The notes under the pieces are model-generated. The model worked only from the letters and a program-made list of their open reading frames with translations. It was not told where the DNA came from and searched no databases. Positions 1 to 64,000 of a stretch of DNA of 64,000 nucleotides are shown piece by piece. Both the position numbers and the translations under genes were made by a program. Source of the stretch: Fimbriimonadaceae bacterium. GTDB lineage: Bacteria; Armatimonadota; Fimbriimonadia; Fimbriimonadales; Fimbriimonadaceae. The stretch is from the NCBI GenBank assembly GCA_026129685.1, contig JAHCHO010000001.1:186001-250000 (forward strand). Reading direction: 5' to 3'. Position 1 is the first letter of the stretch; each line of letters begins with the position of its first letter.

Positions 1-1251
1 TTCCTGGAAGAAGAACGCCGTCGCCTCGCCGAAGTCGGCCAAGGTGACCACCCGCTCTTGGTCGAGGGCGATCGCCCGGTCCGCGTACTCCCGGTCCGAC
101 GTGATACCCCCCCGGAGTAACGCCAAGGCGCCCCACGTGGCCTCGTTCTTCTTCCGACCCTCGTCGTCCGCCACGTCGCGAAGCCAGTACGCCTCGGTCT
201 CGGGATGCCCCACGTAGGCCTCGACCGCCGAAACCAGGTCGGGCACCGAGAGTTGCCGGATGTAGGTTCCGTTCATCCAGCGCAACTTCTCCATGTCGAA
301 GACCCCCGGGGCGGGCTGAAGACCGGGAATGTCGAACGCCTCGACGATCTCCTCGTCCGTCATCAGTTCACGGTCGCCCCCCGGTGCCCACCCGATCAGC
401 ACGATGAAGTTCTTCAGCGCCTGGGCGAGGTACCCGGCGCTCCGGTAGTCGAGGCACCTGGTGTCGCCGTGGCGCTTGCTCAGCTTCTTGCCGTCCTTGC
501 CGTTGATGACCGGGCAATGGACGAAAACCGGTCGTTCCCAGCCGAATGCGTCGAACAGCACGGCGTGCTTGGGGGCGCTGCTGATCCACTCCTCGCCGCG
601 CATGATGTGGGTGATCCCCATCAGGTGGTCGTCCACCATGGCCGCGAAGTGGTAGGTCGGCATCCCGTCCCCTTTGATGAGCACCGGATCGTCCACCGTG
701 TTCGAGTCCCACTCGATCCGGCCACGGATCGCGTCCTGGATCACGATCGTCTCGTTACGCGGGATCCGTAGCCGCACGACCATCGGCTTCCCTTCCCGTT
801 CCGCCGTCTCGACCTGGGCGGGCGTCGCGTCGCGCCACATCCCGCCGAAGTAGCCGATGGGCCGCTTGTTGATCTGCTGGAACTCGCGCATTTCGGCGAG
901 TTCCTCGGACGTGTCGAACGCTTTGTAGGCCGCTCCCTTGTCGAGCAGCACCTGCGTCCAATGGGCATAGATGCCCTGCTCCTTGCGCTCGCTTTGTCGG
1001 TACGGCCCGAGGTCCCCGCCGATCCCGTAGCCTTCCTGGAACTCGATTCCCAGCCAGTTCAGGCTCTCGACGATCTCCTCCTCGACCCCGGGCACGTACC
1101 GCGTGCGATCGGTGTCCTCGATGCGGAGAATGTTCACGCCCCGATGGTGTTTGGCGAAGTAATGCTTGAAGAGCGCGTCGCGGATGTTGCCGACGTGCGG
1201 ACTCCCGGTGGGGCTGGGCGCGTAACGAACTCGAACGGACATGGGGGCCAT
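1..1251 (-). CDS. gltX: Glutamyl-tRNA synthetase, 3' end cut by window edge
   Basis: Class I aminoacyl-tRNA synthetase that charges tRNA-Glu in the cytoplasm. The visible 417 codons begin MAPMSVRVRYAPSPTGSPHVGN, where SPHVGN is the HIGH-type signature, followed by the family motif RIEDTDRTR. KLSKRHG, the KMSKS equivalent, lies near residue 250. The family is usually 470-490 residues, so about 60-70 C-terminal residues (anticodon-binding part) lie outside the window. ATG at 1251 or the in-frame ATG at 1242 could be the start; the second gives the more typical MSVRVRYAP start. No neighbour is co-directional upstream, so it is probably its own transcription unit. Whether it is discriminating or non-discriminating cannot be judged from what is visible. 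Confidence 0.97.
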   Translation of the reverse strand, partial: MAPMSVRVRYAPSPTGSPHVGNIRDALFKHYFAKHHRGVNILRIEDTDRTRYVPGVEEEIVESLNWLGIEFQEGYGIGGDLGPYRQSERKEQGIYAHWTQVLLDKGAAYKAFDTSEELAEMREFQQINKRPIGYFGGMWRDATPAQVETAEREGKPMVVRLRIPRNETIVIQDAIRGRIEWDSNTVDDPVLIKGDGMPTYHFAAMVDDHLMGITHIMRGEEWISSAPKHAVLFDAFGWERPVFVHCPVINGKDGKKLSKRHGDTRCLDYRSAGYLAQALKNFIVLIGWAPGGDRELMTDEEIVEAFDIPGLQPAPGVFDMEKLRWMNGTYIRQLSVPDLVSAVEAYVGHPETEAYWLRDVADDEGRKKNEATWGALALLRGGITSDREYADRAIALDQERVVTLADFGEATAFFFQE

Positions 1252-1640
1252 CAGGGTACCCGCCTGCTCCCTCTCTGGCGAGGCCGGTCCGACCCGACAC
1301 CCCGTATCGCTGAACCGCGCGACAGTGCTCTCGTGAGGGACCACCCAACATGAACGGGCTCGTTGTCCTGCAGTTCGACGAAGTGTCCGACGTCATCGCC
1401 GACGTCTAGGCGATGGTTCGCAGCTACCGGTTCCTTTGCGAACGAGTGGCGAGCGTGTTTCAGGCAAGAGCAAACACATTCCGTGTCCATCGGGGGTGGC
1501 GGTCGTCCCCGAGTAACCGTCGGCAACGGGCCATGACCCGGATTGGCAGGGCACTCTGCGGGTTACCGCCTCGGCGAACGCCCTCGAACCGTCGGACGAG
1601 CTTGCGGGCTCGTTGCGAAAGAAGGCCAGCCGAGGCCCGC
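1252..1640. other. Intergenic, no supported gene
   Basis: About 390 nt lie between gltX and the VapBC pair. Short open frames exist on both strands, including a 19-codon frame from 1350, but none shows a family motif, a plausible ribosome site or coding continuity. I see no tRNA, strong hairpin or repeat here. Confidence 0.5.
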
Positions 1641-1646
1641 TACAAT
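1641..1646 (+). promoter_or_regulatory. -10 element of vapB (leaderless type)
   Basis: TACAAT lies exactly six nucleotides before the GTG start at 1653, so transcription starting about 7 nt downstream would begin at the start codon. No convincing -35 is seen. It belongs to a set of similarly placed hexamers in this window. Confidence 0.5.
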
Positions 1647-1652
1647 GCCGTT

Positions 1653-1901
1653 GTGAAGATCGTTGCCGCTGACGAGGCCGAGGCCAGGTTCGCACGAATC
1701 TTGACCGAGGTGCGCGCGGGCGAGTCCTACACCATCACGCTCGACGGCGAGCCGGTGGCGATCCTTGGACCGGTTGCCGAACCCTTGTCCCGTCGCGACG
1801 AGCTTCGGGCAGCGATTGGACGACTGATCGAGTTTGGCCAATCGCATCCGTGCCCGCGCGAGGAACTCAAGGGCCTCATCGAGGAGGGCCGTCGCTTCTG
1901 A
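1653..1901 (+). CDS. vapB: Phd/YefM-type antitoxin (VapB-like)
   Basis: An 82-residue antitoxin that should bind the downstream PIN toxin and autoregulate the pair. MKIVAADEAEARFARILTEV followed by GESYTITLDGEPVAIL is the Phd/YefM N-terminal DNA-binding fold. The acidic-basic tail (EELKGLIEEGRRF) would be the toxin-neutralising part. The GTG at 1653 is preferred because the Phd homology begins there and a -10 hexamer ends six bases upstream, although the frame stays open further 5'. Its stop overlaps the toxin start (CTGA). Complete and apparently functional. Confidence 0.85.
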   Translation: MKIVAADEAEARFARILTEVRAGESYTITLDGEPVAILGPVAEPLSRRDELRAAIGRLIEFGQSHPCPREELKGLIEEGRRF

Positions 1902-2320
1902 CCGCCTTCGTGCTGGACGCGTCGGTTGCGTTAGGAATCTTCTTGCCTGACGAGACCGACGATTATGCAGTTCGGGTCGCCGAGTCCATGGTAGAGTGCC
2001 TGCCGGTCGTTCCCCCGCACTGGGAGTTGGAGGTCGTGAACGCGGTCGTTACCTCGGTCCGCCGGAAGCGGTTCGGCGCCCCCGAAGCGATCGGTCTGCT
2101 CGAGGACTTTGCCCTGGTCCGCCTCACAGCCGAGGTCGCAAGCACCGGAGCACCGGAAAGGACCGCACAGATCGCCTTCGACTTCGGCCTTACCCCGTAT
2201 GACGCGACGTACCTGTCGCTCGCGATCAAGCGAGAACTTCCGGTGGCGACCTTCGACCGACGAATGCTGGCGTGCGCCCAAGCGCTTGGCGTGGCCCGCT
2301 ATGAGCCGGCACCGATCTAG
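1898..2320 (+). CDS. vapC: PIN-domain ribonuclease toxin (VapC)
   Basis: Toxin of a type II pair, predicted to be a Mg-dependent endoribonuclease that inhibits translation by cutting tRNA or rRNA. The PIN acidic residues are visible: Asp in FVLDASVAL, Glu in HWELEVVNAV, Asp in TPYDATYLSLA and Asp in VATFDRRM. About 140 residues, normal for VapC. The start is uncertain. CTG at 1898 overlaps the antitoxin stop as CTGA and gives the usual LTAFVLDAS first strand; the next candidate, GTG at 1910, would remove half of that strand. The 3' end overlaps the convergent permease stop by 4 nt through a shared CTAG. Confidence 0.88.
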   Translation: MTAFVLDASVALGIFLPDETDDYAVRVAESMVECLPVVPPHWELEVVNAVVTSVRRKRFGAPEAIGLLEDFALVRLTAEVASTGAPERTAQIAFDFGLTPYDATYLSLAIKRELPVATFDRRMLACAQALGVARYEPAPI

Positions 2321-4158
2321 GGCAGGAAATACCGCACGTTCGTGATCACCACCTTCGGTCGGCTCCCGAGCTGCTTCTTCAGCCTCTCCGCCACGTTGTT
2401 GTGCAACACCGCGTGCCAGGGATACCTCGGCACCGCCTCCGGCACGATCACCGTGATCATCACGTTCGGATGCTCCGCGATCGTCTCGTCCACGTACTGA
2501 AGGATCGGGTCCGTCAGCGAGCGGTAGGGCGACTCCAGGATGACCAGAGGGAGGTCGGGCGCGAAGTTGTTCCACTGCCGCTTGATCTCTCCCGTCGAAC
2601 GCGAGTCCACTGTCACGTGCAGCGCCCGGCAGTCGTGCGCCATCTGCTTCGCGTAGGCGATCGCGTGCAAGATGCCCCGATGGACGGACGGCACGAGCAA
2701 CAGGACGGTCATGTCCGGAAGGGCCACCGACTCGTCCGGAGCGGGCTGCAGGGCCTTCTCCAGGTAGTTGTAGTGCTTGCGCACCCGGGCGAAGACGTAG
2801 AGCAGGACGCCGAGGGCGACGACGATAAGCCATGCGCCCTCGCTCCACTTCGTGACCAGCAAGATGCCCGCGACGATCGTCGTCGTCAGCGTCCCCACCG
2901 CGTTCACGATCATCTGCCAGCCCCACTTGCCCTGCCGGTACCAGCGCACCGTCATGCCCGCTTGGCTCAAGGTGAACGAAACGAACACCCCCATCGCGTA
3001 AAGCGGAATCAGGGAGTGCGTGTCCGCCTTGTAGACCACGATCAGCGCGATCGCGAAGGCGGCGAGGGTGAGAATGCCGTTCTGAAAGACCAGTCGGTCC
3101 CCCAGGTTCGTGAGCTGCCTCGGCAAGAACCCGTCCCGTGCCACGAAACTCGACAGGCGCGGAAAGTCGGCGAACGCCGTGTTCGCCGCCAAGAACAGGA
3201 TCAGCGCCGTCGCGACCTGGAGCAGGTAGAAGCCCGGGCCGATCCCCCAGAGCTTCTCCGCCAATTGCGCGACCACCGTTTTGTAGCCGGCTTCCGAGAC
3301 GTGCATCGGTAGGATCGCGAAGTGCTGGGCGCACCAACTCAGCCCGACGAACATCGTCAGTAGGAGCCCGATCATCCACACCAGGGTCGCGGAGGCGTTC
3401 CGCGCTTCCGGAGGCCGAAACGCCTGGACGCCGTCGGCGATCGCCTCCGTTCCCGTCAACGCCGTGCACGAAGCCGCGAACGCGCGCAACAACAGAAAAG
3501 CGGTGATGGCGTGCAAGGGCTCCTGGAAACTGGACGCGGCGTACGCGTGATGCGGTTCGTTCCAGCCGCGCGCCAGACCCGTGAGCACCAGCGCAATGAT
3601 CGCGACGACGAACGTGTAGGTCGGGATCGCGAACACCACGCCGCTTTCCCGAACCCCGCGCAAGTTCACGAGGGTGATGATCGCCACGCCCCCGACCCCG
3701 ATCAGCACGCTCACGTTCTGAGCCGGCGGATACATCGAGACGATCGCGCTGACCCCGGAAGACACCGACACCGCGACCGTCAGGACGTAGTCGAGCAACA
3801 AAGCCGCGCCCGCCGTGCGCCCCGCGACCGACCCGAGGTTCTCCGTCGACACCATGTAGGTGCCGCCCCCGTGCGGGTAGGCATGGATGGTCTGGTAATA
3901 GCTGAAGCCCACGATCAGCATCAGTACGCCGAGCCAGAGCGAGGTCGGCAACAGGAATCCCAGGCCGACCGCCCCCGCCGCCACCAGTACCAGCATGATC
4001 TCCTCGCTGGCGTACGCCACCGACGAGAGGGCGTCGGAGGCGAACACGGGCAAGCCGAAAATCTTCGGGAGGCGTTCGTGATGGGCGTGCTTCGTCGCGA
4101 TCGGGTTCCCGACGAAGGTTCGCTTGAGCTTGCGGAGGGAGATCATGGGGCGTTGCAC
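2317..4158 (-). CDS. APC-superfamily amino acid permease with C-terminal cytoplasmic domain
   Basis: A 613-residue integral membrane transporter. The N-terminal 430 or so residues contain about 12 hydrophobic segments with APC signatures such as GLPVFASDALSSVAYASEE and AYPHGGGTYM. The last ~170 residues form a soluble domain (VALPDMTVLLLVPSVHRGIL onward) resembling the universal-stress-type tail of KUP-like and APC permeases. The substrate is probably an amino acid or other cation-coupled solute and cannot be read from the sequence. The start is ATG 4158 or ATG 4146. A TATAAT on the minus strand at 4231-4226 could drive it with a ~65 nt leader. Convergent with vapC. Confidence 0.85.
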   Translation of the reverse strand: MQRPMISLRKLKRTFVGNPIATKHAHHERLPKIFGLPVFASDALSSVAYASEEIMLVLVAAGAVGLGFLLPTSLWLGVLMLIVGFSYYQTIHAYPHGGGTYMVSTENLGSVAGRTAGAALLLDYVLTVAVSVSSGVSAIVSMYPPAQNVSVLIGVGGVAIITLVNLRGVRESGVVFAIPTYTFVVAIIALVLTGLARGWNEPHHAYAASSFQEPLHAITAFLLLRAFAASCTALTGTEAIADGVQAFRPPEARNASATLVWMIGLLLTMFVGLSWCAQHFAILPMHVSEAGYKTVVAQLAEKLWGIGPGFYLLQVATALILFLAANTAFADFPRLSSFVARDGFLPRQLTNLGDRLVFQNGILTLAAFAIALIVVYKADTHSLIPLYAMGVFVSFTLSQAGMTVRWYRQGKWGWQMIVNAVGTLTTTIVAGILLVTKWSEGAWLIVVALGVLLYVFARVRKHYNYLEKALQPAPDESVALPDMTVLLLVPSVHRGILHAIAYAKQMAHDCRALHVTVDSRSTGEIKRQWNNFAPDLPLVILESPYRSLTDPILQYVDETIAEHPNVMITVIVPEAVPRYPWHAVLHNNVAERLKKQLGSRPKVVITNVRYFLP

Positions 4159-4225
4159 ACACCGGCGACCGACGCCGGCGCGGCCGGAACCTTACCGTTG
4201 GTGGGAGGGACCTCCACGAGGCTGG

Positions 4226-4231
4226 ATTATA
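4226..4231 (-). promoter_or_regulatory. Perfect -10 (TATAAT) upstream of the permease
   Basis: TATAAT on the minus strand overlaps the stop codon of the upstream cyclase gene and lies 67 nt before the permease ATG at 4158. No clear -35 at 17 bp. Confidence 0.45.
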
Positions 4232-5327
4232 CGCCTTCGCCGGTCTCGGTGGAGGGAGCGCGATGGCATGGCCCGCCTCCCGGACGGCGGAGAGCGAACA
4301 GCTCGAGGCGTTCTGCCTTGCCCTTGAGCGTCTGAAGCCCCATGGACTCCGGCAGGAACCCACCCTCGCCTGCCAGTGCGTCCACCAGCTCCTTCGAAAC
4401 GAGGAGGTCCTCACCGAGTTCGGAGCAGAGCCCGGTGATGCGGGCCGTCGTGTTCAGAACGTCTCCATGGAAGACGATCTCGCTCTTCGCCGTGCCGATG
4501 TCCGTCGCGACCACCCGCCCCAGATGAACGCCCGCCTTGAACCTCGGCACGAGGCCGTACTGCTTCCGGTACCAGTCCGACTTGCGCTCGAAGGTCTCGA
4601 GCGCCCGGAAATAGCATCGAACGCAGTTCGCGCGGGCCAACCCGTGCTTGCGGCGCCAAGAGATCACCGCTTCGTCCCCGATGTAGTGAGAGACCTCGCC
4701 TTTGGTCTCGAGGACCGCTTCCGATACGTCGTCGAAGAAGTCGCGGACCAACAGACTGAATCGAAGGGGGCCGAACCGCTCGGCGAGCGGCGTCGAGTCT
4801 TTCAGGTCAAGGAACATGAACACCCGATCCTCTTCGCGCGGTTGGTGGTAACGCCCGAGCACCCAGGCGAGGAAGTTGCTTCGGCCCACCTTCAGCGCCA
4901 CTTCGACCAAAAGATTCCCCAGGAACAGCAGGACCACCGCGACCTGGAACGTCGTCTGGACCCCCGGGCCGGTGAAGATCGTCCAAGCCCGTCTCCACGT
5001 CTGGGCTCCCATTCCGATCCGCTCCGAGAACGCCACGAACGACGCGATCCCGCAGACGAACGACACCCCGAGCACCAGGACGTACCCCGCCAGTCGGGCT
5101 AGGAACGCCTGGTAGAAAGGCCGACGGCGGAATCGCGGCAACAACCCGAACTCGACCGCGTTGATCCCGACCGCGCCGGGAACCGCGCTCACGGCGGACT
5201 GCAGCAGGATCGCCGGGTGGAATCCGCCTCCAACGATCCACATGGTGCAGAAGGGACCCAGAAACGCGGGGATGAGGCTGTACAGGCACACCCGGAGGTG
5301 GTATCGGTGGGTCTCCGAGAGGGCCAT
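4227..5327 (-). CDS. Membrane-anchored class III adenylate/guanylate cyclase
   Basis: A 366-residue protein with an N-terminal membrane half (hydrophobic segments near residues 12-32, 37-60, 80-105 and 122-148) and a cytoplasmic class III cyclase domain from about residue 165. The cyclase metal-binding aspartate sits in VFMFLDLKDSTPLAERFG. GEVSHYIGDEAVISW carries the second aspartate region, and GVHLGRVVATDIG plus GDVLNTTARI match the conserved core. cAMP is the default expectation, but specificity is not certain. It starts 12 nt after the EVE-domain gene ends, so the two probably form one operon. No obvious Shine-Dalgarno precedes its ATG. Confidence 0.9.
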   Translation of the reverse strand: MALSETHRYHLRVCLYSLIPAFLGPFCTMWIVGGGFHPAILLQSAVSAVPGAVGINAVEFGLLPRFRRRPFYQAFLARLAGYVLVLGVSFVCGIASFVAFSERIGMGAQTWRRAWTIFTGPGVQTTFQVAVVLLFLGNLLVEVALKVGRSNFLAWVLGRYHQPREEDRVFMFLDLKDSTPLAERFGPLRFSLLVRDFFDDVSEAVLETKGEVSHYIGDEAVISWRRKHGLARANCVRCYFRALETFERKSDWYRKQYGLVPRFKAGVHLGRVVATDIGTAKSEIVFHGDVLNTTARITGLCSELGEDLLVSKELVDALAGEGGFLPESMGLQTLKGKAERLELFALRRPGGGPCHRAPSTETGEGV

Positions 5328-5339
5328 GCCGTATGCCGT

Positions 5340-5804
5340 TTACGAGGTCCGGTGGCCGAGCTCCATAAAGATCGCCCATTCCTCGTCGGTAACCCGGGAC
5401 ACGCTCAACCGGTTGCCTTTGCGGCCGACTTGCGAGACGCTCAGGACGGGGTGCTCCTTGATCTCGGCGAGCGTCACGACCCTCGGGAAGGTCTCGACGT
5501 AACGAACGTCGCGCACGTACCACTTGGGCTTCTCGGGCTTGCTGGTCGCATCGTAGTACTTGCTGTTCGGGTCGAACTGGGTTGGGTCAGGGTAGGCCTC
5601 GCTGACGATCTCCATCACCCCCACCGCACCGATCGGAGGCACGTTCGAGTGGTAGAACAGTGCCCGATCCCCGACCTTCATCTCGTCCCGGATGTAGTTG
5701 CGAACCACGAAGTTCCGGCACCCCTCCCACATGTTCGTGCCATCGGCTCGAAGATGGTGAATGCCGTACACGTCGGGCTCGGACTTCATCAGCCAATGCG
5801 CCAT
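5340..5804 (-). CDS. EVE-domain (PUA-like) nucleic-acid-binding protein
   Basis: A 154-residue stand-alone EVE protein. The N-terminus MAHWLMKSEPDVYGIHHL and the block MKVGDRALFYHSNVPPIG followed by GVMEIVSEAYPD are diagnostic; RYVETFPRVVTLAEIK and RVTDEEWAIFM complete the fold. EVE domains bind modified bases in RNA or DNA through an aromatic cage; here W and Y residues are retained. The start at ATG 5804 is set by homology and by a CATAAT hexamer ending six bases upstream, even though the frame is open much further 5'. It leads an operon with the cyclase. The target base is unknown. Confidence 0.92.
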   Translation of the reverse strand: MAHWLMKSEPDVYGIHHLRADGTNMWEGCRNFVVRNYIRDEMKVGDRALFYHSNVPPIGAVGVMEIVSEAYPDPTQFDPNSKYYDATSKPEKPKWYVRDVRYVETFPRVVTLAEIKEHPVLSVSQVGRKGNRLSVSRVTDEEWAIFMELGHRTS

Positions 5805-5810
5805 GGGGCG

Positions 5811-5816
5811 CATTAT
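5811..5816 (-). promoter_or_regulatory. -10 element of the EVE gene (leaderless type)
   Basis: CATAAT on the minus strand ends exactly six nucleotides before ATG 5804, so the transcript probably begins at or next to the start codon. Confidence 0.5.
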
Positions 5817-5841
5817 GGACCGATGGGCGCGACGACGAACC

Positions 5842-6075
5842 CTAGTGCGCGCCCAGCGCTTCCGCCAAGTTGTGGTCGAGTTGCACGAACGCCCGATCGC
5901 ACATCGCAAACAGCGAATCGACCTCCTGATCCAAGCGGGGGGCAAGCCGGCTCTTGCGGATGGCCACGTAGGCGCCGACCGCGCCCGCCACGGCGAGAGC
6001 CGTGAGCCAGACGGTCGCGTTGCCAAGGGGATTGCGTGGGACGGGTTCTTCCGGGTTCATATCGGTTCTCTTCAT
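5842..6075 (-). CDS. Small single-span membrane protein, unknown function
   Basis: 77 residues from ATG 6075 (MKRTDMNPEEPVPRNP); an in-frame ATG at 6060 is an alternative. One transmembrane segment around residues 20-37 (ATVWLTALAVAGAVGAYVA) is followed by an arginine-rich flank and a charged helix (LDQEVDSLFAMCDRAFVQLD). I recognise no family. The stop lies about 25 nt upstream of the EVE promoter. The frame is open further upstream, but that part has no protein-like character. Confidence 0.55.
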   Translation of the reverse strand: MKRTDMNPEEPVPRNPLGNATVWLTALAVAGAVGAYVAIRKSRLAPRLDQEVDSLFAMCDRAFVQLDHNLAEALGAH

Positions 6076-6289
6076 TGAGACGCTGTAACCTATTCTCGGG
6101 TTTGAGGGACTGGGTCCGCAGACCCCGTGTTCCACCTCCAGAATCTGCGGAACCCTTACGTCCCGGTCCTTCCGACTGACGGGACTTCCTACCCAGGACG
6201 GGGCCCCGCGAGGCGATAGCATCGGGTCCGTGGTCGGCGAAAGCTCGGCCCGTGAGCGACCCGTCAGAGGTCGCCGAAGGAGGACAATA

Positions 6290-7207
6290 ATGAACTCTCG
6301 TCGCGCGCTCGCGCTCGCCCTCTCGGTCGCCCTAGGCTCGACCGCATCCGCCCAAATCGTGATCGACGGTACGAAAGACGCCGCTTACGGCCCCGGTCTG
6401 GTCTGGCAGACCACGCCGACCGGGTTCGGCGACAGCAACCTCGGCCAGACCGGAGCCGCCAACGGTTCCGAGTTGGACACGGTCTACGCCATGCGGACGC
6501 CGACCACGCTCTACCTCTTGTTCGCCGGGAACCTCGAGTCGAACTTCAATAAGCTCGAGATCTTCCTCGACACGCGCTTGGGCGGGCAAAACCGGCTACG
6601 GGGCGACAACCCCAACGTGGACTTCAACGGCTTGAACCGGATGGGCGACGACGGCAGCGGAAACGGCATGACCTTCGACGCCGGATTCGCCTCCGACTAC
6701 TGGATCGGCGTGACGGGCGGGGGAGCTCCCTACCAGTTGTTCGCCAATTTCGCGGAGACGAACACCTCCGGCGGCGGCATTGGGCGCTATCTGGGTCAAG
6801 GAGCGGACGTTACCAACGGACTCCTGACCGGCGGGGACAACCCGGACGGCATCTTCGTCACGATCAACAACAGCAACGTCGCCGGGGTCACCGGAACCAC
6901 CATCGACGGGGCGGCCGACGTCCTGACCGGCGTGGAAATCGCCGTTCCGCTTGCCGTCCTCGACGCGGCCGGCGACAGCCCGATGTTCGTCACGGCGATG
7001 ATCAACGGTGGCGGACACGACTTCGTGTCGAACCAGGTCCTCAACACCCTGCCGTTCGGGGCTTCGAACCTCGGTGAGCCGCGAGGCATCGACTTCTCGA
7101 CGATTCCCGGCGGGCAGTACTTCCAGGTCCCCGATGCGGTGCCCGAGCCCGCGTCGATGGTCACCCTCGCCCTCGGCGCCCTGGCCCTGATGCGGCGTCG
7201 CAAGTAG
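6290..7207 (+). CDS. PEP-CTERM sorting-domain surface protein
   Basis: A 305-residue exported protein. The signal peptide is MNSRRALALALSVALGSTASA, and the C-terminal sorting signal VPEPASMVTLALGALALMRRRK has the PEP motif, hydrophobic span and basic tail recognised by an exosortase for surface or EPS-linked anchoring. The middle region (INGTKDAAYGP-like opening, repeated Gly/Asn-rich beta segments such as NSNVAGVTGTTIDGAADV) resembles beta-sandwich domains with no known enzyme motif. ATG 6290 is chosen because AAGGAGG sits about 7 nt upstream. A strong hairpin terminator follows. No exosortase gene is in this window. Confidence 0.88.
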   Translation: MNSRRALALALSVALGSTASAQIVIDGTKDAAYGPGLVWQTTPTGFGDSNLGQTGAANGSELDTVYAMRTPTTLYLLFAGNLESNFNKLEIFLDTRLGGQNRLRGDNPNVDFNGLNRMGDDGSGNGMTFDAGFASDYWIGVTGGGAPYQLFANFAETNTSGGGIGRYLGQGADVTNGLLTGGDNPDGIFVTINNSNVAGVTGTTIDGAADVLTGVEIAVPLAVLDAAGDSPMFVTAMINGGGHDFVSNQVLNTLPFGASNLGEPRGIDFSTIPGGQYFQVPDAVPEPASMVTLALGALALMRRRK

Positions 7208-7227
7208 GTATCGCCGTTCGCTCAAAA

Positions 7228-7265
7228 AACCGAGGCTCGATCCCGTCCGGGATCGGGCCTCGGTT
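7228..7265 (+). terminator. Intrinsic terminator after the PEP-CTERM gene
   Basis: A near-perfect 18-bp inverted repeat (left arm 7228-7245, right arm 7248-7265; one T-G pair). An A6 run precedes it, and only TT follows on the plus strand. It separates the surface-protein gene from the ribosomal operon. Confidence 0.7.
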
Positions 7266-7288
7266 CGCGCTGGGACGTCCGGGTCCCC

Positions 7289-7317
7289 TTGCATTCCATC
7301 GGCGAATCGGGTATCGT
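7289..7317 (+). promoter_or_regulatory. Candidate promoter of the ribosomal operon
   Basis: TTGCAT at 7289-7294 and TATCGT at 7312-7317 are separated by 17 bp. Transcription would start near 7324 and leave a leader of about 197 nt before rplC. A second TTGACA at 7324-7329 lacks a matching -10. Confidence 0.4.
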
Positions 7318-7323
7318 TTCCCC

Positions 7324-7520
7324 TTGACAAGAGTCCTTGAGGCTCCTGTCTCGCGATGGCTTCGAGTCGTCGGCGTGTCGCCCCGCCTTGCGCGGGCAAC
7401 GACTTCCGAAACGCCGAACGGGCGGTGAAGCTGAACGCGATCATCCTTGTCTTAGCGCGAACGTGCGCGAAGGTCCGTCGGGCCTCGGTGCGCGTTCCGC
7501 TTCGGAGAACACAAATCGTT
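7324..7520 (+). other. rplC leader region
   Basis: A leader of about 197 nt with GC-rich inverted stretches (for example CCCCGC at 7381 against GCGGG near 7390). S10-type operons are often autoregulated by L4 through such leaders, but I see no alignable L4 site. The in-frame extension upstream of the L3 start has no homology to L3. Confidence 0.3.
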
Positions 7521-8147
7521 ATGCTGCCGGCAATACTAGGCACGAAAATCGGGATGACCCACCTCTACACCGAGGAGGGCAAGATGGTGCCCGTTACCGT
7601 CATTCAGGCGGGCCCCGTCTACGTGACGCAGATCAAGACTCCGGAAACCGATGGCTACTCCGCCGTCCAGGTCGGCTTTGGCGAGGCGAAGGAGAGCAAG
7701 CTCACCTTTCCCAAGTTCGGCCACCTGAAGAAGGCCGGCCTCACGAAGAACGTCAAGACGCTTCGCGAGTTCCGCGTGGAGAATCCGGGCGCCTTCGAAC
7801 TTGGCCAGGAGATCAAGGCCGACGTGTTCGCCGAGGGCGAGGACGTCTCGGTTCAGAGCACGAGCATCGGGCGCGGGTTCCAAGGTGGCGTCAAGCGGCA
7901 CCACTTCAAAGGCCAGCACATGACCCACGGCTACATGACCCACCGACGGCCCCTCTCCAGCGGCGCCACGGGTCCGCAACACGTTTTCAAGGGCACTAAG
8001 AAGCCGGGCCACATGGGGCACGAAACCGTGACCCAAAAGGGCCTCCGCGTGGTCCGCGTCGATTCCGAACGCAATCTGCTCCTCGTCAGCGGCAGCATCG
8101 CCGGCCCCGTCGGCGCCGTCGTGATCGTGAAGAAGGCCGGGAAGTAA
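7521..8147 (+). CDS. rplC: 50S ribosomal protein L3
   Basis: A 208-residue primary rRNA-binding protein, needed early in 50S assembly and lying near the peptidyl-transferase centre. ILGTKIGMTHLY at the N-terminus and the signature FKGTKKPGHMGHETVTQKGLRVVRVD are typical. ATG 7521 is chosen because L3 homology starts at MLPAILGTKIGM. The frame stays open upstream without homology. It is the first gene of the ribosomal cluster; rpsJ, which usually precedes it, is absent. rplD starts 4 nt after its stop. Confidence 0.98.
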   Translation: MLPAILGTKIGMTHLYTEEGKMVPVTVIQAGPVYVTQIKTPETDGYSAVQVGFGEAKESKLTFPKFGHLKKAGLTKNVKTLREFRVENPGAFELGQEIKADVFAEGEDVSVQSTSIGRGFQGGVKRHHFKGQHMTHGYMTHRRPLSSGATGPQHVFKGTKKPGHMGHETVTQKGLRVVRVDSERNLLLVSGSIAGPVGAVVIVKKAGK

Positions 8148-8151
8148 AGCC

Positions 8152-8817
8152 ATGGCGAAGTTAGAGATCAAGAACAAAACGGGCAAGAAGGTCGGCGAGC
8201 ACGAGCCAAGCTTCGGCGAGGTGAAGGCGTCGAACCACGTCCTCCATCGCGCCGTCGTCACGGAAGAGGCCAACAAGCGCCAGGGCACCCAATGCGCCAA
8301 GACCCGCTCGGAGACCCGGGGCGGCGGCCGCAAGCCTTACCGCCAGAAGAAAACGGGCAACGCCCGCCAAGGCTCGACCCGATCCCCGCATTACGCGCAC
8401 GGATCCATGGCCCTCGCCGTCAAGCCGAGGGACTATGACAAGAAGCTCAACCGCAAGGAGCGTCGCCTCGCGATCGTCGGCGCCTTGAACGCCAAGATCG
8501 AGGACGGCGACGTCACGATCGCCGACGCGATCAAGTTCGACGCGCCGAAAACCAAGGAAGCGGCCGCCATCCTCAAAGCGTTCGGCCTTGACGGCGTTAG
8601 GAGGGTCCTCGTGATCCTCCCCGAACACGACGAGCCGACCTACAAGAGCTTTCGCAACATGCCCAACGTCGAGGTTCGCACCGCCCCTGCCAAGGCGGGC
8701 GACGACGGCGCGACGGCCAAAAGCCAATCGTTCTCGGCCCGCGATCTGCTGGTCGCCCACAAAATCCTGATCGCCAAGGAAGCCCTTGCGCGCATCGAGG
8801 AGGTCTGGTCGAAGTGA
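8152..8817 (+). CDS. rplD: 50S ribosomal protein L4
   Basis: A 221-residue ribosomal protein lining the exit tunnel. The conserved loop GTQCAKTRSETRGGGRKPYRQKKTGNARQGS is present in the usual order (residues ~44-75), followed by SPHYAHGSMALAVKPRDY. L4 is the classic translational autoregulator of S10 operons. The last codon overlaps the GTG start of rplW (GTGA). Confidence 0.98.
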   Translation: MAKLEIKNKTGKKVGEHEPSFGEVKASNHVLHRAVVTEEANKRQGTQCAKTRSETRGGGRKPYRQKKTGNARQGSTRSPHYAHGSMALAVKPRDYDKKLNRKERRLAIVGALNAKIEDGDVTIADAIKFDAPKTKEAAAILKAFGLDGVRRVLVILPEHDEPTYKSFRNMPNVEVRTAPAKAGDDGATAKSQSFSARDLLVAHKILIAKEALARIEEVWSK

Positions 8818-9164
8818 GAGACCCGTACAGCATCATCATCCAACCGCACATCACCGAACGATCGGTTCAGTTGTCCTACGGCGATCACCGCGTGACCGAC
8901 GAAAAGAAGCTGGTCCGGAAGTACACCTTCCGCGTCTCCACGAGTGCGAACAAGATCGAAATCAAGCAGGCGATCGAGACCATCTACAACGCCGGCAAGA
9001 AGAAGAAGTCCGGTGACGGAATCGAGGTCGCGACGGTCCGCACGATCAACATGAACGGCAAGGTCAAGAGCCGCAACATGCGCCCCGTCGGCAAGAAGGC
9101 CGACTGGAAGAAGGCGATCGTCACCCTCAAGCCCGGCCAGATGCTGGAGGATTTCGGAGTCTAA
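8814..9164 (+). CDS. rplW: 50S ribosomal protein L23
   Basis: 116 residues, GTG start overlapping the rplD stop. Motifs: [16 protein letters not shown], then [20 protein letters not shown] and VNTINMNGK-like [15 protein letters not shown]23 sits at the tunnel exit and docks trigger factor and SRP. Slightly longer than the usual 95-100 residues because of a small insert ([13 protein letters not shown]) near residue 25. Confidence 0.97.
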
Positions 9165-9165
9165 C

Positions 9166-9996
9166 ATGCCAACCCGACAGTACAAACCGACCTCCCCCGG
9201 CCGACGGTTCATGGCGGTCTCGGACTATGCCGACGTCACTCGGCGCAAACCGGAGAAGTCGCTCACCGAGGGCAAGCCCGCCAAGGGTGGGCGCAACCAT
9301 ACTGGCCGCATCACCGCATTCCACCGGGGCGGCGGACGCACGCGGTACCGCGTGGTGGACTTCAAGCGCAACAAGGACGGCGTGATCGCCCAGGTCGCGA
9401 CGATCGAATACGATCCCAACCGCACCTGCCGCATCGCCCTCCTGCACTATTTCGACGGCGAGAAGCGCTACATCCTGGCGCCCAAGGGCCTCAAGGTCGG
9501 CGACCGCGTCCAGAGCGGACCCGGCGCGGACATCCTTCCCGGCCACTGCCTGGAACTGAAGTCCATCCCCCTCGGCACCCTCGTCCACAACGTCGAGCTG
9601 AACCCCGGGCGGGGCGGTCAGATGGTCCGCGCCGCCGGCATGTCCGCCCAGGTGATGGCGAAGGAAGGCTCCTACGTCACTCTCCGCTTGCCATCCGGCG
9701 AGATGCGGATGATCCACAACACCTGCCGCGCCACCGTCGGCGAGGTCGGTAACAGCGATCACGAGAACGAGCAGATGGGCAAGGCGGGCAAGAACCGTGG
9801 CAAAGGCCGACGCCCGCACGTCCGCGGCGTCGTGATGAGCCCCCGAGACCATCCCCACGGCGGCGGCGAGGCCAAGTCCCCGGTCGGCCGTAAGAAGGGT
9901 CCCGTGGACCGATGGGGCAACAAGTCCCTTGGAACCAAGACGCGCTCGAACAAGCGCACCGACAAGTTCATCGTTCGCAGGAGGAAGTCTTCCTAA
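9166..9996 (+). CDS. rplB: 50S ribosomal protein L2
   Basis: A 276-residue core 23S rRNA-binding protein needed for subunit joining and peptidyl transfer. TPRGxx-like opening [17 protein letters not shown], the central [16 protein letters not shown], and the C-terminal [20 protein letters not shown] with the essential histidine are all present. One base after the L23 stop, indicating tight coupling. Confidence 0.98.
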
Positions 9997-10035
9997 GCCG
10001 TTCGCCGCGAACGACGACACAGACGATACACCGCA

Positions 10036-10323
10036 ATGGCTAGAAGTCTCAAAAAAGGATTCTTCGTGGACGAGCACCTGATGAAGAAGGTGCTCGACAT
10101 GAACGCGAAGGGCGAAAGGCGCCTTGTCAAAACGTGGTCGCGCCGTTCGACGATCACGCCGGACATGGTCGGGCACACCTTCGCCGTGCACGACGGGCGA
10201 AAGCACATCCCGGTGTTCGTGACCGAGAACATGATCGGACACAAACTCGGCGAGTTCGCTCCCACCCGAACCTACCGAGGTCACGGCGGATCGCTCCCGG
10301 AGCGAGGGGTGAGGCTCCGCTAA
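10036..10323 (+). CDS. rpsS: 30S ribosomal protein S19
   Basis: 95 residues. [65 protein letters not shown]-type sequence and the RTYRGHGG tail are all typical. Binds 16S rRNA in the head near the A-site finger. Separated from rplB by 39 nt, where a new internal ribosome site would be needed; none is strong. Confidence 0.98.
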
Positions 10324-10349
10324 AGGCCCGGACCGAGCCCCGGCACGGG

Positions 10350-10355
10350 TATAAT
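10350..10355 (+). promoter_or_regulatory. Possible internal -10 (TATAAT) upstream of rplV
   Basis: A perfect TATAAT lies in the 71-nt gap between rpsS and rplV, 39 nt before the rplV start. No clear -35. It could give an internal promoter for the distal ribosomal genes. Confidence 0.35.
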
Positions 10356-10394
10356 CTCGCGCCCGCTCGAACTCGGTGAAACGAGACGAATCTC

Positions 10395-10979
10395 ATGGAA
10401 GTACAAGCCGTACTGCGAAACGTTAGGGTGCAGCCGCGCAAAGTGCGCATCGTCGCCGCCAAAGTCAAGGGTAAACCCGTGGCCTACGCGACGAACGCGC
10501 TCTATTACCACCCGAGCAAGGGCGCCCACCTGTTGCGGAAGACGCTCATCAGCGCGATCGCGAACGCTCAGGAGAACCACGGCCTCGCCGCCGAGGACCT
10601 CCGCATCGTCCGCATCAGCGTGGACGAGGGCCCCGTGTTCAAGCGCATTCGCGCTCGGGCCATGGGCCGCGCCTACCGCATTCTGAAGAAGACCGCCCAC
10701 ATCACCGTCGTCCTCGACGACGAGGTCGAAGTGGAGCAGAAGGCGGCCGGCGGCACCAAGGCTAAGCCTCGACCGACCTTTGCCGCCCCGAAGAAGAAGT
10801 CCGGCGGGAAGGCGACCAAGGCGGTCGCCGCCCCCGCCGAAACGCCGATCGAGATTTCCGAGGAGACCGCTCCCGAGGCCGATCCGGTGGCCGAAAGCAC
10901 TCCCGAGCCCGCGAACGATGCCCCCGCCGCGAGCGATCCCGTACCGTCTTCCGAAGGCGAAGACCAGGGGGCCAACTAA
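10395..10979 (+). CDS. rplV: 50S ribosomal protein L22 with long acidic C-terminal extension
   Basis: Residues 1-113 or so are a normal L22: [20 protein letters not shown], then the tunnel-lining beta hairpin and [21 protein letters not shown]. The following ~80 residues are a low-complexity tail rich in Ala, Pro, Glu, Lys and Thr ([17 protein letters not shown], then [20 protein letters not shown]), making 194 residues against a family norm near 110-115. The tail starts basic and ends acidic, as in some slow-growing or environmental phyla. It is not a fusion to a recognisable domain. rpsC follows after 2 nt. Confidence 0.97.
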
Positions 10980-10981
10980 CC

Positions 10982-11749
10982 ATGGGTCAAAAGATTCATC
11001 CGGTCGGCTTCCGCGTCGGCGTCATCCGAGGTTGGGACAGCAACTGGTTCGCCGGCAAGAAAGGCTACAGCGACAATCTCGTCGCCGACAGCCGCATCCG
11101 GCGGGTCGTGAAAATGAAGTACGGCCTCGGCAACATTGCCCGGGTCGAAATCGAGCGCGCCGCGACGCACGTGAAGGTCAACATCTTCACCCCCCGCCCC
11201 GGCGCCGTCATCGGCCGAGGCGGACGCGGCATCGACGAGTTGACCGGCCTCCTGATGCGCATGGAGCGCCGACGCGACAAGACCGCCATCGTCCAGGTCA
11301 ACGTCACCGAGGTCCGACAGCCCGAAGTGGACGCCCAGCTCGTTGCCGAGAACATCGCCGCCCAACTCGAAAAGCGCGTCTCGCACCGACGCGCGATGCG
11401 CCAGGCGATGACCCGTTGCATCCGCATGAACGGGCGCGGCATCAAGATTCAGGTGTCGGGTCGTCTGAACGGCGCCGAAATCGCCCGCACCGAAAAGGAC
11501 ATGAACGGCAAGGTGCCGCTTCACACCCTCCGCGCGGACATCGACTTCGGCCTTGCCGAGGCCCACACCATCTACGGCTCGGTGGGCGTAAAGGTCTGGG
11601 TCTACCGAGGCGAGGTGCTCCCCGAGCGCCGCGTGACCCAGGAGCAAGCCCCGTCCCGCCGTCGGCGCGGACGCGACGAGGCCACCCCCGTCGAAATCCC
11701 GACGGTCCACGCCGAACCCCAGGAGGCAGCCACCCATGTTGATGCCTAA
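10982..11749 (+). CDS. rpsC: 30S ribosomal protein S3
   Basis: 255 residues. [20 protein letters not shown], the KH-domain core [14 protein letters not shown] and the C-terminal [10 protein letters not shown] are present. The final ~40 residues ([20 protein letters not shown] onward) are a variable tail. S3 forms part of the mRNA entry channel. The 3' end overlaps rplP by 14 nt, which suggests translational coupling. Confidence 0.98.
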
Positions 11750-12194
11750 GCGAACGAAGTATCGCCGCCAACATCGCGGACGCATGCGCGGTCTCGCCAC
11801 CCGAGGCAACACGATCGCGTTCGGCGATTTCGGCCTCGTCGCCGACGACTGCGCTTGGATCACCAACCGGCAGATCGAAGCCGCCCGTATTGCGATGACG
11901 CGCCACATCAAGCGCGGCGGCAAAGTTTGGATTCGAATCTTTCCGGACAAGCCCTACACCAAGAAGCCGCTCGAAACCCGAATGGGCAAGGGCAAGGGCC
12001 CCCTCGAAGGATGGGTCGTCGTCATTAAGCCGGGCCGCGTCATGTTCGAGATGAACGGCGTCACCCAGGAACTGGCCAAAGAGGCGATGCGCCTCGCTGC
12101 CCACAAACTGCCCATCCGTACCAAGTTCATGACCAAAGCCGAAGTGGAAGCCCACCTGGCGTCCCTTGCCGGCCCCGCCGGAGAACTGTCTTAG
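11736..12194 (+). CDS. rplP: 50S ribosomal protein L16
   Basis: 152 residues. [19 protein letters not shown], then [34 protein letters not shown] and KGPLEGWV are diagnostic. It organises the A-site tRNA binding region of the 50S subunit. ATG 11736 gives the conserved MLMPKR start and lies inside the rpsC end. Normal length apart from a short C-terminal extension ([12 protein letters not shown]). Confidence 0.98.
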
Positions 12195-12195
12195 A

Positions 12196-12405
12196 ATGAA
12201 GGAAACCAAGGCCATCGACCTGCGCGAGAAGAGCGTCCCCGAACTCGAGGACTTGCTCACCCAAGAGCGCGCCACCCTGTACAAAGCGCGACGCGACCTC
12301 GTGTTCCGGCAGATCACCAACACCCACGTCGTGAAGAACCATCGACACAACATCGCTCGGATTCTGCTCGTGATCGCGGAAAAGAAGCGCGGAGGTGACG
12401 CGTGA
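12196..12405 (+). CDS. rpmC: 50S ribosomal protein L29
   Basis: 69 residues from ATG 12196 ([20 protein letters not shown]), with the two-helix L29 pattern [22 protein letters not shown]. The frame is open upstream through the rplP end, but homology begins at this ATG. The 3' end overlaps the rpsQ GTG start by 4 nt. Confidence 0.96.
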
Positions 12406-12686
12406 GCGAACAACCCGTGAACGCCGCCGAAACCGCCGCTCGCGGCCGACGCAAAGTCCGTGAGGGCATGGTCGTCAGCAACAAGATGGAGAAGACGGTC
12501 GTCGTCCTCGTCGAGCGCCGAATCCAGCACCCCCTTTACGGCAAGATCATGCGCCGAAGCGAGAAGTTCGTCGCCCACGACATCATCGGGTGCGATCAGG
12601 GCGACCGCGTCGAGATCATGGAAACCCGGCCGATGAGCAAGACCAAACGCTGGCGGGTCACGCGCATCGTCGAGAAAGTGAAGTAG
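12402..12686 (+). CDS. rpsQ: 30S ribosomal protein S17
   Basis: 94 residues, GTG start overlapping the rpmC stop. [34 protein letters not shown] and [20 protein letters not shown] are the S17 OB-fold signatures. A short N-terminal extension ([18 protein letters not shown]) precedes the core. Binds 16S rRNA in the body. Confidence 0.97.
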
Positions 12687-12740
12687 GCCCGTCGAAGAAC
12701 CCTCGACGAAAGCCGAACGAGACCAAACCGATTAGCGAAG

Positions 12741-13112
12741 ATGATTCAGCAATTCACGAGACTCAAAGTAGCGGACAACTCCGGGGCGCGCGACGTCATG
12801 TGCATTCGCGTGCTCAAGGGGTCTCAACCCCGCTACGGCGGCATCGGAGACGTGATCGTCGCCTCCGTCAAGGCCGCCACCCCCAACATGCCCATCAAGA
12901 AGGGCGACGTGATCAAGGCGGTCATCGTTCGGACGAGGAAGCCGGTAAGGCGCGTGGACGGTTCCACCCTCCGGTTCGACGACAATGCCTGCGTGGTCAT
13001 CAACCCCACCACCCTCGAGCCCCGAGGAACCCGAATCTTCGGCCCGGTCGCCCGCGAACTCCGCGACCACAACTTCATGAAGATCGTCTCCCTCGCGCCG
13101 GAGGTCCTCTGA
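12741..13112 (+). CDS. rplN: 50S ribosomal protein L14
   Basis: 123 residues, normal length. [25 protein letters not shown], then [17 protein letters not shown] and [31 protein letters not shown]14 forms inter-subunit bridges. Separated by 54 nt from rpsQ. Confidence 0.98.
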
Positions 13113-13113
13113 C

Positions 13114-13524
13114 ATGCCGACCAAAGCCGAACTCAAGAGCCAGAAGAACCCGCCGAAACTGAAGGTCCGCCGTGGCGACAAGGTCGTCATCGTCGCCGGC
13201 AAGGACAAGGGCGAACAGGGCTTCGTCTACGCCATCGACCCCGGTCGACAGCGCGCGATCGTCCTAAAGGACAACGACGAAAACCCCGACCAGCCCCTTC
13301 CCCTCAACGCCGTCTGGAAGCATCGCAAGGCTCGCCGTCAGGGCGAGCGTTCCGTGAAGTTCCAGATGCCGTCGCCCATTCACATCAGCAACCTCATGGT
13401 GCTCGACCCCAAGTCGGGCGTCGCCACCCGCGTCGGCCGACGCGTCGAGGACGGCAAACTGGTCCGCTACGCCAAGAAGAGCGGCGAGACCCTGGCCGAC
13501 GCCAAGATGCCCCACGAGAAGTAA
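13114..13524 (+). CDS. rplX: 50S ribosomal protein L24
   Basis: 136 residues; the KOW core is RRGDKVVIVAGKDKGEQGFVYAIDPGRQ, followed by PSPIHISNLMVLDPKSGVATRVGRR. It is longer than the ~103-residue norm because of a 14-residue N-terminal lead (TKAELKSQKNPP) and extra residues around 60-70. Assembly initiator of the 50S subunit. One base after the rplN stop. Confidence 0.97.
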   Translation: MPTKAELKSQKNPPKLKVRRGDKVVIVAGKDKGEQGFVYAIDPGRQRAIVLKDNDENPDQPLPLNAVWKHRKARRQGERSVKFQMPSPIHISNLMVLDPKSGVATRVGRRVEDGKLVRYAKKSGETLADAKMPHEK

Positions 13525-13539
13525 GGAAACGATTCGCAG

Positions 13540-14133
13540 ATGGCACGCAAGACTAAGGAACAGCCCGCAGCCCCGGTGGGCGCCCTCCCCGCCCCCCGGT
13601 TGAAACGCCACTACAGTGACGTCGTCCTTCCGAAGCTCAAAGAGCAGTTCGGGTACACGACCGTCATGCAGGCGCCGAAACTTCAGAAGATCGTCATTAA
13701 CATGGGCGTCGGGAACAGCGAGAAAGACCCGAAGGCCCTTGAGAACAGCTTGCGCGACATGACGCTCATTGCCGGCCAGAAGCCGGTCGCGACCGTCGCC
13801 CGCAAGGCCATCTCCAACTTCCGGCTTCGCGAAGGCATGAAGATCGGGTGCAAGGTCACCCTCCGTGGCGACCGCGCCTACCACTTCTTCGACCGCCTCT
13901 CGACCGTCGTACTGCCCCGCATTCGCGACTTCCAGGGCCTGAGCCCCAACAGCTTCGACGGGCGCGGCAACTACTCGCTCGGCCTCAAAGAGCAGTTGGT
14001 CTTCCCCGAAATCCCATACGACACGTTCGACAAGATTCGGGGCATGGACATCACCATCTGCACCTCGGCCAGGACGGACGAGGAGTCGCGCGTCTTTCTC
14101 AAAGAGATGGGCCTTCCTCTCCGCGATAAGTGA
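13540..14133 (+). CDS. rplE: 50S ribosomal protein L5
   Basis: 197 residues. LQKIVINMGVGNSEKDPKALE, AGQKPVATVARKAISNFRLREGMKIGCKVTLRG and the C-terminal GMDITICTSARTDEESRVFLKEMGLPLR are typical. Binds 5S rRNA. It has a ~20-residue N-terminal extension (KEQPAAPVGALPAPRLK). It is the last ribosomal gene here: the normal followers rpsN, rpsH and rplF are missing and a terminator-like hairpin comes next. Confidence 0.98.
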   Translation: MARKTKEQPAAPVGALPAPRLKRHYSDVVLPKLKEQFGYTTVMQAPKLQKIVINMGVGNSEKDPKALENSLRDMTLIAGQKPVATVARKAISNFRLREGMKIGCKVTLRGDRAYHFFDRLSTVVLPRIRDFQGLSPNSFDGRGNYSLGLKEQLVFPEIPYDTFDKIRGMDITICTSARTDEESRVFLKEMGLPLRDK

Positions 14134-14157
14134 GTCCTTTCAGAGCGTAACGCGATG

Positions 14158-14185
14158 AAGGCCGTGCCTCCGCGGGCGCGGCCTT
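14158..14185 (+). terminator. Terminator-like hairpin after rplE
   Basis: An 11-bp stem (14158-14168 with 14175-14185, one G-T pair) and a 6-nt loop, followed by a pyrimidine-rich but not T-only stretch. It ends the ribosomal operon just before the helicase gene. A hairpin with the same opening (AAGGCCGTG) occurs at 63908. Confidence 0.55.
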
Positions 14186-14240
14186 CCTGCTTCCGAGTGC
14201 AGGATCGGCGGGGTCGCTCTCGAATCAGGGCACGTTCGCC

Positions 14241-17200
14241 GTGGGCGACTCACCCGACATGCCCGAGCCTCGTCTCCAATCCCGACTCGACACGGCGCGC
14301 GAAAGGCTCCTCGACCTCTCCCTTCGCAACCGCTTGCTCAACCACCGCCCGTCGAAGCGGCGCGGGTTCGTCGCCGTCGGGGAGGACCCCGCCGAAATCT
14401 TCTTGCTCCTCCGGCTCGGGAAGAAGCTGTCCATCATCGGTCGGCCCGACGCGTCGCCTCCCGATGCCACCGCCGAATCGCTCCGCCAAGCCCAACTGAC
14501 CGGGCTCTACGACTTCGGCGACGCCGAGAGCCTGGCCCGGCTGGAGCGGGAGGCGCGCGAAGAACTCGAATCGGCGCTCGGCCCCGAAATCCGGACGGGA
14601 GACCTCGCGCTCTCCACGAACCTCCCCGATCCCGTTCTGCGAGCCGTCCTCCGCCAGACCTACCGCGACCAAAGGGCCGGCCTCGAAGAACTCGGCGTGA
14701 ACCTCCTCCACGTCGCCCTGGGCGCCCTCGAGTGGTACGAGGCGGATGACTCCCAAGAAGCGCGCTTCGCCCCGCTCGTCCTCCTTCCCGTCGAACTCCA
14801 GCCCTTGGCGAGCGGCGAGTTCAGGCTGAAGCAGGGCCAGGACGACCCCGAGGGCAACCTCTCCCTCGCCGTCAAACTCCACAAGGAACACCGTCTCGAT
14901 CTCCCGGTCCTCCCCGACGAGATCGAGACGCCCGAACTCGACTCGCCCGCCGCCCGCTCCCTCGTCGAAGGGGCTTTTCAGCGGTACTTCGATCACGTCG
15001 CCGGCCTCGTCGTCCGCCGACCCCGCTGGAAGGTCCACCGCGATCGGGTCGCCGTCGACTTCTTCAGCTTCGCCAAGTTGGCCCTCTACCGGGACCTCGG
15101 CGGGAACGGCTGGCCCGATGGGAACCCGCCCCTTGACCAGGGGATCGTCGCCGACCTCCTCGGCGAAGAAGGACTCTGCCCGATCGACCCCGTCGTCGGT
15201 GAGACCGATTCGGTGGACCCCGTTCGGCCCCTCGCCGACAACGTGGACGTCGTCGACAGCGACTCGTCCCAGGCGCTCGCCCTCCTCGAAGCTCGGCGCG
15301 GCCACACCATGGTGATCGAAGGCCCCCCGGGAACCGGGAAATCGCAGACCATCACGAACCTCCTGGCCCAAGCCGTGTTCGACGGGAAGCGGGTACTGTT
15401 CGTGGCCGAAAAGCGCGCCGCCCTCGAGGTCGTCCTGCGAAACCTGAGTCAGGTGGGCCTCGGGGAAGCCTGCCTCGACCTCCATAGCGACAAGACGACG
15501 AAGCGCGCGTTTTTCGAGGACCTGCGCGAGACCGCCGCCCGCGCCGCACCGATGGCAAGGGACCTCGACGACGAACTCAAGGATTGCGAGGCCAAGCGCT
15601 TCGAACTGAACCGCTACGTCGAAGAGGCCAACGATCCGCTTCCGGGCCGTGGCTTCGCCCCCGTCGAAATCATCGGGAGGCTCGTGCAGTGGGACGACCG
15701 AACGGCCGCCGACGGAAGACCCGCCCTCGCCCCGAACGATCGCCTCGGCCCGGTCGGGCTAGCGTCGATGGCGCGCCCGGACTTCTTGGCCGCCGGCGAT
15801 CTTCTCCGGCGGGCCGAGGCCGCCGTCCGCGCGCACGGGTTGCCCACTGCAAACCCGTTCTTCGGAGGTTCGCGCGTTCAGCCCCTTCTCCCGGTAGACC
15901 GCGTAAGGGTCGCCGAAGACCTGGCCATCGTTCGGGAAAAGGTCGAACGAGCGATCGCTTTGCGGGACAACCTCGCCGGCGATCTTCGACCCCTGCCCGG
16001 TGACGAGCCCAAACTCGCCGCCCTTGCCGAAGCGCTGGAATCGATGCCCGACGTTCCGGGGGTGCGTTGGTCGGACGAGGCATGGACATCCTCGGATGGC
16101 AACCTCGAGTCCTTCGTGGAAGCGCGGGCCCGCCTGGAGGTCGTCCACCAGACTTGGGACGATCGCCTGAATGGCTCGGCGTGGAACGAGGATCGTCGGG
16201 AGACCCTGCGCCTTCTCCGCGATCTTGAGCGCGCGAACCCGATTGTCCGGTTCCTCCGGCGGCTGGGACCGGTCGGCCAGGCCGTTCGCGCGGCGGAGAA
16301 GCTCTTTGCGTTGCCGGCCAGGCGTACGCTGGGAGAACTCGCCGAGGCCCTTGAAGCCTTGGCCGAGGCTCGCGAGGGGGCGGCCACCGTCGATCGCAAC
16401 CACGCCGTCGCGCGACGAGCGTTCGGGAGCGCCTCCGAGCAGTCGGCGGACGTTCTGCGCGACGCCCTCCGGTGGCGTCGGCGGGTTGCCTCCGAAATCG
16501 CCTGCCGCGCGCTTCCCGACAACCTCTTCGAACGGCTCGAACAAGGACTTGCCACCGCTGGAAGCGCCGCCTCCGCCCGCCGCTTTGGCGAAGCGCGACG
16601 GGACGCCTACGACGCCCTTGAAGCCTGCCTCGGGCGGATCGGACTCGATGCCGCCTTTGACGACCCCCGCCACCTCGCGAATCTCCCGAATGCGCCTCTC
16701 GACGAGGTGCTCGCCAGGCTGGACGCCATGGGTCGACGCATGGACGACCTGGACGACCTTGTCCGCGTCAACCAGGCCCTGGCCCCGCTCGAAGCTCTGG
16801 GCATCGATGATCTTCCCCGCCGCGCGCGCGCGTGGGCCGATGCCGGGAGTCGCCTGGTCGAGTGCTTCGAGCGCTCGTACTTCGAACTCCTCCTTCGCGA
16901 GGCCTTCGCCACCCGCCCGACCCTCGCGGCATTCGACCGCGCGCAGCACGAGGACCTGCGCCGCCGCTTCATCGAACTCGATCGGCAGATTCTCGCCCAC
17001 AACCGGGCCCGCGTGGCCCGCGCCCACTGGGACCGGGCCCGCTTGGCCGGTAGCGGGGCCTTCGGCGCCGCGAACGAGCTTCGAACCCAGTGGATGGCGA
17101 AGCGGCCCAAGTGGACGGTCCGGACCGCCATGGCGAAAGCCGGGCCGCTCGTTCAAGACCTCAAGCCGATCTTCATGATGTCGCCCCTCTCCGTGGCGAC

Positions 17201-19064
17201 CTTCCTGCCTCCCAAAGCCATCGCGTTTGATCTTGTCGTGTTCGACGAGGCGTCCCAGGTCAAACCGGAGGACGCCCTCTCCGCCCTCGCCCGAGCGTGC
17301 CAGGCCATCGTCGTCGGCGACTCCAGGCAGATGCCGCCAACCACCTTCTTCGAGCGTCTGGCCGGCGACGATGAGGACGAGGAGACTTACGACGCCGGCG
17401 GCGCCACCGTCGTCGAGAGCATCCTGGCTCTCCTTCGCGCCAAAGTGCCCGACCACTCGCCAAGGTCGCGCGATCTTCGCTGGCACTACCGCAGTCGGCA
17501 CGAGTCGCTCATCGCGTCGTCGAACCGCCTCTTCTACAAGGACCGGCTCTTCGTCATCCCCCATGCCGAACGCAGGCCCGCCGACTTGGGACTGCGCTAC
17601 CATCCAACGGACGGCGTATACCTCCGCTCCCGGTCGCGAACGAACCCGCAGGAAGCCGAGGCGGTCATCGAGGCCGTGGCCCGACACTTGGAGACCACCC
17701 CCGAACTCTCTCTCGGCGTCGCCGCCTTTAGCCTCGCCCAGCAACGCACCCTCGAAGACAAACTCGACCTCCTCACCGAGCAACGTCCCGAACTGATGGC
17801 CGCCTACCGTGCGCACCACCCGTTCGAACCCGTCTTCGTCAAGAACCTCGAACGGATCCAGGGGGACGAGCGAGACGTCGTCCTAATCAGCGTCGGCTAC
17901 GGCAAGGACGAGTCCGGTGCGCTCTTCATGAACTTTGGACCCCTCAACCAAGACGGGGGCGAGCGCCGACTCAACGTGCTCATCACGCGAGCCCGTCGCC
18001 GTTGCGAGGTGTTCGCCAATTTCCGAGGCTCCGAACTCCGCATCGAGGAGTCGACCCAAGCGGGCGTCCGCGCCCTGCGCACCTTCCTCCACTACGCGGA
18101 AACCGGCGAGTTGGACCTCCCCGAGGCCACCGGCCGTCTGCCCCAGTCTCCTTTCGAGGAAGCCGTGGTCGAAACGGTGCGCCGACTCGGCTACGAGGCC
18201 CACCCCCAGGTCGGATCCGCCGGGTTCTTTGTGGACATCGGGGTGCTCGACAAAGAGGAGCCCGGTCGCTACCGGCTCGGAGTCGAGTGCGACGGCGCTT
18301 CGTACCACTCGTCCCGCAGTGCGCGCGACCGGGACCGTCTGCGCCAGTCCGTCCTCGAAGACCGGGGCTGGCGCCTTCACCGAATCTGGTCCACCGACTG
18401 GTTCAGCCATCGCGAACGCGAGACGGAGCGACTGAGGGCGGCGCTGGAGGATCCCCCGATCGGTCGGTCCCCCGTCGTCCCGGAACCCGACCCTCCGATC
18501 CCCACCGAGACCGTCACGGTTCCGCCGATCCGTCCCGCCGACTATGTGCGGGCCGATCTGTCCGGGCAACGAGTCCCCTACCGCTCGGAAATTCAGCCAA
18601 CGGCCTATCTTCCCGCCATCCGCATCGTCGTCGCCGCCGAGGCGCCGATCCACCGCGACGTGCTCTACGAGCGACTCAAGACCGTGGCCGAGGTTGCCCG
18701 CGCCGGAAGCCAGGTTCGACGCGTGTTCGACCTTGCGCTCGCCGCCGCCCGCATTCAGGGCGTGATCGAGATCGACGGCCAATTCGTGCTGTCCCCGGCG
18801 CAACGCCACTTCCCTCCCCGAACCCTCGGCGACCGCTCGCCCGCCCAGACCTACCCGCCCGAGATCGCGACCCTTGCCTCCCAGATCGTGGCGGATGCCT
18901 TTCGAATCGACGAGGCCACCCTCGTCCGCAGCGTGTGCCGGCTGTTGGGCGCCAAGGCGACCGCGACCGCCGTCGAGGCGGTGACGCAAGCCCTGCGCAC
19001 CGAGACGTTCCACAGGCGCGTGAAGGTGGCTGACGGCGCTTACGAGCGCCTCGGCGATCCCTAA
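14241..19064 (+). CDS. DUF4011 - SF1 helicase - Vsr-like nuclease - DUF3320 protein (defence-associated type)
   Basis: 1607 residues. The N-terminal DUF4011 signature is ARERLLDLSLRNRLLNHR (residues ~20-37). The SF1 helicase core has Walker A GPPGTGKS at 361-368, Walker B VVFDEASQ near 1000-1006, GDSRQMPPT and the C-terminal motif ERRLNVLITRARRR. A Vsr/MTES_1575-type PD-(D/E)XK nuclease domain runs from about 1300 to 1405 (RLGVECDGASYH, LEDRGWRLHRIWSTDWF). The tail (YLPAIRIVVAAEAPIHRDVLYERL onward) is the DUF3320 winged-helix-like region. Such proteins are ATP-dependent nuclease-helicases often found in defence islands. GTG 14241 or ATG 14259 could be the start. It stands alone directly behind the ribosomal operon. 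Confidence 0.9.
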   Translation: MGDSPDMPEPRLQSRLDTARERLLDLSLRNRLLNHRPSKRRGFVAVGEDPAEIFLLLRLGKKLSIIGRPDASPPDATAESLRQAQLTGLYDFGDAESLARLEREAREELESALGPEIRTGDLALSTNLPDPVLRAVLRQTYRDQRAGLEELGVNLLHVALGALEWYEADDSQEARFAPLVLLPVELQPLASGEFRLKQGQDDPEGNLSLAVKLHKEHRLDLPVLPDEIETPELDSPAARSLVEGAFQRYFDHVAGLVVRRPRWKVHRDRVAVDFFSFAKLALYRDLGGNGWPDGNPPLDQGIVADLLGEEGLCPIDPVVGETDSVDPVRPLADNVDVVDSDSSQALALLEARRGHTMVIEGPPGTGKSQTITNLLAQAVFDGKRVLFVAEKRAALEVVLRNLSQVGLGEACLDLHSDKTTKRAFFEDLRETAARAAPMARDLDDELKDCEAKRFELNRYVEEANDPLPGRGFAPVEIIGRLVQWDDRTAADGRPALAPNDRLGPVGLASMARPDFLAAGDLLRRAEAAVRAHGLPTANPFFGGSRVQPLLPVDRVRVAEDLAIVREKVERAIALRDNLAGDLRPLPGDEPKLAALAEALESMPDVPGVRWSDEAWTSSDGNLESFVEARARLEVVHQTWDDRLNGSAWNEDRRETLRLLRDLERANPIVRFLRRLGPVGQAVRAAEKLFALPARRTLGELAEALEALAEAREGAATVDRNHAVARRAFGSASEQSADVLRDALRWRRRVASEIACRALPDNLFERLEQGLATAGSAASARRFGEARRDAYDALEACLGRIGLDAAFDDPRHLANLPNAPLDEVLARLDAMGRRMDDLDDLVRVNQALAPLEALGIDDLPRRARAWADAGSRLVECFERSYFELLLREAFATRPTLAAFDRAQHEDLRRRFIELDRQILAHNRARVARAHWDRARLAGSGAFGAANELRTQWMAKRPKWTVRTAMAKAGPLVQDLKPIFMMSPLSVATFLPPKAIAFDLVVFDEASQVKPEDALSALARACQAIVVGDSRQMPPTTFFERLAGDDEDEETYDAGGATVVESILALLRAKVPDHSPRSRDLRWHYRSRHESLIASSNRLFYKDRLFVIPHAERRPADLGLRYHPTDGVYLRSRSRTNPQEAEAVIEAVARHLETTPELSLGVAAFSLAQQRTLEDKLDLLTEQRPELMAAYRAHHPFEPVFVKNLERIQGDERDVVLISVGYGKDESGALFMNFGPLNQDGGERRLNVLITRARRRCEVFANFRGSELRIEESTQAGVRALRTFLHYAETGELDLPEATGRLPQSPFEEAVVETVRRLGYEAHPQVGSAGFFVDIGVLDKEEPGRYRLGVECDGASYHSSRSARDRDRLRQSVLEDRGWRLHRIWSTDWFSHRERETERLRAALEDPPIGRSPVVPEPDPPIPTETVTVPPIRPADYVRADLSGQRVPYRSEIQPTAYLPAIRIVVAAEAPIHRDVLYERLKTVAEVARAGSQVRRVFDLALAAARIQGVIEIDGQFVLSPAQRHFPPRTLGDRSPAQTYPPEIATLASQIVADAFRIDEATLVRSVCRLLGAKATATAVEAVTQALRTETFHRRVKVADGAYERLGDP

Positions 19065-19148
19065 TTCGTTCGCAGTCGTTCCTGGGATTCAGACTCCCGA
19101 AGAGAGTCGTGAACCCCGCCTCGCCTTCGACAACGACCAAACTAGCCC

Positions 19149-19177
19149 TTGACAAGACCGATCTCGCTTGTTATTGT
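19149..19177 (+). promoter_or_regulatory. Promoter of the RCC1-repeat gene
   Basis: A consensus -35 TTGACA at 19149-19154, 17-bp spacer, and TATTGT at 19172-19177. The -10 ends 8 nt before ATG 19186, leaving almost no leader. This is the most consensus-like promoter in the window. Confidence 0.65.
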
Positions 19178-19185
19178 TGACTCAA

Positions 19186-21900
19186 ATGTCAGAATACTGG
19201 CGTCGGCTGATCGGGCTCATGCGACGTGCCGCCCGCTGGGTTGCGATCCTTGCGGTTTCGATCGTGGCTCTTAGCGCCCGCGCCCAGCAGGAGCTCTGGC
19301 GTTGGGGTGCGGCTCACTCGGGGGTCTTCGCGTCCCCCAAACTGGCTCCCGAGTTTTGGTCCCAGACCGAAGCTTGGGCGATGGACGCCGGCGGAAACGT
19401 GTTGCTCGTCCTGAATGGCGACGGGCGGGTGCGCCAATGGGGAGCATCGCCGCTCTTGGTTCCCTTGACCGACGTCAAGGGAATCAGCGCTGGCGCAAAT
19501 CACTACCTTGCGGTCCGGGAAGACGGGACAGTCTGGGCGTGGGGTAACAACACCACGGGGCAACTCGGGAACGGCACGACCACAAACAGCACGACCCCGG
19601 TTCAAGTGACGGGTCTGACCGACGTTGTGGCCGTCAGTGCGGGGTCCGGCCATAGCCTCGCCTTGCGTCGAGACGGTACGGTCTACGGGTGGGGCGCCAA
19701 CGCGCAGGGCCAAGTCGGCAACGGCGCTCGGCACGGGGTTGGCGGCCCGCTCATCCAGGTCACGCCGACGCAAACGGCCATCAGCGGCGTCCGTTCGATC
19801 GAGGCGGGGCCCGCTTGCTCCTTCGCCATCAAGCAAGACGGTTCGCTCTGGGCTTGGGGGTCCAACCAAAACGGCATCCTCGGCATCGGCAAAGACGAAC
19901 TGCGCGTCTTCAACCCGGGGCCCCCGCCCACCTACTCCTATTCCTACCCACGCCCCGAGCGTGTCCCTGTGCCAGCCGCTGTCCGTGCCGTCGCCGCGAG
20001 CCTCAACGGGAGTATGTGTCTCGCGCTGGCGGAAGGTGGTTCGGTATGGGCCTGGGGCCGCAACCAGTACATCTGGTGGGAACAGCCGGGGAACCAGACC
20101 TGGCGGTTCGTCGGCGTCCTCGGTGAGGGCACTTTCGTGTGGGGTCGGTTTCGTCCGACCCAGGTCAGGCGCCTGTCGAGCGCCACCGCGATCGCGACGG
20201 AAAAGGGACGTTCCTACGCGATCCAGGGTGGCAAGGTTTGGGCCTGGGGTGGTGAGCGCCACCCAACGGAAGAGACCATGCTCCGGGCCGAGCAGTACCT
20301 GGGCGACGGCACCATCTTCCCTAGTTCGCTCCCAGTCCCCGTCGCCTCGCTTCCTCCGCCGAGTCCCGCCCAGCCCTACTTCTGGCAGATAGCCGCCGGC
20401 GGCGGCACTGGCCTAGCCGCTTCCGGCTTCACCTATGCCCTCTCCGGGGCTTCCGGACCCGACTCTTTCGCCCTGACCGTTTCCCCGAGCATCGTCGAAC
20501 CGGGAACTCCGCTCACCATCAGCGCGATCCTGGGCGCAAACTTGGAGGGACCGGTCTACGTACGGACGGCCGCCGGGGCCCTCGAGGCCGCGCCGCTCGA
20601 GTTACGCCTCGTAGAGGTCAGCCCGGGGGTCTATGCTCAGACGATTCCGAGCGATTTCCTGAGGGTCGCTCGCACCAACCCCGTCCAGCTCCAAGGGACC
20701 GCCTACCACAAGGGACAGACGGTCGAGGCGTCCGCACCGATCGTCATCGCGAGCACCGACGAGACCGGGCGGCAGGTGAGTCCGCGCTTGGCCCTGTCGC
20801 TACAGCCGGCCGGTTCCGTTCGCGTTGGCCCTGGGCAGCTCCGAACCGTGAGCCTATCGGTCACGAACCCGCACGACGTTGGTCTCGGCGGGGGCACCGT
20901 GACCCTCACGCTGGCGAACGGTCTGGCGTTGCAGGGCTACCGAGCGGATCCGACCGACCAGGGAGACTGGGCCTACGACCCAACAAACCGGACGCTGAAG
21001 TTCACCGGCCTCTTCCCGGCACACAGCCTGCTTCGGGCGTCGCTTCAGGTGAAGACACCCTCGCAGGGAGGCGTGACGCTACCGGTTACGCTGTCTGCGG
21101 TCTCTGATGCGGGACCCCAGAACGTCCAATCGAGCCTTTTTGTGGATACCCAACCCCCCGGTGCCCCCAACGATATCTTGGTGGACGACTCGAACGGTTA
21201 CGCCGTGTACACGGGAAAGATCCTGGACGGAACCAAGCAGGTCTTGCCGAACGGCATTGGCGGCTCCGCCCAGCCGCACTGGCTGATCTACCATCTGACC
21301 GTCGGTTCGGGCATCGGCAATCTGAAACTATGGACCAAGCTTCGGACGAGCGGAACGCCGATGGCACCCCTGAATCTTCCCGCCTCCTATGGTTACGGTC
21401 CACCAACGACCCTGCCGTTGTATCGGGCGGAGTTCACCGGCCTTGACCAGAGGTCGACGGTTACCGCCTATGTCGACACCGAGACGACGTTGCTCACCCT
21501 TCTCGACCTGATCGTCGAATTCGTGGCCGGTAGGTTATCAATTCCGCCACCAACCCTTGACAACGTCGTGACCCTCTACGACCAGTTGAGATCGGGTGGA
21601 TTCCTAGGCAACATGCTCGGTCGGTTCAACCCGATGCCCAGTACGTTTTGGAGCATGTTCGGCGCGATCGGCGCCGCCGTAGGTGATCTGTACCGTAGCG
21701 ACTTCGTGACGATTCTCAAAAGGGTCGTGTTCGCCGGCGTCGAGGAGAGCCGCATCTTGAGTATCTTTGAACTCGCCGACAAGATCCTGCCCATCTGGAC
21801 CTTTGCCGACGTAATCCAAGACTACCTGTACTGGGGAATGGCGAATCGTTGGCAGCCCGTGTCCGTTTCCTTCTACCCCGTCCGCAAAGGTGACGATTGA
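19186..21900 (+). CDS. Exported RCC1-repeat protein
   Basis: 904 residues from ATG 19186; an upstream in-frame TTG lies inside the promoter and is rejected. The N-terminal signal (LMRRAARWVAILAVSIVALSARAQ) is followed to about residue 420 by RCC1-type beta-propeller blades, for example VSAGSGHSLALRRDGTVYGWG and VWAWGNNTTGQLGNGTTTN. From ~430 there are Ig-like beta domains (DSFALTVSPSIVEPGTPLTI). The last 150 residues include a hydrophobic helical part (LLTLLDLIVEFVAG). RCC1 propellers usually mediate binding; no catalytic motif is visible. It overlaps the dockerin gene by 1 nt (TGATG), so the two are co-expressed. Confidence 0.85.
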   Translation: MSEYWRRLIGLMRRAARWVAILAVSIVALSARAQQELWRWGAAHSGVFASPKLAPEFWSQTEAWAMDAGGNVLLVLNGDGRVRQWGASPLLVPLTDVKGISAGANHYLAVREDGTVWAWGNNTTGQLGNGTTTNSTTPVQVTGLTDVVAVSAGSGHSLALRRDGTVYGWGANAQGQVGNGARHGVGGPLIQVTPTQTAISGVRSIEAGPACSFAIKQDGSLWAWGSNQNGILGIGKDELRVFNPGPPPTYSYSYPRPERVPVPAAVRAVAASLNGSMCLALAEGGSVWAWGRNQYIWWEQPGNQTWRFVGVLGEGTFVWGRFRPTQVRRLSSATAIATEKGRSYAIQGGKVWAWGGERHPTEETMLRAEQYLGDGTIFPSSLPVPVASLPPPSPAQPYFWQIAAGGGTGLAASGFTYALSGASGPDSFALTVSPSIVEPGTPLTISAILGANLEGPVYVRTAAGALEAAPLELRLVEVSPGVYAQTIPSDFLRVARTNPVQLQGTAYHKGQTVEASAPIVIASTDETGRQVSPRLALSLQPAGSVRVGPGQLRTVSLSVTNPHDVGLGGGTVTLTLANGLALQGYRADPTDQGDWAYDPTNRTLKFTGLFPAHSLLRASLQVKTPSQGGVTLPVTLSAVSDAGPQNVQSSLFVDTQPPGAPNDILVDDSNGYAVYTGKILDGTKQVLPNGIGGSAQPHWLIYHLTVGSGIGNLKLWTKLRTSGTPMAPLNLPASYGYGPPTTLPLYRAEFTGLDQRSTVTAYVDTETTLLTLLDLIVEFVAGRLSIPPPTLDNVVTLYDQLRSGGFLGNMLGRFNPMPSTFWSMFGAIGAAVGDLYRSDFVTILKRVVFAGVEESRILSIFELADKILPIWTFADVIQDYLYWGMANRWQPVSVSFYPVRKGDD

Positions 21901-22817
21901 TGACGATGATTGGCCGATCTGCCGCGCTATTAGCGACCGTCGCCGTGTTGGCCTGCGTCGTGCGCTCCCAGAGCTACCGAGTCGAGACAACGACCGAACC
22001 GGTGGGGTCCGGAACGCACTACGCCTTTCGGATCGTGTACGAGCATGGTCCCTCGACCGCCGTCGCCTCGCTAACCAACCCCGTATGGCAGTGGGGGTTC
22101 TATCTGCCCGACATGGCGGAGTCCTTCGAAGAAGTGACGACCCCGGCCGGCTGGAACTGGACCTACGACCCTACTACCGGTCTTCTATCGTTCTTTACGG
22201 GAGGGCCGAACGGCTGGGGATCTGGCGATTACGGCAACGCGACCCTCGCGCCCAATGCGAGCCTCGACGGATTTGGGCTGTGGTCCCGGTTTCCCCCCGC
22301 GCAAACCCTCGGGCTGGCCTACGACACGACGTGGCACCGTGAACGCGCATACGTGACGGCCCCCGCCGCGCCAATGGCACGATTGCCCCTGATGCTCGGG
22401 CCGCTGGCCTTCGGAGAGGGCATCGTGTTCCACCTCGACACCTACCGACAGGGCGACCAAGCGCCAACGATGTCGATTGACACGCCCTTGCTCGGCAATA
22501 GTATTGGCTTCGGGCTGCAAGACCAAGTTCCCGTGACCGGACGCCTTCAGGGGGGAACCTGGTTGGCTAGGCGCTTCACGATCCCCCAGCCTTCTTCGGA
22601 TCGGCTCGACCTGGACCCGCTCCTCTTGATCAACGGCGACGTTAACGGCGACAATTCGGTTAACCTTGCCGACTTTCTGGCATTGCGCGGTGCGTTCGGT
22701 GCGACGACCGATTCGCCGAAATGGAATCCGGGCGCGGACCTGAACCGCGACGGGACCGTCAACGTGATGGACTTCCTCGTTCTAAGAAGCGGCTTCGGAC
22801 AGATTGGCGACCCATAG
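21900..22817 (+). CDS. Exported protein with dockerin-like EF-hand pair
   Basis: 305 residues from ATG 21900. Signal peptide: MTMIGRSAALLATVAVLACVVRSQ. The central ~200 residues are an unrecognised beta-rich, tryptophan-rich region. The C-terminus carries two calcium-binding dockerin I-type loops: NGDVNGDNSVNLADFLALRGAFG and NPGADLNRDGTVNVMDFLVLRSGFG. In many environmental bacteria such dockerin-like tails are not tied to cellulosomes. No cohesin gene is in view. Translationally coupled to the RCC1 gene, so the two products may act together outside the cell. Confidence 0.85.
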   Translation: MTMIGRSAALLATVAVLACVVRSQSYRVETTTEPVGSGTHYAFRIVYEHGPSTAVASLTNPVWQWGFYLPDMAESFEEVTTPAGWNWTYDPTTGLLSFFTGGPNGWGSGDYGNATLAPNASLDGFGLWSRFPPAQTLGLAYDTTWHRERAYVTAPAAPMARLPLMLGPLAFGEGIVFHLDTYRQGDQAPTMSIDTPLLGNSIGFGLQDQVPVTGRLQGGTWLARRFTIPQPSSDRLDLDPLLLINGDVNGDNSVNLADFLALRGAFGATTDSPKWNPGADLNRDGTVNVMDFLVLRSGFGQIGDP

Positions 22818-22851
22818 AAGCCCCTGGCTAACTACGATCGGCAACAATGCC

Positions 22852-23112
22852 CTAGGTGGCACCGAGCCGATGCCTTAACTCCTGGTCCGGAACCCCGTCC
22901 ACGCGCAAGCGCTTGGAGCGCGAAGTCTGCCCCCGAACCACCGAGACGCTTGATTTCGGCACGCCCAGCGCCTTCGCCAGAAGCTCGCACACCGCCGCGT
23001 TCGCCTCGCCGTCCGTCGGGGCGGCGTTGACCCAGACCCGCACCGTATCCCCGTCCGCCTCCACGCGGTTGCGGCTCGATCGGGGCGTGACGCGAACCGC
23101 GACCTCGCCCAT
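22852..23112 (-). CDS. DUF167/YggU family protein
   Basis: 86 residues: GEVAVRVTPRSSRNRVEADGDTVRVWVNAAPTDGEANAAVCELLAKALGVPKSSVSVVRGQTSRSKRLRV-type sequence is the full YggU domain, with the PxxGxAN-like motif as PTDGEANAA. Function unknown in bacteria. ATG 23112 overlaps the divIVA stop by one base (TGATG), forming a divIVA-yggU operon as in other phyla. Confidence 0.93.
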   Translation of the reverse strand: MGEVAVRVTPRSSRNRVEADGDTVRVWVNAAPTDGEANAAVCELLAKALGVPKSSVSVVRGQTSRSKRLRVDGVPDQELRHRLGAT

Positions 23113-23576
23113 CACGCCCCCGCGAGGCCTTCGGTCGGGTCGGCGAGCGCCTTGAGCGTTTCCTCGAGTTCGGCGCGCATCCGACGGCGGAAGCGCATGC
23201 GGTCGAGTTCCAGTTGTTCGAGCTGCCAATGAAGCTCCTTGACCCGCTCTTCGGCCGCCCGCGTTTCCTCCGCAAGGCGCTGCCGAGACTCCTCGCGCAC
23301 CACCTCCGCCTCCCGGTGGGCGAGGGCGCGCGTTTCATCCGCCATCTTCTGCGCGAGCAGAATAGACTCCTTGAGCGTGTGCTCCTGGCTTCGGAACCGC
23401 TCCAACTCTTGCTCCTGAAGGGCGAGCTTCTCGTGCGCGGCCTTGAGTTCGGAGAGGAGACGCTCGATCTCCGCCGAGGCCCGAGCAAGGAGGGCGTCGG
23501 TGGCCTTGCGCTTGTAGCCGCGCAACGCGAGCGGCAGGCCGGCGTGGTCCAGGTCGATCGGTAACAGGCGATCCAT
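23112..23576 (-). CDS. DivIVA-family coiled-coil protein
   Basis: 154 residues. The N-terminal membrane-binding part is short (MDRLLPIDLDHAGLPLALRGYKR, the DivIVA F-x-xxxx-GYK-R pattern). A long coiled coil follows (residues ~30-140, rich in E, L, R, A, e.g. EIERLLSELKAAHEKLALQE). DivIVA proteins mark curved membrane at poles and septa. It is shorter than Gram-positive DivIVA. GGAGG lies 12 nt upstream of ATG 23576, with AAGG closer. The promoter at 23616-23644 drives it. Confidence 0.82.
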   Translation of the reverse strand: MDRLLPIDLDHAGLPLALRGYKRKATDALLARASAEIERLLSELKAAHEKLALQEQELERFRSQEHTLKESILLAQKMADETRALAHREAEVVREESRQRLAEETRAAEERVKELHWQLEQLELDRMRFRRRMRAELEETLKALADPTEGLAGA

Positions 23577-23615
23577 GCGTACCTTGATCCTCCGTGATCG
23601 TTTCGATACGCCCTT

Positions 23616-23644
23616 AGGATACGTCGCTTTCGGCCGAAGCGCAA
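23616..23644 (-). promoter_or_regulatory. Promoter of divIVA-yggU
   Basis: On the minus strand, TTGCGC at 23644-23639 and TATCCT at 23621-23616 are spaced by 17 bp. The predicted start is about 30-35 nt upstream of the ATG, leaving room for the GGAGG ribosome site. Confidence 0.5.
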
Positions 23645-23654
23645 CGGAAAGTGC

Positions 23655-24068
23655 CTACGCCGATTCGGAATCGGGCGCCTTTGCGCGAAAAGCGTTCCAC
23701 GCGAAGGAAAGCCATCCGGCGATGAGGCACGCCCCGCCCAAGGGCGTCAGCATCGCGACCGCCGGCACCGCCATCGTCGCCGACGCCCAGTCGCCGAACG
23801 CCAAAGCGTACAGTGATCCGCTGAAGAGCGCCGTGCCGACCACGAAGAGCCAACCCGTCGCCCTGGTCCGTCGATCGCAGTCCAGCCGGTCGTGCAAGGC
23901 CGCGAGGAGAAGCAGGGCGATCCCGTGCCAAAGCTGGTACTCCACCCCCGTCCGATAGGTCGCGAGTCGTTCCACCGATAGCTGGTTGCGCAAAGCGTGC
24001 GTCCCGAACGCCCCCAACATGACGGCCGACCCTGCAAAGAGCGCCCCGAGCGTGGCCTGAAATCGCAT
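23655..24068 (-). CDS. DUF423 (YgdD-like) inner-membrane protein
   Basis: 137 residues with four hydrophobic segments. The DUF423 pattern is clear: ALFAGSAVMLGAFGTHALRNQLS at the N-terminus, YQLWHGIALLLLAAL, FVVGTALFSGSLYALAFG and PLGGACLIAGWLSFAW. Function unknown. ATG 24068 is preferred over the in-frame TTG at 24074 because TACGCT ends 5 nt upstream of it, implying a leaderless message. Confidence 0.92.
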   Translation of the reverse strand: MRFQATLGALFAGSAVMLGAFGTHALRNQLSVERLATYRTGVEYQLWHGIALLLLAALHDRLDCDRRTRATGWLFVVGTALFSGSLYALAFGDWASATMAVPAVAMLTPLGGACLIAGWLSFAWNAFRAKAPDSESA

Positions 24069-24073
24069 GGCCA

Positions 24074-24079
24074 AGCGTA
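24074..24079 (-). promoter_or_regulatory. -10 element of the DUF423 gene (leaderless type)
   Basis: TACGCT on the minus strand, five nucleotides before ATG 24068. Confidence 0.4.
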
Positions 24080-24094
24080 CCGGGCGCCCAATGG

Positions 24095-24127
24095 AAAACG
24101 GCGGGAGCCCGCAAGGGACTCCCGCCG
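24095..24127 (-). terminator. Intrinsic terminator of the pseudopilin gene
   Basis: A 12-bp GC-rich stem with one bulge and a GCAA-type loop (arms 24099-24110 and 24115-24127), followed on the minus strand by TTTT. A well-formed rho-independent terminator 30 nt past the stop at 24159. Confidence 0.8.
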
Positions 24128-24158
24128 AATTCGGTTGGGGTGCCGTGAAGAGTCGGGA

Positions 24159-24551
24159 CTAGCTGCCGTCGCAGCCCGGGGTGTAGCCCGCGCCGCAGGG
24201 GCCGTCGGCCTCTTCGAAGTCGGCGATCGTGCAGTGCACGGTGAACGGAGCGTTGCTCAGGTCCACGAAGTACGTGCCGCCTCGCGGGCAGATCGGCTCG
24301 TTCTGCAGGTCGGTGAGCGTCGCGGAAACGGGGCTGGCGATCGCCGCGTAAGCCGACCCGGACTTGATCTTCCAGGCCTGGACCGCGTTCGCGATCGTCT
24401 GCATGTTGGAGCGGGCCGTCTTCTTCTCGGAGTCGGCCACCGCGCTCAAGTAGAGCGGGAGAGCGACCGCCATCAGGACGGCCAGAATGAGAACCGTAAC
24501 AAGGAGTTCGACGAGGGTGAAGCCCTTGCGCGTCTTCTTAATCGTAACCAT
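24159..24551 (-). CDS. Type IV pilin-like (prepilin/pseudopilin) protein
   Basis: 130 residues. MVTIKKTRKGFTLVELLVTVLILAVLMAVALPLY is a class III prepilin signal cleaved by PilD after the Gly before FTLVELL, followed by the hydrophobic stem. The globular part includes ARSNMQTIANAVQAWKIKSG and cysteines (CPRGG, CTIADF, CGAGYTPGCDGS) that may form C-terminal disulfides as in major pseudopilins. Start ATG 24551; GAGGAGG lies 16 nt upstream, unusually far. Preceded by a structured leader and followed by a clear terminator, so it is expressed alone. The role (pilus versus type II secretion) cannot be decided. Confidence 0.9.
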   Translation of the reverse strand: MVTIKKTRKGFTLVELLVTVLILAVLMAVALPLYLSAVADSEKKTARSNMQTIANAVQAWKIKSGSAYAAIASPVSATLTDLQNEPICPRGGTYFVDLSNAPFTVHCTIADFEEADGPCGAGYTPGCDGS

Positions 24552-24735
24552 GGTTTGTGACTGATTCCTCCTCAACCGCGCGGCGCGCCGGTCGTGATCG
24601 TCAAGTCTCATATCGGCTGGCGAACCTCGGTTACTACAGGCCTCCCAGCCGATAACCTTGCCGGTTTGCGCTCGGGAACCCCTCCCAAAGGGCGAATAGG
24701 CCCTTCGCGCCGGTCCCTCCCCGATTCCCCCGAAC
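24552..24735 (-). promoter_or_regulatory. Structured 5' leader of the pseudopilin gene, possible riboswitch
   Basis: About 180 nt with two nested structures on the minus strand: a perfect 10-bp stem (24645-24654 with 24611-24620) enclosing a 24-nt loop, and an upstream hairpin (24700-24705 with 24688-24693). Between them lies an unpaired GCGCAAACCGGCAAGG-type segment. Pilin genes are often controlled by c-di-GMP riboswitches, but I could not match the GEMM consensus, so the class is open. Confidence 0.4.
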
Positions 24736-24740
24736 CGTCG

Positions 24741-24746
24741 TATCCT
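24741..24746 (+). promoter_or_regulatory. -10 element of the YARHG lipoprotein gene (leaderless type)
   Basis: TATCCT ends exactly six nucleotides before GTG 24753. Confidence 0.5.
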
Positions 24747-24752
24747 TGAACC

Positions 24753-25376
24753 GTGAGAAGAATCGTCGGGTCTCACGCCGTCTGCCTCACCTTGGTGGGC
24801 CTCATGGCCGCCGGGTGCTTCCCCACCGCGCCCCCTACGGGCGTCCCGCCGCCGAAGACCGCCGCCGCTTCGCCCGGTTCGAACGGGCTGTTCGGCAAGG
24901 CCGCCCCGAAAACGACCGCCGAGGGCAAGAACATCCTCTGGGGCTCGAAGAAGGCGCCCGAAGAGCCCGTCGTCCCCGACGAGCCCGCCCCCGAACCCGA
25001 GCCGACGGTGACGACCCGACCCAAACCGACCTCCGATCCCGCCGACCCGCCGACCCGTCGCGAGCCTCCGATCCGGCGCAACCCGCCCGCCGCCCCGACC
25101 GGGTCCGATCTGCCCGCCGTCTCGGGTTCCCGGCTCAGCGACGCCGACCTCGCCGGACTCGACGCCCGGACCCTGACTATGATGCGCAACGAGCCCTTCG
25201 CCCGCCGCGGCTACACCTTCAAGCGCGCCGACCTCCGGGCGGCGTTCTCGGCCTACGATTGGTATTCGCCCGTCACGAGCGACCTGAACGCGATCCAGAA
25301 GACGATGTCCGCGAACGAGAAGTACAACGTGGACTTCATCCGCCGCTACCAAGAGCGAACGGGCCGGAAGTGGTAG
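24753..25376 (+). CDS. YARHG-domain lipoprotein
   Basis: 207 residues. Lipoprotein signal with lipobox LMAAGC (Cys about residue 22). A disordered Pro/Ala/Glu-rich linker of ~90 residues follows (VPDEPAPEPEPTVTTRPKP). The C-terminal YARHG domain is recognisable: MMRNEPFARRGYTFKRADLRAAF, DWYSPVTSDLN and NEKYNVDFIRRYQE. YARHG domains are extracellular and often sit near peptidases or cell-wall functions; the exact role is unknown. GTG 24753 is chosen for the signal peptide and the -10 placement. The stop lies inside a terminator hairpin. Confidence 0.85.
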   Translation: MRRIVGSHAVCLTLVGLMAAGCFPTAPPTGVPPPKTAAASPGSNGLFGKAAPKTTAEGKNILWGSKKAPEEPVVPDEPAPEPEPTVTTRPKPTSDPADPPTRREPPIRRNPPAAPTGSDLPAVSGSRLSDADLAGLDARTLTMMRNEPFARRGYTFKRADLRAAFSAYDWYSPVTSDLNAIQKTMSANEKYNVDFIRRYQERTGRKW

Positions 25377-25387
25377 CTTCCGGCCCG
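25360..25387. terminator. Hairpin overlapping the YARHG stop codon
   Basis: A perfect 11-bp inverted repeat (25360-25370 with 25377-25387) with the loop tggtag containing the TAG stop. It lies between two convergent genes and may act on both strands. No strong T-run. Confidence 0.5.
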
Positions 25388-25410
25388 CTTGTCGAAGATT
25401 GAGAACCGCC

Positions 25411-26568
25411 TTACTTTGCCGGCGACTTCATCGCCGCCACGAGCCCAGTGCCCGCCCGAAGCACGAGCTTTCCAACCCGAACCGTGCGCGTACCGGGCCG
25501 GTAGAACGCGCGCACAATCAGCCCGTCGCCGACCAGCGCACAGGCGATTTCGGCGTCGTCCGCCTTGGCGGGCGTTTCCGGTCCCAGGCTGGGTCCGGCG
25601 ATCGTTCGCCGCCCCGCCGCCGTCTCGACGGTGCGGAACGTCGCGTCCCGCCAGTGCGTCGTTAGGCCTGTTCCCTTGGGGCCGCCACCGGGCACGACGC
25701 CGACGCTGATCACCGTCCCGTTCGCCGCGTCCACCAGCGCTTCGCACACCGGATACTCGCCGCCGAGCCCGGTCTCCGGGTCCACCGACGCGAACCGAAC
25801 CAGATAGGCCGGGATGCCACGGTAGGTCCTGGACAGCGTCGCGTACGGCTCCGCCAACGGTTCGGCGCCCTGCATTCTGCCCGGCCGAGCGTAGACCGCG
25901 GATTGCTCGTACGGACCGGGCACCATGCTCAGCACGTCCCAGGCCGTTGCTCGGCCGGTTCCCTCGCGAAACCGCAACGCCGCCGATCCGGCAGGTCCGA
26001 CCACGGCCGCGAAGTCCCGCAGACCCTCCCGGGGTTGCGGGGTCGGAATGGTATCGGTGAGGTATTGGCGAAGGCAACCGGTCCTACGGTCGAACTCGTA
26101 GTAAGGGCCGACGGCGATCAATAGGCCGCCGAATCCGATGCGGGCGTTTCCCCGCACGCTCGTTGATGACGCATCGTCCAGACCCCGCAGTCGTATGACT
26201 CGCGACACCTCGCCGGGCGCGCCAGTCGCCGCGTGAACGAGCCGAACGCGACGCCCGTACGCCTCCTCGTCCCAGCCTTCCGCAATCGTGCCGGTTTCGC
26301 TCGGCACGAGATCGAGGTCGGTGAAGCCGTAGACCTGGCTTACGGGCAGGTCCACTGCGACACTGTAGCGTTCCGCGACGCGCACCGACACCACGTTCGG
26401 CCGTAACTCGTTGCTCGTCAGGGTGGGCACCTCAGGGAGCGCACCGTCCAGGAGTTGGGCCGCGTCCAGACGCTTCACGAAGGTGAGGGCAAGGTTCTCG
26501 GCGTCGGACAGGGCCGTGCCGAGCAGAAGAAGGGGTGCTAAGGCAAGCAGTACCATTGGTTTCTCCAC
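25411..26568 (-). CDS. Exported protein of unknown function
   Basis: 385 residues from ATG 26568 (or ATG 26556). Signal peptide: MVLLALAPLLLLGTALSDA. The mature part is beta-rich with no recognised motif. Fragments such as GYTVISVGVVP-like ANGTVISVGVVPGGG and EYPVCEALVDAANG recall PepSY-type repeats but are not decisive. The start lies inside the 3' end of the caspase-like gene, so it is probably translated from the same message and may work with that product. Confidence 0.6.
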   Translation of the reverse strand: MEKPMVLLALAPLLLLGTALSDAENLALTFVKRLDAAQLLDGALPEVPTLTSNELRPNVVSVRVAERYSVAVDLPVSQVYGFTDLDLVPSETGTIAEGWDEEAYGRRVRLVHAATGAPGEVSRVIRLRGLDDASSTSVRGNARIGFGGLLIAVGPYYEFDRRTGCLRQYLTDTIPTPQPREGLRDFAAVVGPAGSAALRFREGTGRATAWDVLSMVPGPYEQSAVYARPGRMQGAEPLAEPYATLSRTYRGIPAYLVRFASVDPETGLGGEYPVCEALVDAANGTVISVGVVPGGGPKGTGLTTHWRDATFRTVETAAGRRTIAGPSLGPETPAKADDAEIACALVGDGLIVRAFYRPGTRTVRVGKLVLRAGTGLVAAMKSPAK

Positions 26569-27737
26569 TGATTGAGCTTCGCGCCGTTTTCGGCGTACAC
26601 GCCAAAAAGGCGGGTGTAGGGGTCGCTGCCCTGCGCAAGGGCCAAGTTAACCGTTACGCCACTCTGGTTCTTCGGGCGGTAAACATAGTTGGCATCGCTA
26701 AGCGCTTCCGCGATCGTGCTCAAGGCCACGAGTTTGGTCAGCACCAGATTGGAGTGCTGACTCAGCATCGCGGACTCGCCACCTAAGTCCACGGCACAGT
26801 ACACGGCGTCGTCAAAGCCGGCGTAGGCGCGACACGCGCCCGAGATGCCGAACGCCTGCGGCGGAGACGAGCCCCCGTCGAGCGTTTCGCACGCGTACAT
26901 CAGGACCAAGTTCCGGCCCGTCGTCGTGGTGCGGGTGACGTTCTGCACTTCCGACCACGTTAGGATATCGTCGCCGTTCGAAGGGTTGCCGTCGCTGTAC
27001 GACGCGCTGAACCACGCGCTCGTCCCGTGCGTGAACGCGAAGGTGACGTTGTCGCTCTTCAGCTGGTCCGTCAGGGTAGGCTCGATCAGATCGTTGACCG
27101 TGTTTCGCACGCTCGGCTGAACCGAGTGCTTGTTCGAGCTGAGGGTGTCGAAAGCGCCGAGCGCCCCGTGCCACGCGCTGTACGAGTAGTCGCCGGACAC
27201 CGGGGTTTGCTTGTAGACGAGAGAGAAACCCACAGCTTCCTCGTGGGTCGCGTGAATCGAAACCCGATTGTGCGCGACGACGTTGAACTCGACGGGGCAG
27301 TCAATGGTCGCGGCGATCACCTGTTGAGGCGGATAGCCCTGCCAGTTGTAGCAAGCCAGCCGCGCATCTACTCGGATGGCAATGCTGACCCCATCGTCGA
27401 AGTGGGTGCTGGCGAACCGAACCGCCTTAGTGCTGGGAACCTGTTGGCCAGGAGCGTGAACGATGTCGTACACGGCCTGGCCACCAATCTTGACGTGCAG
27501 TTCCTGAAAGAACACCCCGGCGTAGTGCGGGGGCTGCGGCGATTGGGGGGCGAAAGCCTCCAGTTGAACGTTGAAGTTCACGTTGGTCCCCGTAACCTGC
27601 TGGTTCGCGTTGAGGCCCGTGACCTTGACGCGCAAACCCCTGCTCGTGTTGACCACCTCGTCTTGGACGTCAGCGTTCGCCCAGGGCCCAAGGAGCCCGA
27701 GAACGGCGACTGCTCCGAACAATGAGACGCACTTCAT
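26538..27737 (-). CDS. Exported caspase-like (clan CD-type) protein, candidate peptidase
   Basis: 399 residues from ATG 27737, with GGAGGT seven nt upstream. Signal peptide: MKCVSLFGAVAVLGLLGPWANA. A beta domain covers residues ~25-200. Two clan CD-like blocks follow: VTFAFTHGTSAWF (hydrophobic stretch then His-Gly) and GRNLVLMYACETL (hydrophobic stretch then Ala-Cys), about 50 residues apart. This is the spacing and order of the His-Cys dyad of caspase, legumain and gingipain folds. It is inference from motif pattern only, without close homologues in view. Expression may switch through a G12 tract in its promoter. Co-expressed with the overlapping downstream exported protein. Confidence 0.6.
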   Translation of the reverse strand: MKCVSLFGAVAVLGLLGPWANADVQDEVVNTSRGLRVKVTGLNANQQVTGTNVNFNVQLEAFAPQSPQPPHYAGVFFQELHVKIGGQAVYDIVHAPGQQVPSTKAVRFASTHFDDGVSIAIRVDARLACYNWQGYPPQQVIAATIDCPVEFNVVAHNRVSIHATHEEAVGFSLVYKQTPVSGDYSYSAWHGALGAFDTLSSNKHSVQPSVRNTVNDLIEPTLTDQLKSDNVTFAFTHGTSAWFSASYSDGNPSNGDDILTWSEVQNVTRTTTTGRNLVLMYACETLDGGSSPPQAFGISGACRAYAGFDDAVYCAVDLGGESAMLSQHSNLVLTKLVALSTIAEALSDANYVYRPKNQSGVTVNLALAQGSDPYTRLFGVYAENGAKLNQWRNQWYCLP

Positions 27738-27756
27738 TGCGTGACCTCCGCAATGC

Positions 27757-27784
27757 ATGGTACGCCCCCCCCCCCCACGCCCAA
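27757..27784 (-). promoter_or_regulatory. Promoter of the caspase-like gene with G12 spacer
   Basis: On the minus strand, TTGGGC at 27784-27779 and TACCAT at 27762-27757 are 16 bp apart. Twelve of those spacer bases are a G homopolymer (C12 on the plus strand, 27765-27776). Changes in tract length would alter the -35/-10 spacing. Confidence 0.5.
27765..27776 (+). repeat. C12 homopolymer in promoter spacer
   Basis: Twelve consecutive C on the plus strand. Apart from the C11 at 29947, I see no comparable run in the window. Confidence 0.9.
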
Positions 27785-27825
27785 CCGACAACGAGGGCAC
27801 AAAGGCCCATCGCAAAGAAGAGATG

Positions 27826-27850
27826 AAGGCGAGCGCGAGACCCTCGCCTT
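27826..27850 (-). terminator. Hairpin at the gcvPB 3' end
   Basis: An 8-bp stem AAGGCGAG/CTCGCCTT (27826-27833 with 27843-27850) overlaps the stop codon, followed on the minus strand by a pyrimidine-rich stretch. Confidence 0.45.
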
Positions 27851-29306
27851 ACGCCCGCCAGCGCACGTCGAGGTTCTTGACCGCCGCCGTCTCGTCCAGC
27901 CGCCCCACGATCTGGGAGATCGGCGCGGCGTGCAGGAGGTCGGGGTCGGTCTCCGCCTCGTGGCAGATCGCGATCATCGCGTCGCAAAACCGGTCCAGCG
28001 TGTCCTTCCCTTCCGTCTCCGTCGGCTCGATCATCATCGCCTCCGGCACGATCAGCGGGAAGTAGTTGGTGGGCGGATGAAACCCGTAGTCGATCAGCCG
28101 CTTGCTAATGTCCAACGCCCGCACCCCGTACTGCTTGTACCGCTTCGCCGTTAGGACGCACTCGTGCATGCAGAAACGGTCGTGCGCCGGCGGCAGGACG
28201 TCCCGCAACCGCGCCATCACATAGTTCGCGTTGAGCACCGAGTAGCGCGAAATGTCCGCCATCCGTTCCCGCCCGTAGGCCATCAGGTAGGTGTACGCCC
28301 GCACCTCCATCAGGAACTGACCAAAGAACGGCGACACCCGCCCGATCGACTGCGGTCGGTCCTCGTCCAGCACGTACGCCTCCCCCTCCTTCCGCACCAC
28401 CGGGGTCGGAAGGAACGGCGCGAGGTGCGCCTTGAGGCCGATCGCGCCGCAACCGGGGCCGCCGCCCCCGTGCGGCGTGCTGAACGTCTTGTGCAGGTTG
28501 AGGTGCATGCAGTCGAAGCCGTGGTCTCCCGGGCGCGTCGTGCCGACCATCGCGTTCATGTTCGCGCCGTCGCAGAACACCAGTCCCCCCGCCCGATGCA
28601 CCATCGCGCAAACCGCCTCGATGTTGGGTTCGAACAAGCCCAACGTCGAGGGGTTCGTCAGCATCAGCCCCGCCACCGAGTCGTCGAGGGCCTTTTCGAG
28701 CGCCCCGAGGTCCGTCACGCCCTCCGCGTCGGTCGGAATCGAGCGCACCGCGTAGCCGCACCGCGCCGCCGAAGCCGGGTTCGTCCCGTGCGCCGAGTCG
28801 GGGATCAGCACGACCGTCCGCTTCGCGTCTCCGCGCGCCTCGTGGTACGCCTTGATCAGCATCAGGCAGGTCATCTCGCCGTGCGCGCCCGCGACCGGCT
28901 GCAAGCAGATCTCGTCGAAGCCGGTGATCTCCTTCAGGATGTCCTGCACCCCGACCAGTATCTGCAGCGCGCCCTGGATCGTTTCGACCGGTTGCATCGG
29001 ATGCAGGTGGGTGAAGCCGGGAATCTGGGCCGTCCGCTCGTTGATCCGCGGGTTGTACTTCATCGTGCAACTGCCCAGCGGATAGAACCCGGTGTCGATT
29101 CCGTAGTTGATCTGGCTCAGGTTCGTGAAGTGGCGCACCGTGTCGAGTTCGGAAATCTCGGGAAGCACGAGGTCGGCCCGCGTCTCGCCCAGCACCGCCT
29201 CCAGGTCCACCGGTGGCGTGTCGGCTTTCGGCAGGTTGCAGCCGGTACGACCGGGGACGGATTTCTCGAAGACGAGGGTGGGGGTGGGGACGTTCCGACG
29301 GGGCAT
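27849..29306 (-). CDS. gcvPB: Glycine dehydrogenase (decarboxylating) subunit 2
   Basis: 485 residues, the C-terminal half of the P-protein of the glycine cleavage system. It decarboxylates glycine and passes the aminomethyl group to lipoyl GcvH. The PLP lysine is Lys273 in MHLNLHKTFSTPHGGGGPGCG. FYPLGSCTMKYNPRINE and QPVAGAHGEMTCLMLIKAYH are conserved. The split-subunit form implies a separate gcvPA. gcvPA, gcvT and gcvH are not in this window, although they are often adjacent. TATACT on the minus strand ends 9 nt before ATG 29306. Normal length. Confidence 0.97.
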   Translation of the reverse strand: MPRRNVPTPTLVFEKSVPGRTGCNLPKADTPPVDLEAVLGETRADLVLPEISELDTVRHFTNLSQINYGIDTGFYPLGSCTMKYNPRINERTAQIPGFTHLHPMQPVETIQGALQILVGVQDILKEITGFDEICLQPVAGAHGEMTCLMLIKAYHEARGDAKRTVVLIPDSAHGTNPASAARCGYAVRSIPTDAEGVTDLGALEKALDDSVAGLMLTNPSTLGLFEPNIEAVCAMVHRAGGLVFCDGANMNAMVGTTRPGDHGFDCMHLNLHKTFSTPHGGGGPGCGAIGLKAHLAPFLPTPVVRKEGEAYVLDEDRPQSIGRVSPFFGQFLMEVRAYTYLMAYGRERMADISRYSVLNANYVMARLRDVLPPAHDRFCMHECVLTAKRYKQYGVRALDISKRLIDYGFHPPTNYFPLIVPEAMMIEPTETEGKDTLDRFCDAMIAICHEAETDPDLLHAAPISQIVGRLDETAAVKNLDVRWRA

Positions 29307-29315
29307 CGGGAACCA

Positions 29316-29321
29316 AGTATA
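29316..29321 (-). promoter_or_regulatory. -10 element of gcvPB
   Basis: TATACT on the minus strand, nine nucleotides upstream of ATG 29306. The leader would be only a few nucleotides. Confidence 0.45.
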
Positions 29322-29441
29322 CAGTCTGGTGGACGCGGGGTACCGGTTCGGATCGGACGCGGTCGGGTGCGACGGGTTGGTTCGTCTCACTGCCTCGCCC
29401 CGGGGCGGTTCACGAGTCGGATCAACGGGTCGGAACCGTCG

Positions 29442-29447
29442 TACAAT
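29442..29447 (+). promoter_or_regulatory. -10 element of the DUF433 antitoxin gene (leaderless type)
   Basis: TACAAT overlaps the first in-frame ATG (29446) and ends seven nucleotides before the second ATG (29455), supporting the second as the start. Confidence 0.5.
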
Positions 29448-29454
29448 GGCTGGG

Positions 29455-29694
29455 ATGATCCCGAAGGAACTGGAATCGATCCTGGTCGCGACCCCCGACA
29501 CGCTCCCGGGCGCTGTCCGCTTTCGGGGCACCCGCATCCACGCGCAGATTCTCTTCGATTACGTGCTGACCGGGGAACCGCTCGACGAGTATCTCGACAA
29601 CTACCCCGAGGTGTCCCGCGAGCAAGCCCTCGCCGTGCTCGAATGGGAGCGCAAGCGCATGGGGCGGAAGCTCCAACTGGGGAAGGCGTCCTGA
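29455..29694 (+). CDS. DUF433 family antitoxin
   Basis: 79 residues: TLPGAVRFRGTRIHAQILFDYVLTGEPLDEYLDNYPEVSREQALAVLEW-type sequence is the helix-turn-helix DUF433 domain, typically paired with a DUF5615 PIN-like toxin. It is complete, but the partner directly downstream is truncated, so this is an orphan antitoxin or a leftover repressor. Its TGA overlaps the toxin CTG start (CTGA). Confidence 0.85.
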   Translation: MIPKELESILVATPDTLPGAVRFRGTRIHAQILFDYVLTGEPLDEYLDNYPEVSREQALAVLEWERKRMGRKLQLGKAS

Positions 29695-29849
29695 GAGTCC
29701 TCCTCGACCACTGCGTCCCTCGAAAGCTTCGCGGTCACCTGGTCGGCATGAGCGTCAGTCTCGGACTGACTGAGACCTCTTGGTACTCGCCCAACCTCCG
29801 CTATACTGGCGGCACCGGAGCGTTCGCGCGACGGGGAGGCGACTGGTGA
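29691..29849 (+). pseudogene. Truncated DUF5615 PIN-like toxin
   Basis: Starting at the CTG that overlaps the DUF433 stop, the translation LRVLLDHCVPRKLRGHLVGM matches the N-terminus of DUF5615 toxins, including the first catalytic aspartate. After about 30 residues homology is lost, and the frame ends at 29847-29849 instead of after the usual ~110 residues. The rest was probably replaced when the downstream gene region arrived. Likely inactive. Confidence 0.65.
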
Positions 29850-32189
29850 TGGCGAGCAACATGGAAACGACGGAGTCGGGCAATGACCCGATGCTTGAGT
29901 GCGCGTATGGTGCCGAGACGCCGGACGACGACCCTCCGGTGGAAGACCCCCCCCCCCGAGGATGAGGAAGAGGAACCGGGCGGCGGTGCGCAACCGGAAT
30001 ACCCCGGACCGTCGTTCTGCCAGGGACCGAATCGGGTTCAGTACCCGAACCCGCTTATAAATCTTGCCCCGAATCTGTCGGCGGGCGTCACCGGCGTAAC
30101 GGTGCCCCCGCTTGATTGCACGATCTGCAGCGGCCAGTCAGGCGGGAGCGACCAGTTTCTGACCCACAACGTTCCCGCGACGTACGTCGCCTTCGCCCCG
30201 GCGTGGACCGCGGGCGCCGATCCGCCCGTCGGCGCGATCGTCGTCCACCAGGGCTCCTTCTTCGCGTACGCCGGGGGCGTCGGGGGAGGGATGCTGGCTC
30301 CGAGCGGCAATCCCTCCTTCTGGACCAGCCTGGGGCAAACGACCGAGGCTTTGATGTGCCTGCGGAGCCTGTCTCCCGGCGGAGCCCCCGTCTATCGGGT
30401 GCGTCCGTACCGCTCCGACCGGTTGTTGCCCCGAGGGGACGAACTCGACGTGCTGTACCTGTCCCTGGTCGTCGTCGGTGGGGTGGGACAGCTGGCGTAC
30501 GCTCGACCGTCCTACACTTGGACCGAAAACGCACTGGAGAGCGACGCGGGCACGAGCTCGTACGCGACGAACGTGCCGAACGCCGCGAACCGCGCCTGCT
30601 CCGGCCTGCCCGGTAACGACCTGACCGGCTTGGTGCTGCCCCGAAAAGCCGCGCAGACCGACGCGTTCGACCCGTACTTCTCGTGCCTCGCCTGCCTCCT
30701 CGCCGTCGAGAGCGCGCCCGTGATCGTGCGCGACAACCTCGACGCGCACGTGCGGCTGTTCTATGGCCCGGGGGGCACGACCGACACGCAATACCCGCCC
30801 TTGCCGGCTCCCTCTGGGATTGAGAGTGGTGAGGTCGCCCGCTTTCCGACCCGCGTGGTAGCCGAGGCGATGTTCGACAGCACACAACCTGCGAATCCCG
30901 TTCGCGCGGGAGCCGACTCCCACGACGCTTCCGCCGCGATGTTCGCCCTCCTCGCCTATCGGTACGCCGTCTTCGGCGGAGCGACGGGACGAGACTGGAT
31001 GGCGGCCAACCGCGAGGCTGTGTTCAGCGCCCTCCTTCACAACGTCGCCAAGCGGCGGCGGGCGGTGTACCGCTCGACCGCCTTTGGGCAAGCGAACGGG
31101 CTTTCGCTGTCCGGTCCCTCCAAGCAGGCCGGACCTATCCTCACTTGGAAGGTCGGTCGCGCCTACGCACCCGACGACCTTGTGTGGAACACCTCGACCG
31201 TCGGCTTCGATCCGACCCTCCGCCGCAAGCGATTCCGCTGCCTGTCCGCGCACACCTCGACCGCGACGAACCGACCCGGCACCGGGTCGGGTTGGGGCGC
31301 GGTCTGGGCGGCGGCGGGAAGCGAGGCGGAACCCGCCGGCTTCCTCACCGAGACCTTTCAACTGAACGAGTCGTACCCCGTGCTCCAAGCCTTGGACGCG
31401 ATCGAGTCGTTCGTCGCCCTGCGCGAGATTTACCGGTTGTTCCGGCTCGCCCCGTGGTCCGCGACTCGCGGCGAGTACCTGCGGTTCGAGACGGTGTCCC
31501 ACAACGGGCAGTTCTGGGAGTGCCAGGACGACCACATTGCCGCGAGCGGAAACGCGCCCGGTGCGACGAACGCTCCTTGGACGTCCCTCGGCGGGGGGTA
31601 CTTCTCCGGGATCAGCGCCGACGCGATCTTCGGCACTACGGCGGGTCAGGCGATGCGCGCCCGCGCGGACGAACTCGCCTCCTGGTGCCGCCCGGGTGAC
31701 CTCGAGAACGGTATCCGCGTCCTGTTCAAGTACGACGCCTCGGAGGCCAACGCCCGCAACGAGACCCACTGGATCGCCCCGCGTTACGACGCCAACCGCG
31801 ATTCCGCCGCCAACGGCGTCGCGACCGCCAACGAACTGGACCGGTGGTACCCGGAGTTCCTCGCGCTTCCCTACCTCGCGATCTGCGACGTCCGCCTGAG
31901 CAAGGTCCCCGCCACCGCCGCCGCCAACCTCGACCTCGCCTTCGCCCGGTGCCTCACGCGCTGCCCGCACGGCCACCGCTCCCGAAACTACGGCGTGATC
32001 GCCACGCCCTGCGCCTGGGCGGCCGCGTTCGCAAAACGGGGCGACACGACGAGAGCGGACGATGCGCTCAGATTCGTCCGGCGACACTGGCCCTCTGAGA
32101 ACGAGGTCTACCGCGAGTACAACCACGAACTCGCCCTGCGGCGACTGGCCGAAACCTGGCTCGCCAACCCCTCTTGGAGGTTCCTGTGA
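29849..32189 (+). CDS. Large protein with carbohydrate-binding-like modules, frameshifted at C11 tract (phase-variable candidate)
   Basis: From ATG 29849 (GTG 29846 also possible; GGGGAGG upstream) the frame runs MASNMETTESGNDPMLECAY to VEDPPP, then hits a TGA at 29963 because of the C11 tract 29947-29957. Losing one C (or gaining two) joins it to the frame PEDEEEEPGGGAQPEYPG, which stays open to 32189 and gives about 780 residues. The body contains three W/Y-rich modules of chitin-binding or phage-adhesin style (VGAIVVHQGSFFAYAGG, RAYAPDDLVWNTST with RFRCLSAHTS, and VSHNGQFWECQDDH). A helical region (DSHDASAAMFALLAYRYAVF) suggests an alpha-barrel. No signal peptide is evident. A sequencing error in the homopolymer is the alternative. 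Confidence 0.6.
29947..29957 (+). repeat. C11 homopolymer in coding sequence
   Basis: Eleven consecutive C about 100 nt into the gene. Ten or thirteen would keep the long reading frame; eleven terminates it at 29963-29965. Confidence 0.9.
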
Positions 32190-33166
32190 GACGCTTCCTC
32201 GCGCTCGCTGTGCTCCTTTGCGCGCTCGTCGGGTGCGGCGGCACTCCCACCGGCGGCGCCCCGCCCCCGACCGACGTCCGCCTCGTCGCCCGCCTCGAAC
32301 CCGGGTTCAGGAAAGTTGCGGATTCATCCGACGACGGTCAAGTGCTTGTGGGTACGGCTTCTGGCGACGGTCCAAACTTAGGCGTCGCGACCGTGCGCGG
32401 CGCCCAGCGCGCGTTTCCACTCGCCATTCCCGGAAGCAGGAGCAATCAACTCGACGAGGTGACCCCGGACGGCCGTGTTGCCGCAGGAATCTACGATATC
32501 GAAGACTCGACGTTCCGTCTGCACTCCGAAGCCTTCATGGTGGCCCTGTCGCACGGCGACGAGGCGAGCGCCCATCCTGCCGAGATCAACGGCAGGAAGA
32601 GGCTGTCGAGGCTCGTCGCCGACGGAACCCTCCTTCTCACCTGGGATGCCGCTCCGATGGGGTTCGACCGGAAGTACTCGTGGCGCGATCCCGGCCCCGT
32701 CCAACCCGGGTGGCCCGCCCCCCTCGAACCGTACGCCCAGGAACCCAAATTGCTCTTCGGCCAGACCGGGGCGGCGATCGGCGTAGGACAGAGCGACAAC
32801 GGGCGTTGGGCGGTTGGCTACGCCTGGAAGACGAGCCGAGAGGCGGACGGCGAGCCCTTCCTCTATGGACCCGACGGCACGCCGGAGCGGCTTCCCGAGA
32901 TCGGAAACTATGGCAACACCGCCCTAGTCGCCGGCGACGGCAACACCGTGGCCTGGAACCAGGGTCCCGACGACCAAGCGACCCGTCTGTGGATTCGCGG
33001 GCGCGGCGTCGTGCTCTTGGAGGAGGCCCTTCGCGAGGGGGGGATGACCGGCTTCGAGCTTCCTCGACCCTCGCGCTTCTCCGACAACGGGCGCTTCCTC
33101 GTCGGCACCGTCAATGGCGCAGAGCGCTCGCGATTCGGCTTCGTCCTCGAGATCATCCGTCCGTAG
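32186..33166 (+). CDS. Lipoprotein with HAF-type/beta-propeller-like repeats
   Basis: 326 residues from GTG 32186, overlapping the upstream stop (GTGA), with GGAGG 7 nt before. Lipobox LCALVGC. The mature part has repeats of the form S-x-DGxxLVG and SDNGRWAVGYAW...FLYGPDG, plus FSDNGRFLVGTV at the end, resembling HAF-family or propeller blades. No catalytic signature. Coupling to the phase-variable gene suggests both are surface components under one switch. Confidence 0.65.
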   Translation: MRRFLALAVLLCALVGCGGTPTGGAPPPTDVRLVARLEPGFRKVADSSDDGQVLVGTASGDGPNLGVATVRGAQRAFPLAIPGSRSNQLDEVTPDGRVAAGIYDIEDSTFRLHSEAFMVALSHGDEASAHPAEINGRKRLSRLVADGTLLLTWDAAPMGFDRKYSWRDPGPVQPGWPAPLEPYAQEPKLLFGQTGAAIGVGQSDNGRWAVGYAWKTSREADGEPFLYGPDGTPERLPEIGNYGNTALVAGDGNTVAWNQGPDDQATRLWIRGRGVVLLEEALREGGMTGFELPRPSRFSDNGRFLVGTVNGAERSRFGFVLEIIRP

Positions 33167-33267
33167 ACCACCGACCGCACCGGAGCGTTCCGCCCAAAGA
33201 CGGTCGGCCTCATCGCTGACACCGGAGGCAGGAGGCGAGGTGTTCGTGACGAACCAAGAGAGCGACC

Positions 33268-34578
33268 ATGCCGCGCCGCCCGCCCCCGAGCCTCGCCCTC
33301 GCGGCGCTCGCGTGCCTGGTCCTCGCGACCCCCGGTTGCCGCAGAGCCGACGGCTGCCCCGCCGGTAAGGTGTGCCTACGCTACATGGCCTGGGGAAACC
33401 CCGAGCAACTCGCCGTCGAGCAAGAGATGATCGAGGCGTTCAACGCCCAGAACCCGGACCTGCATGTGCGGCTCTTCCGCGTCCCCGGCAGCGCCTACGC
33501 CCAGAAGGCCGTGCTGATGCTCGCCTCGCGCACCGCCCCCGACGTCATGCGCGTGGACCACTACAACTTCCCCCAGTTGGTCGAGCGCCGCTACTTCCGA
33601 GACCTGACCCCCTACCTTCAGAAGGACCCCGACGTCGGCCTCGACGACTTCTGGCCCACCGCTATCGAGGAGTGCACCGTCGGCGGTCGACTCTACGGCC
33701 TCAACGTGCTCTTCGGCGGCATCCTGATGTACTACAACAAGGACCTGTTCGCCCAAGCCGGCCTGGAGGATCCCTACATCCTCTGGAAGCGGGGCGAGTG
33801 GACCTGGGAACGGATGCGCCAAGCCGCTAAGGCGATCACCAAACGCGACGAGAAGGGCCGCCCCAAGGTCGTCGGCCTCACGATTCCCCCCTTCCCCAAC
33901 ACGATCGTCGCCGCTTGGGGCCACGGCGGCGAGCTGCTGTCCGCCGACATGAAGACCAGCCTGGCCGACGACCCCGGCACGATCCAGGGCTACCAGTACT
34001 GGGCCGACCTCGTCTGGAAGGACCGCGTCGCCCCCACCCCCGCCCAGGGCGCGAACGCCGCCTTCACCTTCGAAAGCGGCAAGGTCGGCTTCGTGTTCGA
34101 TTGGATGGGCATGACCCCGCGCTACCGCGCCGTCGTCAAGAGCTTCGCCTGGGACGTCTGCCCGATCCCGCGCGGCCCCGTCGGCGGCCAAACCTGCATC
34201 AAGGGCAACCAACTCGTCGTCTCCGCGAACTCCCCCAACCCCGACGCCGCCTGGCGCTTCGTCAAGTACCTCACGAGCGCCCCGAGCGAGAAACGCCTCT
34301 ACGCCGAAATCCGCCGGTGCTTCCCCACCCGCAAGTCCGTCGCCACCTCCCCAACCTACCTGGAAACCGACAAACCCCCCTTCCAGATGGACGCCTTCCT
34401 TCGCTCCGTCGAAACCGGTCGCGTCCTCCCCATCGACGAACGCTGGGGCGAGTGGACCCAGATCTTCAACTCCGAAGTCGACAACCTGATGGCCGGACGG
34501 GAACGCGATGCGGGCGTCGTTCTCCGCCGCGCCAAGCGCCGCATCGACGAGGCCCTGGCCGAGGACCCGGGGTTCTGA
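33268..34578 (+). CDS. ABC sugar transporter, solute-binding lipoprotein
   Basis: 436 residues. Lipobox LATPGC, then the family 1 carbohydrate-binding fold: LRYMAWGNPEQLAVEQEMIEAFNAQNPDLHV, PDVMRVDHYNFPQLVERRYFRDLTPYL, YGLNVLFGGILMYYNKDLFAQAG and KVGFVFDWMGMTPRYR. It captures an oligosaccharide outside the inner membrane for the two permeases encoded directly downstream (1-nt TGATG overlap). Substrate not identifiable. No ATPase gene is linked; such systems often share an MsmK/MalK-type ATPase encoded elsewhere. Confidence 0.93.
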   Translation: MPRRPPPSLALAALACLVLATPGCRRADGCPAGKVCLRYMAWGNPEQLAVEQEMIEAFNAQNPDLHVRLFRVPGSAYAQKAVLMLASRTAPDVMRVDHYNFPQLVERRYFRDLTPYLQKDPDVGLDDFWPTAIEECTVGGRLYGLNVLFGGILMYYNKDLFAQAGLEDPYILWKRGEWTWERMRQAAKAITKRDEKGRPKVVGLTIPPFPNTIVAAWGHGGELLSADMKTSLADDPGTIQGYQYWADLVWKDRVAPTPAQGANAAFTFESGKVGFVFDWMGMTPRYRAVVKSFAWDVCPIPRGPVGGQTCIKGNQLVVSANSPNPDAAWRFVKYLTSAPSEKRLYAEIRRCFPTRKSVATSPTYLETDKPPFQMDAFLRSVETGRVLPIDERWGEWTQIFNSEVDNLMAGRERDAGVVLRRAKRRIDEALAEDPGF

Positions 34579-35483
34579 TGGCGGCCCGAACCCGCCGCCG
34601 CCTGACCGACCGTCCCGACTTCTGGGGCTTCCTGTTCATCACCCCCTGGCTCATCGGCTTCCTTCTCTTCACCGCCGGTCCGATGATCAGTTCTCTGTGG
34701 CTGTCCTTCCAGAAGTACAACCTGGCGGACAGCGAGTGGGTCGGGCTCGAGAACTACCGCCGACTGCTCTGGCACGACCCCCTCTTCTGGACGGCCCTCC
34801 GCAACACCCTCCTGTACGCGCTGTTCTCGGTCCCCCTCGGCATCGTCGGATCCCTCGCGATCGCTCTCCTCCTCAACCAGAAGGTTCGCGGCATCCCCGT
34901 CTTCCGCACCCTCTTCTATCTGCCGTCGCTGGTCCCGAGCGTCGCCTCCGCGATCCTCTGGTCCTGGGTGTTCAACGCCGACTACGGCCTCCTGAACATG
35001 GGTCTGTCATGGGTCGGTCTGCCCACCCCGCAATGGCTCCAAGACGAGCGCTGGACCCTCCCCGCCTTCGTCCTCATGTCGCTCTGGGGGGTCGGCGGCG
35101 CGCGCATGATCATCTTCCTCGCCGGACTTCAGGGCATCTCGGAAACGTACTACGAAGCGGCCCGAATCGACGGCGCCACGAACGCCCAGCAGTTCCGCCA
35201 TGTCACCCTGCCTCTGCTCTCGCCGGTGATGTTCTTCAACTTGGTGCTCGGGGTGATCGGCTCCTTCCAGGTGTTCACCCAGGCCTACGTCATGACCGGC
35301 GGCGGTCCCAACAACGCGTCCCTCTTCTACGCGCTGTACCTGTTCCGGAACGCCTTCGAGTACTTCAAACTCGGTAAGGCGTCCGCTATGGCCTGGATCC
35401 TGTTCGCCATCCTGCTCGCCCTGACGTTGATCCAGTTCAAGACCTCGAAGCGATGGGTCCACTACGAGGGGGGCGACGCGTGA
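34578..35483 (+). CDS. ABC sugar transporter permease (MalF/UgpA type)
   Basis: 301 residues from ATG 34578 (overlaps the previous stop), six hydrophobic segments starting FWGFLFITPWLIGFLLFTAGP. The EAA loop contacting the ATPase is YYEAARIDGATNAQQFRHVTLPLL. Upstream in-frame sequence belongs to the binding-protein gene in another frame. Forms the translocation channel with the next gene product. Confidence 0.95.
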   Translation: MAARTRRRLTDRPDFWGFLFITPWLIGFLLFTAGPMISSLWLSFQKYNLADSEWVGLENYRRLLWHDPLFWTALRNTLLYALFSVPLGIVGSLAIALLLNQKVRGIPVFRTLFYLPSLVPSVASAILWSWVFNADYGLLNMGLSWVGLPTPQWLQDERWTLPAFVLMSLWGVGGARMIIFLAGLQGISETYYEAARIDGATNAQQFRHVTLPLLSPVMFFNLVLGVIGSFQVFTQAYVMTGGGPNNASLFYALYLFRNAFEYFKLGKASAMAWILFAILLALTLIQFKTSKRWVHYEGGDA

Positions 35484-36298
35484 GGCGAGTCCTCGTCTGG
35501 TGCGCCCTTCTCGCCGGGGCGCTTCTCTTCACCGTCCCGATGTTGTGGACGATCGCGACCGCCCTGCGCTCGCAAGAGGAGATCGCCCGGGACCCGGGTC
35601 GCCTCTTGCCGGAGGCCGCCACCCTTGCCAACTTCCCCGCCGCTTGGAACGCCCTCCCGTTCCCCACTTTCGTCGCCAACACCGTCTTCGTGACCCTGGT
35701 CTCCACCCTCGCCCAGATTCTCACCGGCTCGCTCGTCGCCTACGGTTTCGCTCGTTTCCAGTTCAGAGGCCGAAACACGCTGTTCTACACGATGCTCGCG
35801 ACGATGATGCTCCCCGGCCAGGTCACGATGATCCCGGTGTTCCTGATCTGGCGCGAACTTGGCGCGATCGACACCTTCGCTCCCCTCACCGTGCCCGCGT
35901 TCTTCGGCGGAGGGGCGTTCTCGATCTTCCTGCTTCGGCAGTTCTTCATGAGCATCCCACGCGAACTGGACGAGGCGATGCTCCTCGACGGCGCGAGCTA
36001 CCTCCGCATCTGGTGGCGACTCATCATGCCCCTCAGCACCCCCGCCGTCACCACCGTCGTCGTGTTCTCCTTCATCGGCAACTGGGACAACTTCGAGGGT
36101 CCCCTCATCTACCTAAACTCGACCGAGAACTACACCGTCTCGATCGGCCTGCGCATGTTCCAAGACTCCTTCGGAACCAACACCGGCCAGTTGATGGCCG
36201 CCTCCCTCATCCATATCGTCCCCACCATCGTCCTCTTCTTCGCCGCCCAACGGTACTTCGTCAAGGGCGTCAACCTCAGCGGCCTGGGCGGACGCTGA
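35480..36298 (+). CDS. ABC sugar transporter permease (MalG/UgpE type)
   Basis: 272 residues, GTG 35480 overlapping the previous stop (GTGA). Six transmembrane segments. The EAA loop is RELDEAMLLDGASYLRIWWRLIMPL, and the end FFAAQRYFVKGVNLSGLGG is typical of MalG-type subunits. Last gene of the importer operon; the next gene has its own promoter. Confidence 0.95.
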   Translation: MRRVLVWCALLAGALLFTVPMLWTIATALRSQEEIARDPGRLLPEAATLANFPAAWNALPFPTFVANTVFVTLVSTLAQILTGSLVAYGFARFQFRGRNTLFYTMLATMMLPGQVTMIPVFLIWRELGAIDTFAPLTVPAFFGGGAFSIFLLRQFFMSIPRELDEAMLLDGASYLRIWWRLIMPLSTPAVTTVVVFSFIGNWDNFEGPLIYLNSTENYTVSIGLRMFQDSFGTNTGQLMAASLIHIVPTIVLFFAAQRYFVKGVNLSGLGGR

Positions 36299-36348
36299 AC
36301 CCGTGCAATTCGCGCCCGAACCTGGGTCGCGAGACGCCCCGGACGGGT

Positions 36349-36354
36349 ATCGTT
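36349..36354 (+). promoter_or_regulatory. -10 element of the DUF4397 lipoprotein gene
   Basis: TATCGT ends eight nucleotides before GTG 36363, a near-leaderless arrangement. Confidence 0.4.
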
Positions 36355-36362
36355 ACCCTTTG

Positions 36363-37112
36363 GTGAAAACGATGGCCCGCTCTTTGACGGCGGCCCTTCT
36401 CGTCGGCGTGCTGGTGGCGCTGATGGGATGTGGCGGCAAATCCTCCAGTTCCACCGCCCCCGATCCGCTCGTGCGCTTCTTCAACGGGTCACCGGACTCC
36501 GTCGCGCTCGATCTGCTCTTCGACGACTCCAAGGACAACCGTACCGTCCGGATCGGAAGCGCCGTGCCGTACGCCTCCGCCGGACCGAATTTCGTCGAAG
36601 TGCGCAACGGTAGCCACGATCTCATCCTGAAGGAGACCGCCGATCCGTTCGAACTGTGGGCGCAGGTCATCGACGCCCAACTGGACAAGAGCTACCTCGC
36701 CGTCGCCTTCGGCCTCGCGAACTACGGCGCCGAGTACGAAAAGCGCTCCCGGTTCGTCACCTTCGAGGTCGACCGAACCGCCCCCAACGGCAACAAGGCT
36801 CGCCTCTACGTCTTCCACGCCTTCAACCGGGGAACCGGACTGGACACCCCCGCCATCGACTTCCAGACCCCCGGCGAGAACCCGCTCTTCCGCGTCCAGG
36901 ATGTCGCCTACGGCAGCCCGAAGGAGTTGACGGTGGACTCCGGAACCCATACGTTCCAGGCGCGCAACAAGGGAACCGAGTTCGTGTACGTTCAGCGAAC
37001 CGTCACCGTCGGCGCCGGGAAGATCTATCTCGTCCTCGTGTCGGGCGTCGAAGATGGCGCGGGCGCCCTCGCCCCCCGCATCGAACTGATCGAGGTCCAA
37101 CCCCGCCGTTAA
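36363..37112 (+). CDS. DUF4397-domain lipoprotein
   Basis: 249 residues from GTG 36363 (ATG 36372 is an alternative). Signal peptide with lipobox LVALMGC. The mature part holds two DUF4397-type beta repeats: VRFFNGSPDSVALDLLFDD and, around residue 140, ARLYVFHAFNRGTGLDTPAIDF. DUF4397 proteins are secreted or cell-surface with unknown function. Stands between the importer and the sigma factor. Confidence 0.8.
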   Translation: MKTMARSLTAALLVGVLVALMGCGGKSSSSTAPDPLVRFFNGSPDSVALDLLFDDSKDNRTVRIGSAVPYASAGPNFVEVRNGSHDLILKETADPFELWAQVIDAQLDKSYLAVAFGLANYGAEYEKRSRFVTFEVDRTAPNGNKARLYVFHAFNRGTGLDTPAIDFQTPGENPLFRVQDVAYGSPKELTVDSGTHTFQARNKGTEFVYVQRTVTVGAGKIYLVLVSGVEDGAGALAPRIELIEVQPRR

Positions 37113-37248
37113 GCCCAGTTCCCGAATCGCGACCCCGTCCGTTCCACGGGCGGACGTTTCCACATGGTCGCACCAAGCGGGCGAAGTACGGTTAAACTAG
37201 TCCCGCCGGTCGGCGCGCATCGAAAGGGGACGCGCGCACGTCTTTGAT

Positions 37249-37788
37249 ATGCCAAGAGAGGAATCGGACGACAGTCTTGTCGAGAAGCGCTGGCTCGATG
37301 CGCTCGCCCGGGGCGACCATGCCGCCCTGGGGGGGTTGTTCGAGTTGTACGGTGAGCGTGTGTTTCGCTACACCCTGCGTATGCTCGGCAACCGGTCCGA
37401 CGCCGAGGACGCCACCGCCGAAACGTTCCTGAGAGTGTTGCGGCGGTCGGGCGAACTCCGAGCGGACGGCGCGTTCCGAACCTGGCTCTTCCGGATCGCC
37501 CGGAATCTGTGCATCGACCGGATGCGGCAACACAAATTGCTCGACCTGCCGACCGATGCTCAGTACACGGGCACGGAGGACCGCACAACCCTACGGATCA
37601 CGGTGCATCAGGCGCTGAGCGAACTTCCGATGGAGTATCGCGAGCCGTTGGTGCTCTGCGACCTGGAAGACATGCCCGCGCGGGAAGCGGCGGAGGTGCT
37701 CAAGATCACCGTCCCCGCCCTCAAGTCGCGCCTCTACCGAGGGCGACGGGCCTTGCGCGACAAACTTGGAGGGTCGATGACGAAATGA
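37249..37788 (+). CDS. ECF-type RNA polymerase sigma factor
   Basis: 179 residues with sigma region 2 (LFELYGERVFRYTLRMLGNRSDAEDATAETFLRVLRR, then FRTWLFRIARNLCIDRMRQHK) and region 4 (ALSELPMEYREPLVLCDLEDMPAREAAEVLKITVPALKSRLYRGRRALRDKL). Directs RNA polymerase to a stress or envelope regulon. It overlaps the next small gene by ATGA, the usual sigma/anti-sigma arrangement. Confidence 0.95.
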   Translation: MPREESDDSLVEKRWLDALARGDHAALGGLFELYGERVFRYTLRMLGNRSDAEDATAETFLRVLRRSGELRADGAFRTWLFRIARNLCIDRMRQHKLLDLPTDAQYTGTEDRTTLRITVHQALSELPMEYREPLVLCDLEDMPAREAAEVLKITVPALKSRLYRGRRALRDKLGGSMTK

Positions 37789-38075
37789 ACGACGGCGCTT
37801 TGTATCGAAAACTCGTGGACCTGTACGCGGGCGGCGAACTGCCCGCCGAACTCGAAGAGGAAATGGAGTGGGCGAGCATCGCCGACCCCGATCTCGCCCG
37901 CGATATGGTCAGCCTGCGGCGAACGGTCGAGGCCCTGCGGGCCGCCCCGATCCCCGCCTACGGAGAGGAATCCATGCAACGGGTGCTGATGAAGCTCTAC
38001 ACCCGCGGCCTGGACCTCCAGCCCCGGGCCCCCGAGCCCACCCACTTGCAGTATCACCTGCCCATCAGCGGCTAG
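37785..38075 (+). CDS. Putative anti-sigma factor (small, soluble)
   Basis: 96 residues, ATG overlapping the sigma stop. YRKLVDLYAGGELPAELEEEMEWASIADPDLARDMVSLRRTVEALRAAP resembles the helical sigma-binding N-terminus of zinc-finger anti-sigma factors. However, the HxxxCxxC zinc motif and any transmembrane segment are missing. Assignment rests mainly on position. dnaN starts 19 nt after its stop. Confidence 0.55.
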   Translation: MNDGALYRKLVDLYAGGELPAELEEEMEWASIADPDLARDMVSLRRTVEALRAAPIPAYGEESMQRVLMKLYTRGLDLQPRAPEPTHLQYHLPISG

Positions 38076-38094
38076 GTAGAAGGAGTCATCTAGG

Positions 38095-39192
38095 TTGAAG
38101 GTCGATTGCCGAAGAGCGGATTTGAACGAAGCGGTTAGCCTGGCGAGTATCGCCGCCACCGGGCGCACCCCCCTCACCATCCTTCAGAACTTGCGGATGG
38201 ATGCCACCGGCGCCCATATGCGCGTCCTGGGGTGCGACGGGGAGATGTGGGTGCAGCGCACCATTCCCGTCACCATTCACCAAGAGGGCAACATCTGCCT
38301 TCAGGCCAAGCTCCTGAACGACATCGTCGGCTCCCTCCCCGACGGCGACGTCCATCTCGACGTCACGGACAAGGGCGCCCTCCTCACCGAGGGCAACTCC
38401 GAGTACCGCATGATGACCCTCGAGCCCGAGGACTTTCCCGAGCCTCCCGAGACCGGCTCCGAGGCCACCCTCAACCTGCCGATGCGGCTCTTCCGCGAGG
38501 CCGTCAACTCCGTGGTGTACGCCGTCGCGACCGACAGCCATCGCCCTGTCCTCACCGGCGTCCTGTTCACCTACGACGGCACCAACCTCACCCTCGTCGC
38601 CACCGACACCCACCGCTTGGCCCACCGCAAGGTCGCCGGCGAGGGTCTCGGCAGCCCCGTCACCGCGATCGTCCCCGAAAAAGCCCTCAGCGCCATCCTC
38701 CGCATGCCCATCGCCGACGACCAGGAAGTGAAACTGCAGTTCGGCGAAGGACGGCTCGGCGTGGAAGTGGACGGCGCGAAAATGGTCTGCCAGCTCCTTC
38801 CCGACCCGTACCCGAACTGGGAGCGCGTCGTCCCCACCGAGTTCACGCGCACCTGGTCCGTCGAAGTCGATCAGATGAAGGACAAGGTCAAGCGAACGCT
38901 GATCATTGCCCGGGATGCCGCGTTCCGCGTCATCTTCAGCGGCCAGGCCAACGAAATCCTCATCTCGGCCAAGAGCGAGGAACGAGGCGAGGCGAAAGAG
39001 GAACTCCCGATGGTTGGCACCGGCGGCGACATCAAGATCGCCTTTAACGGCAAGTACGTCCTCGACGCCCTCGAGCCGATCAAAGCTCCCGGCGCGCGCG
39101 TCGAACTGACGGAAAGCTCCCGCTCCGCCGTCATTCGCTCGACCGAGGACGACCAGTACTTCTGCGTGATCATGCCGATGGCCCTGGGTTAG
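38095..39192 (+). CDS. dnaN: DNA polymerase III beta subunit (sliding clamp)
   Basis: 365 residues, TTG start at 38095 with AGGAG nine nt upstream. MKVDCRRADLNEAVSLASIAATGRTPLTILQNLR opens domain I. LTGVLFTYDGTNLTLVATDTHRLAHRK is the domain II signature, and the terminal FCVIMPMALG matches the clamp C-terminus (usual MPMRL, here MPMAL). The ring-shaped dimer tethers replicative polymerase. It is not next to dnaA; it follows a sigma/anti-sigma pair. Normal length. Confidence 0.97.
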   Translation: MKVDCRRADLNEAVSLASIAATGRTPLTILQNLRMDATGAHMRVLGCDGEMWVQRTIPVTIHQEGNICLQAKLLNDIVGSLPDGDVHLDVTDKGALLTEGNSEYRMMTLEPEDFPEPPETGSEATLNLPMRLFREAVNSVVYAVATDSHRPVLTGVLFTYDGTNLTLVATDTHRLAHRKVAGEGLGSPVTAIVPEKALSAILRMPIADDQEVKLQFGEGRLGVEVDGAKMVCQLLPDPYPNWERVVPTEFTRTWSVEVDQMKDKVKRTLIIARDAAFRVIFSGQANEILISAKSEERGEAKEELPMVGTGGDIKIAFNGKYVLDALEPIKAPGARVELTESSRSAVIRSTEDDQYFCVIMPMALG

Positions 39193-39201
39193 CCCCCGAG
39201 T

Positions 39202-39390
39202 TGTCATCCTGAGCGAAGCGAAGGATCCCTGGATCGCCATCAGGAGCAAAGGGGCATCCGCGGGCCCGCCATCCTGCGAGCCTGTCATCCTGAGCGAAGC
39301 GAAGGATCCCGAGACCGCCATCCCGAAACAGGAGGCATATGCGGGCCTGTCATCCTGCAGGTCCGTCATCCTGAGCGAAGCGAAGGACCC
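39202..39390 (+). repeat. Three copies of an interspersed repeat (TCATCCTGAGCGAAGCGAAGGA type)
   Basis: 28-nt units at 39202-39229, 39283-39310 and about 39364-39391 share the core GTCATCCTGAGCGAAGCGAAGGA. A partial copy lies near 39348, and a diverged relative at 55126. This core recurs in intergenic regions of many environmental bacterial genomes and yields spurious GSFASLRMT-type peptides on the opposite strand. No gene is present between dnaN and 39441. Confidence 0.85.
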
Positions 39391-39440
39391 CGGATCGCCC
39401 ATCCCCTGAGCCCCCGATTCGGGTAAACCCTCGTCGAGCC

Positions 39441-39695
39441 ATGAAGATCGCGATCGAATTCTGCGTCGTCTGAAACTACTTCCCGCGCGCCGCCGGTCTG
39501 GCGGAGGCCCTGGTCGAAGCGTTCGCGAAAAGCCCCGATCCGGCGGACGCTTTGGAGTCCGTCACCCTCCTCCCCTCATCCGGCGGCGTCTTCGAGGTCA
39601 CCGTGGACGATCGCCTGGTCTACTCCAAGCGCGCGACGGGCAAGCACGTGACCCCGAGCGAGGTCGTAGCCTTGATCCACGAGCGGCCGCGCTGA
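39441..39695 (+). CDS. SelW/Rdx-family selenoprotein (CxxU thioredoxin-like)
   Basis: 84 residues if the in-frame TGA at 39471 is selenocysteine. Before it: MKIAIEFCVV. After it: NYFPRAAGLAEALVEAF, then SVTLLPSSGGVFEVTVDDR and LVYSKRATGKHVTPSEVVAL. This matches the Rdx/SelW family block by block: the CxxU redox motif after beta-1, GGVFEV, and the SK...TG..P...EV ending. Family members are thioredoxin-like redox proteins. The reading frame is continuous on both sides to the stop at 39693, and a bacterial SECIS-like hairpin follows the TGA. The alternative, a nonsense-mutated Cys gene (TGC/TGT to TGA), is less likely given the hairpin. Gene predictors would miss it. Confidence 0.85.
39471..39504 (+). 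promoter_or_regulatory. Bacterial SECIS element
   Basis: The UGA is followed after 16 nt by CCGCC (39490-39494), the loop GGTCT (39495-39499) and GGCGG (39500-39504). The GGUCU apical loop is the one recognised by SelB in the E. coli fdhF SECIS, and its distance from the UGA (21 nt to the loop) is in the bacterial range. Confidence 0.75.
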
Positions 39696-39814
39696 GCCTC
39701 GGCCCTATACTGGGGGCCAGATCAGGCTGGGCTTTCCCGAGGTTGCCAGAATCGGCATGGATCGGCACCGAAAGCGCGTTCCCGGGACCTGTATTCCACG
39801 AGATGCGTCCCGCA

Positions 39815-40879
39815 TCACCTTCCTGCCCGCGCGATCTGCCCATAGATACGCGCCGTCGGCTCGGGCACCAGCCAGCCGCGCATCGCCGCCGCCGCCCGCT
39901 CGCGCCGCTCCGGGTCGCCGATCCAGTCGTTCAGGGCCGAGATCAGGCACTCCGGCGTCGCGTCCCGCTCCTGGATCACCGTGGCCGCCCCGAGTTCCGA
40001 CAGCTCCCGCGCGTTGTGCGTCTGGTGGTCGTGCATCGCGATCGGCAAAGGCAACACGACCGCCGGAACCCCGAAGTGCGCCAGCTCGACCAACGTGCTC
40101 GCCCCGCCGCGACCCAGGAACACCGTCGCCCGCCCGAGTTCCCGCGCCACCGCCTCCTCGTCCAGGTACGCCACCGCCTCGTAACCTGCGCCGAGCCCAA
40201 GTCGCGCCGCCTCCGCCCGGTTTTCCTCGTAAGCGCCCCGCCCGGTGGCATGGGTCCAATCGAGACCCTTCCCGAGCGCCGCCGCCTGCAACACCCGCCG
40301 GTTCACGCCCCGAGCCCCCTGCGAGCCGCCCATCACCAGCACCCTTCTCGCCTCGGGTTCGCGCCCCGACAGGGCCTCGAGCAACCGCGCCCGGATCGGC
40401 AGACCCACCCGATCGACCTTCGCCCCCGGAAACTCGGTCAGACTCCGCTCGAACGTCACCCCCACTGCCGCCGCCTTGCGCGCGAACAAGCGGTTCGACC
40501 GACCCGGTACCGAGTTCTGCTCGTGGATCACCAAGGGAATCCCCAGGCGAGTCGCCGCGTTCATCGCCGGTGCCGCCGAATACCCGCCCGTCGAGAACAC
40601 CACGCTCGGGCGCAAGGTCCGCAACGACCTCGCCGCCAACACGCTCGCCCGCAGCAGGTTCATCGCCGCGATCCAGCCGCGCGGGCGACGCAGACTCGTG
40701 AGCGGTTCGGCCGGGAATCCCTGGAATGCGAAGCCGTCCGCCGCGCAAGCCGCCGACTCTTGGCCCCGCAGGGAACCCAAATACGTGACCTCGTCCCCGA
40801 GCGAGCGCGCGTGCCGCGCCACCTCGAGCGCCGGGAAGATGTGCCCCCCGGTCCCGCCGCCCGTCACCACGAGCCTCAT
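39815..40879 (-). CDS. murG: UDP-GlcNAc:undecaprenyl-PP-MurNAc-pentapeptide GlcNAc transferase
   Basis: 354 residues; makes lipid II from lipid I at the inner face of the membrane. GGGTGGHIFPALEVA, SFSTGGYSAAPAMNAA-type VVFSTGGYSAAP, HEQNSVPGRSNRLFA, MGGSQGARGVNRRV and the nucleotide-binding FLGRGGASTLVELAHFGVPAVVLPLP are all present. ATG 40879 overlaps the ftsW stop (ATGA). Last gene of the dcw operon here; murC, ftsQ, ftsA and ftsZ do not follow. Confidence 0.97.
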   Translation of the reverse strand: MRLVVTGGGTGGHIFPALEVARHARSLGDEVTYLGSLRGQESAACAADGFAFQGFPAEPLTSLRRPRGWIAAMNLLRASVLAARSLRTLRPSVVFSTGGYSAAPAMNAATRLGIPLVIHEQNSVPGRSNRLFARKAAAVGVTFERSLTEFPGAKVDRVGLPIRARLLEALSGREPEARRVLVMGGSQGARGVNRRVLQAAALGKGLDWTHATGRGAYEENRAEAARLGLGAGYEAVAYLDEEAVARELGRATVFLGRGGASTLVELAHFGVPAVVLPLPIAMHDHQTHNARELSELGAATVIQERDATPECLISALNDWIGDPERRERAAAAMRGWLVPEPTARIYGQIARAGR

Positions 40880-42087
40880 CGCGACCCCGAGACCGAAACC
40901 CGCCCGGTCGGCACCCCGACCCCCGGGGTCACCACCGCCGCTTCCGGGACCGCCCGGACCGCGCTCTGGCAGAGGCCGATCGCGAGCCACAGGGCGAGCA
41001 GACTCGAACCGCCGTAACTGACGAACGGCAACGGCACTCCGATCGCCGGCAGCGTCCCGTTCGCCGTCAGCACGTTCACCGTCGTCTGCAGGCCGATCCA
41101 AACCCCGACCCCCCCGCACACAAGCGCCCCGAAGGGCGTTTTCGCCCGGCGAGCTAGGATGAACAACCGGAAGACGACCCCCCCGAGCGACACGATGACG
41201 AGCGCCGCGCCGACGAACCCGAACTCCTCCGCCAGCGTCGTCAGAACGAAGTCGGTCGTCGCCGCCGGAAGGATGTGCTTGATGCGACCCGCTCCCAGTG
41301 ACACCCCCGTCGAGCCACCGATCGCCATCGCCAACTCGCTCTGGGTGCTCTGGTAACCCGTGTCGTCCACGTGCTCGTCCGACCAGCGCTGGAAGTGGCG
41401 GGCGATGCGGTCCCAGCGGTAGTCCTGCTGCTTGACGAAGAACAGGCCCCCGCCCAAGCCGAGCGCCGCCAGCGCGACGAGCGACGCGACGCTCACGCCG
41501 CCCAAAAGCAACATCCCATAGGCGATGCAAGCCAGGACCGACGCCGTGCCCAAGTCCTCGACCGCGACGACGCCGAGCATGATCGAGACCCAAAGGAGCG
41601 GTACCGCCCGCGCCGCCTTCGGGACCAGCACGTTGTCCAGCCAACTCGCCACGTCGGTGACCCGCCCCAGGGGTCGAAACGCCGGTCGTGTCGCGAGCAC
41701 GCCCGCCAGGTAGAGGATGAGACCCACCTTGGCGAACTCGCTGGGCTGGATCGTCACGCCCTTGACCCCCAGCCACTGCCGCGCCCCGTTCATCTCGACG
41801 CCGAAGATCGGAACCGCCAGGACGAGGACCAGCATGAGGAGCCAGAAGACCTTCGCCGACCGTTGCCAGGTGTCGATTCTCGCCTTCGACGCCGCCACGA
41901 ACAGGACGAGCCCGCCCGCCAGGCACCCGATCTGAACGAGGAGCTCACGCCAAACCCAACCGCCTCCATCGTCGATCGCCTTGACGTACCCGGCGTCGTA
42001 GACCGCGAACAGCCCGATCAAACTGGCGATCCCCACCAGGATGAACAACGGGCGATCCACGACCGATCCTTGGAGCAGGCGCCTCAC
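40876..42087 (-). CDS. ftsW: SEDS peptidoglycan glycosyltransferase FtsW
   Basis: 403 residues, GTG 42087 overlapping the mraY stop. Around ten membrane segments. The SEDS signatures QPSEFAKVGLILYLAGVL, TQSELAMAIGG...AAATTDFVLTTLAEEFGFVGA (near the catalytic loop) and the end PFVSYGGSSLLALWLAIGL are clear. Polymerises septal glycan with FtsI. The context between mraY and murG supports FtsW rather than RodA. Confidence 0.95.
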   Translation of the reverse strand: MRRLLQGSVVDRPLFILVGIASLIGLFAVYDAGYVKAIDDGGGWVWRELLVQIGCLAGGLVLFVAASKARIDTWQRSAKVFWLLMLVLVLAVPIFGVEMNGARQWLGVKGVTIQPSEFAKVGLILYLAGVLATRPAFRPLGRVTDVASWLDNVLVPKAARAVPLLWVSIMLGVVAVEDLGTASVLACIAYGMLLLGGVSVASLVALAALGLGGGLFFVKQQDYRWDRIARHFQRWSDEHVDDTGYQSTQSELAMAIGGSTGVSLGAGRIKHILPAATTDFVLTTLAEEFGFVGAALVIVSLGGVVFRLFILARRAKTPFGALVCGGVGVWIGLQTTVNVLTANGTLPAIGVPLPFVSYGGSSLLALWLAIGLCQSAVRAVPEAAVVTPGVGVPTGRVSVSGSR

Positions 42088-43034
42088 GCCGCCCCTCCGA
42101 GGTTCAGAGCCCACCAGATCGCCACAATCGCAAAGACGAACTGGGCAAGGGCGAAGCACCACACCACCCGTGACTCCGGCCAGCCGACCGTCTCGAAGCC
42201 ATGGTGGATCGGCGTCATCGGGAACAACCGCTTCTTCGTGAGCTTGTACCAACCCACCTGAATCGGCACCGGCACCAACTCCGCGACCATCATGAGGCTC
42301 AAAACCACTAAGGGTCCGAGCGAAGGTCCGACTCGCATTTGGCCTGCCGGTCCCACGAAAAACGCCAAGGTCGCCAAGCCCATCAGAGCCCCCAAGGCGA
42401 GCGAACCCGTGTCGCCCATGAACACCTTGGCGGGCGGAGCGTTCAGGAACAGGAACACCGTCAGCCCGCCCACGGTCGCCCCGAGGACGGCCGCCGGCAA
42501 CGGAACCCCGAGCACCGCCGCCAACGCCGCCAACGCCGAGAAGTGAACGAGCCCCAGCGAACCCGCCAGCCCGTCCAGCCCGTCCGCGAAGTTGTAGGCG
42601 TTCACGAAGAACAGCACCGCCACCACCGAGACCGCGACGGAAAGCGCGCTGAACGAGAGCCCGATCAGACCCGGAGCCGCCGCCGCCGCCCCGACCTGCA
42701 TCGCCAGCTTCGGCAACCAGCCAAGGCCCCGTTTCCCGGGCATTAAGCGCGGGACGACAAAGTCGTCCACGAACCCGATTAGTCCGAACAGCAACACCCA
42801 ACCGACGACCGGGGCGGTCTCCGGTCGGATCGCCGCCAACCCCGCCAGGCCCGCCAAGACGACGAAGCCCCCCATCGTCGGTGTGCCCTGCTTCGCCTGG
42901 TGCGCCTCCGGCGCAAAGCGGTTGATCGTCTGGCGCGCCTTCAGCAACCGGATCAGACTGAGCACCGGATAGGCGCATACCGCCGCGACGAGTCCGCCGC
43001 TGACCGCCCCGTCCAGGAACGCCCGGAGGGTCAT
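42084..43034 (-). CDS. mraY: Phospho-N-acetylmuramoyl-pentapeptide transferase
   Basis: 316 residues, membrane enzyme making lipid I. Conserved catalytic segments are visible: GTPTMGGFVVLAGL, NAYNFADGLDGLAGSLGLVHF, FLNAPPAKVFMGDTGSLALGALMG and the C-terminal MTPIHHGFETVGWPESRVV. Both ends overlap neighbours by 4 nt (ATGA and GTGA). Slightly shorter than E. coli MraY. Confidence 0.97.
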   Translation of the reverse strand: MTLRAFLDGAVSGGLVAAVCAYPVLSLIRLLKARQTINRFAPEAHQAKQGTPTMGGFVVLAGLAGLAAIRPETAPVVGWVLLFGLIGFVDDFVVPRLMPGKRGLGWLPKLAMQVGAAAAAPGLIGLSFSALSVAVSVVAVLFFVNAYNFADGLDGLAGSLGLVHFSALAALAAVLGVPLPAAVLGATVGGLTVFLFLNAPPAKVFMGDTGSLALGALMGLATLAFFVGPAGQMRVGPSLGPLVVLSLMMVAELVPVPIQVGWYKLTKKRLFPMTPIHHGFETVGWPESRVVWCFALAQFVFAIVAIWWALNLGGAA

Positions 43035-44395
43035 CGCGCCCGCGCCTCCGCTGGAACCGCCCGTTCGAGTTCGAGCGCCCGACTGCCCTTCACGAGCGCC
43101 GCGTCGCCTTCCCCCAGGGTTGCCAAGAAGTCCTGGACGTCGGCGATGGTCTCCATCGGGTGCAAGCGCGACGAAGGGTAGCCCCGTCCGATCGCCTCGT
43201 CCGCCAGGAAGCGGGTGGACTCGCCGATCAACACCAGACCATCCGGCCGCATCGCCGCGACCGCCCGCCCCACCATGCGGTGCCCCTCCTCCGTCGCCTC
43301 GCCCAGCTCGCGCATTTCGCCCAGAACGGCGAAGCGACGTTGGGCGGGAAGTTCGAAGAGGGTCTCGAGCGCGTAGACCACGCTCGGAGGACTGGCGTTG
43401 TAGGCGTCCAGCAATAGGGTCGCCCCCCGATACCCGAGCGTCTGCGTGCGCATCGGGGGAATCTGCGCGTCCTTCAGTCCATCCGCCGCTGCGCTCAACG
43501 GCGCGCCCGTGGCCGTGGCCACGAGCAACGCCGCCGTCGCGTTAAGTGCATTGTGACGCCCGATGGTGGGCAGCGTCGCCTCGAAGCGCTCGCCGTTGAG
43601 CGTTCCTTCGATGACGCTTCCGCCCGACTCAAGTGGCTGATATCGCAGCAACCGGCCGTCGGCATCGTCGCCCATCCCGAACGTCAGCACTCGGCTGGGT
43701 GAACCGTACACTAGACGTTGGAGATACTCGTCCTCTTGCCAGACGACAGAAATACCTGATTGCGGGTCGAGCGACCGCAGCAGCTCCAGTTTCGCCTCCG
43801 CGATGCCCTCGCGCGAGCCCACCTTCTCGATGTGCGCGTACCCGATGTTGGTGACCACCCCGATCGTCGGCCGGTGCAACCCCGCCAGGTGGGCGATCTG
43901 GCCAAACCCGCGCATCCCCATCTCGACCACCACCGATCGGTGCGCTCCCTCGAGTTCCGCCCACAGAATCGGCGACGTGTACTCGCTGTTGCGGTTCCCC
44001 GGATTCTTCAGGACTGGCCCCGCCGACCCCACCGCCGTCGCCGTGAACTCCTTGGTCGTCGTCTTGCCCGCACTGCCCGTAATGCCGATCACCGGTCCGC
44101 CAAACTCGGAACGGACGCTCCGCGCGAACCGGGCCAAAGCGTCGACCAGATTCTCCACCTCGATCCGCGCGCCGGACACCGGCCGTTCCGCGAGAACCGC
44201 CGTCGCTCCCGCTCCGAGCACCGTCGGCGCGTACGCGTGCCCGTCGGCGTTCCCGCCCCGAATCGCCATGAACAGCTTCCCGGACTGGGTCTCTCGGCTG
44301 TCCGTCGTGAATCCGTCAAACGTCGCGTCCGGTGGAGCGTCGCGCACGATGCCTCCCGCCCGCTCCGCGAATTCGGCCAGCGTCCATCGCCTCAC
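43031..44395 (-). CDS. murF: UDP-N-acetylmuramoyl-tripeptide--D-alanyl-D-alanine ligase
   Basis: 454 residues, GTG 44395 overlapping the murE stop. ATP-binding loop GITGSAGKTTTKEF, then NPGNRNSEYTSPILWAELEGAHRSVVVEMGMRGFGQIAHL, GRHNALNATAALLVA and LLDAYNASPPSVVYALETL, all MurF signatures. Adds D-Ala-D-Ala to the muramyl tripeptide. Confidence 0.97.
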   Translation of the reverse strand: MRRWTLAEFAERAGGIVRDAPPDATFDGFTTDSRETQSGKLFMAIRGGNADGHAYAPTVLGAGATAVLAERPVSGARIEVENLVDALARFARSVRSEFGGPVIGITGSAGKTTTKEFTATAVGSAGPVLKNPGNRNSEYTSPILWAELEGAHRSVVVEMGMRGFGQIAHLAGLHRPTIGVVTNIGYAHIEKVGSREGIAEAKLELLRSLDPQSGISVVWQEDEYLQRLVYGSPSRVLTFGMGDDADGRLLRYQPLESGGSVIEGTLNGERFEATLPTIGRHNALNATAALLVATATGAPLSAAADGLKDAQIPPMRTQTLGYRGATLLLDAYNASPPSVVYALETLFELPAQRRFAVLGEMRELGEATEEGHRMVGRAVAAMRPDGLVLIGESTRFLADEAIGRGYPSSRLHPMETIADVQDFLATLGEGDAALVKGSRALELERAVPAEARAR

Positions 44396-45894
44396 CGGGT
44401 TCCCTCCAGCGCCGAGCGCACCAGCTCCCGGTCGTCCATCGGGTACTTGGTGCGTCCGATGATCTGGTAGTTCTCGTGGCCCTTGCCGGCGATCACGACG
44501 ACGTCGCCCGGGCGCGCCAGCCCGATCGCGAGCGCCACCGCTTCGCGCCGGTCCACGATCGCGTGACTCTCTCGTCCCGCGACCAAACCCGCCTTCGTGT
44601 CCTCCAGGATCGCCAGCGGGTCTTCCGTGCGCGGATTGTCGCTCGTGACCACCGTGACGTCGCTCCTCTCCGAGGCCGCGCGCGCCATTTTCGGTCGCTT
44701 GGTTCGGTCTCGGTCCCCGCCGCAACCGAACACGGTGACGATCCGCCGGGGATTCAGCGCGCGCACCGCGTCCAAAAGCTTCTCGAGCGCGTCCGGAGTG
44801 TGCGCATAGTCCACCAGCACCCCGAATCCCCGGTCGTTCGGCACCGCCTCGAACCGTCCCGGCGCCGGCAGAACCCGTTCCATCGCCGCCGCCGACGCCT
44901 CGAGCCCATAGCCCAGACCGAGCAGCGCCCCCATCGCGGTGGCCGCGTTGTCGACGTTGAACGTCCCTCCGATCGGCACTCGGCTGGCCGCCGTCGCGCC
45001 TTCGAACGTCCAGCCCAACTCGAGGCGGTCCACCGTCACCTCGTGTGGCGACGCCGTCAGCCGACGGTTTCCGGCGACCGGCGCGGGCGCCGACCCCGTC
45101 GCCACTTCGATCGCCGCGAACTCTCGCGACCAAGCCGCGCCCGTCGGATCCCCCACGTTCAACACGGCGACGAATGGCTTCGTCTGGCGCCCGGGTGCCT
45201 CGAACAGCCGCCGCTTCGCCGCCGCGTAGGCCTCCATCGTGCCGTGATAGTCAAGGTGATCCTGGGTTAGATTCGTGAAAACCCCTACGTCGAACGAGAT
45301 CCCGGCGACCCGGTCCTCTTCCAGCGCGTGGCTGCTCACCTCCATCGCCAGCGCGCGCGCCCCGTCGCTCGTCGCCTCGCGGATCATCCCATGCAGTTCG
45401 ACGCTGAACGGGGTCGTGTTCGCAATCTCGCGCATCCCGATCGGCGTCGCCAGTCCCAACGTCCCGAGGTAGGCCGCCGGCTCGCCCAAGGCGTCCAGCG
45501 CCGCCCGAACCAACCAGGCCGTCGTCGTTTTGCCGTTCGTCCCCGTGACCCCGACGACGCGCATCGTCGCGGTCGGATCGCCGAAAAATGCCTTGCACAG
45601 AGCCCCGACCGTCGCGCTCCACCGAACCCCCGTGTCCGTGGCCAAAGCGGCCGCGAGTCCCGTCCTTTCGGCCTCCGCGAGACCACCGGACGAGTGGACG
45701 AGCGCCGCCACCGCCCCTCGCTCCCGCGCCTGCCCGAGGAAGCCGTGGCTGTCCTGACGGTGGCCCGGCATGCAGACGAACAGATCGCCGGGCTTGGCGA
45801 TCCGCGAATCCTGCACGATGTCCAAGACTTCGGCGTCACCAGAGATCGCGTCGAACGGCACACCGGCCATCTGGCATAGCAGGGTCAGTCTCAT
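44392..45894 (-). CDS. murE: UDP-MurNAc-tripeptide synthetase (meso-DAP type)
   Basis: 500 residues. ATP loop VGVTGTNGKTTTAWLV, EVSSHALEEDRVAGISFDVGVFTNLTQDHLDYHGTMEAY and the substrate motif TSDNPRTEDP. DNPR marks enzymes that add meso-diaminopimelate rather than lysine. Starts at ATG 45894, 15 nt after the ftsI stop. Predicts mDAP-type peptidoglycan in this organism. Confidence 0.97.
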   Translation of the reverse strand: MRLTLLCQMAGVPFDAISGDAEVLDIVQDSRIAKPGDLFVCMPGHRQDSHGFLGQARERGAVAALVHSSGGLAEAERTGLAAALATDTGVRWSATVGALCKAFFGDPTATMRVVGVTGTNGKTTTAWLVRAALDALGEPAAYLGTLGLATPIGMREIANTTPFSVELHGMIREATSDGARALAMEVSSHALEEDRVAGISFDVGVFTNLTQDHLDYHGTMEAYAAAKRRLFEAPGRQTKPFVAVLNVGDPTGAAWSREFAAIEVATGSAPAPVAGNRRLTASPHEVTVDRLELGWTFEGATAASRVPIGGTFNVDNAATAMGALLGLGYGLEASAAAMERVLPAPGRFEAVPNDRGFGVLVDYAHTPDALEKLLDAVRALNPRRIVTVFGCGGDRDRTKRPKMARAASERSDVTVVTSDNPRTEDPLAILEDTKAGLVAGRESHAIVDRREAVALAIGLARPGDVVVIAGKGHENYQIIGRTKYPMDDRELVRSALEGTR

Positions 45895-45909
45895 CCTAGA
45901 TTCGCGGCG

Positions 45910-47946
45910 CTAGGGCGCCACCCGCGTCTCCACTTGCACGCGCAGGGGCGCCTCTTTCGCGGCCGCATGCGTCGCCGGCCCGACGCGCGTCGGCGCGGCC
46001 TCCGGCGAAACCCCCAACACCCGAATCGCCGCCTTCGCGATGTCCACGAACACCGGACCCGCGACCGAGCCGCCGTAGTACTTGCCCGCCGTCGGATTGT
46101 CGATCATCACCAGCACGACCGCCTTCGGATTCTCCGCCGGCACAAAGCCCACGAAGTTCGAGACGTAGCCCTTCATCCCGCCCTTCTGGATCTTCTGCGC
46201 CGTTCCCGTCTTGCCGCCGAGTCGGAACCCGGGGATTCGGAGCGTCTTCCCCGTCCCGCGGTCGGAATCGATGACCGATTCCATGTACCTGAGCAAAGTA
46301 TGGGCGGTCTCCGGTCGGACGATCTGACCGATCGGTTCCGACTCCAGCTTGCGCCCCCCGATCTGCCGCACGATTCTCGGCTTCATCGCCACCCCGTCGT
46401 TCCCGAGCATCGCAAAGGCCGTCGCCAACCGGAGGGGCGTCACGTTAACCGCTTGCCCGAACCCGAGAACCGCCGTCTGGTGGCGCTTGTCGTAAGCGTT
46501 CCGATCGAACAGACCCGTCCGCTCGCCCGCAAGCGAAAGGCCCGGCTTGTCGAGCAGATGGAGCTTGTCCAAGAACGCCGTCATCCTCTCGCTCCCCACC
46601 CGGAGGGCCCACTGCGCCGCCGTGACGTTGCAGCTCACCGCGATCGCCTTCTCGGGATCAAGTTGCCCGTGCGCCCGGCTTCCGTTGTGGGCCGCGCAGT
46701 GCACCGTCCGATGGGCGTTGATCGGCATTTCGCCCCGGCAGTAGAACGCGTCGTTCGGACCGACGACCCCGAGGTCCATCGCCTCCGCCAGCGTCAGAAT
46801 CTTGAACGTCGAACCGGGCTCAAAGGCCGCCATGTAGGCCGGGTTGAAGTCCGTGGCCCTTCGGCCCCCGATCGTGAGATCCTGGCTTGCGTTGGGGTCG
46901 AAAGTCGGCCAGTTCGCCATCGCCAGAACGTCGCCGCTTTTCGGGTCCAGCACGATCGCGACGCCCTGATCGGCTCGGTTCTCTTCGACCGCCTTGCGGA
47001 CCGCGTCGGCCGCGACCGTCTGGAGTTCACTGTGGATCGAGAGGATCGCGTTCTGTCCGTCGACCTTGCCGCGGGTCTCGTCCGAAATCCGTTGCGGCAG
47101 AAAGTCACCCTTCCCGTCCACCAGCCCTACCGTCACGCCATGGACGCCGACCAGTTTCTCGTTCAGGCTCAGTTCAAGGCCGCCCGACGGGACGAGCGCG
47201 TACTTGTCCGGTGCGTCGCCGCGGCTCTCCACCTCCTTGTTGGTTGGGCCCCGCATCCGACCCACCAGCCCCGCCGAAGCGAAGCCGAGAGGGTACACCC
47301 GTCGCCCCGACCGCTGCAACGACACCCCGTCGGCGCGCCAACGAATCCGCACCTCCTGAAGCCTTCGCGTCTGCTCGGGAGTCATAACCCGGTTCCACAC
47401 CTTCCGCCGAACCCCCGCCAGCGCCAGTTGCTCGAAGTCCGTCGCCGGAATGTCGGTCGCTTCGCTGAGGGCCGCGAAAAACCCGGGACTGCTCGGCAGT
47501 TGCGCGCGGCGCTCTCCGTTCTTCATCCGGAAAAACTCAAGACCGAATTCGTAGGTGTCCTGGTCTTCCGCGACCGGCTTGCCGTCCACCGTGAACAAGC
47601 CCCCGCGCTTGGCGTATTCGAGCCGCCGCTGGTCGAGGCGCTTGGTCTTCTTTCCGAGTTCCCGCACGTCCGAAGCGTGGAACACCTGAAGGTTCGCCTG
47701 GGCGAGCAGCACCAGGCCGAACAGGCACGCGACCGAGAACGTCATGAACCGGTTTCGGCTCTCGAACGTCGCCGGATTGAACCCCGGTTTTGGGGGAGTC
47801 CTCCGAACCCGCGGCTTTGGGGTGGGCTTGGCGCGAGGACCCGGCGACGCTTTCGCGCCCGGCGGAGCGGACGCCGTCCGCGATTCGTACAAGGTCTTGT
47901 AGCCCGGCTCCTTTGGCGGGGTCGTACTACCGGAGTGTCGAGCCAT
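45910..47946 (-). CDS. ftsI: Septal penicillin-binding protein (FtsI/PBP3-type transpeptidase)
   Basis: 678 residues. A long basic, proline-rich cytoplasmic N-terminus (~65 residues) precedes one transmembrane anchor (FMTFSVACLFGLVLLAQAN). The transpeptidase domain has the active-site serine at residue 379 in PGSTFK, the SCN motif in AVSCNVTAAQW and KTG at 579 in LGGKTGTAQK. No PASTA domains. Its start overlaps the ftsL end by 20 nt. Confidence 0.95.
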   Translation of the reverse strand: MARHSGSTTPPKEPGYKTLYESRTASAPPGAKASPGPRAKPTPKPRVRRTPPKPGFNPATFESRNRFMTFSVACLFGLVLLAQANLQVFHASDVRELGKKTKRLDQRRLEYAKRGGLFTVDGKPVAEDQDTYEFGLEFFRMKNGERRAQLPSSPGFFAALSEATDIPATDFEQLALAGVRRKVWNRVMTPEQTRRLQEVRIRWRADGVSLQRSGRRVYPLGFASAGLVGRMRGPTNKEVESRGDAPDKYALVPSGGLELSLNEKLVGVHGVTVGLVDGKGDFLPQRISDETRGKVDGQNAILSIHSELQTVAADAVRKAVEENRADQGVAIVLDPKSGDVLAMANWPTFDPNASQDLTIGGRRATDFNPAYMAAFEPGSTFKILTLAEAMDLGVVGPNDAFYCRGEMPINAHRTVHCAAHNGSRAHGQLDPEKAIAVSCNVTAAQWALRVGSERMTAFLDKLHLLDKPGLSLAGERTGLFDRNAYDKRHQTAVLGFGQAVNVTPLRLATAFAMLGNDGVAMKPRIVRQIGGRKLESEPIGQIVRPETAHTLLRYMESVIDSDRGTGKTLRIPGFRLGGKTGTAQKIQKGGMKGYVSNFVGFVPAENPKAVVLVMIDNPTAGKYYGGSVAGPVFVDIAKAAIRVLGVSPEAAPTRVGPATHAAAKEAPLRVQVETRVAP

Positions 47947-48412
47947 GCTCGTCTACTCCAGACGATTCGAGAAGGGCGACCGCCTCCGGAGAAACCGACG
48001 AAACAGCGGATTCCGCCGCGCCGGAGGACGATCGCGTGTTCGCTCTGATGGTCGAAGTCGTGGAGAAGGTGAGCGCCGCCAAACGCTCGGGAGAGGCGAA
48101 TCCGTGCTCGAGCGCCCATTCCTCGATCGCGCCCGGGTTCGCGATCGTTTCCAGCCGCTGACGCACGAGAGCCTCCCGTCGCGACGCGTCGCGGTAGCGC
48201 ACTTCGGCGTCGCGCCCGGCCTTTCGGGCCCGCTCCAGCATCCCGTGACCTGCCATCCCGCTGAGGAGATACGTCAGCACGGCCACCGCCAGGTACAGGA
48301 GGCCGAGCGACAAGACAAAGTCGAGGCGGATCGACTTGGTGCGCGAGGTCGGAGGGGCCGTCGGTCGGCGGTCAGGAATATGGAACGAACCGGGTGCGGA
48401 AATGGCGCTCAT
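47927..48412 (-). CDS. FtsL-like small divisome protein
   Basis: 161 residues from ATG 48412, overlapping the rsmH stop (ATGA). One transmembrane segment (DFVLSLGLLYLAVAVLTYLLSG) is followed by a coiled coil (LERARKAGRDAEVRYRDASRREALVRQRLETIANPGAIEEWALEHGF). That is the FtsL/DivIC plan, with the NPxxIEExAxxxLG-like element as NPGAIEEWALEHGF. Sequence similarity is weak, as usual for FtsL; position between rsmH and ftsI is the main support. Confidence 0.75.
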   Translation of the reverse strand: MSAISAPGSFHIPDRRPTAPPTSRTKSIRLDFVLSLGLLYLAVAVLTYLLSGMAGHGMLERARKAGRDAEVRYRDASRREALVRQRLETIANPGAIEEWALEHGFASPERLAALTFSTTSTIRANTRSSSGAAESAVSSVSPEAVALLESSGVDEHGSTLR

Positions 48413-49440
48413 GTCGAGGAAGCTCCGAATTGGGGGCGTCGCCGCAACGCGCGCAATTTCGCGCTGCGGCTCCGAGGGTTCGCGGCCCGCTCGGCCTCCG
48501 TGGCCTCGAGCGGCTTGCGCGTGATAATGTCGAAATCGCCATCGGCAAGGGTCAGGAAGGCGCGCTTGGCGGCCCGATCCTCGCCGGAGTGATAGGCCAG
48601 AGTGACCATCGTGCCGCCGGGGTTCAGGACCCGCCCGATCCGCACGAGGGCCCCCTCGAGCCCCTCCAGTTCCTGGTTGACCGCGATGCGCACGGCCTGG
48701 AACGTGCGCGTCGCCGGGTGAATCCGCTTGTCCCGTGCTCGCGGCGGAATCGCCCGCAGGACGCAGTCCACTAAATCCTGGGTCGTTTGCAGGGGACGCT
48801 CCCGGCGCCGATCGCAAATCGCCTTGGCGATCGCCCGCGCCCAGCGCTCGTCGCCGAGGTCCTGCAGCATCGTCTCGATCTGCCCCGGGGCGAGCCGGTT
48901 CAACAGCGCCGACGCCGGTTCGCGACGATCGCGGTCCATCCGCATGTCCAGGGGGCCGTCCGCGTTGAAACTCAGCCCACGCTCGGCGTCGTCCAACTGC
49001 GCCGAGTTGAGGCCCAGGTCGAGCAGAATCGCGTCCGCCCCCGCGCAACCCAGGGCCGCCAACGCTTCCGGAATCTCACGATAGTCCGCGTTGACGAGCC
49101 AGAGGTGGCCTCCGCCTTCGGAAGCCGCCGCATACCGCAGGCCGCTCAAGTCCCCGGAATCGGTGGCCGATGCGCGGAGTCGCTCCGCCGCCCGGCTGAG
49201 CATCGCCGCGTCCCAGTCGAACCCGATCAGCGTTCCCTTCGGGCCGATCCGCTCGCACAGAAGGGCGCTGTGCCCGCCCAGCCCGATCGTGCCGTCCACC
49301 ACCACGTCTCCCGGCGAGGCGCCGAGCAAATCGAGTACCTCGGTCGCCATCACCGGCACGTGGGTCGGCGCGATCGGGACCGGCGCGGAGCGCCGAAGCA
49401 CGATGGGCCGGATCGGCGCCAAGGCGAGGCTAACCCGCAT
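48409..49440 (-). CDS. rsmH: 16S rRNA (cytosine(1402)-N(4))-methyltransferase
   Basis: 343 residues. HVPVMATEVLDLLGASPGDVVVDGTIGLGGHSALLCERI is the SAM-binding start. DAILLDLGLNSAQLDDAERGLSFNADGPLDMRMD, HPATRTFQAVRIAVNQELEGLE and TLAYHSGEDRAAKRAF are the RsmH signatures (usual LGVSS replaced by LGLNS). Overlaps the mraZ end by 11 nt. The N-terminal ~20 residues before HVPVM may be a longer lead than usual. Confidence 0.96.
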   Translation of the reverse strand: MRVSLALAPIRPIVLRRSAPVPIAPTHVPVMATEVLDLLGASPGDVVVDGTIGLGGHSALLCERIGPKGTLIGFDWDAAMLSRAAERLRASATDSGDLSGLRYAAASEGGGHLWLVNADYREIPEALAALGCAGADAILLDLGLNSAQLDDAERGLSFNADGPLDMRMDRDRREPASALLNRLAPGQIETMLQDLGDERWARAIAKAICDRRRERPLQTTQDLVDCVLRAIPPRARDKRIHPATRTFQAVRIAVNQELEGLEGALVRIGRVLNPGGTMVTLAYHSGEDRAAKRAFLTLADGDFDIITRKPLEATEAERAANPRSRSAKLRALRRRPQFGASST

Positions 49441-49918
49441 ACGCGACCCCCGTCAAGTCTCGATAGGCCTGCTGGATCGCGTTGTACCGCTCCTTCTTGT
49501 AGTCGCCAAGAAGAGCCTTGTAGGCGACATACTCGTCGTTGTCCCACAACTCGACGCGATTGCCGCAACCGAGGAGAACCACCCGGCTCTTGAGGTTCGC
49601 CTCGTCCCGAAGTCCGCGCGGCAGCACGAATCGGTACTCCTTGTCGCAAGTGACGCCGTACTCGGCAAGGCCGAACACCTCGCGCGATAGGAGGTCAAAA
49701 GCGGGATTCAGCGTGTCCACCGAACCCAGTCTCGAAACCTGCTCCTCCCACACCTGGCACGAGTACAGGGCTAGACACCCGCGCGGTCCCATCGCGACCA
49801 CGAAGGGATTGCCCAGGATTTCGCCCTTCTCCTTTCCGAGCAGGATCCGCCCCTTGGTGTCGATGGACACCTTGTCGATACCCGCGAGGGCTTTCTTCGG
49901 GTCGAATCCTCCTTGCAT
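49430..49918 (-). CDS. mraZ: MraZ transcriptional regulator
   Basis: 162 residues from ATG 49918. Two SpoVT/AbrB-like MraZ halves: KVSIDTKGRILLGKE with a VVAMGPRGCLALYS strand, and TCDKEYRFVLPRGLRDEANLKSRVVLLGCGNRVELWDNDEY. MraZ represses the dcw operon by binding TGGG repeats; such repeats lie in its promoter. An upstream in-frame ATG at 50029 has no homology and sits just downstream of the predicted transcription start. Heads the nine-gene operon. Confidence 0.93.
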   Translation of the reverse strand: MQGGFDPKKALAGIDKVSIDTKGRILLGKEKGEILGNPFVVAMGPRGCLALYSCQVWEEQVSRLGSVDTLNPAFDLLSREVFGLAEYGVTCDKEYRFVLPRGLRDEANLKSRVVLLGCGNRVELWDNDEYVAYKALLGDYKKERYNAIQQAYRDLTGVAYAG

Positions 49919-50054
49919 CACAGCCGCCGAGACGTGCCCTGTCGTGGGGTGGAAGTGTTCGCGTCCGTGCGGCGCTCCCACCCCGAAGTCGGCAAGGCAC
50001 CCCTGCCCATCCGAACCCTCGACTTCCATCCATAGAAGCTTCGGTCCAAACGAT

Positions 50055-50087
50055 TGGGATTATGTGGGATGAATTGGGCAAATGCAA
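50055..50087 (-). promoter_or_regulatory. dcw promoter with three MraZ boxes
   Basis: On the minus strand, TTGCAT (50087-50082), a 17-bp spacer and CATAAT (50064-50059). On the plus strand, TGGG occurs at 50055, 50065 and 50075, exactly 10 bp apart, matching the (TGGGN)N5 MraZ operator and lying over the -10 and spacer. Repression by occlusion is expected. The leader to mraZ would be about 130 nt. Confidence 0.7.
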
Positions 50088-50569
50088 GACGTTTCCGGGA
50101 AATCGCCACACCATTTTGTCCCCACCTAGACTATCTACCTCCTCGCCCGTAGACACTAAGTAGTATAACTGTGTCCACTACCGAGTGGACGTCGACTTCC
50201 CGCCCGAGACGCCCTCTCACGACCGTGAACTGGGACCAACGTCCCGAAACGCAATCCCGATTCCTTTACCTGGATTCGGACCGGCGAACCCGCGCTATCA
50301 CAAAGGTGGGGAATCCGGTGGACGGATGGTCGCGACCGCGAACGGACGGCGGTTCGTCCGCAGACGCAGAGTCCTCACCGGTCTCCTCGCTCGAAGTGGT
50401 TGTTCGCGCAACCCGGGAACACCCACCATCGGGCGGAGCCGACGCGACGGCGCGTTCGGCTCGAACGAAGATGCTCGACGACTCTTCATGGAGTGCTCGC
50501 CCGGAAGCCCGACGCGTCGCGCGTCGGGCCCCGGGGTTCCATCGTCGGGCACCCGCGAGCGTGTCCGCC
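50088..50569. other. Divergent intergenic region, no supported gene
   Basis: About 480 nt between the dcw promoter and the exported protein at 50570. The plus-strand frame from GTG 50171 is open through into that gene, but its translation is low-complexity and shows no signal peptide or domain before 50570. A TATAAC at 50164 could be part of a plus-strand promoter. Confidence 0.4.
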
Positions 50570-51520
50570 ATGGCAATACCGCGACCTTTACCGCACCTCG
50601 TTTGGGCGATCCTCGTCTTGGCTCCCAGCCTCGCCCCCGCAGCAACCGAGTTCGTTCTCCGCCACAAGAACAGCGAGTACACCGTCCAGTACGAACCCTC
50701 CCAAAGACGATTGGCGGTGTTTTCCAACAACGCCAACGCCGTCTGGAACCGGGACGTGTCCCGAAAGGTGCCGTCTTTGCGCGCCGTCGCCGGCGTCGCC
50801 ACCGCGGCCGGACCGGTCCTGGTCTACGACGACGGCGTCAACACGTACTTCTCCCTCGTTCACTGGAAGAACGGCGGCAACAAGGTGGACCAAAGCGGCG
50901 AGCCTCTCGACGGGAACATCGGCCCCGGCGTCCTCCTGAACTGCATGTTCCAGCCCGGCCCCTACGGCGCGAAGGTCATTGCCCGCACGCTATCGGGCGG
51001 AAACGTGATCGAGCACAAATGGGACATCAACCTGGCGGGCAACCATGCGATGAAATCTCGGCAGACCGTCGGCAAACACCTCGCCGGCAAGGCGAGTCTC
51101 TCCACCAAACTCGTCAGCGCGCCCCTCCGCTTCTCCGTCGACGTTCCGCGCGGCTTTCGAGAGGTCCCGGTGGATCAGGACTCGATCGCCCTTTACGGCC
51201 CGGTCCCCGACCTCTTCGTCACCCTCGTCTCCCAGGCCGCCGACCACTCCGCGAAGGAGCTCGGCGACGCGTACATGAAGGAGTTGGGACTCAAGGTTCA
51301 GAGCCTTTCGAACGAGACCCTGGACGACGGCACCCCTGCCCTCCTCTACATTGGGCAAGGAGCCGTCAACGGCGTTCCCTCCAAGCACGCCGCCCTCGTC
51401 TTCGCGTCCCAGAACAAGAAGCGCGTGTACGTCGTGTCTCTGACGACCGCGACCGCGTACGAAGGGACCTTCATGTTCGCTCTCGAAGAGGTTCTCCGCT
51501 CCCTCAAGCCCACCGGATGA
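50570..51520 (+). CDS. Exported protein of unknown function
   Basis: 316 residues from ATG 50570 (GTG 50561 possible). Signal peptide: MAIPRPLPHLVWAILVLAPSLAPAA. The N-terminal half (KNSEYTVQYEPSQRRLAVFSNNANAVWNR) is a beta-rich unknown domain. The C-terminal ~150 residues (RFSVDVPRGFREVPVDQDSIALYGP, DGTPALLYIGQGAVNG, VVSLTTATAYEGTFMFALEEVLRSL) resemble PsbP/DcrB-type surface domains with a final amphipathic helix. Not assigned. Confidence 0.65.
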   Translation: MAIPRPLPHLVWAILVLAPSLAPAATEFVLRHKNSEYTVQYEPSQRRLAVFSNNANAVWNRDVSRKVPSLRAVAGVATAAGPVLVYDDGVNTYFSLVHWKNGGNKVDQSGEPLDGNIGPGVLLNCMFQPGPYGAKVIARTLSGGNVIEHKWDINLAGNHAMKSRQTVGKHLAGKASLSTKLVSAPLRFSVDVPRGFREVPVDQDSIALYGPVPDLFVTLVSQAADHSAKELGDAYMKELGLKVQSLSNETLDDGTPALLYIGQGAVNGVPSKHAALVFASQNKKRVYVVSLTTATAYEGTFMFALEEVLRSLKPTG

Positions 51521-51529
51521 CCTCCCCGG

Positions 51530-51535
51530 TATAAC
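51530..51535 (+). promoter_or_regulatory. -10 element of thrC (leaderless type)
   Basis: TATAAC ends exactly six nucleotides before GTG 51542, directly followed by ATG 51545. Confidence 0.5.
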
Positions 51536-51541
51536 CGGCTT

Positions 51542-52666
51542 GTGATGAACCACCTCGAGTGCTCCCTCACCGGGGAGCGGTTTCCCGCCGATCGAGCGTG
51601 GAACCTCTCCCCGGCCGGGCGCCCGCTCCTCGCCCGCTACGACCTCCGACCCGACACCATGCCGCGCGTCCGCATCCGCGACCGCGAACCGAACCTGTGG
51701 CGTTACCGCGAGGTCCTTCCCCCGTGCGAGCCGCTCACCTTGGGCGAGGGTCTCACGCCGCTCCATTGGACTCCCCGCCTCGGCCCCCGCTGGTACGTAA
51801 AGGACGAGGGCGTCAACCCCTCCGCCAGCTTCAAGGCTCGCGGGATGGCCGTCGCCGTCGCGGTGGCACGCCACCTCGGACTCCGAAAACTCGCCGCCCC
51901 GAGTGCGGGCAACGCGGCGGGCGCCCTCGCCGCCTACGCCGCAAAGGCCGGGCTCGAAGCGTTCGTCTTTATGCCCGCCGACACTCCCCGCGCGTTCGTC
52001 GTCGAGTGCCGGAACCATGGCGCCCGCGTCGAGTTGGTGGACGGGCTGATCACCGACTGCGGCGCGATCGTCGCCGCCCGCAAGGAAGCGGAGGGTTGGT
52101 TCGACGTCAGCACGCTCAAAGAGCCGTACCGCCTCGAGGGCAAAAAGACGATGGCTTACGAACTCGTCGAGGACCTGGGCCGCGTCCCCGACGCGATCGT
52201 CTATCCGACGGGCGGCGGCACCGGCCTGATCGGCATGTGGAAGGCGTTCGCCGAGATGGAGGCGCTTGGCTGGATCGGTCCCGAACGCCCCAAGATGATC
52301 AGCGTCCAAGCGGAAGGTTGCGCGCCGATGGCCCGCGCCTTCGGCCGGGGCGAGCGTTTCGCCAAGGAATTCCCCAACGCCCGCACCGTCGCCTCGGGAC
52401 TCCGCGTTCCCAAAGCGGTCGGCGACTTCCTCATCCTCGACGCCGTCCGATCCTCGGAGGGCACCGCCCGCACCGTGACGGACGACGCGATGATCGCCGC
52501 CGCCAAGGAAATGTCCCGACTCACCGGAGTCTTTGCCTGCCCCGAGGGTGGAGCCACGCTCGCCTGCGCCCGCGACCTCGCCGAGGAGGGCTTCCTGAAA
52601 CCGGACGACCTGGTCGTTCTGTTCAACACCGGCTCCGGGGTCAAGTACCTCGAGGCGCTCGCCTAA
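51542..52666 (+). CDS. thrC: Threonine synthase
   Basis: 374 residues (GTG 51542, or ATG 51545). PLP-dependent fold II enzyme converting O-phosphohomoserine to threonine. The N-terminal LECSLTGERFPADRAWNL block lacks the CxxC of many zinc-ribbon starts. The PLP lysine lies in VNPSASFKARGMAVAV. SAGNAAGALAAYAAKAG and the phosphate-binding YPTGGGTGLIGMW are typical. Convergent with icd, 4-nt overlap. No hom or thrB nearby. Confidence 0.93.
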   Translation: MMNHLECSLTGERFPADRAWNLSPAGRPLLARYDLRPDTMPRVRIRDREPNLWRYREVLPPCEPLTLGEGLTPLHWTPRLGPRWYVKDEGVNPSASFKARGMAVAVAVARHLGLRKLAAPSAGNAAGALAAYAAKAGLEAFVFMPADTPRAFVVECRNHGARVELVDGLITDCGAIVAARKEAEGWFDVSTLKEPYRLEGKKTMAYELVEDLGRVPDAIVYPTGGGTGLIGMWKAFAEMEALGWIGPERPKMISVQAEGCAPMARAFGRGERFAKEFPNARTVASGLRVPKAVGDFLILDAVRSSEGTARTVTDDAMIAAAKEMSRLTGVFACPEGGATLACARDLAEEGFLKPDDLVVLFNTGSGVKYLEALA

Positions 52667-53673
52667 CCCGCCTGCACGATGATCTCCTCGGTGTACTCCC
52701 TCGTGCCCGCCTTCCCCCCAAGGTCGATCGTCAGGCAGTGGCCGTCCGCGCACACGCGCTGCACACTGTGGGTGATCCGGTCCGCCTGCGCGTTGAACCC
52801 CAGGTGCCGTAACATCATCACCGCGCTCAGGAGGAGCGCCGTCGGATTGGCCACCCCCCTCCCCGCGATGTCCGGCGCCGAGCCATGGACCGCTTCGAAC
52901 ACCGCGCAGTTTTCCCCGATGTTCGCCCCCGGCGCGAGGCCCAGCCCGCCTACCAAACCGGCGCACAGGTCGCTCACGATGTCCCCGTAGAGGTTCTCCG
53001 TCACCAGCACGTCGAACTGCTCGGGACGCGTCACGAGCTGCATGCAGCAGTTGTCCACGATGACGTCGTCCGCCTTGATCTGCGGGTAGTCCTGGGCGAC
53101 CTTGTAGAACTCCTCCAGGAACATCCCATCGGTAAGTTTCATGATGTTCGCCTTGTGAACCGCCGTCACCCGGTGGCGCCCTTGCCGAACCGCCAACTCG
53201 AACGAATACTTCACCAGTCGTCGGCAACCGGGGCGCGTGATGACCTTGATCGCCTGCGCCACGTCCGGATGAGCTTGGTACTCAATTCCCGCGTACAGGT
53301 CTTCCGTGTTCTCCCGCACGATGATCAGGTCGATGTCCTTGTCCGCGAACGGACCCTTCACCCCCGGCAGGGTCTGGGCGGGACGCACGTTCGCGAACAG
53401 GTCGAGCCGTCGACGCAGCGTCACGTTCGCGCTCGAGTGCCCCCCGCCGCTCGGCGTCGTCGTCGGTCCTTTCAGGGCCACCCCGATCTCCCGGACCGCG
53501 TCGATCGTCGTCTCCGGCATCGCCTCCAGGCCCTTCTCGATCGCCCCGAGCCCGGCATCTAGGTACGTCCACTCCGCCTCGAAGCCCGTCGCCTCCAAAA
53601 TGGCGATCGTCGCCTTCGTGATTTCCGGTCCGATCCCGTCGCCCGGGATGACCGCGATCCGTCGCTTGCTCAT
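52663..53673 (-). CDS. NAD-dependent isocitrate (or isopropylmalate-type) dehydrogenase
   Basis: 336 residues of the beta-decarboxylating dehydrogenase family. IAVIPGDGIGPEITKATIAIL, the substrate loop SANVTLRRRLDLFANVRPAQTLPGV, VRENTEDLYAGIEYQ, HKANIMKLTDGMFLEEFY and DNCCMQLVTRPEQFDVLVTENLYGDIVSDLCAGLVGG. The loop SANVTLRRRLDLFANVRP, with the VRENTEDLYAGIEYQ segment, favours isocitrate over isopropylmalate. The enzyme would supply 2-oxoglutarate in the TCA cycle. CATCAT on the minus strand ends 8 nt before ATG 53673. Confidence 0.88.
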   Translation of the reverse strand: MSKRRIAVIPGDGIGPEITKATIAILEATGFEAEWTYLDAGLGAIEKGLEAMPETTIDAVREIGVALKGPTTTPSGGGHSSANVTLRRRLDLFANVRPAQTLPGVKGPFADKDIDLIIVRENTEDLYAGIEYQAHPDVAQAIKVITRPGCRRLVKYSFELAVRQGRHRVTAVHKANIMKLTDGMFLEEFYKVAQDYPQIKADDVIVDNCCMQLVTRPEQFDVLVTENLYGDIVSDLCAGLVGGLGLAPGANIGENCAVFEAVHGSAPDIAGRGVANPTALLLSAVMMLRHLGFNAQADRITHSVQRVCADGHCLTIDLGGKAGTREYTEEIIVQAG

Positions 53674-53739
53674 AGGGCACGATGATGACAGGCCACGCCC
53701 CTCGCGAACCAACCCCGCCTAACCGTCGTTCTGACCTGT

Positions 53740-54528
53740 GTGATCGCCGCGATCGGCGTGATGTGCACAATGGCTCTCGGTGCGGACGAAGCCACGACCG
53801 CCCGCCTCCTAACGGCGGGACCCACTCTCGCGCCCGGCACCCCTCTCGCCGTGGGCGTCGAGATCGCGCCCCCGAACGGTTGGCACACCTACTGGAAGAA
53901 CCCCGGCGACAGCGGCTTGCCCACGACCGTCGAGTGGGTCCTCCCCAAAGGCTGGAAGGCCACGGCCCTCGAATGGCCCACCCCCATCGCCTTTGAGGCC
54001 GACGGCATCGTAGGATTTGGCTACGAGGGCAAGGTCGTCCTCCTCGCCTCCGTCGTCCCCCCGCCGAACGCCAAGCCCGGCGAGTACCCCCTGCGCGCCG
54101 AGGTGACCTGGCTCGCCTGCAAGGACGGCTGTTACCCTGGCAAGGCCACCCTCACCGCGAAAGCGTCCATCGGCGGTGCGAACCTCCAGAGTCCCGATGC
54201 CAAGATCCTCCAAACCTGGCGAACCAGGGTTCCCGCCACCCCCCTGCCCGGCGCCCGTGCCCGGGCCAACGCCGAAGGCTGGAGCCTGAGTTGGACCGGC
54301 CCCGCCAAGGACGGTCCCCCGCGCTTCTTCCCCGACCAACCCGCCACCGTGGACCACGCCGCCCTCGTCGGAACTTCGTCCGGCGGTCAAACAACGATTT
54401 TCCTCAAGCGATCCGACTACCTGCAGGGGTCCCCAAAGCGTCTTCGCGGGGTCCTTGCCTTCCGAGATCGCGCCTTTCTCGTCGACGTCCCCATCGAACA
54501 AGCCACGAAGCAAGAGGTGAACCCATGA
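53740..54528 (+). CDS. Periplasmic DsbD alpha-domain-like protein
   Basis: 262 residues from GTG 53740 with a short hydrophobic lead (MIAAIGVMCTMALGA); the true start may be slightly upstream at a CTG. DsbD N-terminal domain features: GWHTYWKNPGDSGLPTTVEW, GYEGKVVLLASVVPP and the cysteine motif TWLACKDGCYPGKATLTA. The membrane and C-terminal thioredoxin parts of DsbD are absent. It is coupled (ATGA) to a thioredoxin-like protein, so the two may form an extracytoplasmic reductant relay. The electron source is not seen. Confidence 0.8.
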   Translation: MIAAIGVMCTMALGADEATTARLLTAGPTLAPGTPLAVGVEIAPPNGWHTYWKNPGDSGLPTTVEWVLPKGWKATALEWPTPIAFEADGIVGFGYEGKVVLLASVVPPPNAKPGEYPLRAEVTWLACKDGCYPGKATLTAKASIGGANLQSPDAKILQTWRTRVPATPLPGARARANAEGWSLSWTGPAKDGPPRFFPDQPATVDHAALVGTSSGGQTTIFLKRSDYLQGSPKRLRGVLAFRDRAFLVDVPIEQATKQEVNP

Positions 54529-55100
54529 ACGCAATCATCGCGGCGCTCGCCGTCTCCCTGTCGAACTCGCCCGCTCCCGAGGCGGCCCCGACCTTCTCGC
54601 TCAAAGGCGCCGATGGCAAGGAATACCGGCTCGAGGACTATCGCGGCAAATACGTCGTCCTCGAGTGGTGGAACCACCTGTGCCCCATCGTCGCCCGCCA
54701 CTACGCCGCCGGCAACATCCAACGTCAGCAGAAGGACCTCACCGGCAAGGGCGTGATCTGGCTCACCATCGCCGGGTCGGCCGAAGGAAAGCAGGGCTTC
54801 GTCACCGCCGACGAGGCCAAGAAGATCATGGCGGAGAAGGGAGGCGCCCCCACCGCCATCCTGCTCAACCCCGCCGGCGACGTCGGCATGAAGTACAAGG
54901 CCAAGACCACCCCCCACATGTTCCTCATCTCGCCCAAGGGCGAACTGCTCTACGACGGAGCGATCGACGACAACCCATCCGGTCGCAACAAGGAGGTCAC
55001 CGACCTTCTCATGAAGGCCTACGCCGAGGCGTCTTCGGGCCAGCCCGTCTCGACCCCCAAGTCCCAACCCTATGGTTGCGGCATCAAATACCCGAGCTAG
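54525..55100 (+). CDS. Exported thioredoxin-fold redoxin (AhpC/TSA-like)
   Basis: 191 residues from ATG 54525. Short signal-like lead MNAIIAALAVSLSNSPAPEA, then APTFSLKGADGKEYRLEDYRGKYVVLEWWNHLCPIVARHY, the redoxin start with a single active-region Cys in HLCP rather than CxxC. TTPHMFLISPKGELLYDGAIDD is the cis-Pro region. A second Cys near the end (QPYGCGIKYPS) could resolve. Similar proteins are annotated as thioredoxin family or peroxiredoxin-like. Follows the DsbD-alpha gene in one operon. Confidence 0.82.
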   Translation: MNAIIAALAVSLSNSPAPEAAPTFSLKGADGKEYRLEDYRGKYVVLEWWNHLCPIVARHYAAGNIQRQQKDLTGKGVIWLTIAGSAEGKQGFVTADEAKKIMAEKGGAPTAILLNPAGDVGMKYKAKTTPHMFLISPKGELLYDGAIDDNPSGRNKEVTDLLMKAYAEASSGQPVSTPKSQPYGCGIKYPS

Positions 55101-55125
55101 GAACGGATCGTCACGCCGACGACCC

Positions 55126-55183
55126 TGTCATTCTGAGCGCATCGAAGAATCCCGGTATGGCGGCCCGATACCGGGATTCTTCG
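55126..55183. repeat. Interspersed palindromic repeat, possible terminator
   Basis: TGTCATTCTGAGCGCATCGAAGAATCCC is a diverged relative of the repeats near 39.2 kb. Here it continues into a 16-bp perfect hairpin (55143-55158 with 55168-55183). It lies after the redoxin gene and could terminate transcription, although no T-run follows. Confidence 0.7.
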
Positions 55184-55276
55184 CACGTCCGGTGGGCGAA
55201 CCCCTTGCCCCGAGGAACCGAAGGCCCAACCCCGCCAGACGACCGAGGAAGCCCCGATAGGTAGACTTGCCTCTCG

Positions 55277-55990
<714 letters not shown>

Positions 55991-55998
55991 CGCAAAGA

Positions 55999-56030
55999 GG
56001 GCGCGACCGGCGAACCGGCCACGCCCATCT
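55999..56030. terminator. Weak hairpin between rph and the collagen-like gene
   Basis: An imperfect palindrome (GGGCG...CCGG cgaa CCGG...CGCCC). On the minus strand it is followed by a CTCTTT stretch, so it may end the collagen-like gene. Confidence 0.35.
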
Positions 56031-56055
56031 CGTGTCGGAGGCAAGCGAAAGACGT

Positions 56056-56394
56056 CTAGCCGCCGGCGGTCGGCGGATCGGTCGGAGGCGGGTCGGTCGT
56101 TCCCGTTTGACCCGTTTGCCCGGTCTGACCGGTTTGGCCCTGGGCGCCCGCCGCTCCGGCGGCTCCTTGAGCTCCCGTCGCCCCTGCCGGGGCGGCCGCT
56201 CCCGCCGCTCCCGCCGCACCGGCGGGGCCGGCGGGGCCGCTTACGGGCACGATCACTTGCGGATTCTGAGCCGGTCGGATGAACGCGAAATAGGCGACCG
56301 CGAACACCACCATGATCGTGATGAAAATCATCATGATCGCGATCAGCGAGATGCCCGTCCTCTCCTCCGAGTCGGAAACGTAGCGTGTACCCAT
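56056..56394 (-). CDS. Membrane-anchored collagen-like protein
   Basis: 112 residues from ATG 56394. A short cytoplasmic lead (MGTRYVSDSEERTG) and one transmembrane segment (SLIAIMMIFITIMVVFAVAYFAFI) precede an extracellular tail with about 14 Gly-X-Y triplets (GPAGPAGAAGAAG, then GAQGQTGQTGQTGQTG) ending PPPTDPPTAGG. Bacterial collagen-like repeats form triple helices used in surface fibres. This one is short, and trimerisation is inference. The triplets are encoded by GC-rich near-repeats that could vary in copy number. Confidence 0.75.
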   Translation of the reverse strand: MGTRYVSDSEERTGISLIAIMMIFITIMVVFAVAYFAFIRPAQNPQVIVPVSGPAGPAGAAGAAGAAAPAGATGAQGAAGAAGAQGQTGQTGQTGQTGTTDPPPTDPPTAGG

Positions 56395-56500
56395 GCCGAC
56401 AGCTTGCACTCACCGGATGGTCAGCGCCAAGTCGCCTCTTTCGTGTCTGTAAGTCTGTGGACGCGCGGATTCAGACTTGCTCCGTGCCCTCCGCTCGCGC

Positions 56501-57181
56501 ATGATGGACAGCAACCGACACATGATGACACCCTCCAATCGACTCGCCAAGACGTTGCTCGCGAGCCTCGTCGTCCTTGCGATGTCCGTTCCGTCGCTGG
56601 CCACCCCGTCGGCGCCGCACGGCCAAGAAGGCGGCCACGGAGTGGCCGTCTCCTTTCCGTGGGTCTTCCAGAAAGGAACCCCGACTGCCCGTCAGACCGC
56701 CCAAAGCACCGCCGAGGAGATCGCGCGGAAAGCCGACTACGCGTCGGTTCCCGCCGACGTGGCCGCCGCCGCGTGGACCAAGAACAGGCTCCCGACGCCC
56801 AGATATGGGAGCATGCCCTCCCGGGCGTCGCTCGTCAAGCTCGGCAAATACCTCAAAGCGAACACCGTTACCTACGGTTCGGTCGCCTGGCACACCCGGA
56901 GCATCTGGGTCAACGCCGGTCCCAAGACGATCTCGACCGCGACCGTCAGCGTGTACGTGCTGGACGTAGCCTCGGGCAAGGTGGTTTACAGCAAGAGAGG
57001 CGTCAAGGGCCGTAGCGACGAGAAGTCGAACGGCTACAAGATCGCGGCCGCCATCCTCTTCACGCCCTTGGTCACCGCCGTCAGCGGCGGGCCGGCCACC
57101 CCGCGCGAACAGCGTGCCTCCCAGATCGCCCTCGGCCTCGCCTTCGCTCCCTGGGTCAAAGCGGTTTCAGCCGCCAGGTAG
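56501..57181 (+). CDS. Exported protein of unknown function
   Basis: 226 residues from ATG 56501; ATG 56522 also fits and gives a better signal peptide (MMTPSNRLAKTLLASLVVLAMSVPSLA). The mature part reads TAEEIARKADYASVPADVAAAAW, YLKANTVTYGSVAWHTRSIWV and STATVSVYVLDVASGKVVYSKRGVKG. It resembles the DUF799/CsgG-like nucleotide-binding-fold lipoproteins that sense or assemble envelope parts, but there is no lipobox. Assignment open. Confidence 0.6.
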   Translation: MMDSNRHMMTPSNRLAKTLLASLVVLAMSVPSLATPSAPHGQEGGHGVAVSFPWVFQKGTPTARQTAQSTAEEIARKADYASVPADVAAAAWTKNRLPTPRYGSMPSRASLVKLGKYLKANTVTYGSVAWHTRSIWVNAGPKTISTATVSVYVLDVASGKVVYSKRGVKGRSDEKSNGYKIAAAILFTPLVTAVSGGPATPREQRASQIALGLAFAPWVKAVSAAR

Positions 57182-57256
57182 TCTGCGACAACCCGTGGGT
57201 CCGGCGCTGGCTTCGCTCTCCGAGAGAAACCAGAGTCGGCCCCCAGGGCGGACCGC

Positions 57257-57523
57257 TCACCGTCGCCCTTGCTCGAGTTGCTCCGCGATCCGGTCCAGCG
57301 TCGGCTTGAGCATCTCAAGCCGCTTCAGCGGTTGCACCATCCAGAGCAGCAGCGACACGAGCAGCGTCGCCCCGATCACCCCGCCCAGCCCCGCGAGCAG
57401 ACCGTTCCTAAGGGCGAAGCGCCAATCCTTGTGGAAACGGATCAGTTCGGCGGTGAGGTCGTTCCCCCGCTTCATCTCGGCCAGCCAATCGGGCGGGAAT
57501 CCCTCGGCGTTCTTGACGTCCAT
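57257..57523 (-). CDS. Small single-span membrane protein (DUF5665-like)
   Basis: 88 residues from ATG 57523. A soluble lead (PPDWLAEMKRGNDLTAELIRFHKDWRF) precedes one transmembrane segment with the glycine pattern NGLLAGLGGVIGATLLVSLLLWM and a C-terminal helix. It resembles DUF5665 proteins, function unknown. The frame is open upstream but without sense. Confidence 0.6.
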   Translation of the reverse strand: MDVKNAEGFPPDWLAEMKRGNDLTAELIRFHKDWRFALRNGLLAGLGGVIGATLLVSLLLWMVQPLKRLEMLKPTLDRIAEQLEQGRR

Positions 57524-57621
57524 GCTTGATACGACGTAACGGATGGCGATCCGTCGCGAGAATCGGCCTCTGCAACGGACGCGATTCTCGAGGTCCGTTC
57601 CCATGGGATGATTGGCAGCGG

Positions 57622-57627
57622 TAATGT
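57622..57627 (+). promoter_or_regulatory. -10 element of the DUF1003 gene (leaderless type)
   Basis: TAATGT ends exactly six nucleotides before ATG 57634. Confidence 0.45.
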
Positions 57628-57633
57628 CGCCCC

Positions 57634-58215
57634 ATGTCCCGCCGCAAGAGACTGACCGCCCAGCGCGCCCAGAAGCTGCACGAGGAGTTGCTCCGGCAGA
57701 GCAACGCGGAACTCGCCGGCGTTATCGAGCGCAACATTGACATCATCGAGTTGCTGCGGCGCCACGGTGCCGCCGCCCGTTCGCGTCAGGAGAGGTTCGC
57801 CGACACGATGACCGCCTGGTCGGGAAGCATGGCGTTCCTGTACGCTCATGCCCTCTGGTTCGGCCTTTGGGTGGTGACGAACCTGGGTTGGGTCCCCGGC
57901 CTCGCGCCCTTCGACCCCTTTCCGTTCGGGCTCCTCACGATGATCGTGTCTCTGGAGGCGATCTTCCTCTCGACCATCGTCCTCGTGTCCCAGAACCGCC
58001 AGGCCATCCTGAACGAGCGCCAAGCCGACCTCGATCTCCAGATTGATCTCCTCGCCGAGTACGAGGTCACCCGAATGCTCCGACTCGTGGACAAGATGGC
58101 CGAGAAGATGGGCATCGAGGACGCCTACGACGCCGAGATTGACCAACTCTGCCTCCCCGTCGCCCCCGACGTCGTTCTCAGAGAGATCGAACTCCGCCAG
58201 CACACCGCCGGGTAG
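57634..58215 (+). CDS. DUF1003 membrane protein
   Basis: 193 residues. A soluble N-terminal helix region (~60 residues) precedes two transmembrane segments. The DUF1003 signatures are FADTMTAWSGSMAFLYAHALWFGLWVVTNL, FDPFPFGLLTMIVSLEAIFLSTIVLVSQNRQA and a C-terminal coiled helix (DLDLQIDLLAEYEVTRML). Function unknown. Start set by the -10 position and homology. Confidence 0.93.
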   Translation: MSRRKRLTAQRAQKLHEELLRQSNAELAGVIERNIDIIELLRRHGAAARSRQERFADTMTAWSGSMAFLYAHALWFGLWVVTNLGWVPGLAPFDPFPFGLLTMIVSLEAIFLSTIVLVSQNRQAILNERQADLDLQIDLLAEYEVTRMLRLVDKMAEKMGIEDAYDAEIDQLCLPVAPDVVLREIELRQHTAG

Positions 58216-58236
58216 CACCGCCCAGGTGAGGCAACC

Positions 58237-58590
58237 CTACCGCATGACAGTGCGCTCTTCGGCAGCATTGGTCGAATTGGCATCGTAAGTCCGCTCCGGG
58301 AACTCCTCGAATGTCGTCCCGTCGAGCAGGCGTCCTGTGGAGTAACTATCGAGTCCCCACATTGTTCGAAGAAGAAAGCGACCCGTGCTCCCGCCCCTGG
58401 GTCTTGCCAGTACGCTGCCATCCTCGTATCTACCGTTGCTTCTCCCGAGCCAGATCACCTTCCCCGATAGAAACATTCGAACTCAGTTGACGTCCGTCTT
58501 CGCGCCAGCGAAAGCAGCGTCGCTTTCAACCGACAAACCTATGCGATCGACCCGGACTTCCGTCACGACCGAGGACCATCGCCTTGCCAC
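58237..58590 (-). pseudogene. Gene remnant with an in-frame TGA
   Basis: Reading the minus strand from about 58590, the frame gives EVRVDRIGLSVESDAAFAGAKTDVN, a TGA at 58485-58483, then VRMFLSGKVIWLGRSNGRYE and on to a stop at 58237. Both sides read like one protein, and base composition is visibly less GC-rich than the neighbours. This fits an acquired gene that lost its 5' end to the DUF302 gene and gained one nonsense codon (for example TGG to TGA). No cysteine partner or SECIS-like hairpin supports selenocysteine. Nothing else is seen in 58216-58602. Confidence 0.4.
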
Positions 58591-58602
58591 AACGCGTCGG
58601 AC

Positions 58603-59145
58603 CTAACCTTCCGTCGCCGCCCGGACGAAAGCGCGCATCGCCGCGTCCACCTCCGCCGCCGTCGCCGCCATGCTCGGCCCGTCGTACATCGTGCCCAGCA
58701 ACCGCGCGTCGAGCGTCGTCACGAACGTCTTCCCCGCCTTCTCGTACACCGCGATCCGGCACGGGAGCATCGCCGCGATCCGCGGATCTTCCCGCAATGC
58801 CGTCGAGGCGTGCCTCGCGTGGCACACCCCCACGATGAACGTCGGCTCGGCCGAGAACCCTTTGCCCTCGACCGTCTTCTTCACGTCCATCTCGAACGGC
58901 ATGCTCCACTTCGCCGCCTCGATCGCCGCCTTCAGGCGCTCCACCGTCTCCGCGAAGCCGAACCGCGATGCCGCCACGATTTCCATCCGATCCATCTTCT
59001 GTTCCTCCGATGACGCCATCCTCGGCAACGGGGGACAAGGGCCGGCGCAGACCTTCGACGAGCGTTCGCTTCCGCCAAACGCCGCTGCCAAGAGAAAGAC
59101 CGCCGAAACCACCCAGCCCAGCCGACCGACCGTGAACGTCGCCAT
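58603..59145 (-). CDS. DUF302-domain exported protein
   Basis: 180 residues from ATG 59145. N-terminal hydrophobic signal or anchor (LGWVVSAVFLLAAAFGG), then the DUF302 fold: FGFAETVERLKAAIEAAKWSMPFEMDVKKTVEGKGF, FIVGVCHARHASTALREDPRIAAMLPCRIAVYEKAGKTFVTTLD and a final helix (AEVDAAMRAFVRAA). DUF302 proteins often accompany redox or sulfur metabolism; here there is no such neighbour. One cysteine pair (CHARHA, LPCR) is notable. Confidence 0.88.
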   Translation of the reverse strand: MATFTVGRLGWVVSAVFLLAAAFGGSERSSKVCAGPCPPLPRMASSEEQKMDRMEIVAASRFGFAETVERLKAAIEAAKWSMPFEMDVKKTVEGKGFSAEPTFIVGVCHARHASTALREDPRIAAMLPCRIAVYEKAGKTFVTTLDARLLGTMYDGPSMAATAAEVDAAMRAFVRAATEG

Positions 59146-59261
59146 CCCTACAAGGGTGGCACCAAACCCGGTCGAAGATTCGGACCGGCCTTTCCCGTGC
59201 AAAGGGGAAAACCCGGAAGAACCGGGGAGGCGCCGCGAACGCCATACTGAATCCCCGATCC

Positions 59262-60662
59262 ATGCGCAACCCCGAAGCCGGCGTCCCGCTCCACGATCTC
59301 GAGGCCGAAATGTCCGTCCTCGGCTCGATGCTGCTCTCCGAACGAGCGACCGAGGAGATCGTGACGATGCTCAAGGACGAGCATTTCTACCGGCCCGCCC
59401 ATCGCGAGATATTCCGGGCGATGCGCCAGTTGGTCCAGGACTCCAAAGCGATCGACCTCCTCACCCTCCGCAACGAGCTTCAGCAACGACAGAAGCTGAG
59501 CGAGGTCGGTGGGGTGGATTACCTCTACCAGATCGCCGAAATGGTCCCGAGCGCCGCCAACGCGATCCACTACGCGAACATCGTCCTCGATATGGCCACC
59601 CTCCGCGCCCTCGAGGACGCCGGCCGGGACATCGTCGGCCTGGCCCGGGGCGACGAAGGATCCGTCAAGGAAAAGGTGGACCGCGCCGAGCAGCAGGTGT
59701 TCCTCGTCAGCTCGGATCGCCTCGGAAAGTACTTCGAGTCCGTGCGCGACCTCGCCAAGGACTACTTCGTCGATATTGACCGCCTCTACGAAACGGGCGT
59801 TCCCCAACTCGGGACCCAGACCGACTTCCCCGACTTGGACCGGGTCACCACCGGGCTGTACCCCGGAAACCTGATCATCATCGCCGCCCGCCCTGCAATG
59901 GGCAAAACCTCGTTCGTTCTCAGCTTGGCCGTGAACATCGCGAAGCTCAAGCAGGGCAACGTCGCCTTCTTCTCGCTCGAAATGAGCGACAAGGAACTGG
60001 TGCGTCGCATGATCGCAATGGAAAGCGGCATCCCCGCCCAGGCCCTCAAGCGCCCCGAGCTGTCGCACCGGGACTACGAGAAGCTCGTGGACGGCGCCGA
60101 AAGACTCTACGATCTCCCGATCTACATCGACGACTCGTCCGACGTGAAGCCCCTCGAACTCAAGGCGAAGTGCCGACGACTCAAGGCGAACGGCGGCCTG
60201 GCCCTTGTCGTCGTCGACTACCTCCAGCTGATGAAGACGGATCGGCGCAACGACAACCGTGTCCAGGAGATCAGCGAAATCGCGCGCATGCTCAAGGCGA
60301 CCTCGAAGGACCTTGAGGTGCCCGTCATCGCCCTGAGCCAACTCAACCGAGGGGTCGAGTCCCGCGAAAACAAGCGCCCGCTCCTCAGCGACATCCGGGA
60401 GTCCGGCTCGATCGAGGCCGAGGCTGACATCGTGATGATGCTCTACCGCGACTCCTACTACGCCAACAAGGATCGCGACTTTCACGACGACCTCGACCCC
60501 CTGACCGCCGAGGCCGCCGAGGTGATCATCGCAAAACACCGCAACGGCCCCGTCGGCACCGTCGTCCTCGGCTTCCGGCCCGGTGTCGCGCAGTGGGTGT
60601 CGTTGCGCCGTGAGGACGTGGACGCCTACTGGAAGAGCATCCGCAACCGAGATTCCGACTAA
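59262..60662 (+). CDS. dnaB: Replicative DNA helicase
   Basis: 466 residues; hexameric helicase that unwinds DNA ahead of the replisome. N-terminal domain PLHDLEAEMSVLGSMLLSERATEEIVTMLKDEHFYRPAHREIF. RecA-like domain with Walker A ARPAMGKTSFVLSLA, VAFFSLEMSDKELVRRMIA, Walker B LVVVDYLQLM and SQLNRGVESRENKRPLLSDIRESGSIEAEADIV. No intein. Convergent with the acetyltransferase gene, 4-nt overlap. Confidence 0.97.
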   Translation: MRNPEAGVPLHDLEAEMSVLGSMLLSERATEEIVTMLKDEHFYRPAHREIFRAMRQLVQDSKAIDLLTLRNELQQRQKLSEVGGVDYLYQIAEMVPSAANAIHYANIVLDMATLRALEDAGRDIVGLARGDEGSVKEKVDRAEQQVFLVSSDRLGKYFESVRDLAKDYFVDIDRLYETGVPQLGTQTDFPDLDRVTTGLYPGNLIIIAARPAMGKTSFVLSLAVNIAKLKQGNVAFFSLEMSDKELVRRMIAMESGIPAQALKRPELSHRDYEKLVDGAERLYDLPIYIDDSSDVKPLELKAKCRRLKANGGLALVVVDYLQLMKTDRRNDNRVQEISEIARMLKATSKDLEVPVIALSQLNRGVESRENKRPLLSDIRESGSIEAEADIVMMLYRDSYYANKDRDFHDDLDPLTAEAAEVIIAKHRNGPVGTVVLGFRPGVAQWVSLRREDVDAYWKSIRNRDSD

Positions 60663-61609
60663 GATCCGGAGGTCAGGTCTCTCGCCATGGTGACCAGAGC
60701 CTCCGCCGCGACGAACCCGAACGACTCGTTGATCGCCAGCATCGGCGCGTTGCGCGCATCGTTGTCCGTCGCGATGGTGGCGTACCCCGCCGCCTTGGCG
60801 CGTCGGATCACCGCGACCTTGAGCGCTTGAGCGATCCCACGGCCGCGCCATTCCCGCCGGACTGCCGTCAAACCCTGATCGAGGCGTCCGGCCATGAGCC
60901 CACGGTAAACCGTCGACATCCCAATCAAGCGATCTCCATGGAAGGCAAGCACCGACAATTCGGCGTCGAAACCAGGGTCGCCAAGAACCTGCTCCTCGAA
61001 GAACGCATACGACAGCGGGGTGGGGGGAGCGAGTCGCGGGATGTCCACCCGGACCTCTTCGAACAGGGCGTGCAACCGGAGGCGAAGTTCCGGCGAATCC
61101 ACGGTGCCAAAGGAAACGACCCGGCCGCCTGCGGGCAGCGGCGCTTCCCTTTCCGCCAGGAAGGCGTCCGACGTCGCCTCAAGGTCGAGGACGGAGACGA
61201 AGTCCCGCTTGGTTTCGCGGAACCCGCGCGACTCGGCGAAGCGCCGTGCGTCGGCGTCGTGTTCGTAGATCCTCGCATAAACGGACGACGCCCCCTCCGC
61301 CGCCACCATGGCGAAGGCGCGCTCGAAGAGCCCGGAGCCCGTTCCTCGCCGCCGATTTTCGGGGAGCACCACGACCTCGATCTGCCAACGAAGAGGGTCG
61401 AACGAACCGAGGTCGTGACCGACCAGCGCAAGACCAACGTCCTCCGAACCGACCTCCGCGAGGAGCCAACGATCCTGCTTCGCCGGCTCGAGTGTCTCCC
61501 GGTCGCGCGCCACTTCCGCCGGGTCGGTCGGCCGGAGCGGCCACACCGCGTTCCAAATACGGCATACCGTATCGTCGTCCTCGGGTGTCGCCGGTCGAAT
61601 CGCCGCCAT
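60659..61609 (-). CDS. Tandem GNAT-domain acetyltransferase
   Basis: 316 residues with two GNAT folds. N-terminal acetyl-CoA loop: LPENRRRGTGSGLFERAFAMV (residues ~80-100). C-terminal: RREWRGRGIAQALKVAVIRRAKAAGYATIATDNDARNAPMLAINESFGF. The Q/RxxGxG/A signature is intact in both. Substrate unknown; small-molecule N-acetylation is the default. Divergent from the next gene. Confidence 0.9.
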   Translation of the reverse strand: MAAIRPATPEDDDTVCRIWNAVWPLRPTDPAEVARDRETLEPAKQDRWLLAEVGSEDVGLALVGHDLGSFDPLRWQIEVVVLPENRRRGTGSGLFERAFAMVAAEGASSVYARIYEHDADARRFAESRGFRETKRDFVSVLDLEATSDAFLAEREAPLPAGGRVVSFGTVDSPELRLRLHALFEEVRVDIPRLAPPTPLSYAFFEEQVLGDPGFDAELSVLAFHGDRLIGMSTVYRGLMAGRLDQGLTAVRREWRGRGIAQALKVAVIRRAKAAGYATIATDNDARNAPMLAINESFGFVAAEALVTMARDLTSGS

Positions 61610-61755
61610 GGTCGCCTATTCTGCAACGAAACACGACGAAACATCCGTCGGCCCGGCGGCGTCGAAACCAAAGAGGGTGGCCGATAACGCCCGGCGCAGG
61701 ACGCGCCGAAGTCCCATCCGCACTCCATCCAATCGGCCCCCTCGTTGCCTCATCC

Positions 61756-63270
61756 ATGATGCTTGGTGCGACGGTCGCGCTCGGACTCGCCTTGGCCCAG
61801 TACGGTCCAAACCCTTCGAATCCTCCCCCGGTCCTGCGCGAAGCCCGCGCCGTCTGGGTCGCCAGCGTGGCCAACATCGATTGGCCCAGTTCTCGCACGC
61901 TCACCGTCCAGCAACAGAAGGATCGCGCGGTGGCCATCCTTGACCGAGCGGTCGAGCTGAACCTGAACATGGTCGTCCTTCAGGTTCGGCCCGCTTGCGA
62001 CGCCCTCTACGCCTCCGCGATCGAACCGTGGTCGGAATATCTGACCAACGTGATGGGCACGCCGCCCAGTCCGCTCTACGATCCTCTGTCGTTCTGGATC
62101 GACGAGGCTCACCGTCGCGGATTGGAACTCCACGCCTGGTTCAACCCCTACCGCGCGCTGAACTCATCGCATCGCAATGCGATCGCCTCGAACCACGTCA
62201 GCGTCACCCATCCCGATTGGGTCAAGGACTACGGCAATGACAAGTGGCTCGACCCCGGGCGTTACGAGGTCCGCGAACACTCGTTGGGGGTCGTGATGGA
62301 CGTCGTGAACCGCTACGACGTGGACGGGGTCCACTTCGACGATTACTTCTACCCCTACCCCATCAGCGGTACCCCGTTCCCCGACGACGATAGCTTCGCC
62401 GCCTACCAAGCGGGGGGCGGGACGATGAGCCTCGCCAACTGGCGCCGATGGAACGTCGACACCTTCGTCTCGACCGTCTACCAAGCGATCAAGGCGGCCA
62501 AACCGCGCGTCAAATTCGGCATCAGTCCGTTCGGCATCTGGCGGCCGGGAAACCCACCGGGCATCACCGGACTCGACGCCTACGCGTCCTTGTACGCCGA
62601 TTCGCGCAAGTGGCTCAACCTCGGCTGGGTGGACTACCTCACTCCCCAGCTCTACTGGCAACTCGGCTCGACCGGCCAGAGCTACACCAAACTGTTGGAC
62701 TGGTGGATCGGCGAGAACCACCAAGGTCGGCATCTCTGGCCCGGCAACTTCACGAGCAACATCGGCTCCCAGTTCGGCGACTGGCCCGCCACCGAGATCG
62801 TCGGCCAGATCTACGAGACGCGTCGGCGTTCCGGCTCGACTGGCAACGTCCACTTCAGCGCCCGCGCCTTCATCGGCAACTACAAAGACATCGTCACCAT
62901 CCTCAAGACGGGGATGTACTCGGATCAAGCGCTCGTGCCCGCCTCGCCCTGGCTCGACCGTCGGCCCCCCGCTGCTCCCGTGCTCGGCGCGACCCTATTC
63001 GGTGACCTTTTGCGTGTGTCGTTCGACGGCGGCGGCCACGAACCCGCCTTCCTCTGGATCGTTTCGGCCCGCTACGGACGGGAGTGGACAACCCGGGTGA
63101 TTCCCGCCGCCCAGCGGAGTTTCGACGTTTCCCGGACGCTCGACGGCGTCGTCTTGGCGGAGGTACGCGTCTCGGCCGTAGACCGCACGGGCAACGAGTC
63201 CGAACCCGCCCGATGGCCGGAACGCTCCCGGTGGGGTTCGGGTACTCTTTCGAACCGCTCGCGGACGTAG
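61756..63270 (+). CDS. GHL10/DUF187-type glycoside-hydrolase-like exported protein
   Basis: 504 residues from ATG 61756. Signal: MMLGATVALGLALAQ. The GHL10 (YngK-like) TIM barrel: REARAVWVASVANIDWPSS, ILDRAVELNLNMVVLQVRPACDALYASAIEPWSEYLT, GLELHAWFNPYRA, YDVDGVHFDDYFYPYP (likely catalytic acid region), KFGISPFGIWRPGNPPGITG and YLTPQLYWQLGS. A C-terminal beta domain (~100 residues) follows. Predicted to act on cell-wall or exopolysaccharide glycans. Its TAG stop lies inside the tRNA-like relic at 63261. Confidence 0.93.
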   Translation: MMLGATVALGLALAQYGPNPSNPPPVLREARAVWVASVANIDWPSSRTLTVQQQKDRAVAILDRAVELNLNMVVLQVRPACDALYASAIEPWSEYLTNVMGTPPSPLYDPLSFWIDEAHRRGLELHAWFNPYRALNSSHRNAIASNHVSVTHPDWVKDYGNDKWLDPGRYEVREHSLGVVMDVVNRYDVDGVHFDDYFYPYPISGTPFPDDDSFAAYQAGGGTMSLANWRRWNVDTFVSTVYQAIKAAKPRVKFGISPFGIWRPGNPPGITGLDAYASLYADSRKWLNLGWVDYLTPQLYWQLGSTGQSYTKLLDWWIGENHQGRHLWPGNFTSNIGSQFGDWPATEIVGQIYETRRRSGSTGNVHFSARAFIGNYKDIVTILKTGMYSDQALVPASPWLDRRPPAAPVLGATLFGDLLRVSFDGGGHEPAFLWIVSARYGREWTTRVIPAAQRSFDVSRTLDGVVLAEVRVSAVDRTGNESEPARWPERSRWGSGTLSNRSRT

Positions 63271-63303
63271 CTCAACGGATAGAGCATCAGTCTTCGGAAC
63301 TGA
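63261..63303 (+). pseudogene. 5' half of an intronless tRNA-Arg(UCG)-like gene
   Basis: The segment has 7 nt in the acceptor position (GCGGACG), TA, a D arm (GCTC AACGGATA GAGC) and a full anticodon arm TCAGT-CTTCGGA-ACTGA, anticodon TCG. What follows contains a TTCAAAC but no T-stem complementarity and no partner for the acceptor strand. It therefore looks like a tRNA that lost its 3' half. Its anticodon loop is identical to the spliced loop of the intron-bearing tRNA downstream. Confidence 0.6.
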
Positions 63304-63448
63304 CCCGATCAGGTTCAAACGGAGGCTTCACCAGACTTTCCGAGGCCGATCACACCAGAGATTCCAAAATCAGAGCGTCAAGATCACGCCGCCGATCCGC
63401 TCGGGAGCCACCTTGCCCCTTACGGGAGGGTATCATCATCGGCGGCAA
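63304..63448. other. Spacer between tRNA relic and tRNA-Arg
   Basis: No gene. A TATCAT at 63431-63436 ends about 12 nt before the tRNA 5' end and may be its -10 element; no 17-bp -35 partner is clear. Confidence 0.35.
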
Positions 63449-63741
63449 CCGCGCGTAGCTCAATGGATAGAGCATCAGTCTTGACCGTTGAACACAATCA
63501 GGAGTGCCCGAGGGGAAACCCTCGGTGTAGAACGACGTAAAGTCGGCGAACCCTTCACCTGGGAACGCCGAGCCAAGCCCCGCAAGGGGAAGGTGTAGAG
63601 ACTCGACACGTCGCGCCTACGTCGCTTCGGCGATATGGCGAAGGCAGAGTCCAGACCACGAACGGCCCGAGGGTCGGCGGCGAAAGTCGAAGTGGTAAGC
63701 GGAACTGAGGGTTGGGGGTTCGAGTCCCTTCGCGCGGGCCA
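63449..63741 (+). tRNA. tRNA-Arg(UCG) interrupted by a group I intron
   Basis: Exon 1 (63449-63482): acceptor CCGCGCG, TA, D arm GCTC-AATGGATA-GAGC, A, anticodon stem TCAGT, loop CTT. Exon 2 (63700-63741): loop CGGA, ACTGA, variable GGGTT, T arm GGGGG-TTCGAGT-CCCTT (two G-U pairs), acceptor CGCGCGG, discriminator G and encoded CCA. The acceptor stem is a perfect 7 bp. Spliced loop CTTCGGA gives anticodon UCG, reading Arg CGA/CGG. The intron lies between anticodon positions 34 and 35. A T5 stretch follows at about 63749. Confidence 0.9.
63483..63699 (+). ncRNA. Group I (IC3-like) self-splicing intron, no ORF
   Basis: 217 nt. The R element region reads GGTGTAGAGACTCGACA (63592-63608), the S region AAGGCAGAGTCCAG (63641-63654), and they pair as P7 (GACTC 63600-63604 with GAGTC 63647-63651). 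P/Q-like segments GAGGGGAAACCCTC and GAGCCAAGCCCCGCAAGGGG align in order with the cyanobacterial tRNA-Leu(UAA) intron. Exon 1 ends in U and the intron ends in G, as group I splicing needs. There is no homing endonuclease frame. The P1 guide pairing is not clear by eye. Confidence 0.88.
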
Positions 63742-63907
63742 TCCCACCTTTTTGTCGCCACCCCTATGTAAGGAGTAGGTGATCTTCCCGCCGACGCAGA
63801 AGAACACTTTGGGACAGGCGCGACGCGCCCGCAAGGGGGTCGGCCTCCCGAACCTGGGGACATCCGAACAGCGTGAACACGTCGGTGTACAAGCCGACGA
63901 CACCATG
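63742..63907. other. Downstream intergenic region, no supported gene
   Basis: Contains a 6-bp hairpin CGTCGG/CCGACG (63880-63899) and other small GC-rich inverted repeats before a terminator. The open frame from GTG 63779 (65 residues) has no recognisable character. A small non-coding RNA ending at the terminator is possible, but no class was recognised. Confidence 0.35.
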
Positions 63908-63944
63908 AAGGCCGTGCGCGACTCCCCAGGGTCGCGGCGGCCTT
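63908..63944 (+). terminator. Terminator-like hairpin
   Basis: Arms 63908-63922 and 63931-63944 pair as AAGGCCG/CGGCCTT plus CGCGAC/GTCGCG with a small internal loop, followed by TCTCCCTT. It starts with the same ATGAAGGCCGTG string as the rplE terminator. Confidence 0.5.
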
Positions 63945-63969
63945 CTCCCTTGGCCCAGGGAGTACCAAC

Positions 63970-64000
63970 ATGGTGAACTATGAAGATGAAGACGAACTGA
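63970..64000 (+). CDS. Start of a gene cut by the right edge
   Basis: ATG 63970, preceded by GGGAG about 7 nt upstream, opens MVNYEDEDEL and runs off the window. Too short to assign. Confidence 0.4.
   Translation, partial: MVNYEDEDEL

Follow-up and report, generated by a model that had tools for sequence, protein, structure and literature searches.

Bacterial SelW-like selenoproteins with a CxxU active site have been known since about 2005 and are recorded in PMC1088965, PMC1794560, PMC2398784 and PMC13188914. In the Sargasso Sea (48 genes) and in the GOS survey (427 genes) no selenoprotein family was more abundant (PMC1088965, PMC2398784), and the current list of prokaryotic selenoproteins includes them as CxxU proteins with one Sec only (PMC13188914). 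A redox function has been suggested for them and interaction with glutathione has been noted (PMC1088965), and few or no Cys homologues are reported among Sec-using organisms (PMC1794560). SELENOW also has CxxU (PMC8508763), and eukaryotic selenoprotein genes have their SECIS element in the 3'-UTR and not as a hairpin in the coding region (PMC13188914).

We analysed a stretch of DNA of 64,000 nucleotides (the window) which, judged by comparison with other sequences, almost certainly holds at 39441-39695 a genuine bacterial SelW-like (Rdx family) selenoprotein gene of a member of the Armatimonadota, with Sec at UGA 39471. An earlier note on this DNA had described the gene as overlooked; this can be said of the window gene at most and does not hold for the family, which has been described repeatedly since 2005, and the novelty here is mainly the bacterial group. 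In the literature on selenoproteins we found no relevant account for Armatimonadota, Fimbriimonad- or Gemmatimonadota. A real gene is given its full-length reading, and Armatimonadota are added as a lineage for which no published selenoprotein account was found, with the SelW-like gene supporting selenium use in this group.

Reading frame, family and predicted fold

The TGA at codon 11 is the single internal stop of the frame, with no other among its 84 codons, and read-through gives a product of 84 aa, MKIAIEFCVVUNYFPRAAGLAEALVEAFAKSPDPADALESVTLLPSSGGVFEVTVDDRLVYSKRATGKHVTPSEVVALIHERPR. The codon-position GC of the frame is gene-like, and the frame is the sole match to the SelW-like family in the whole genome. 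No clear Shine-Dalgarno sequence or ribosome-binding site was seen upstream of the ATG, and an Rfam search of window positions 38000-41000, with E up to 1, returned zero matches.

Table 1. Positions of the selW-like gene, its predicted elements, its neighbours and related loci. Positions refer to the window unless a contig or locus is named.
Feature	Position	Strand	Remarks
selW-like selenoprotein gene (predicted)	39441..39695	+	84 codons plus stop; start ATG 39441, coding part 39441-39692, terminal TGA 39693-39695; based on frame, profile matches, homologues and predicted fold
Cys8 (TGC)	39462..39464	+	presumed resolving partner of Sec11 (CxxU); Cys in homologues except 3 Verrucomicrobiales loci with TGA
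In-frame TGA, read as Sec11 of C8-V-V-U11	39471..39473	+	TGA in 97/97 loci; Cys in 2fa8 and 3dex
Predicted bSECIS hairpin core	39490..39504	+	stem CCGCC / GGCGG; apical loop GGTCT 39495-39499
dnaN	38095-39192	+	upstream neighbour of the selW-like gene
27-nt repeat GTCATCCTGAGCGAAGCGAAGGATCCC	39202-39391		three copies, 81-nt spacing, in the spacer between dnaN and selW
MurG-like gene, convergent	within ORF 39815-41926	minus	named from sequence
selD with in-frame TGA (HCAGUAGKLG)	genome contig C1:144695-145600 (L114)	minus	
UGMU loci	L075:3001, L077:3001, L086:3001		contigs PAPL01000092, DUBC01000010 and CALCSP010000250, respectively

The earlier note had proposed that this frame matches Rdx/SelW when the TGA is read through, and its coordinates proved exact: Pfam PF10262 (Rdx) covers residues 2-80 of the read-through product with an E-value of 7.7e-19 and 68.1 bits (cut-off 22.6), and NCBIfam TIGR02174 (CXXU_selWTH) matches at 2.9e-15 with 56.3 bits, above its cut-off of 34.2. 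The best NCBIfam E-value, 3.7e-21, belongs to NF041051 (SelTWH_Campy), but its 75.1 bits lie below the cut-off of 88 and place the product outside that equivalog as curated. The active site C8-V-V-U11 follows beta-1, and further downstream come GGVFEVTVD, at residues 48-56, and the SK motif, the two signatures that had been pointed out from the sequence (the first as GGVFEV). In its domain, length, CxxU, GGVFEVTVD and SK motifs and in the codon position of the Sec-UGA, the product is the same as the bacterial SelW-like (SELENOW-like) selenoproteins; from the members in other phyla it differs in sequence and lineage only, with identities of about 44-61%, and its segment between helix 1 and beta-2 is longer than theirs, a trait common to most of its order-level relatives.

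An AlphaFold model built from an alignment of the window protein and the locus proteins (pLDDT 95.1, pTM 0.84) predicts the element order beta-alpha-beta-beta-beta-alpha. In a Foldseek search of the PDB the best 22 matches were all SelW-family chains, among them 2fa8, 2obk, 3dex, 2oka, 2ojl, 2p0g and 2npb (mouse SelW), and thioredoxins came lower down, so that model and matches together give the thioredoxin-like fold of SelW. The Cys-type Rdx structures 2fa8 (Atu0228) and 3dex (SAV_2001), and 2obk, 2oka, 2ojl and 2p0g, which are presumably of the same type, superpose with TM-scores of 0.81-0.85, and mouse SelW, of the same family, with 0.55. Alignment with Cys homologues, which the earlier note had suggested, sets the CxxC of 2fa8 and 3dex (CTQC in both) against CxxU, with Cys where the window has Sec; the TGA does fall at the second redox cysteine position, as had been claimed.

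Without read-through the sole ORF left is one of 47 aa at 39552-39695, which is listed as an ORF, and a start after the TGA, at TTG 39552, would make this the real protein. Such a product would, however, lack beta-1 and helix 1 together with the two active-site residues, and the homologues are conserved upstream of the TGA, as far as MKI..EFC, which refutes this reading; we regard it as extremely improbable.

Conservation of the TGA and the selenocysteine machinery

The homologue set comprised 97 loci, of which 80 are from named genomes of many phyla (Gemmatimonadota, Actinomycetota, Chloroflexota, Acidobacteriota, Bacillota, Desulfobacterota, Planctomycetota, Verrucomicrobiota and others) and 17 are from the window's own order. 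The 80 relatives came from a scan of one-genome-per-species contigs with search patterns that left out the TGA codon. For the 17 order-level loci, the window's own and 16 more, 61 genomes of the order were searched without any pattern. TGA occupies the codon 11 column in all 97 loci, the window's own included, and a Cys codon in none of them, in agreement with the scarcity of Cys forms in PMC1794560; the Cys forms seen are the solved-structure proteins. The UGA is kept in homologues, as would be looked for in a selenoprotein gene, where it should remain UGA or give way to a Cys codon. Since the TGA stands at the same column in 97/97 loci, the TGA frame is not a product of chance.

The same count decides against a decayed Rdx pseudogene, in which a chance nonsense mutation would have turned the second Cys of an ancestral CxxC from TGC to TGA. 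This needs one base change only, and the absence of the gene from two congeners would fit a loss within the lineage, but an identical TGA across phyla refutes it, and the remaining frame is open, conserved and gene-like in its codon-position GC, in a genome that also carries the Sec machinery. Decay is therefore a reading to which we give almost no weight. The random stops in relatives that the earlier note had named as grounds for rejecting its proposal were not seen.

That note had also held that the frame implies a Sec pathway, and its components were all found. The host genome (3.94 Mb, 99% complete) has a tRNA-Sec gene (selC; 76 bits, anticodon TCA, long variable arm), an intact selA (484 bits, over cut-off), an intact selB over cut-off with GTPase, beta-barrel and SelB-wing_3 domains, and selD, also over cut-off; selA, selB, selC and selD are thus present together, as a selenoprotein gene would need. 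Close to its start, the selD frame contains a TGA of its own (MRLTHLVHCAGUAGKLG, N-terminal part), at the position where SelD is known to carry its active-site Sec, so that selD is very likely a second selenoprotein gene of the genome. A partial second SelB-like match (C15:60968-62155, L010), at 202.9 bits, lies below cut-off, has a TAG within its frame and is possibly an ordinary EF-Tu.

The frame would likewise stay open if a suppressor tRNA or a variant code placed some other residue, for example Trp or Cys, at the TGA. Against this, the selW-like gene itself terminates at a TGA, where its homologues end, tRNA-Sec with anticodon TCA, SelA and SelB are all encoded in the genome, and the TGA site is that of the redox Cys in solved homologues, which leaves reassignment of the codon a negligible chance beside its decoding as Sec.

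The hairpin downstream of the UGA

In the bSECIS model the apical loop has 3-9 nt and a G at one of its first two nucleotides, the stem has 4-16 bp, the distance from the UGA is 16-37 nt and the MFE is <= -7.5 kcal/mol (PMC13188914). The earlier note had suggested looking for a bSECIS element, and the outcome was favourable: the hairpin in the window, with its loop GGTCT, a stem of 5 bp, the apical loop 21 nt after UGA 39471 and an MFE of -8.2 kcal/mol for the core (-13.7 kcal/mol for 37 nt), fits the model and is conserved across the 97 loci. Taken alone, the window hairpin does not exceed dinucleotide shuffles (z +0.59, in a GC-rich gene) or synonymous recodings (z -0.11) in stability, and the case for a SECIS element therefore rests on comparison. 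Single-sequence folding was replaced by a synonymous-codon control and by wobble-wobble covariation over the 97 loci.

In 97/97 loci there is a hairpin of 4 bp or more whose loop contains a G, in some of them weak, and the mean z against protein-preserving recodings is -1.38 (Wilcoxon p about 7e-17, the sequences not being independent). With the register fixed over the 97 loci, pairing is seen in 79% of cells, and sliding one strand brings this to 25-57%. At offset 22, 94/97 loci have the loop G. The two wobble-wobble stem pairs, (20,26) and (17,29), each form in 88/97 loci, with compensatory changes that give several pair types, a level reached by 0/2000 shuffles, which ignore kinship. These comparisons are good evidence that an RNA hairpin after the UGA is under selection.

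With Sec as residue 11, we propose that on meeting UGA 39471 the ribosome would be served by SelB, with GTP and Sec-tRNA(Sec), bound to the hairpin just downstream, and that this complex would insert selenocysteine, SelA and SelD supplying Sec-tRNA and selenophosphate. The product would be a small protein of thioredoxin-like fold in which Cys8 and Sec11, where beta-1 ends, make up the CxxU redox site. By analogy with the SelW family, from which its redox chemistry is inferred, it would most likely act as a thiol/selenol oxidoreductase through a reversible S-Se bond.

Placement, distribution and related forms

In an RpoB tree the genome and its order-level relatives group with Armatimonadetes bacterium CG06 with support of 100/100, which makes Armatimonadota the most likely lineage; the identities of DnaN to that of named genomes did not reach a level that allows placement. 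Among 61 related genomes of the window's order, selA is found in 35 and selW in 17. Sixteen of the 17 with selW have selA, as do 19 of the 44 without it (Fisher one-sided p = 2e-4, with kinship of the genomes ignored), and the sole selW genome lacking selA is 73% complete. In a set of 12 named genomes with selW, 10 carry selA over cut-off.

Two congeners (G001 and G002) have selA, and in neither was selW detected by the pattern-free search; at their dnaN loci (L164 and L163) a different gene, with a membrane-protein-like frame, follows dnaN. Because of these two genomes, selW is, on present sequences, patchily distributed even inside the genus. A broader picture, in which Sec decoding is common in the order, for which no survey was found in the literature searched, and the order's SelW is a subtype marked by its longer alpha1-beta2 segment, by patchy gain or loss and perhaps by a lineage-specific redox partner, is offered tentatively and seems to us rather unlikely.

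The repeat in the spacer upstream of the gene recurs elsewhere: the genome holds 11 exact copies of its 22-nt core, the majority on contigs C11, C1 and C17, and a variant, TCATTCTGAGCGAAGCGAAGAA, is scattered across several contigs.

Three SelW-like loci of Verrucomicrobiales have TGA at codons 8 and 11 (MNVSILYUGMUNYKPQ), with UGMU in place of CxxU. UxxU forms of SelW are known from amphioxus and the alga Ostreococcus (PMC7539508), and for a bacterial UxxU SelW no report was found in the literature, of which our coverage was partial. All three genomes with UGMU frames have selA, and these forms merit more attention than the window gene.
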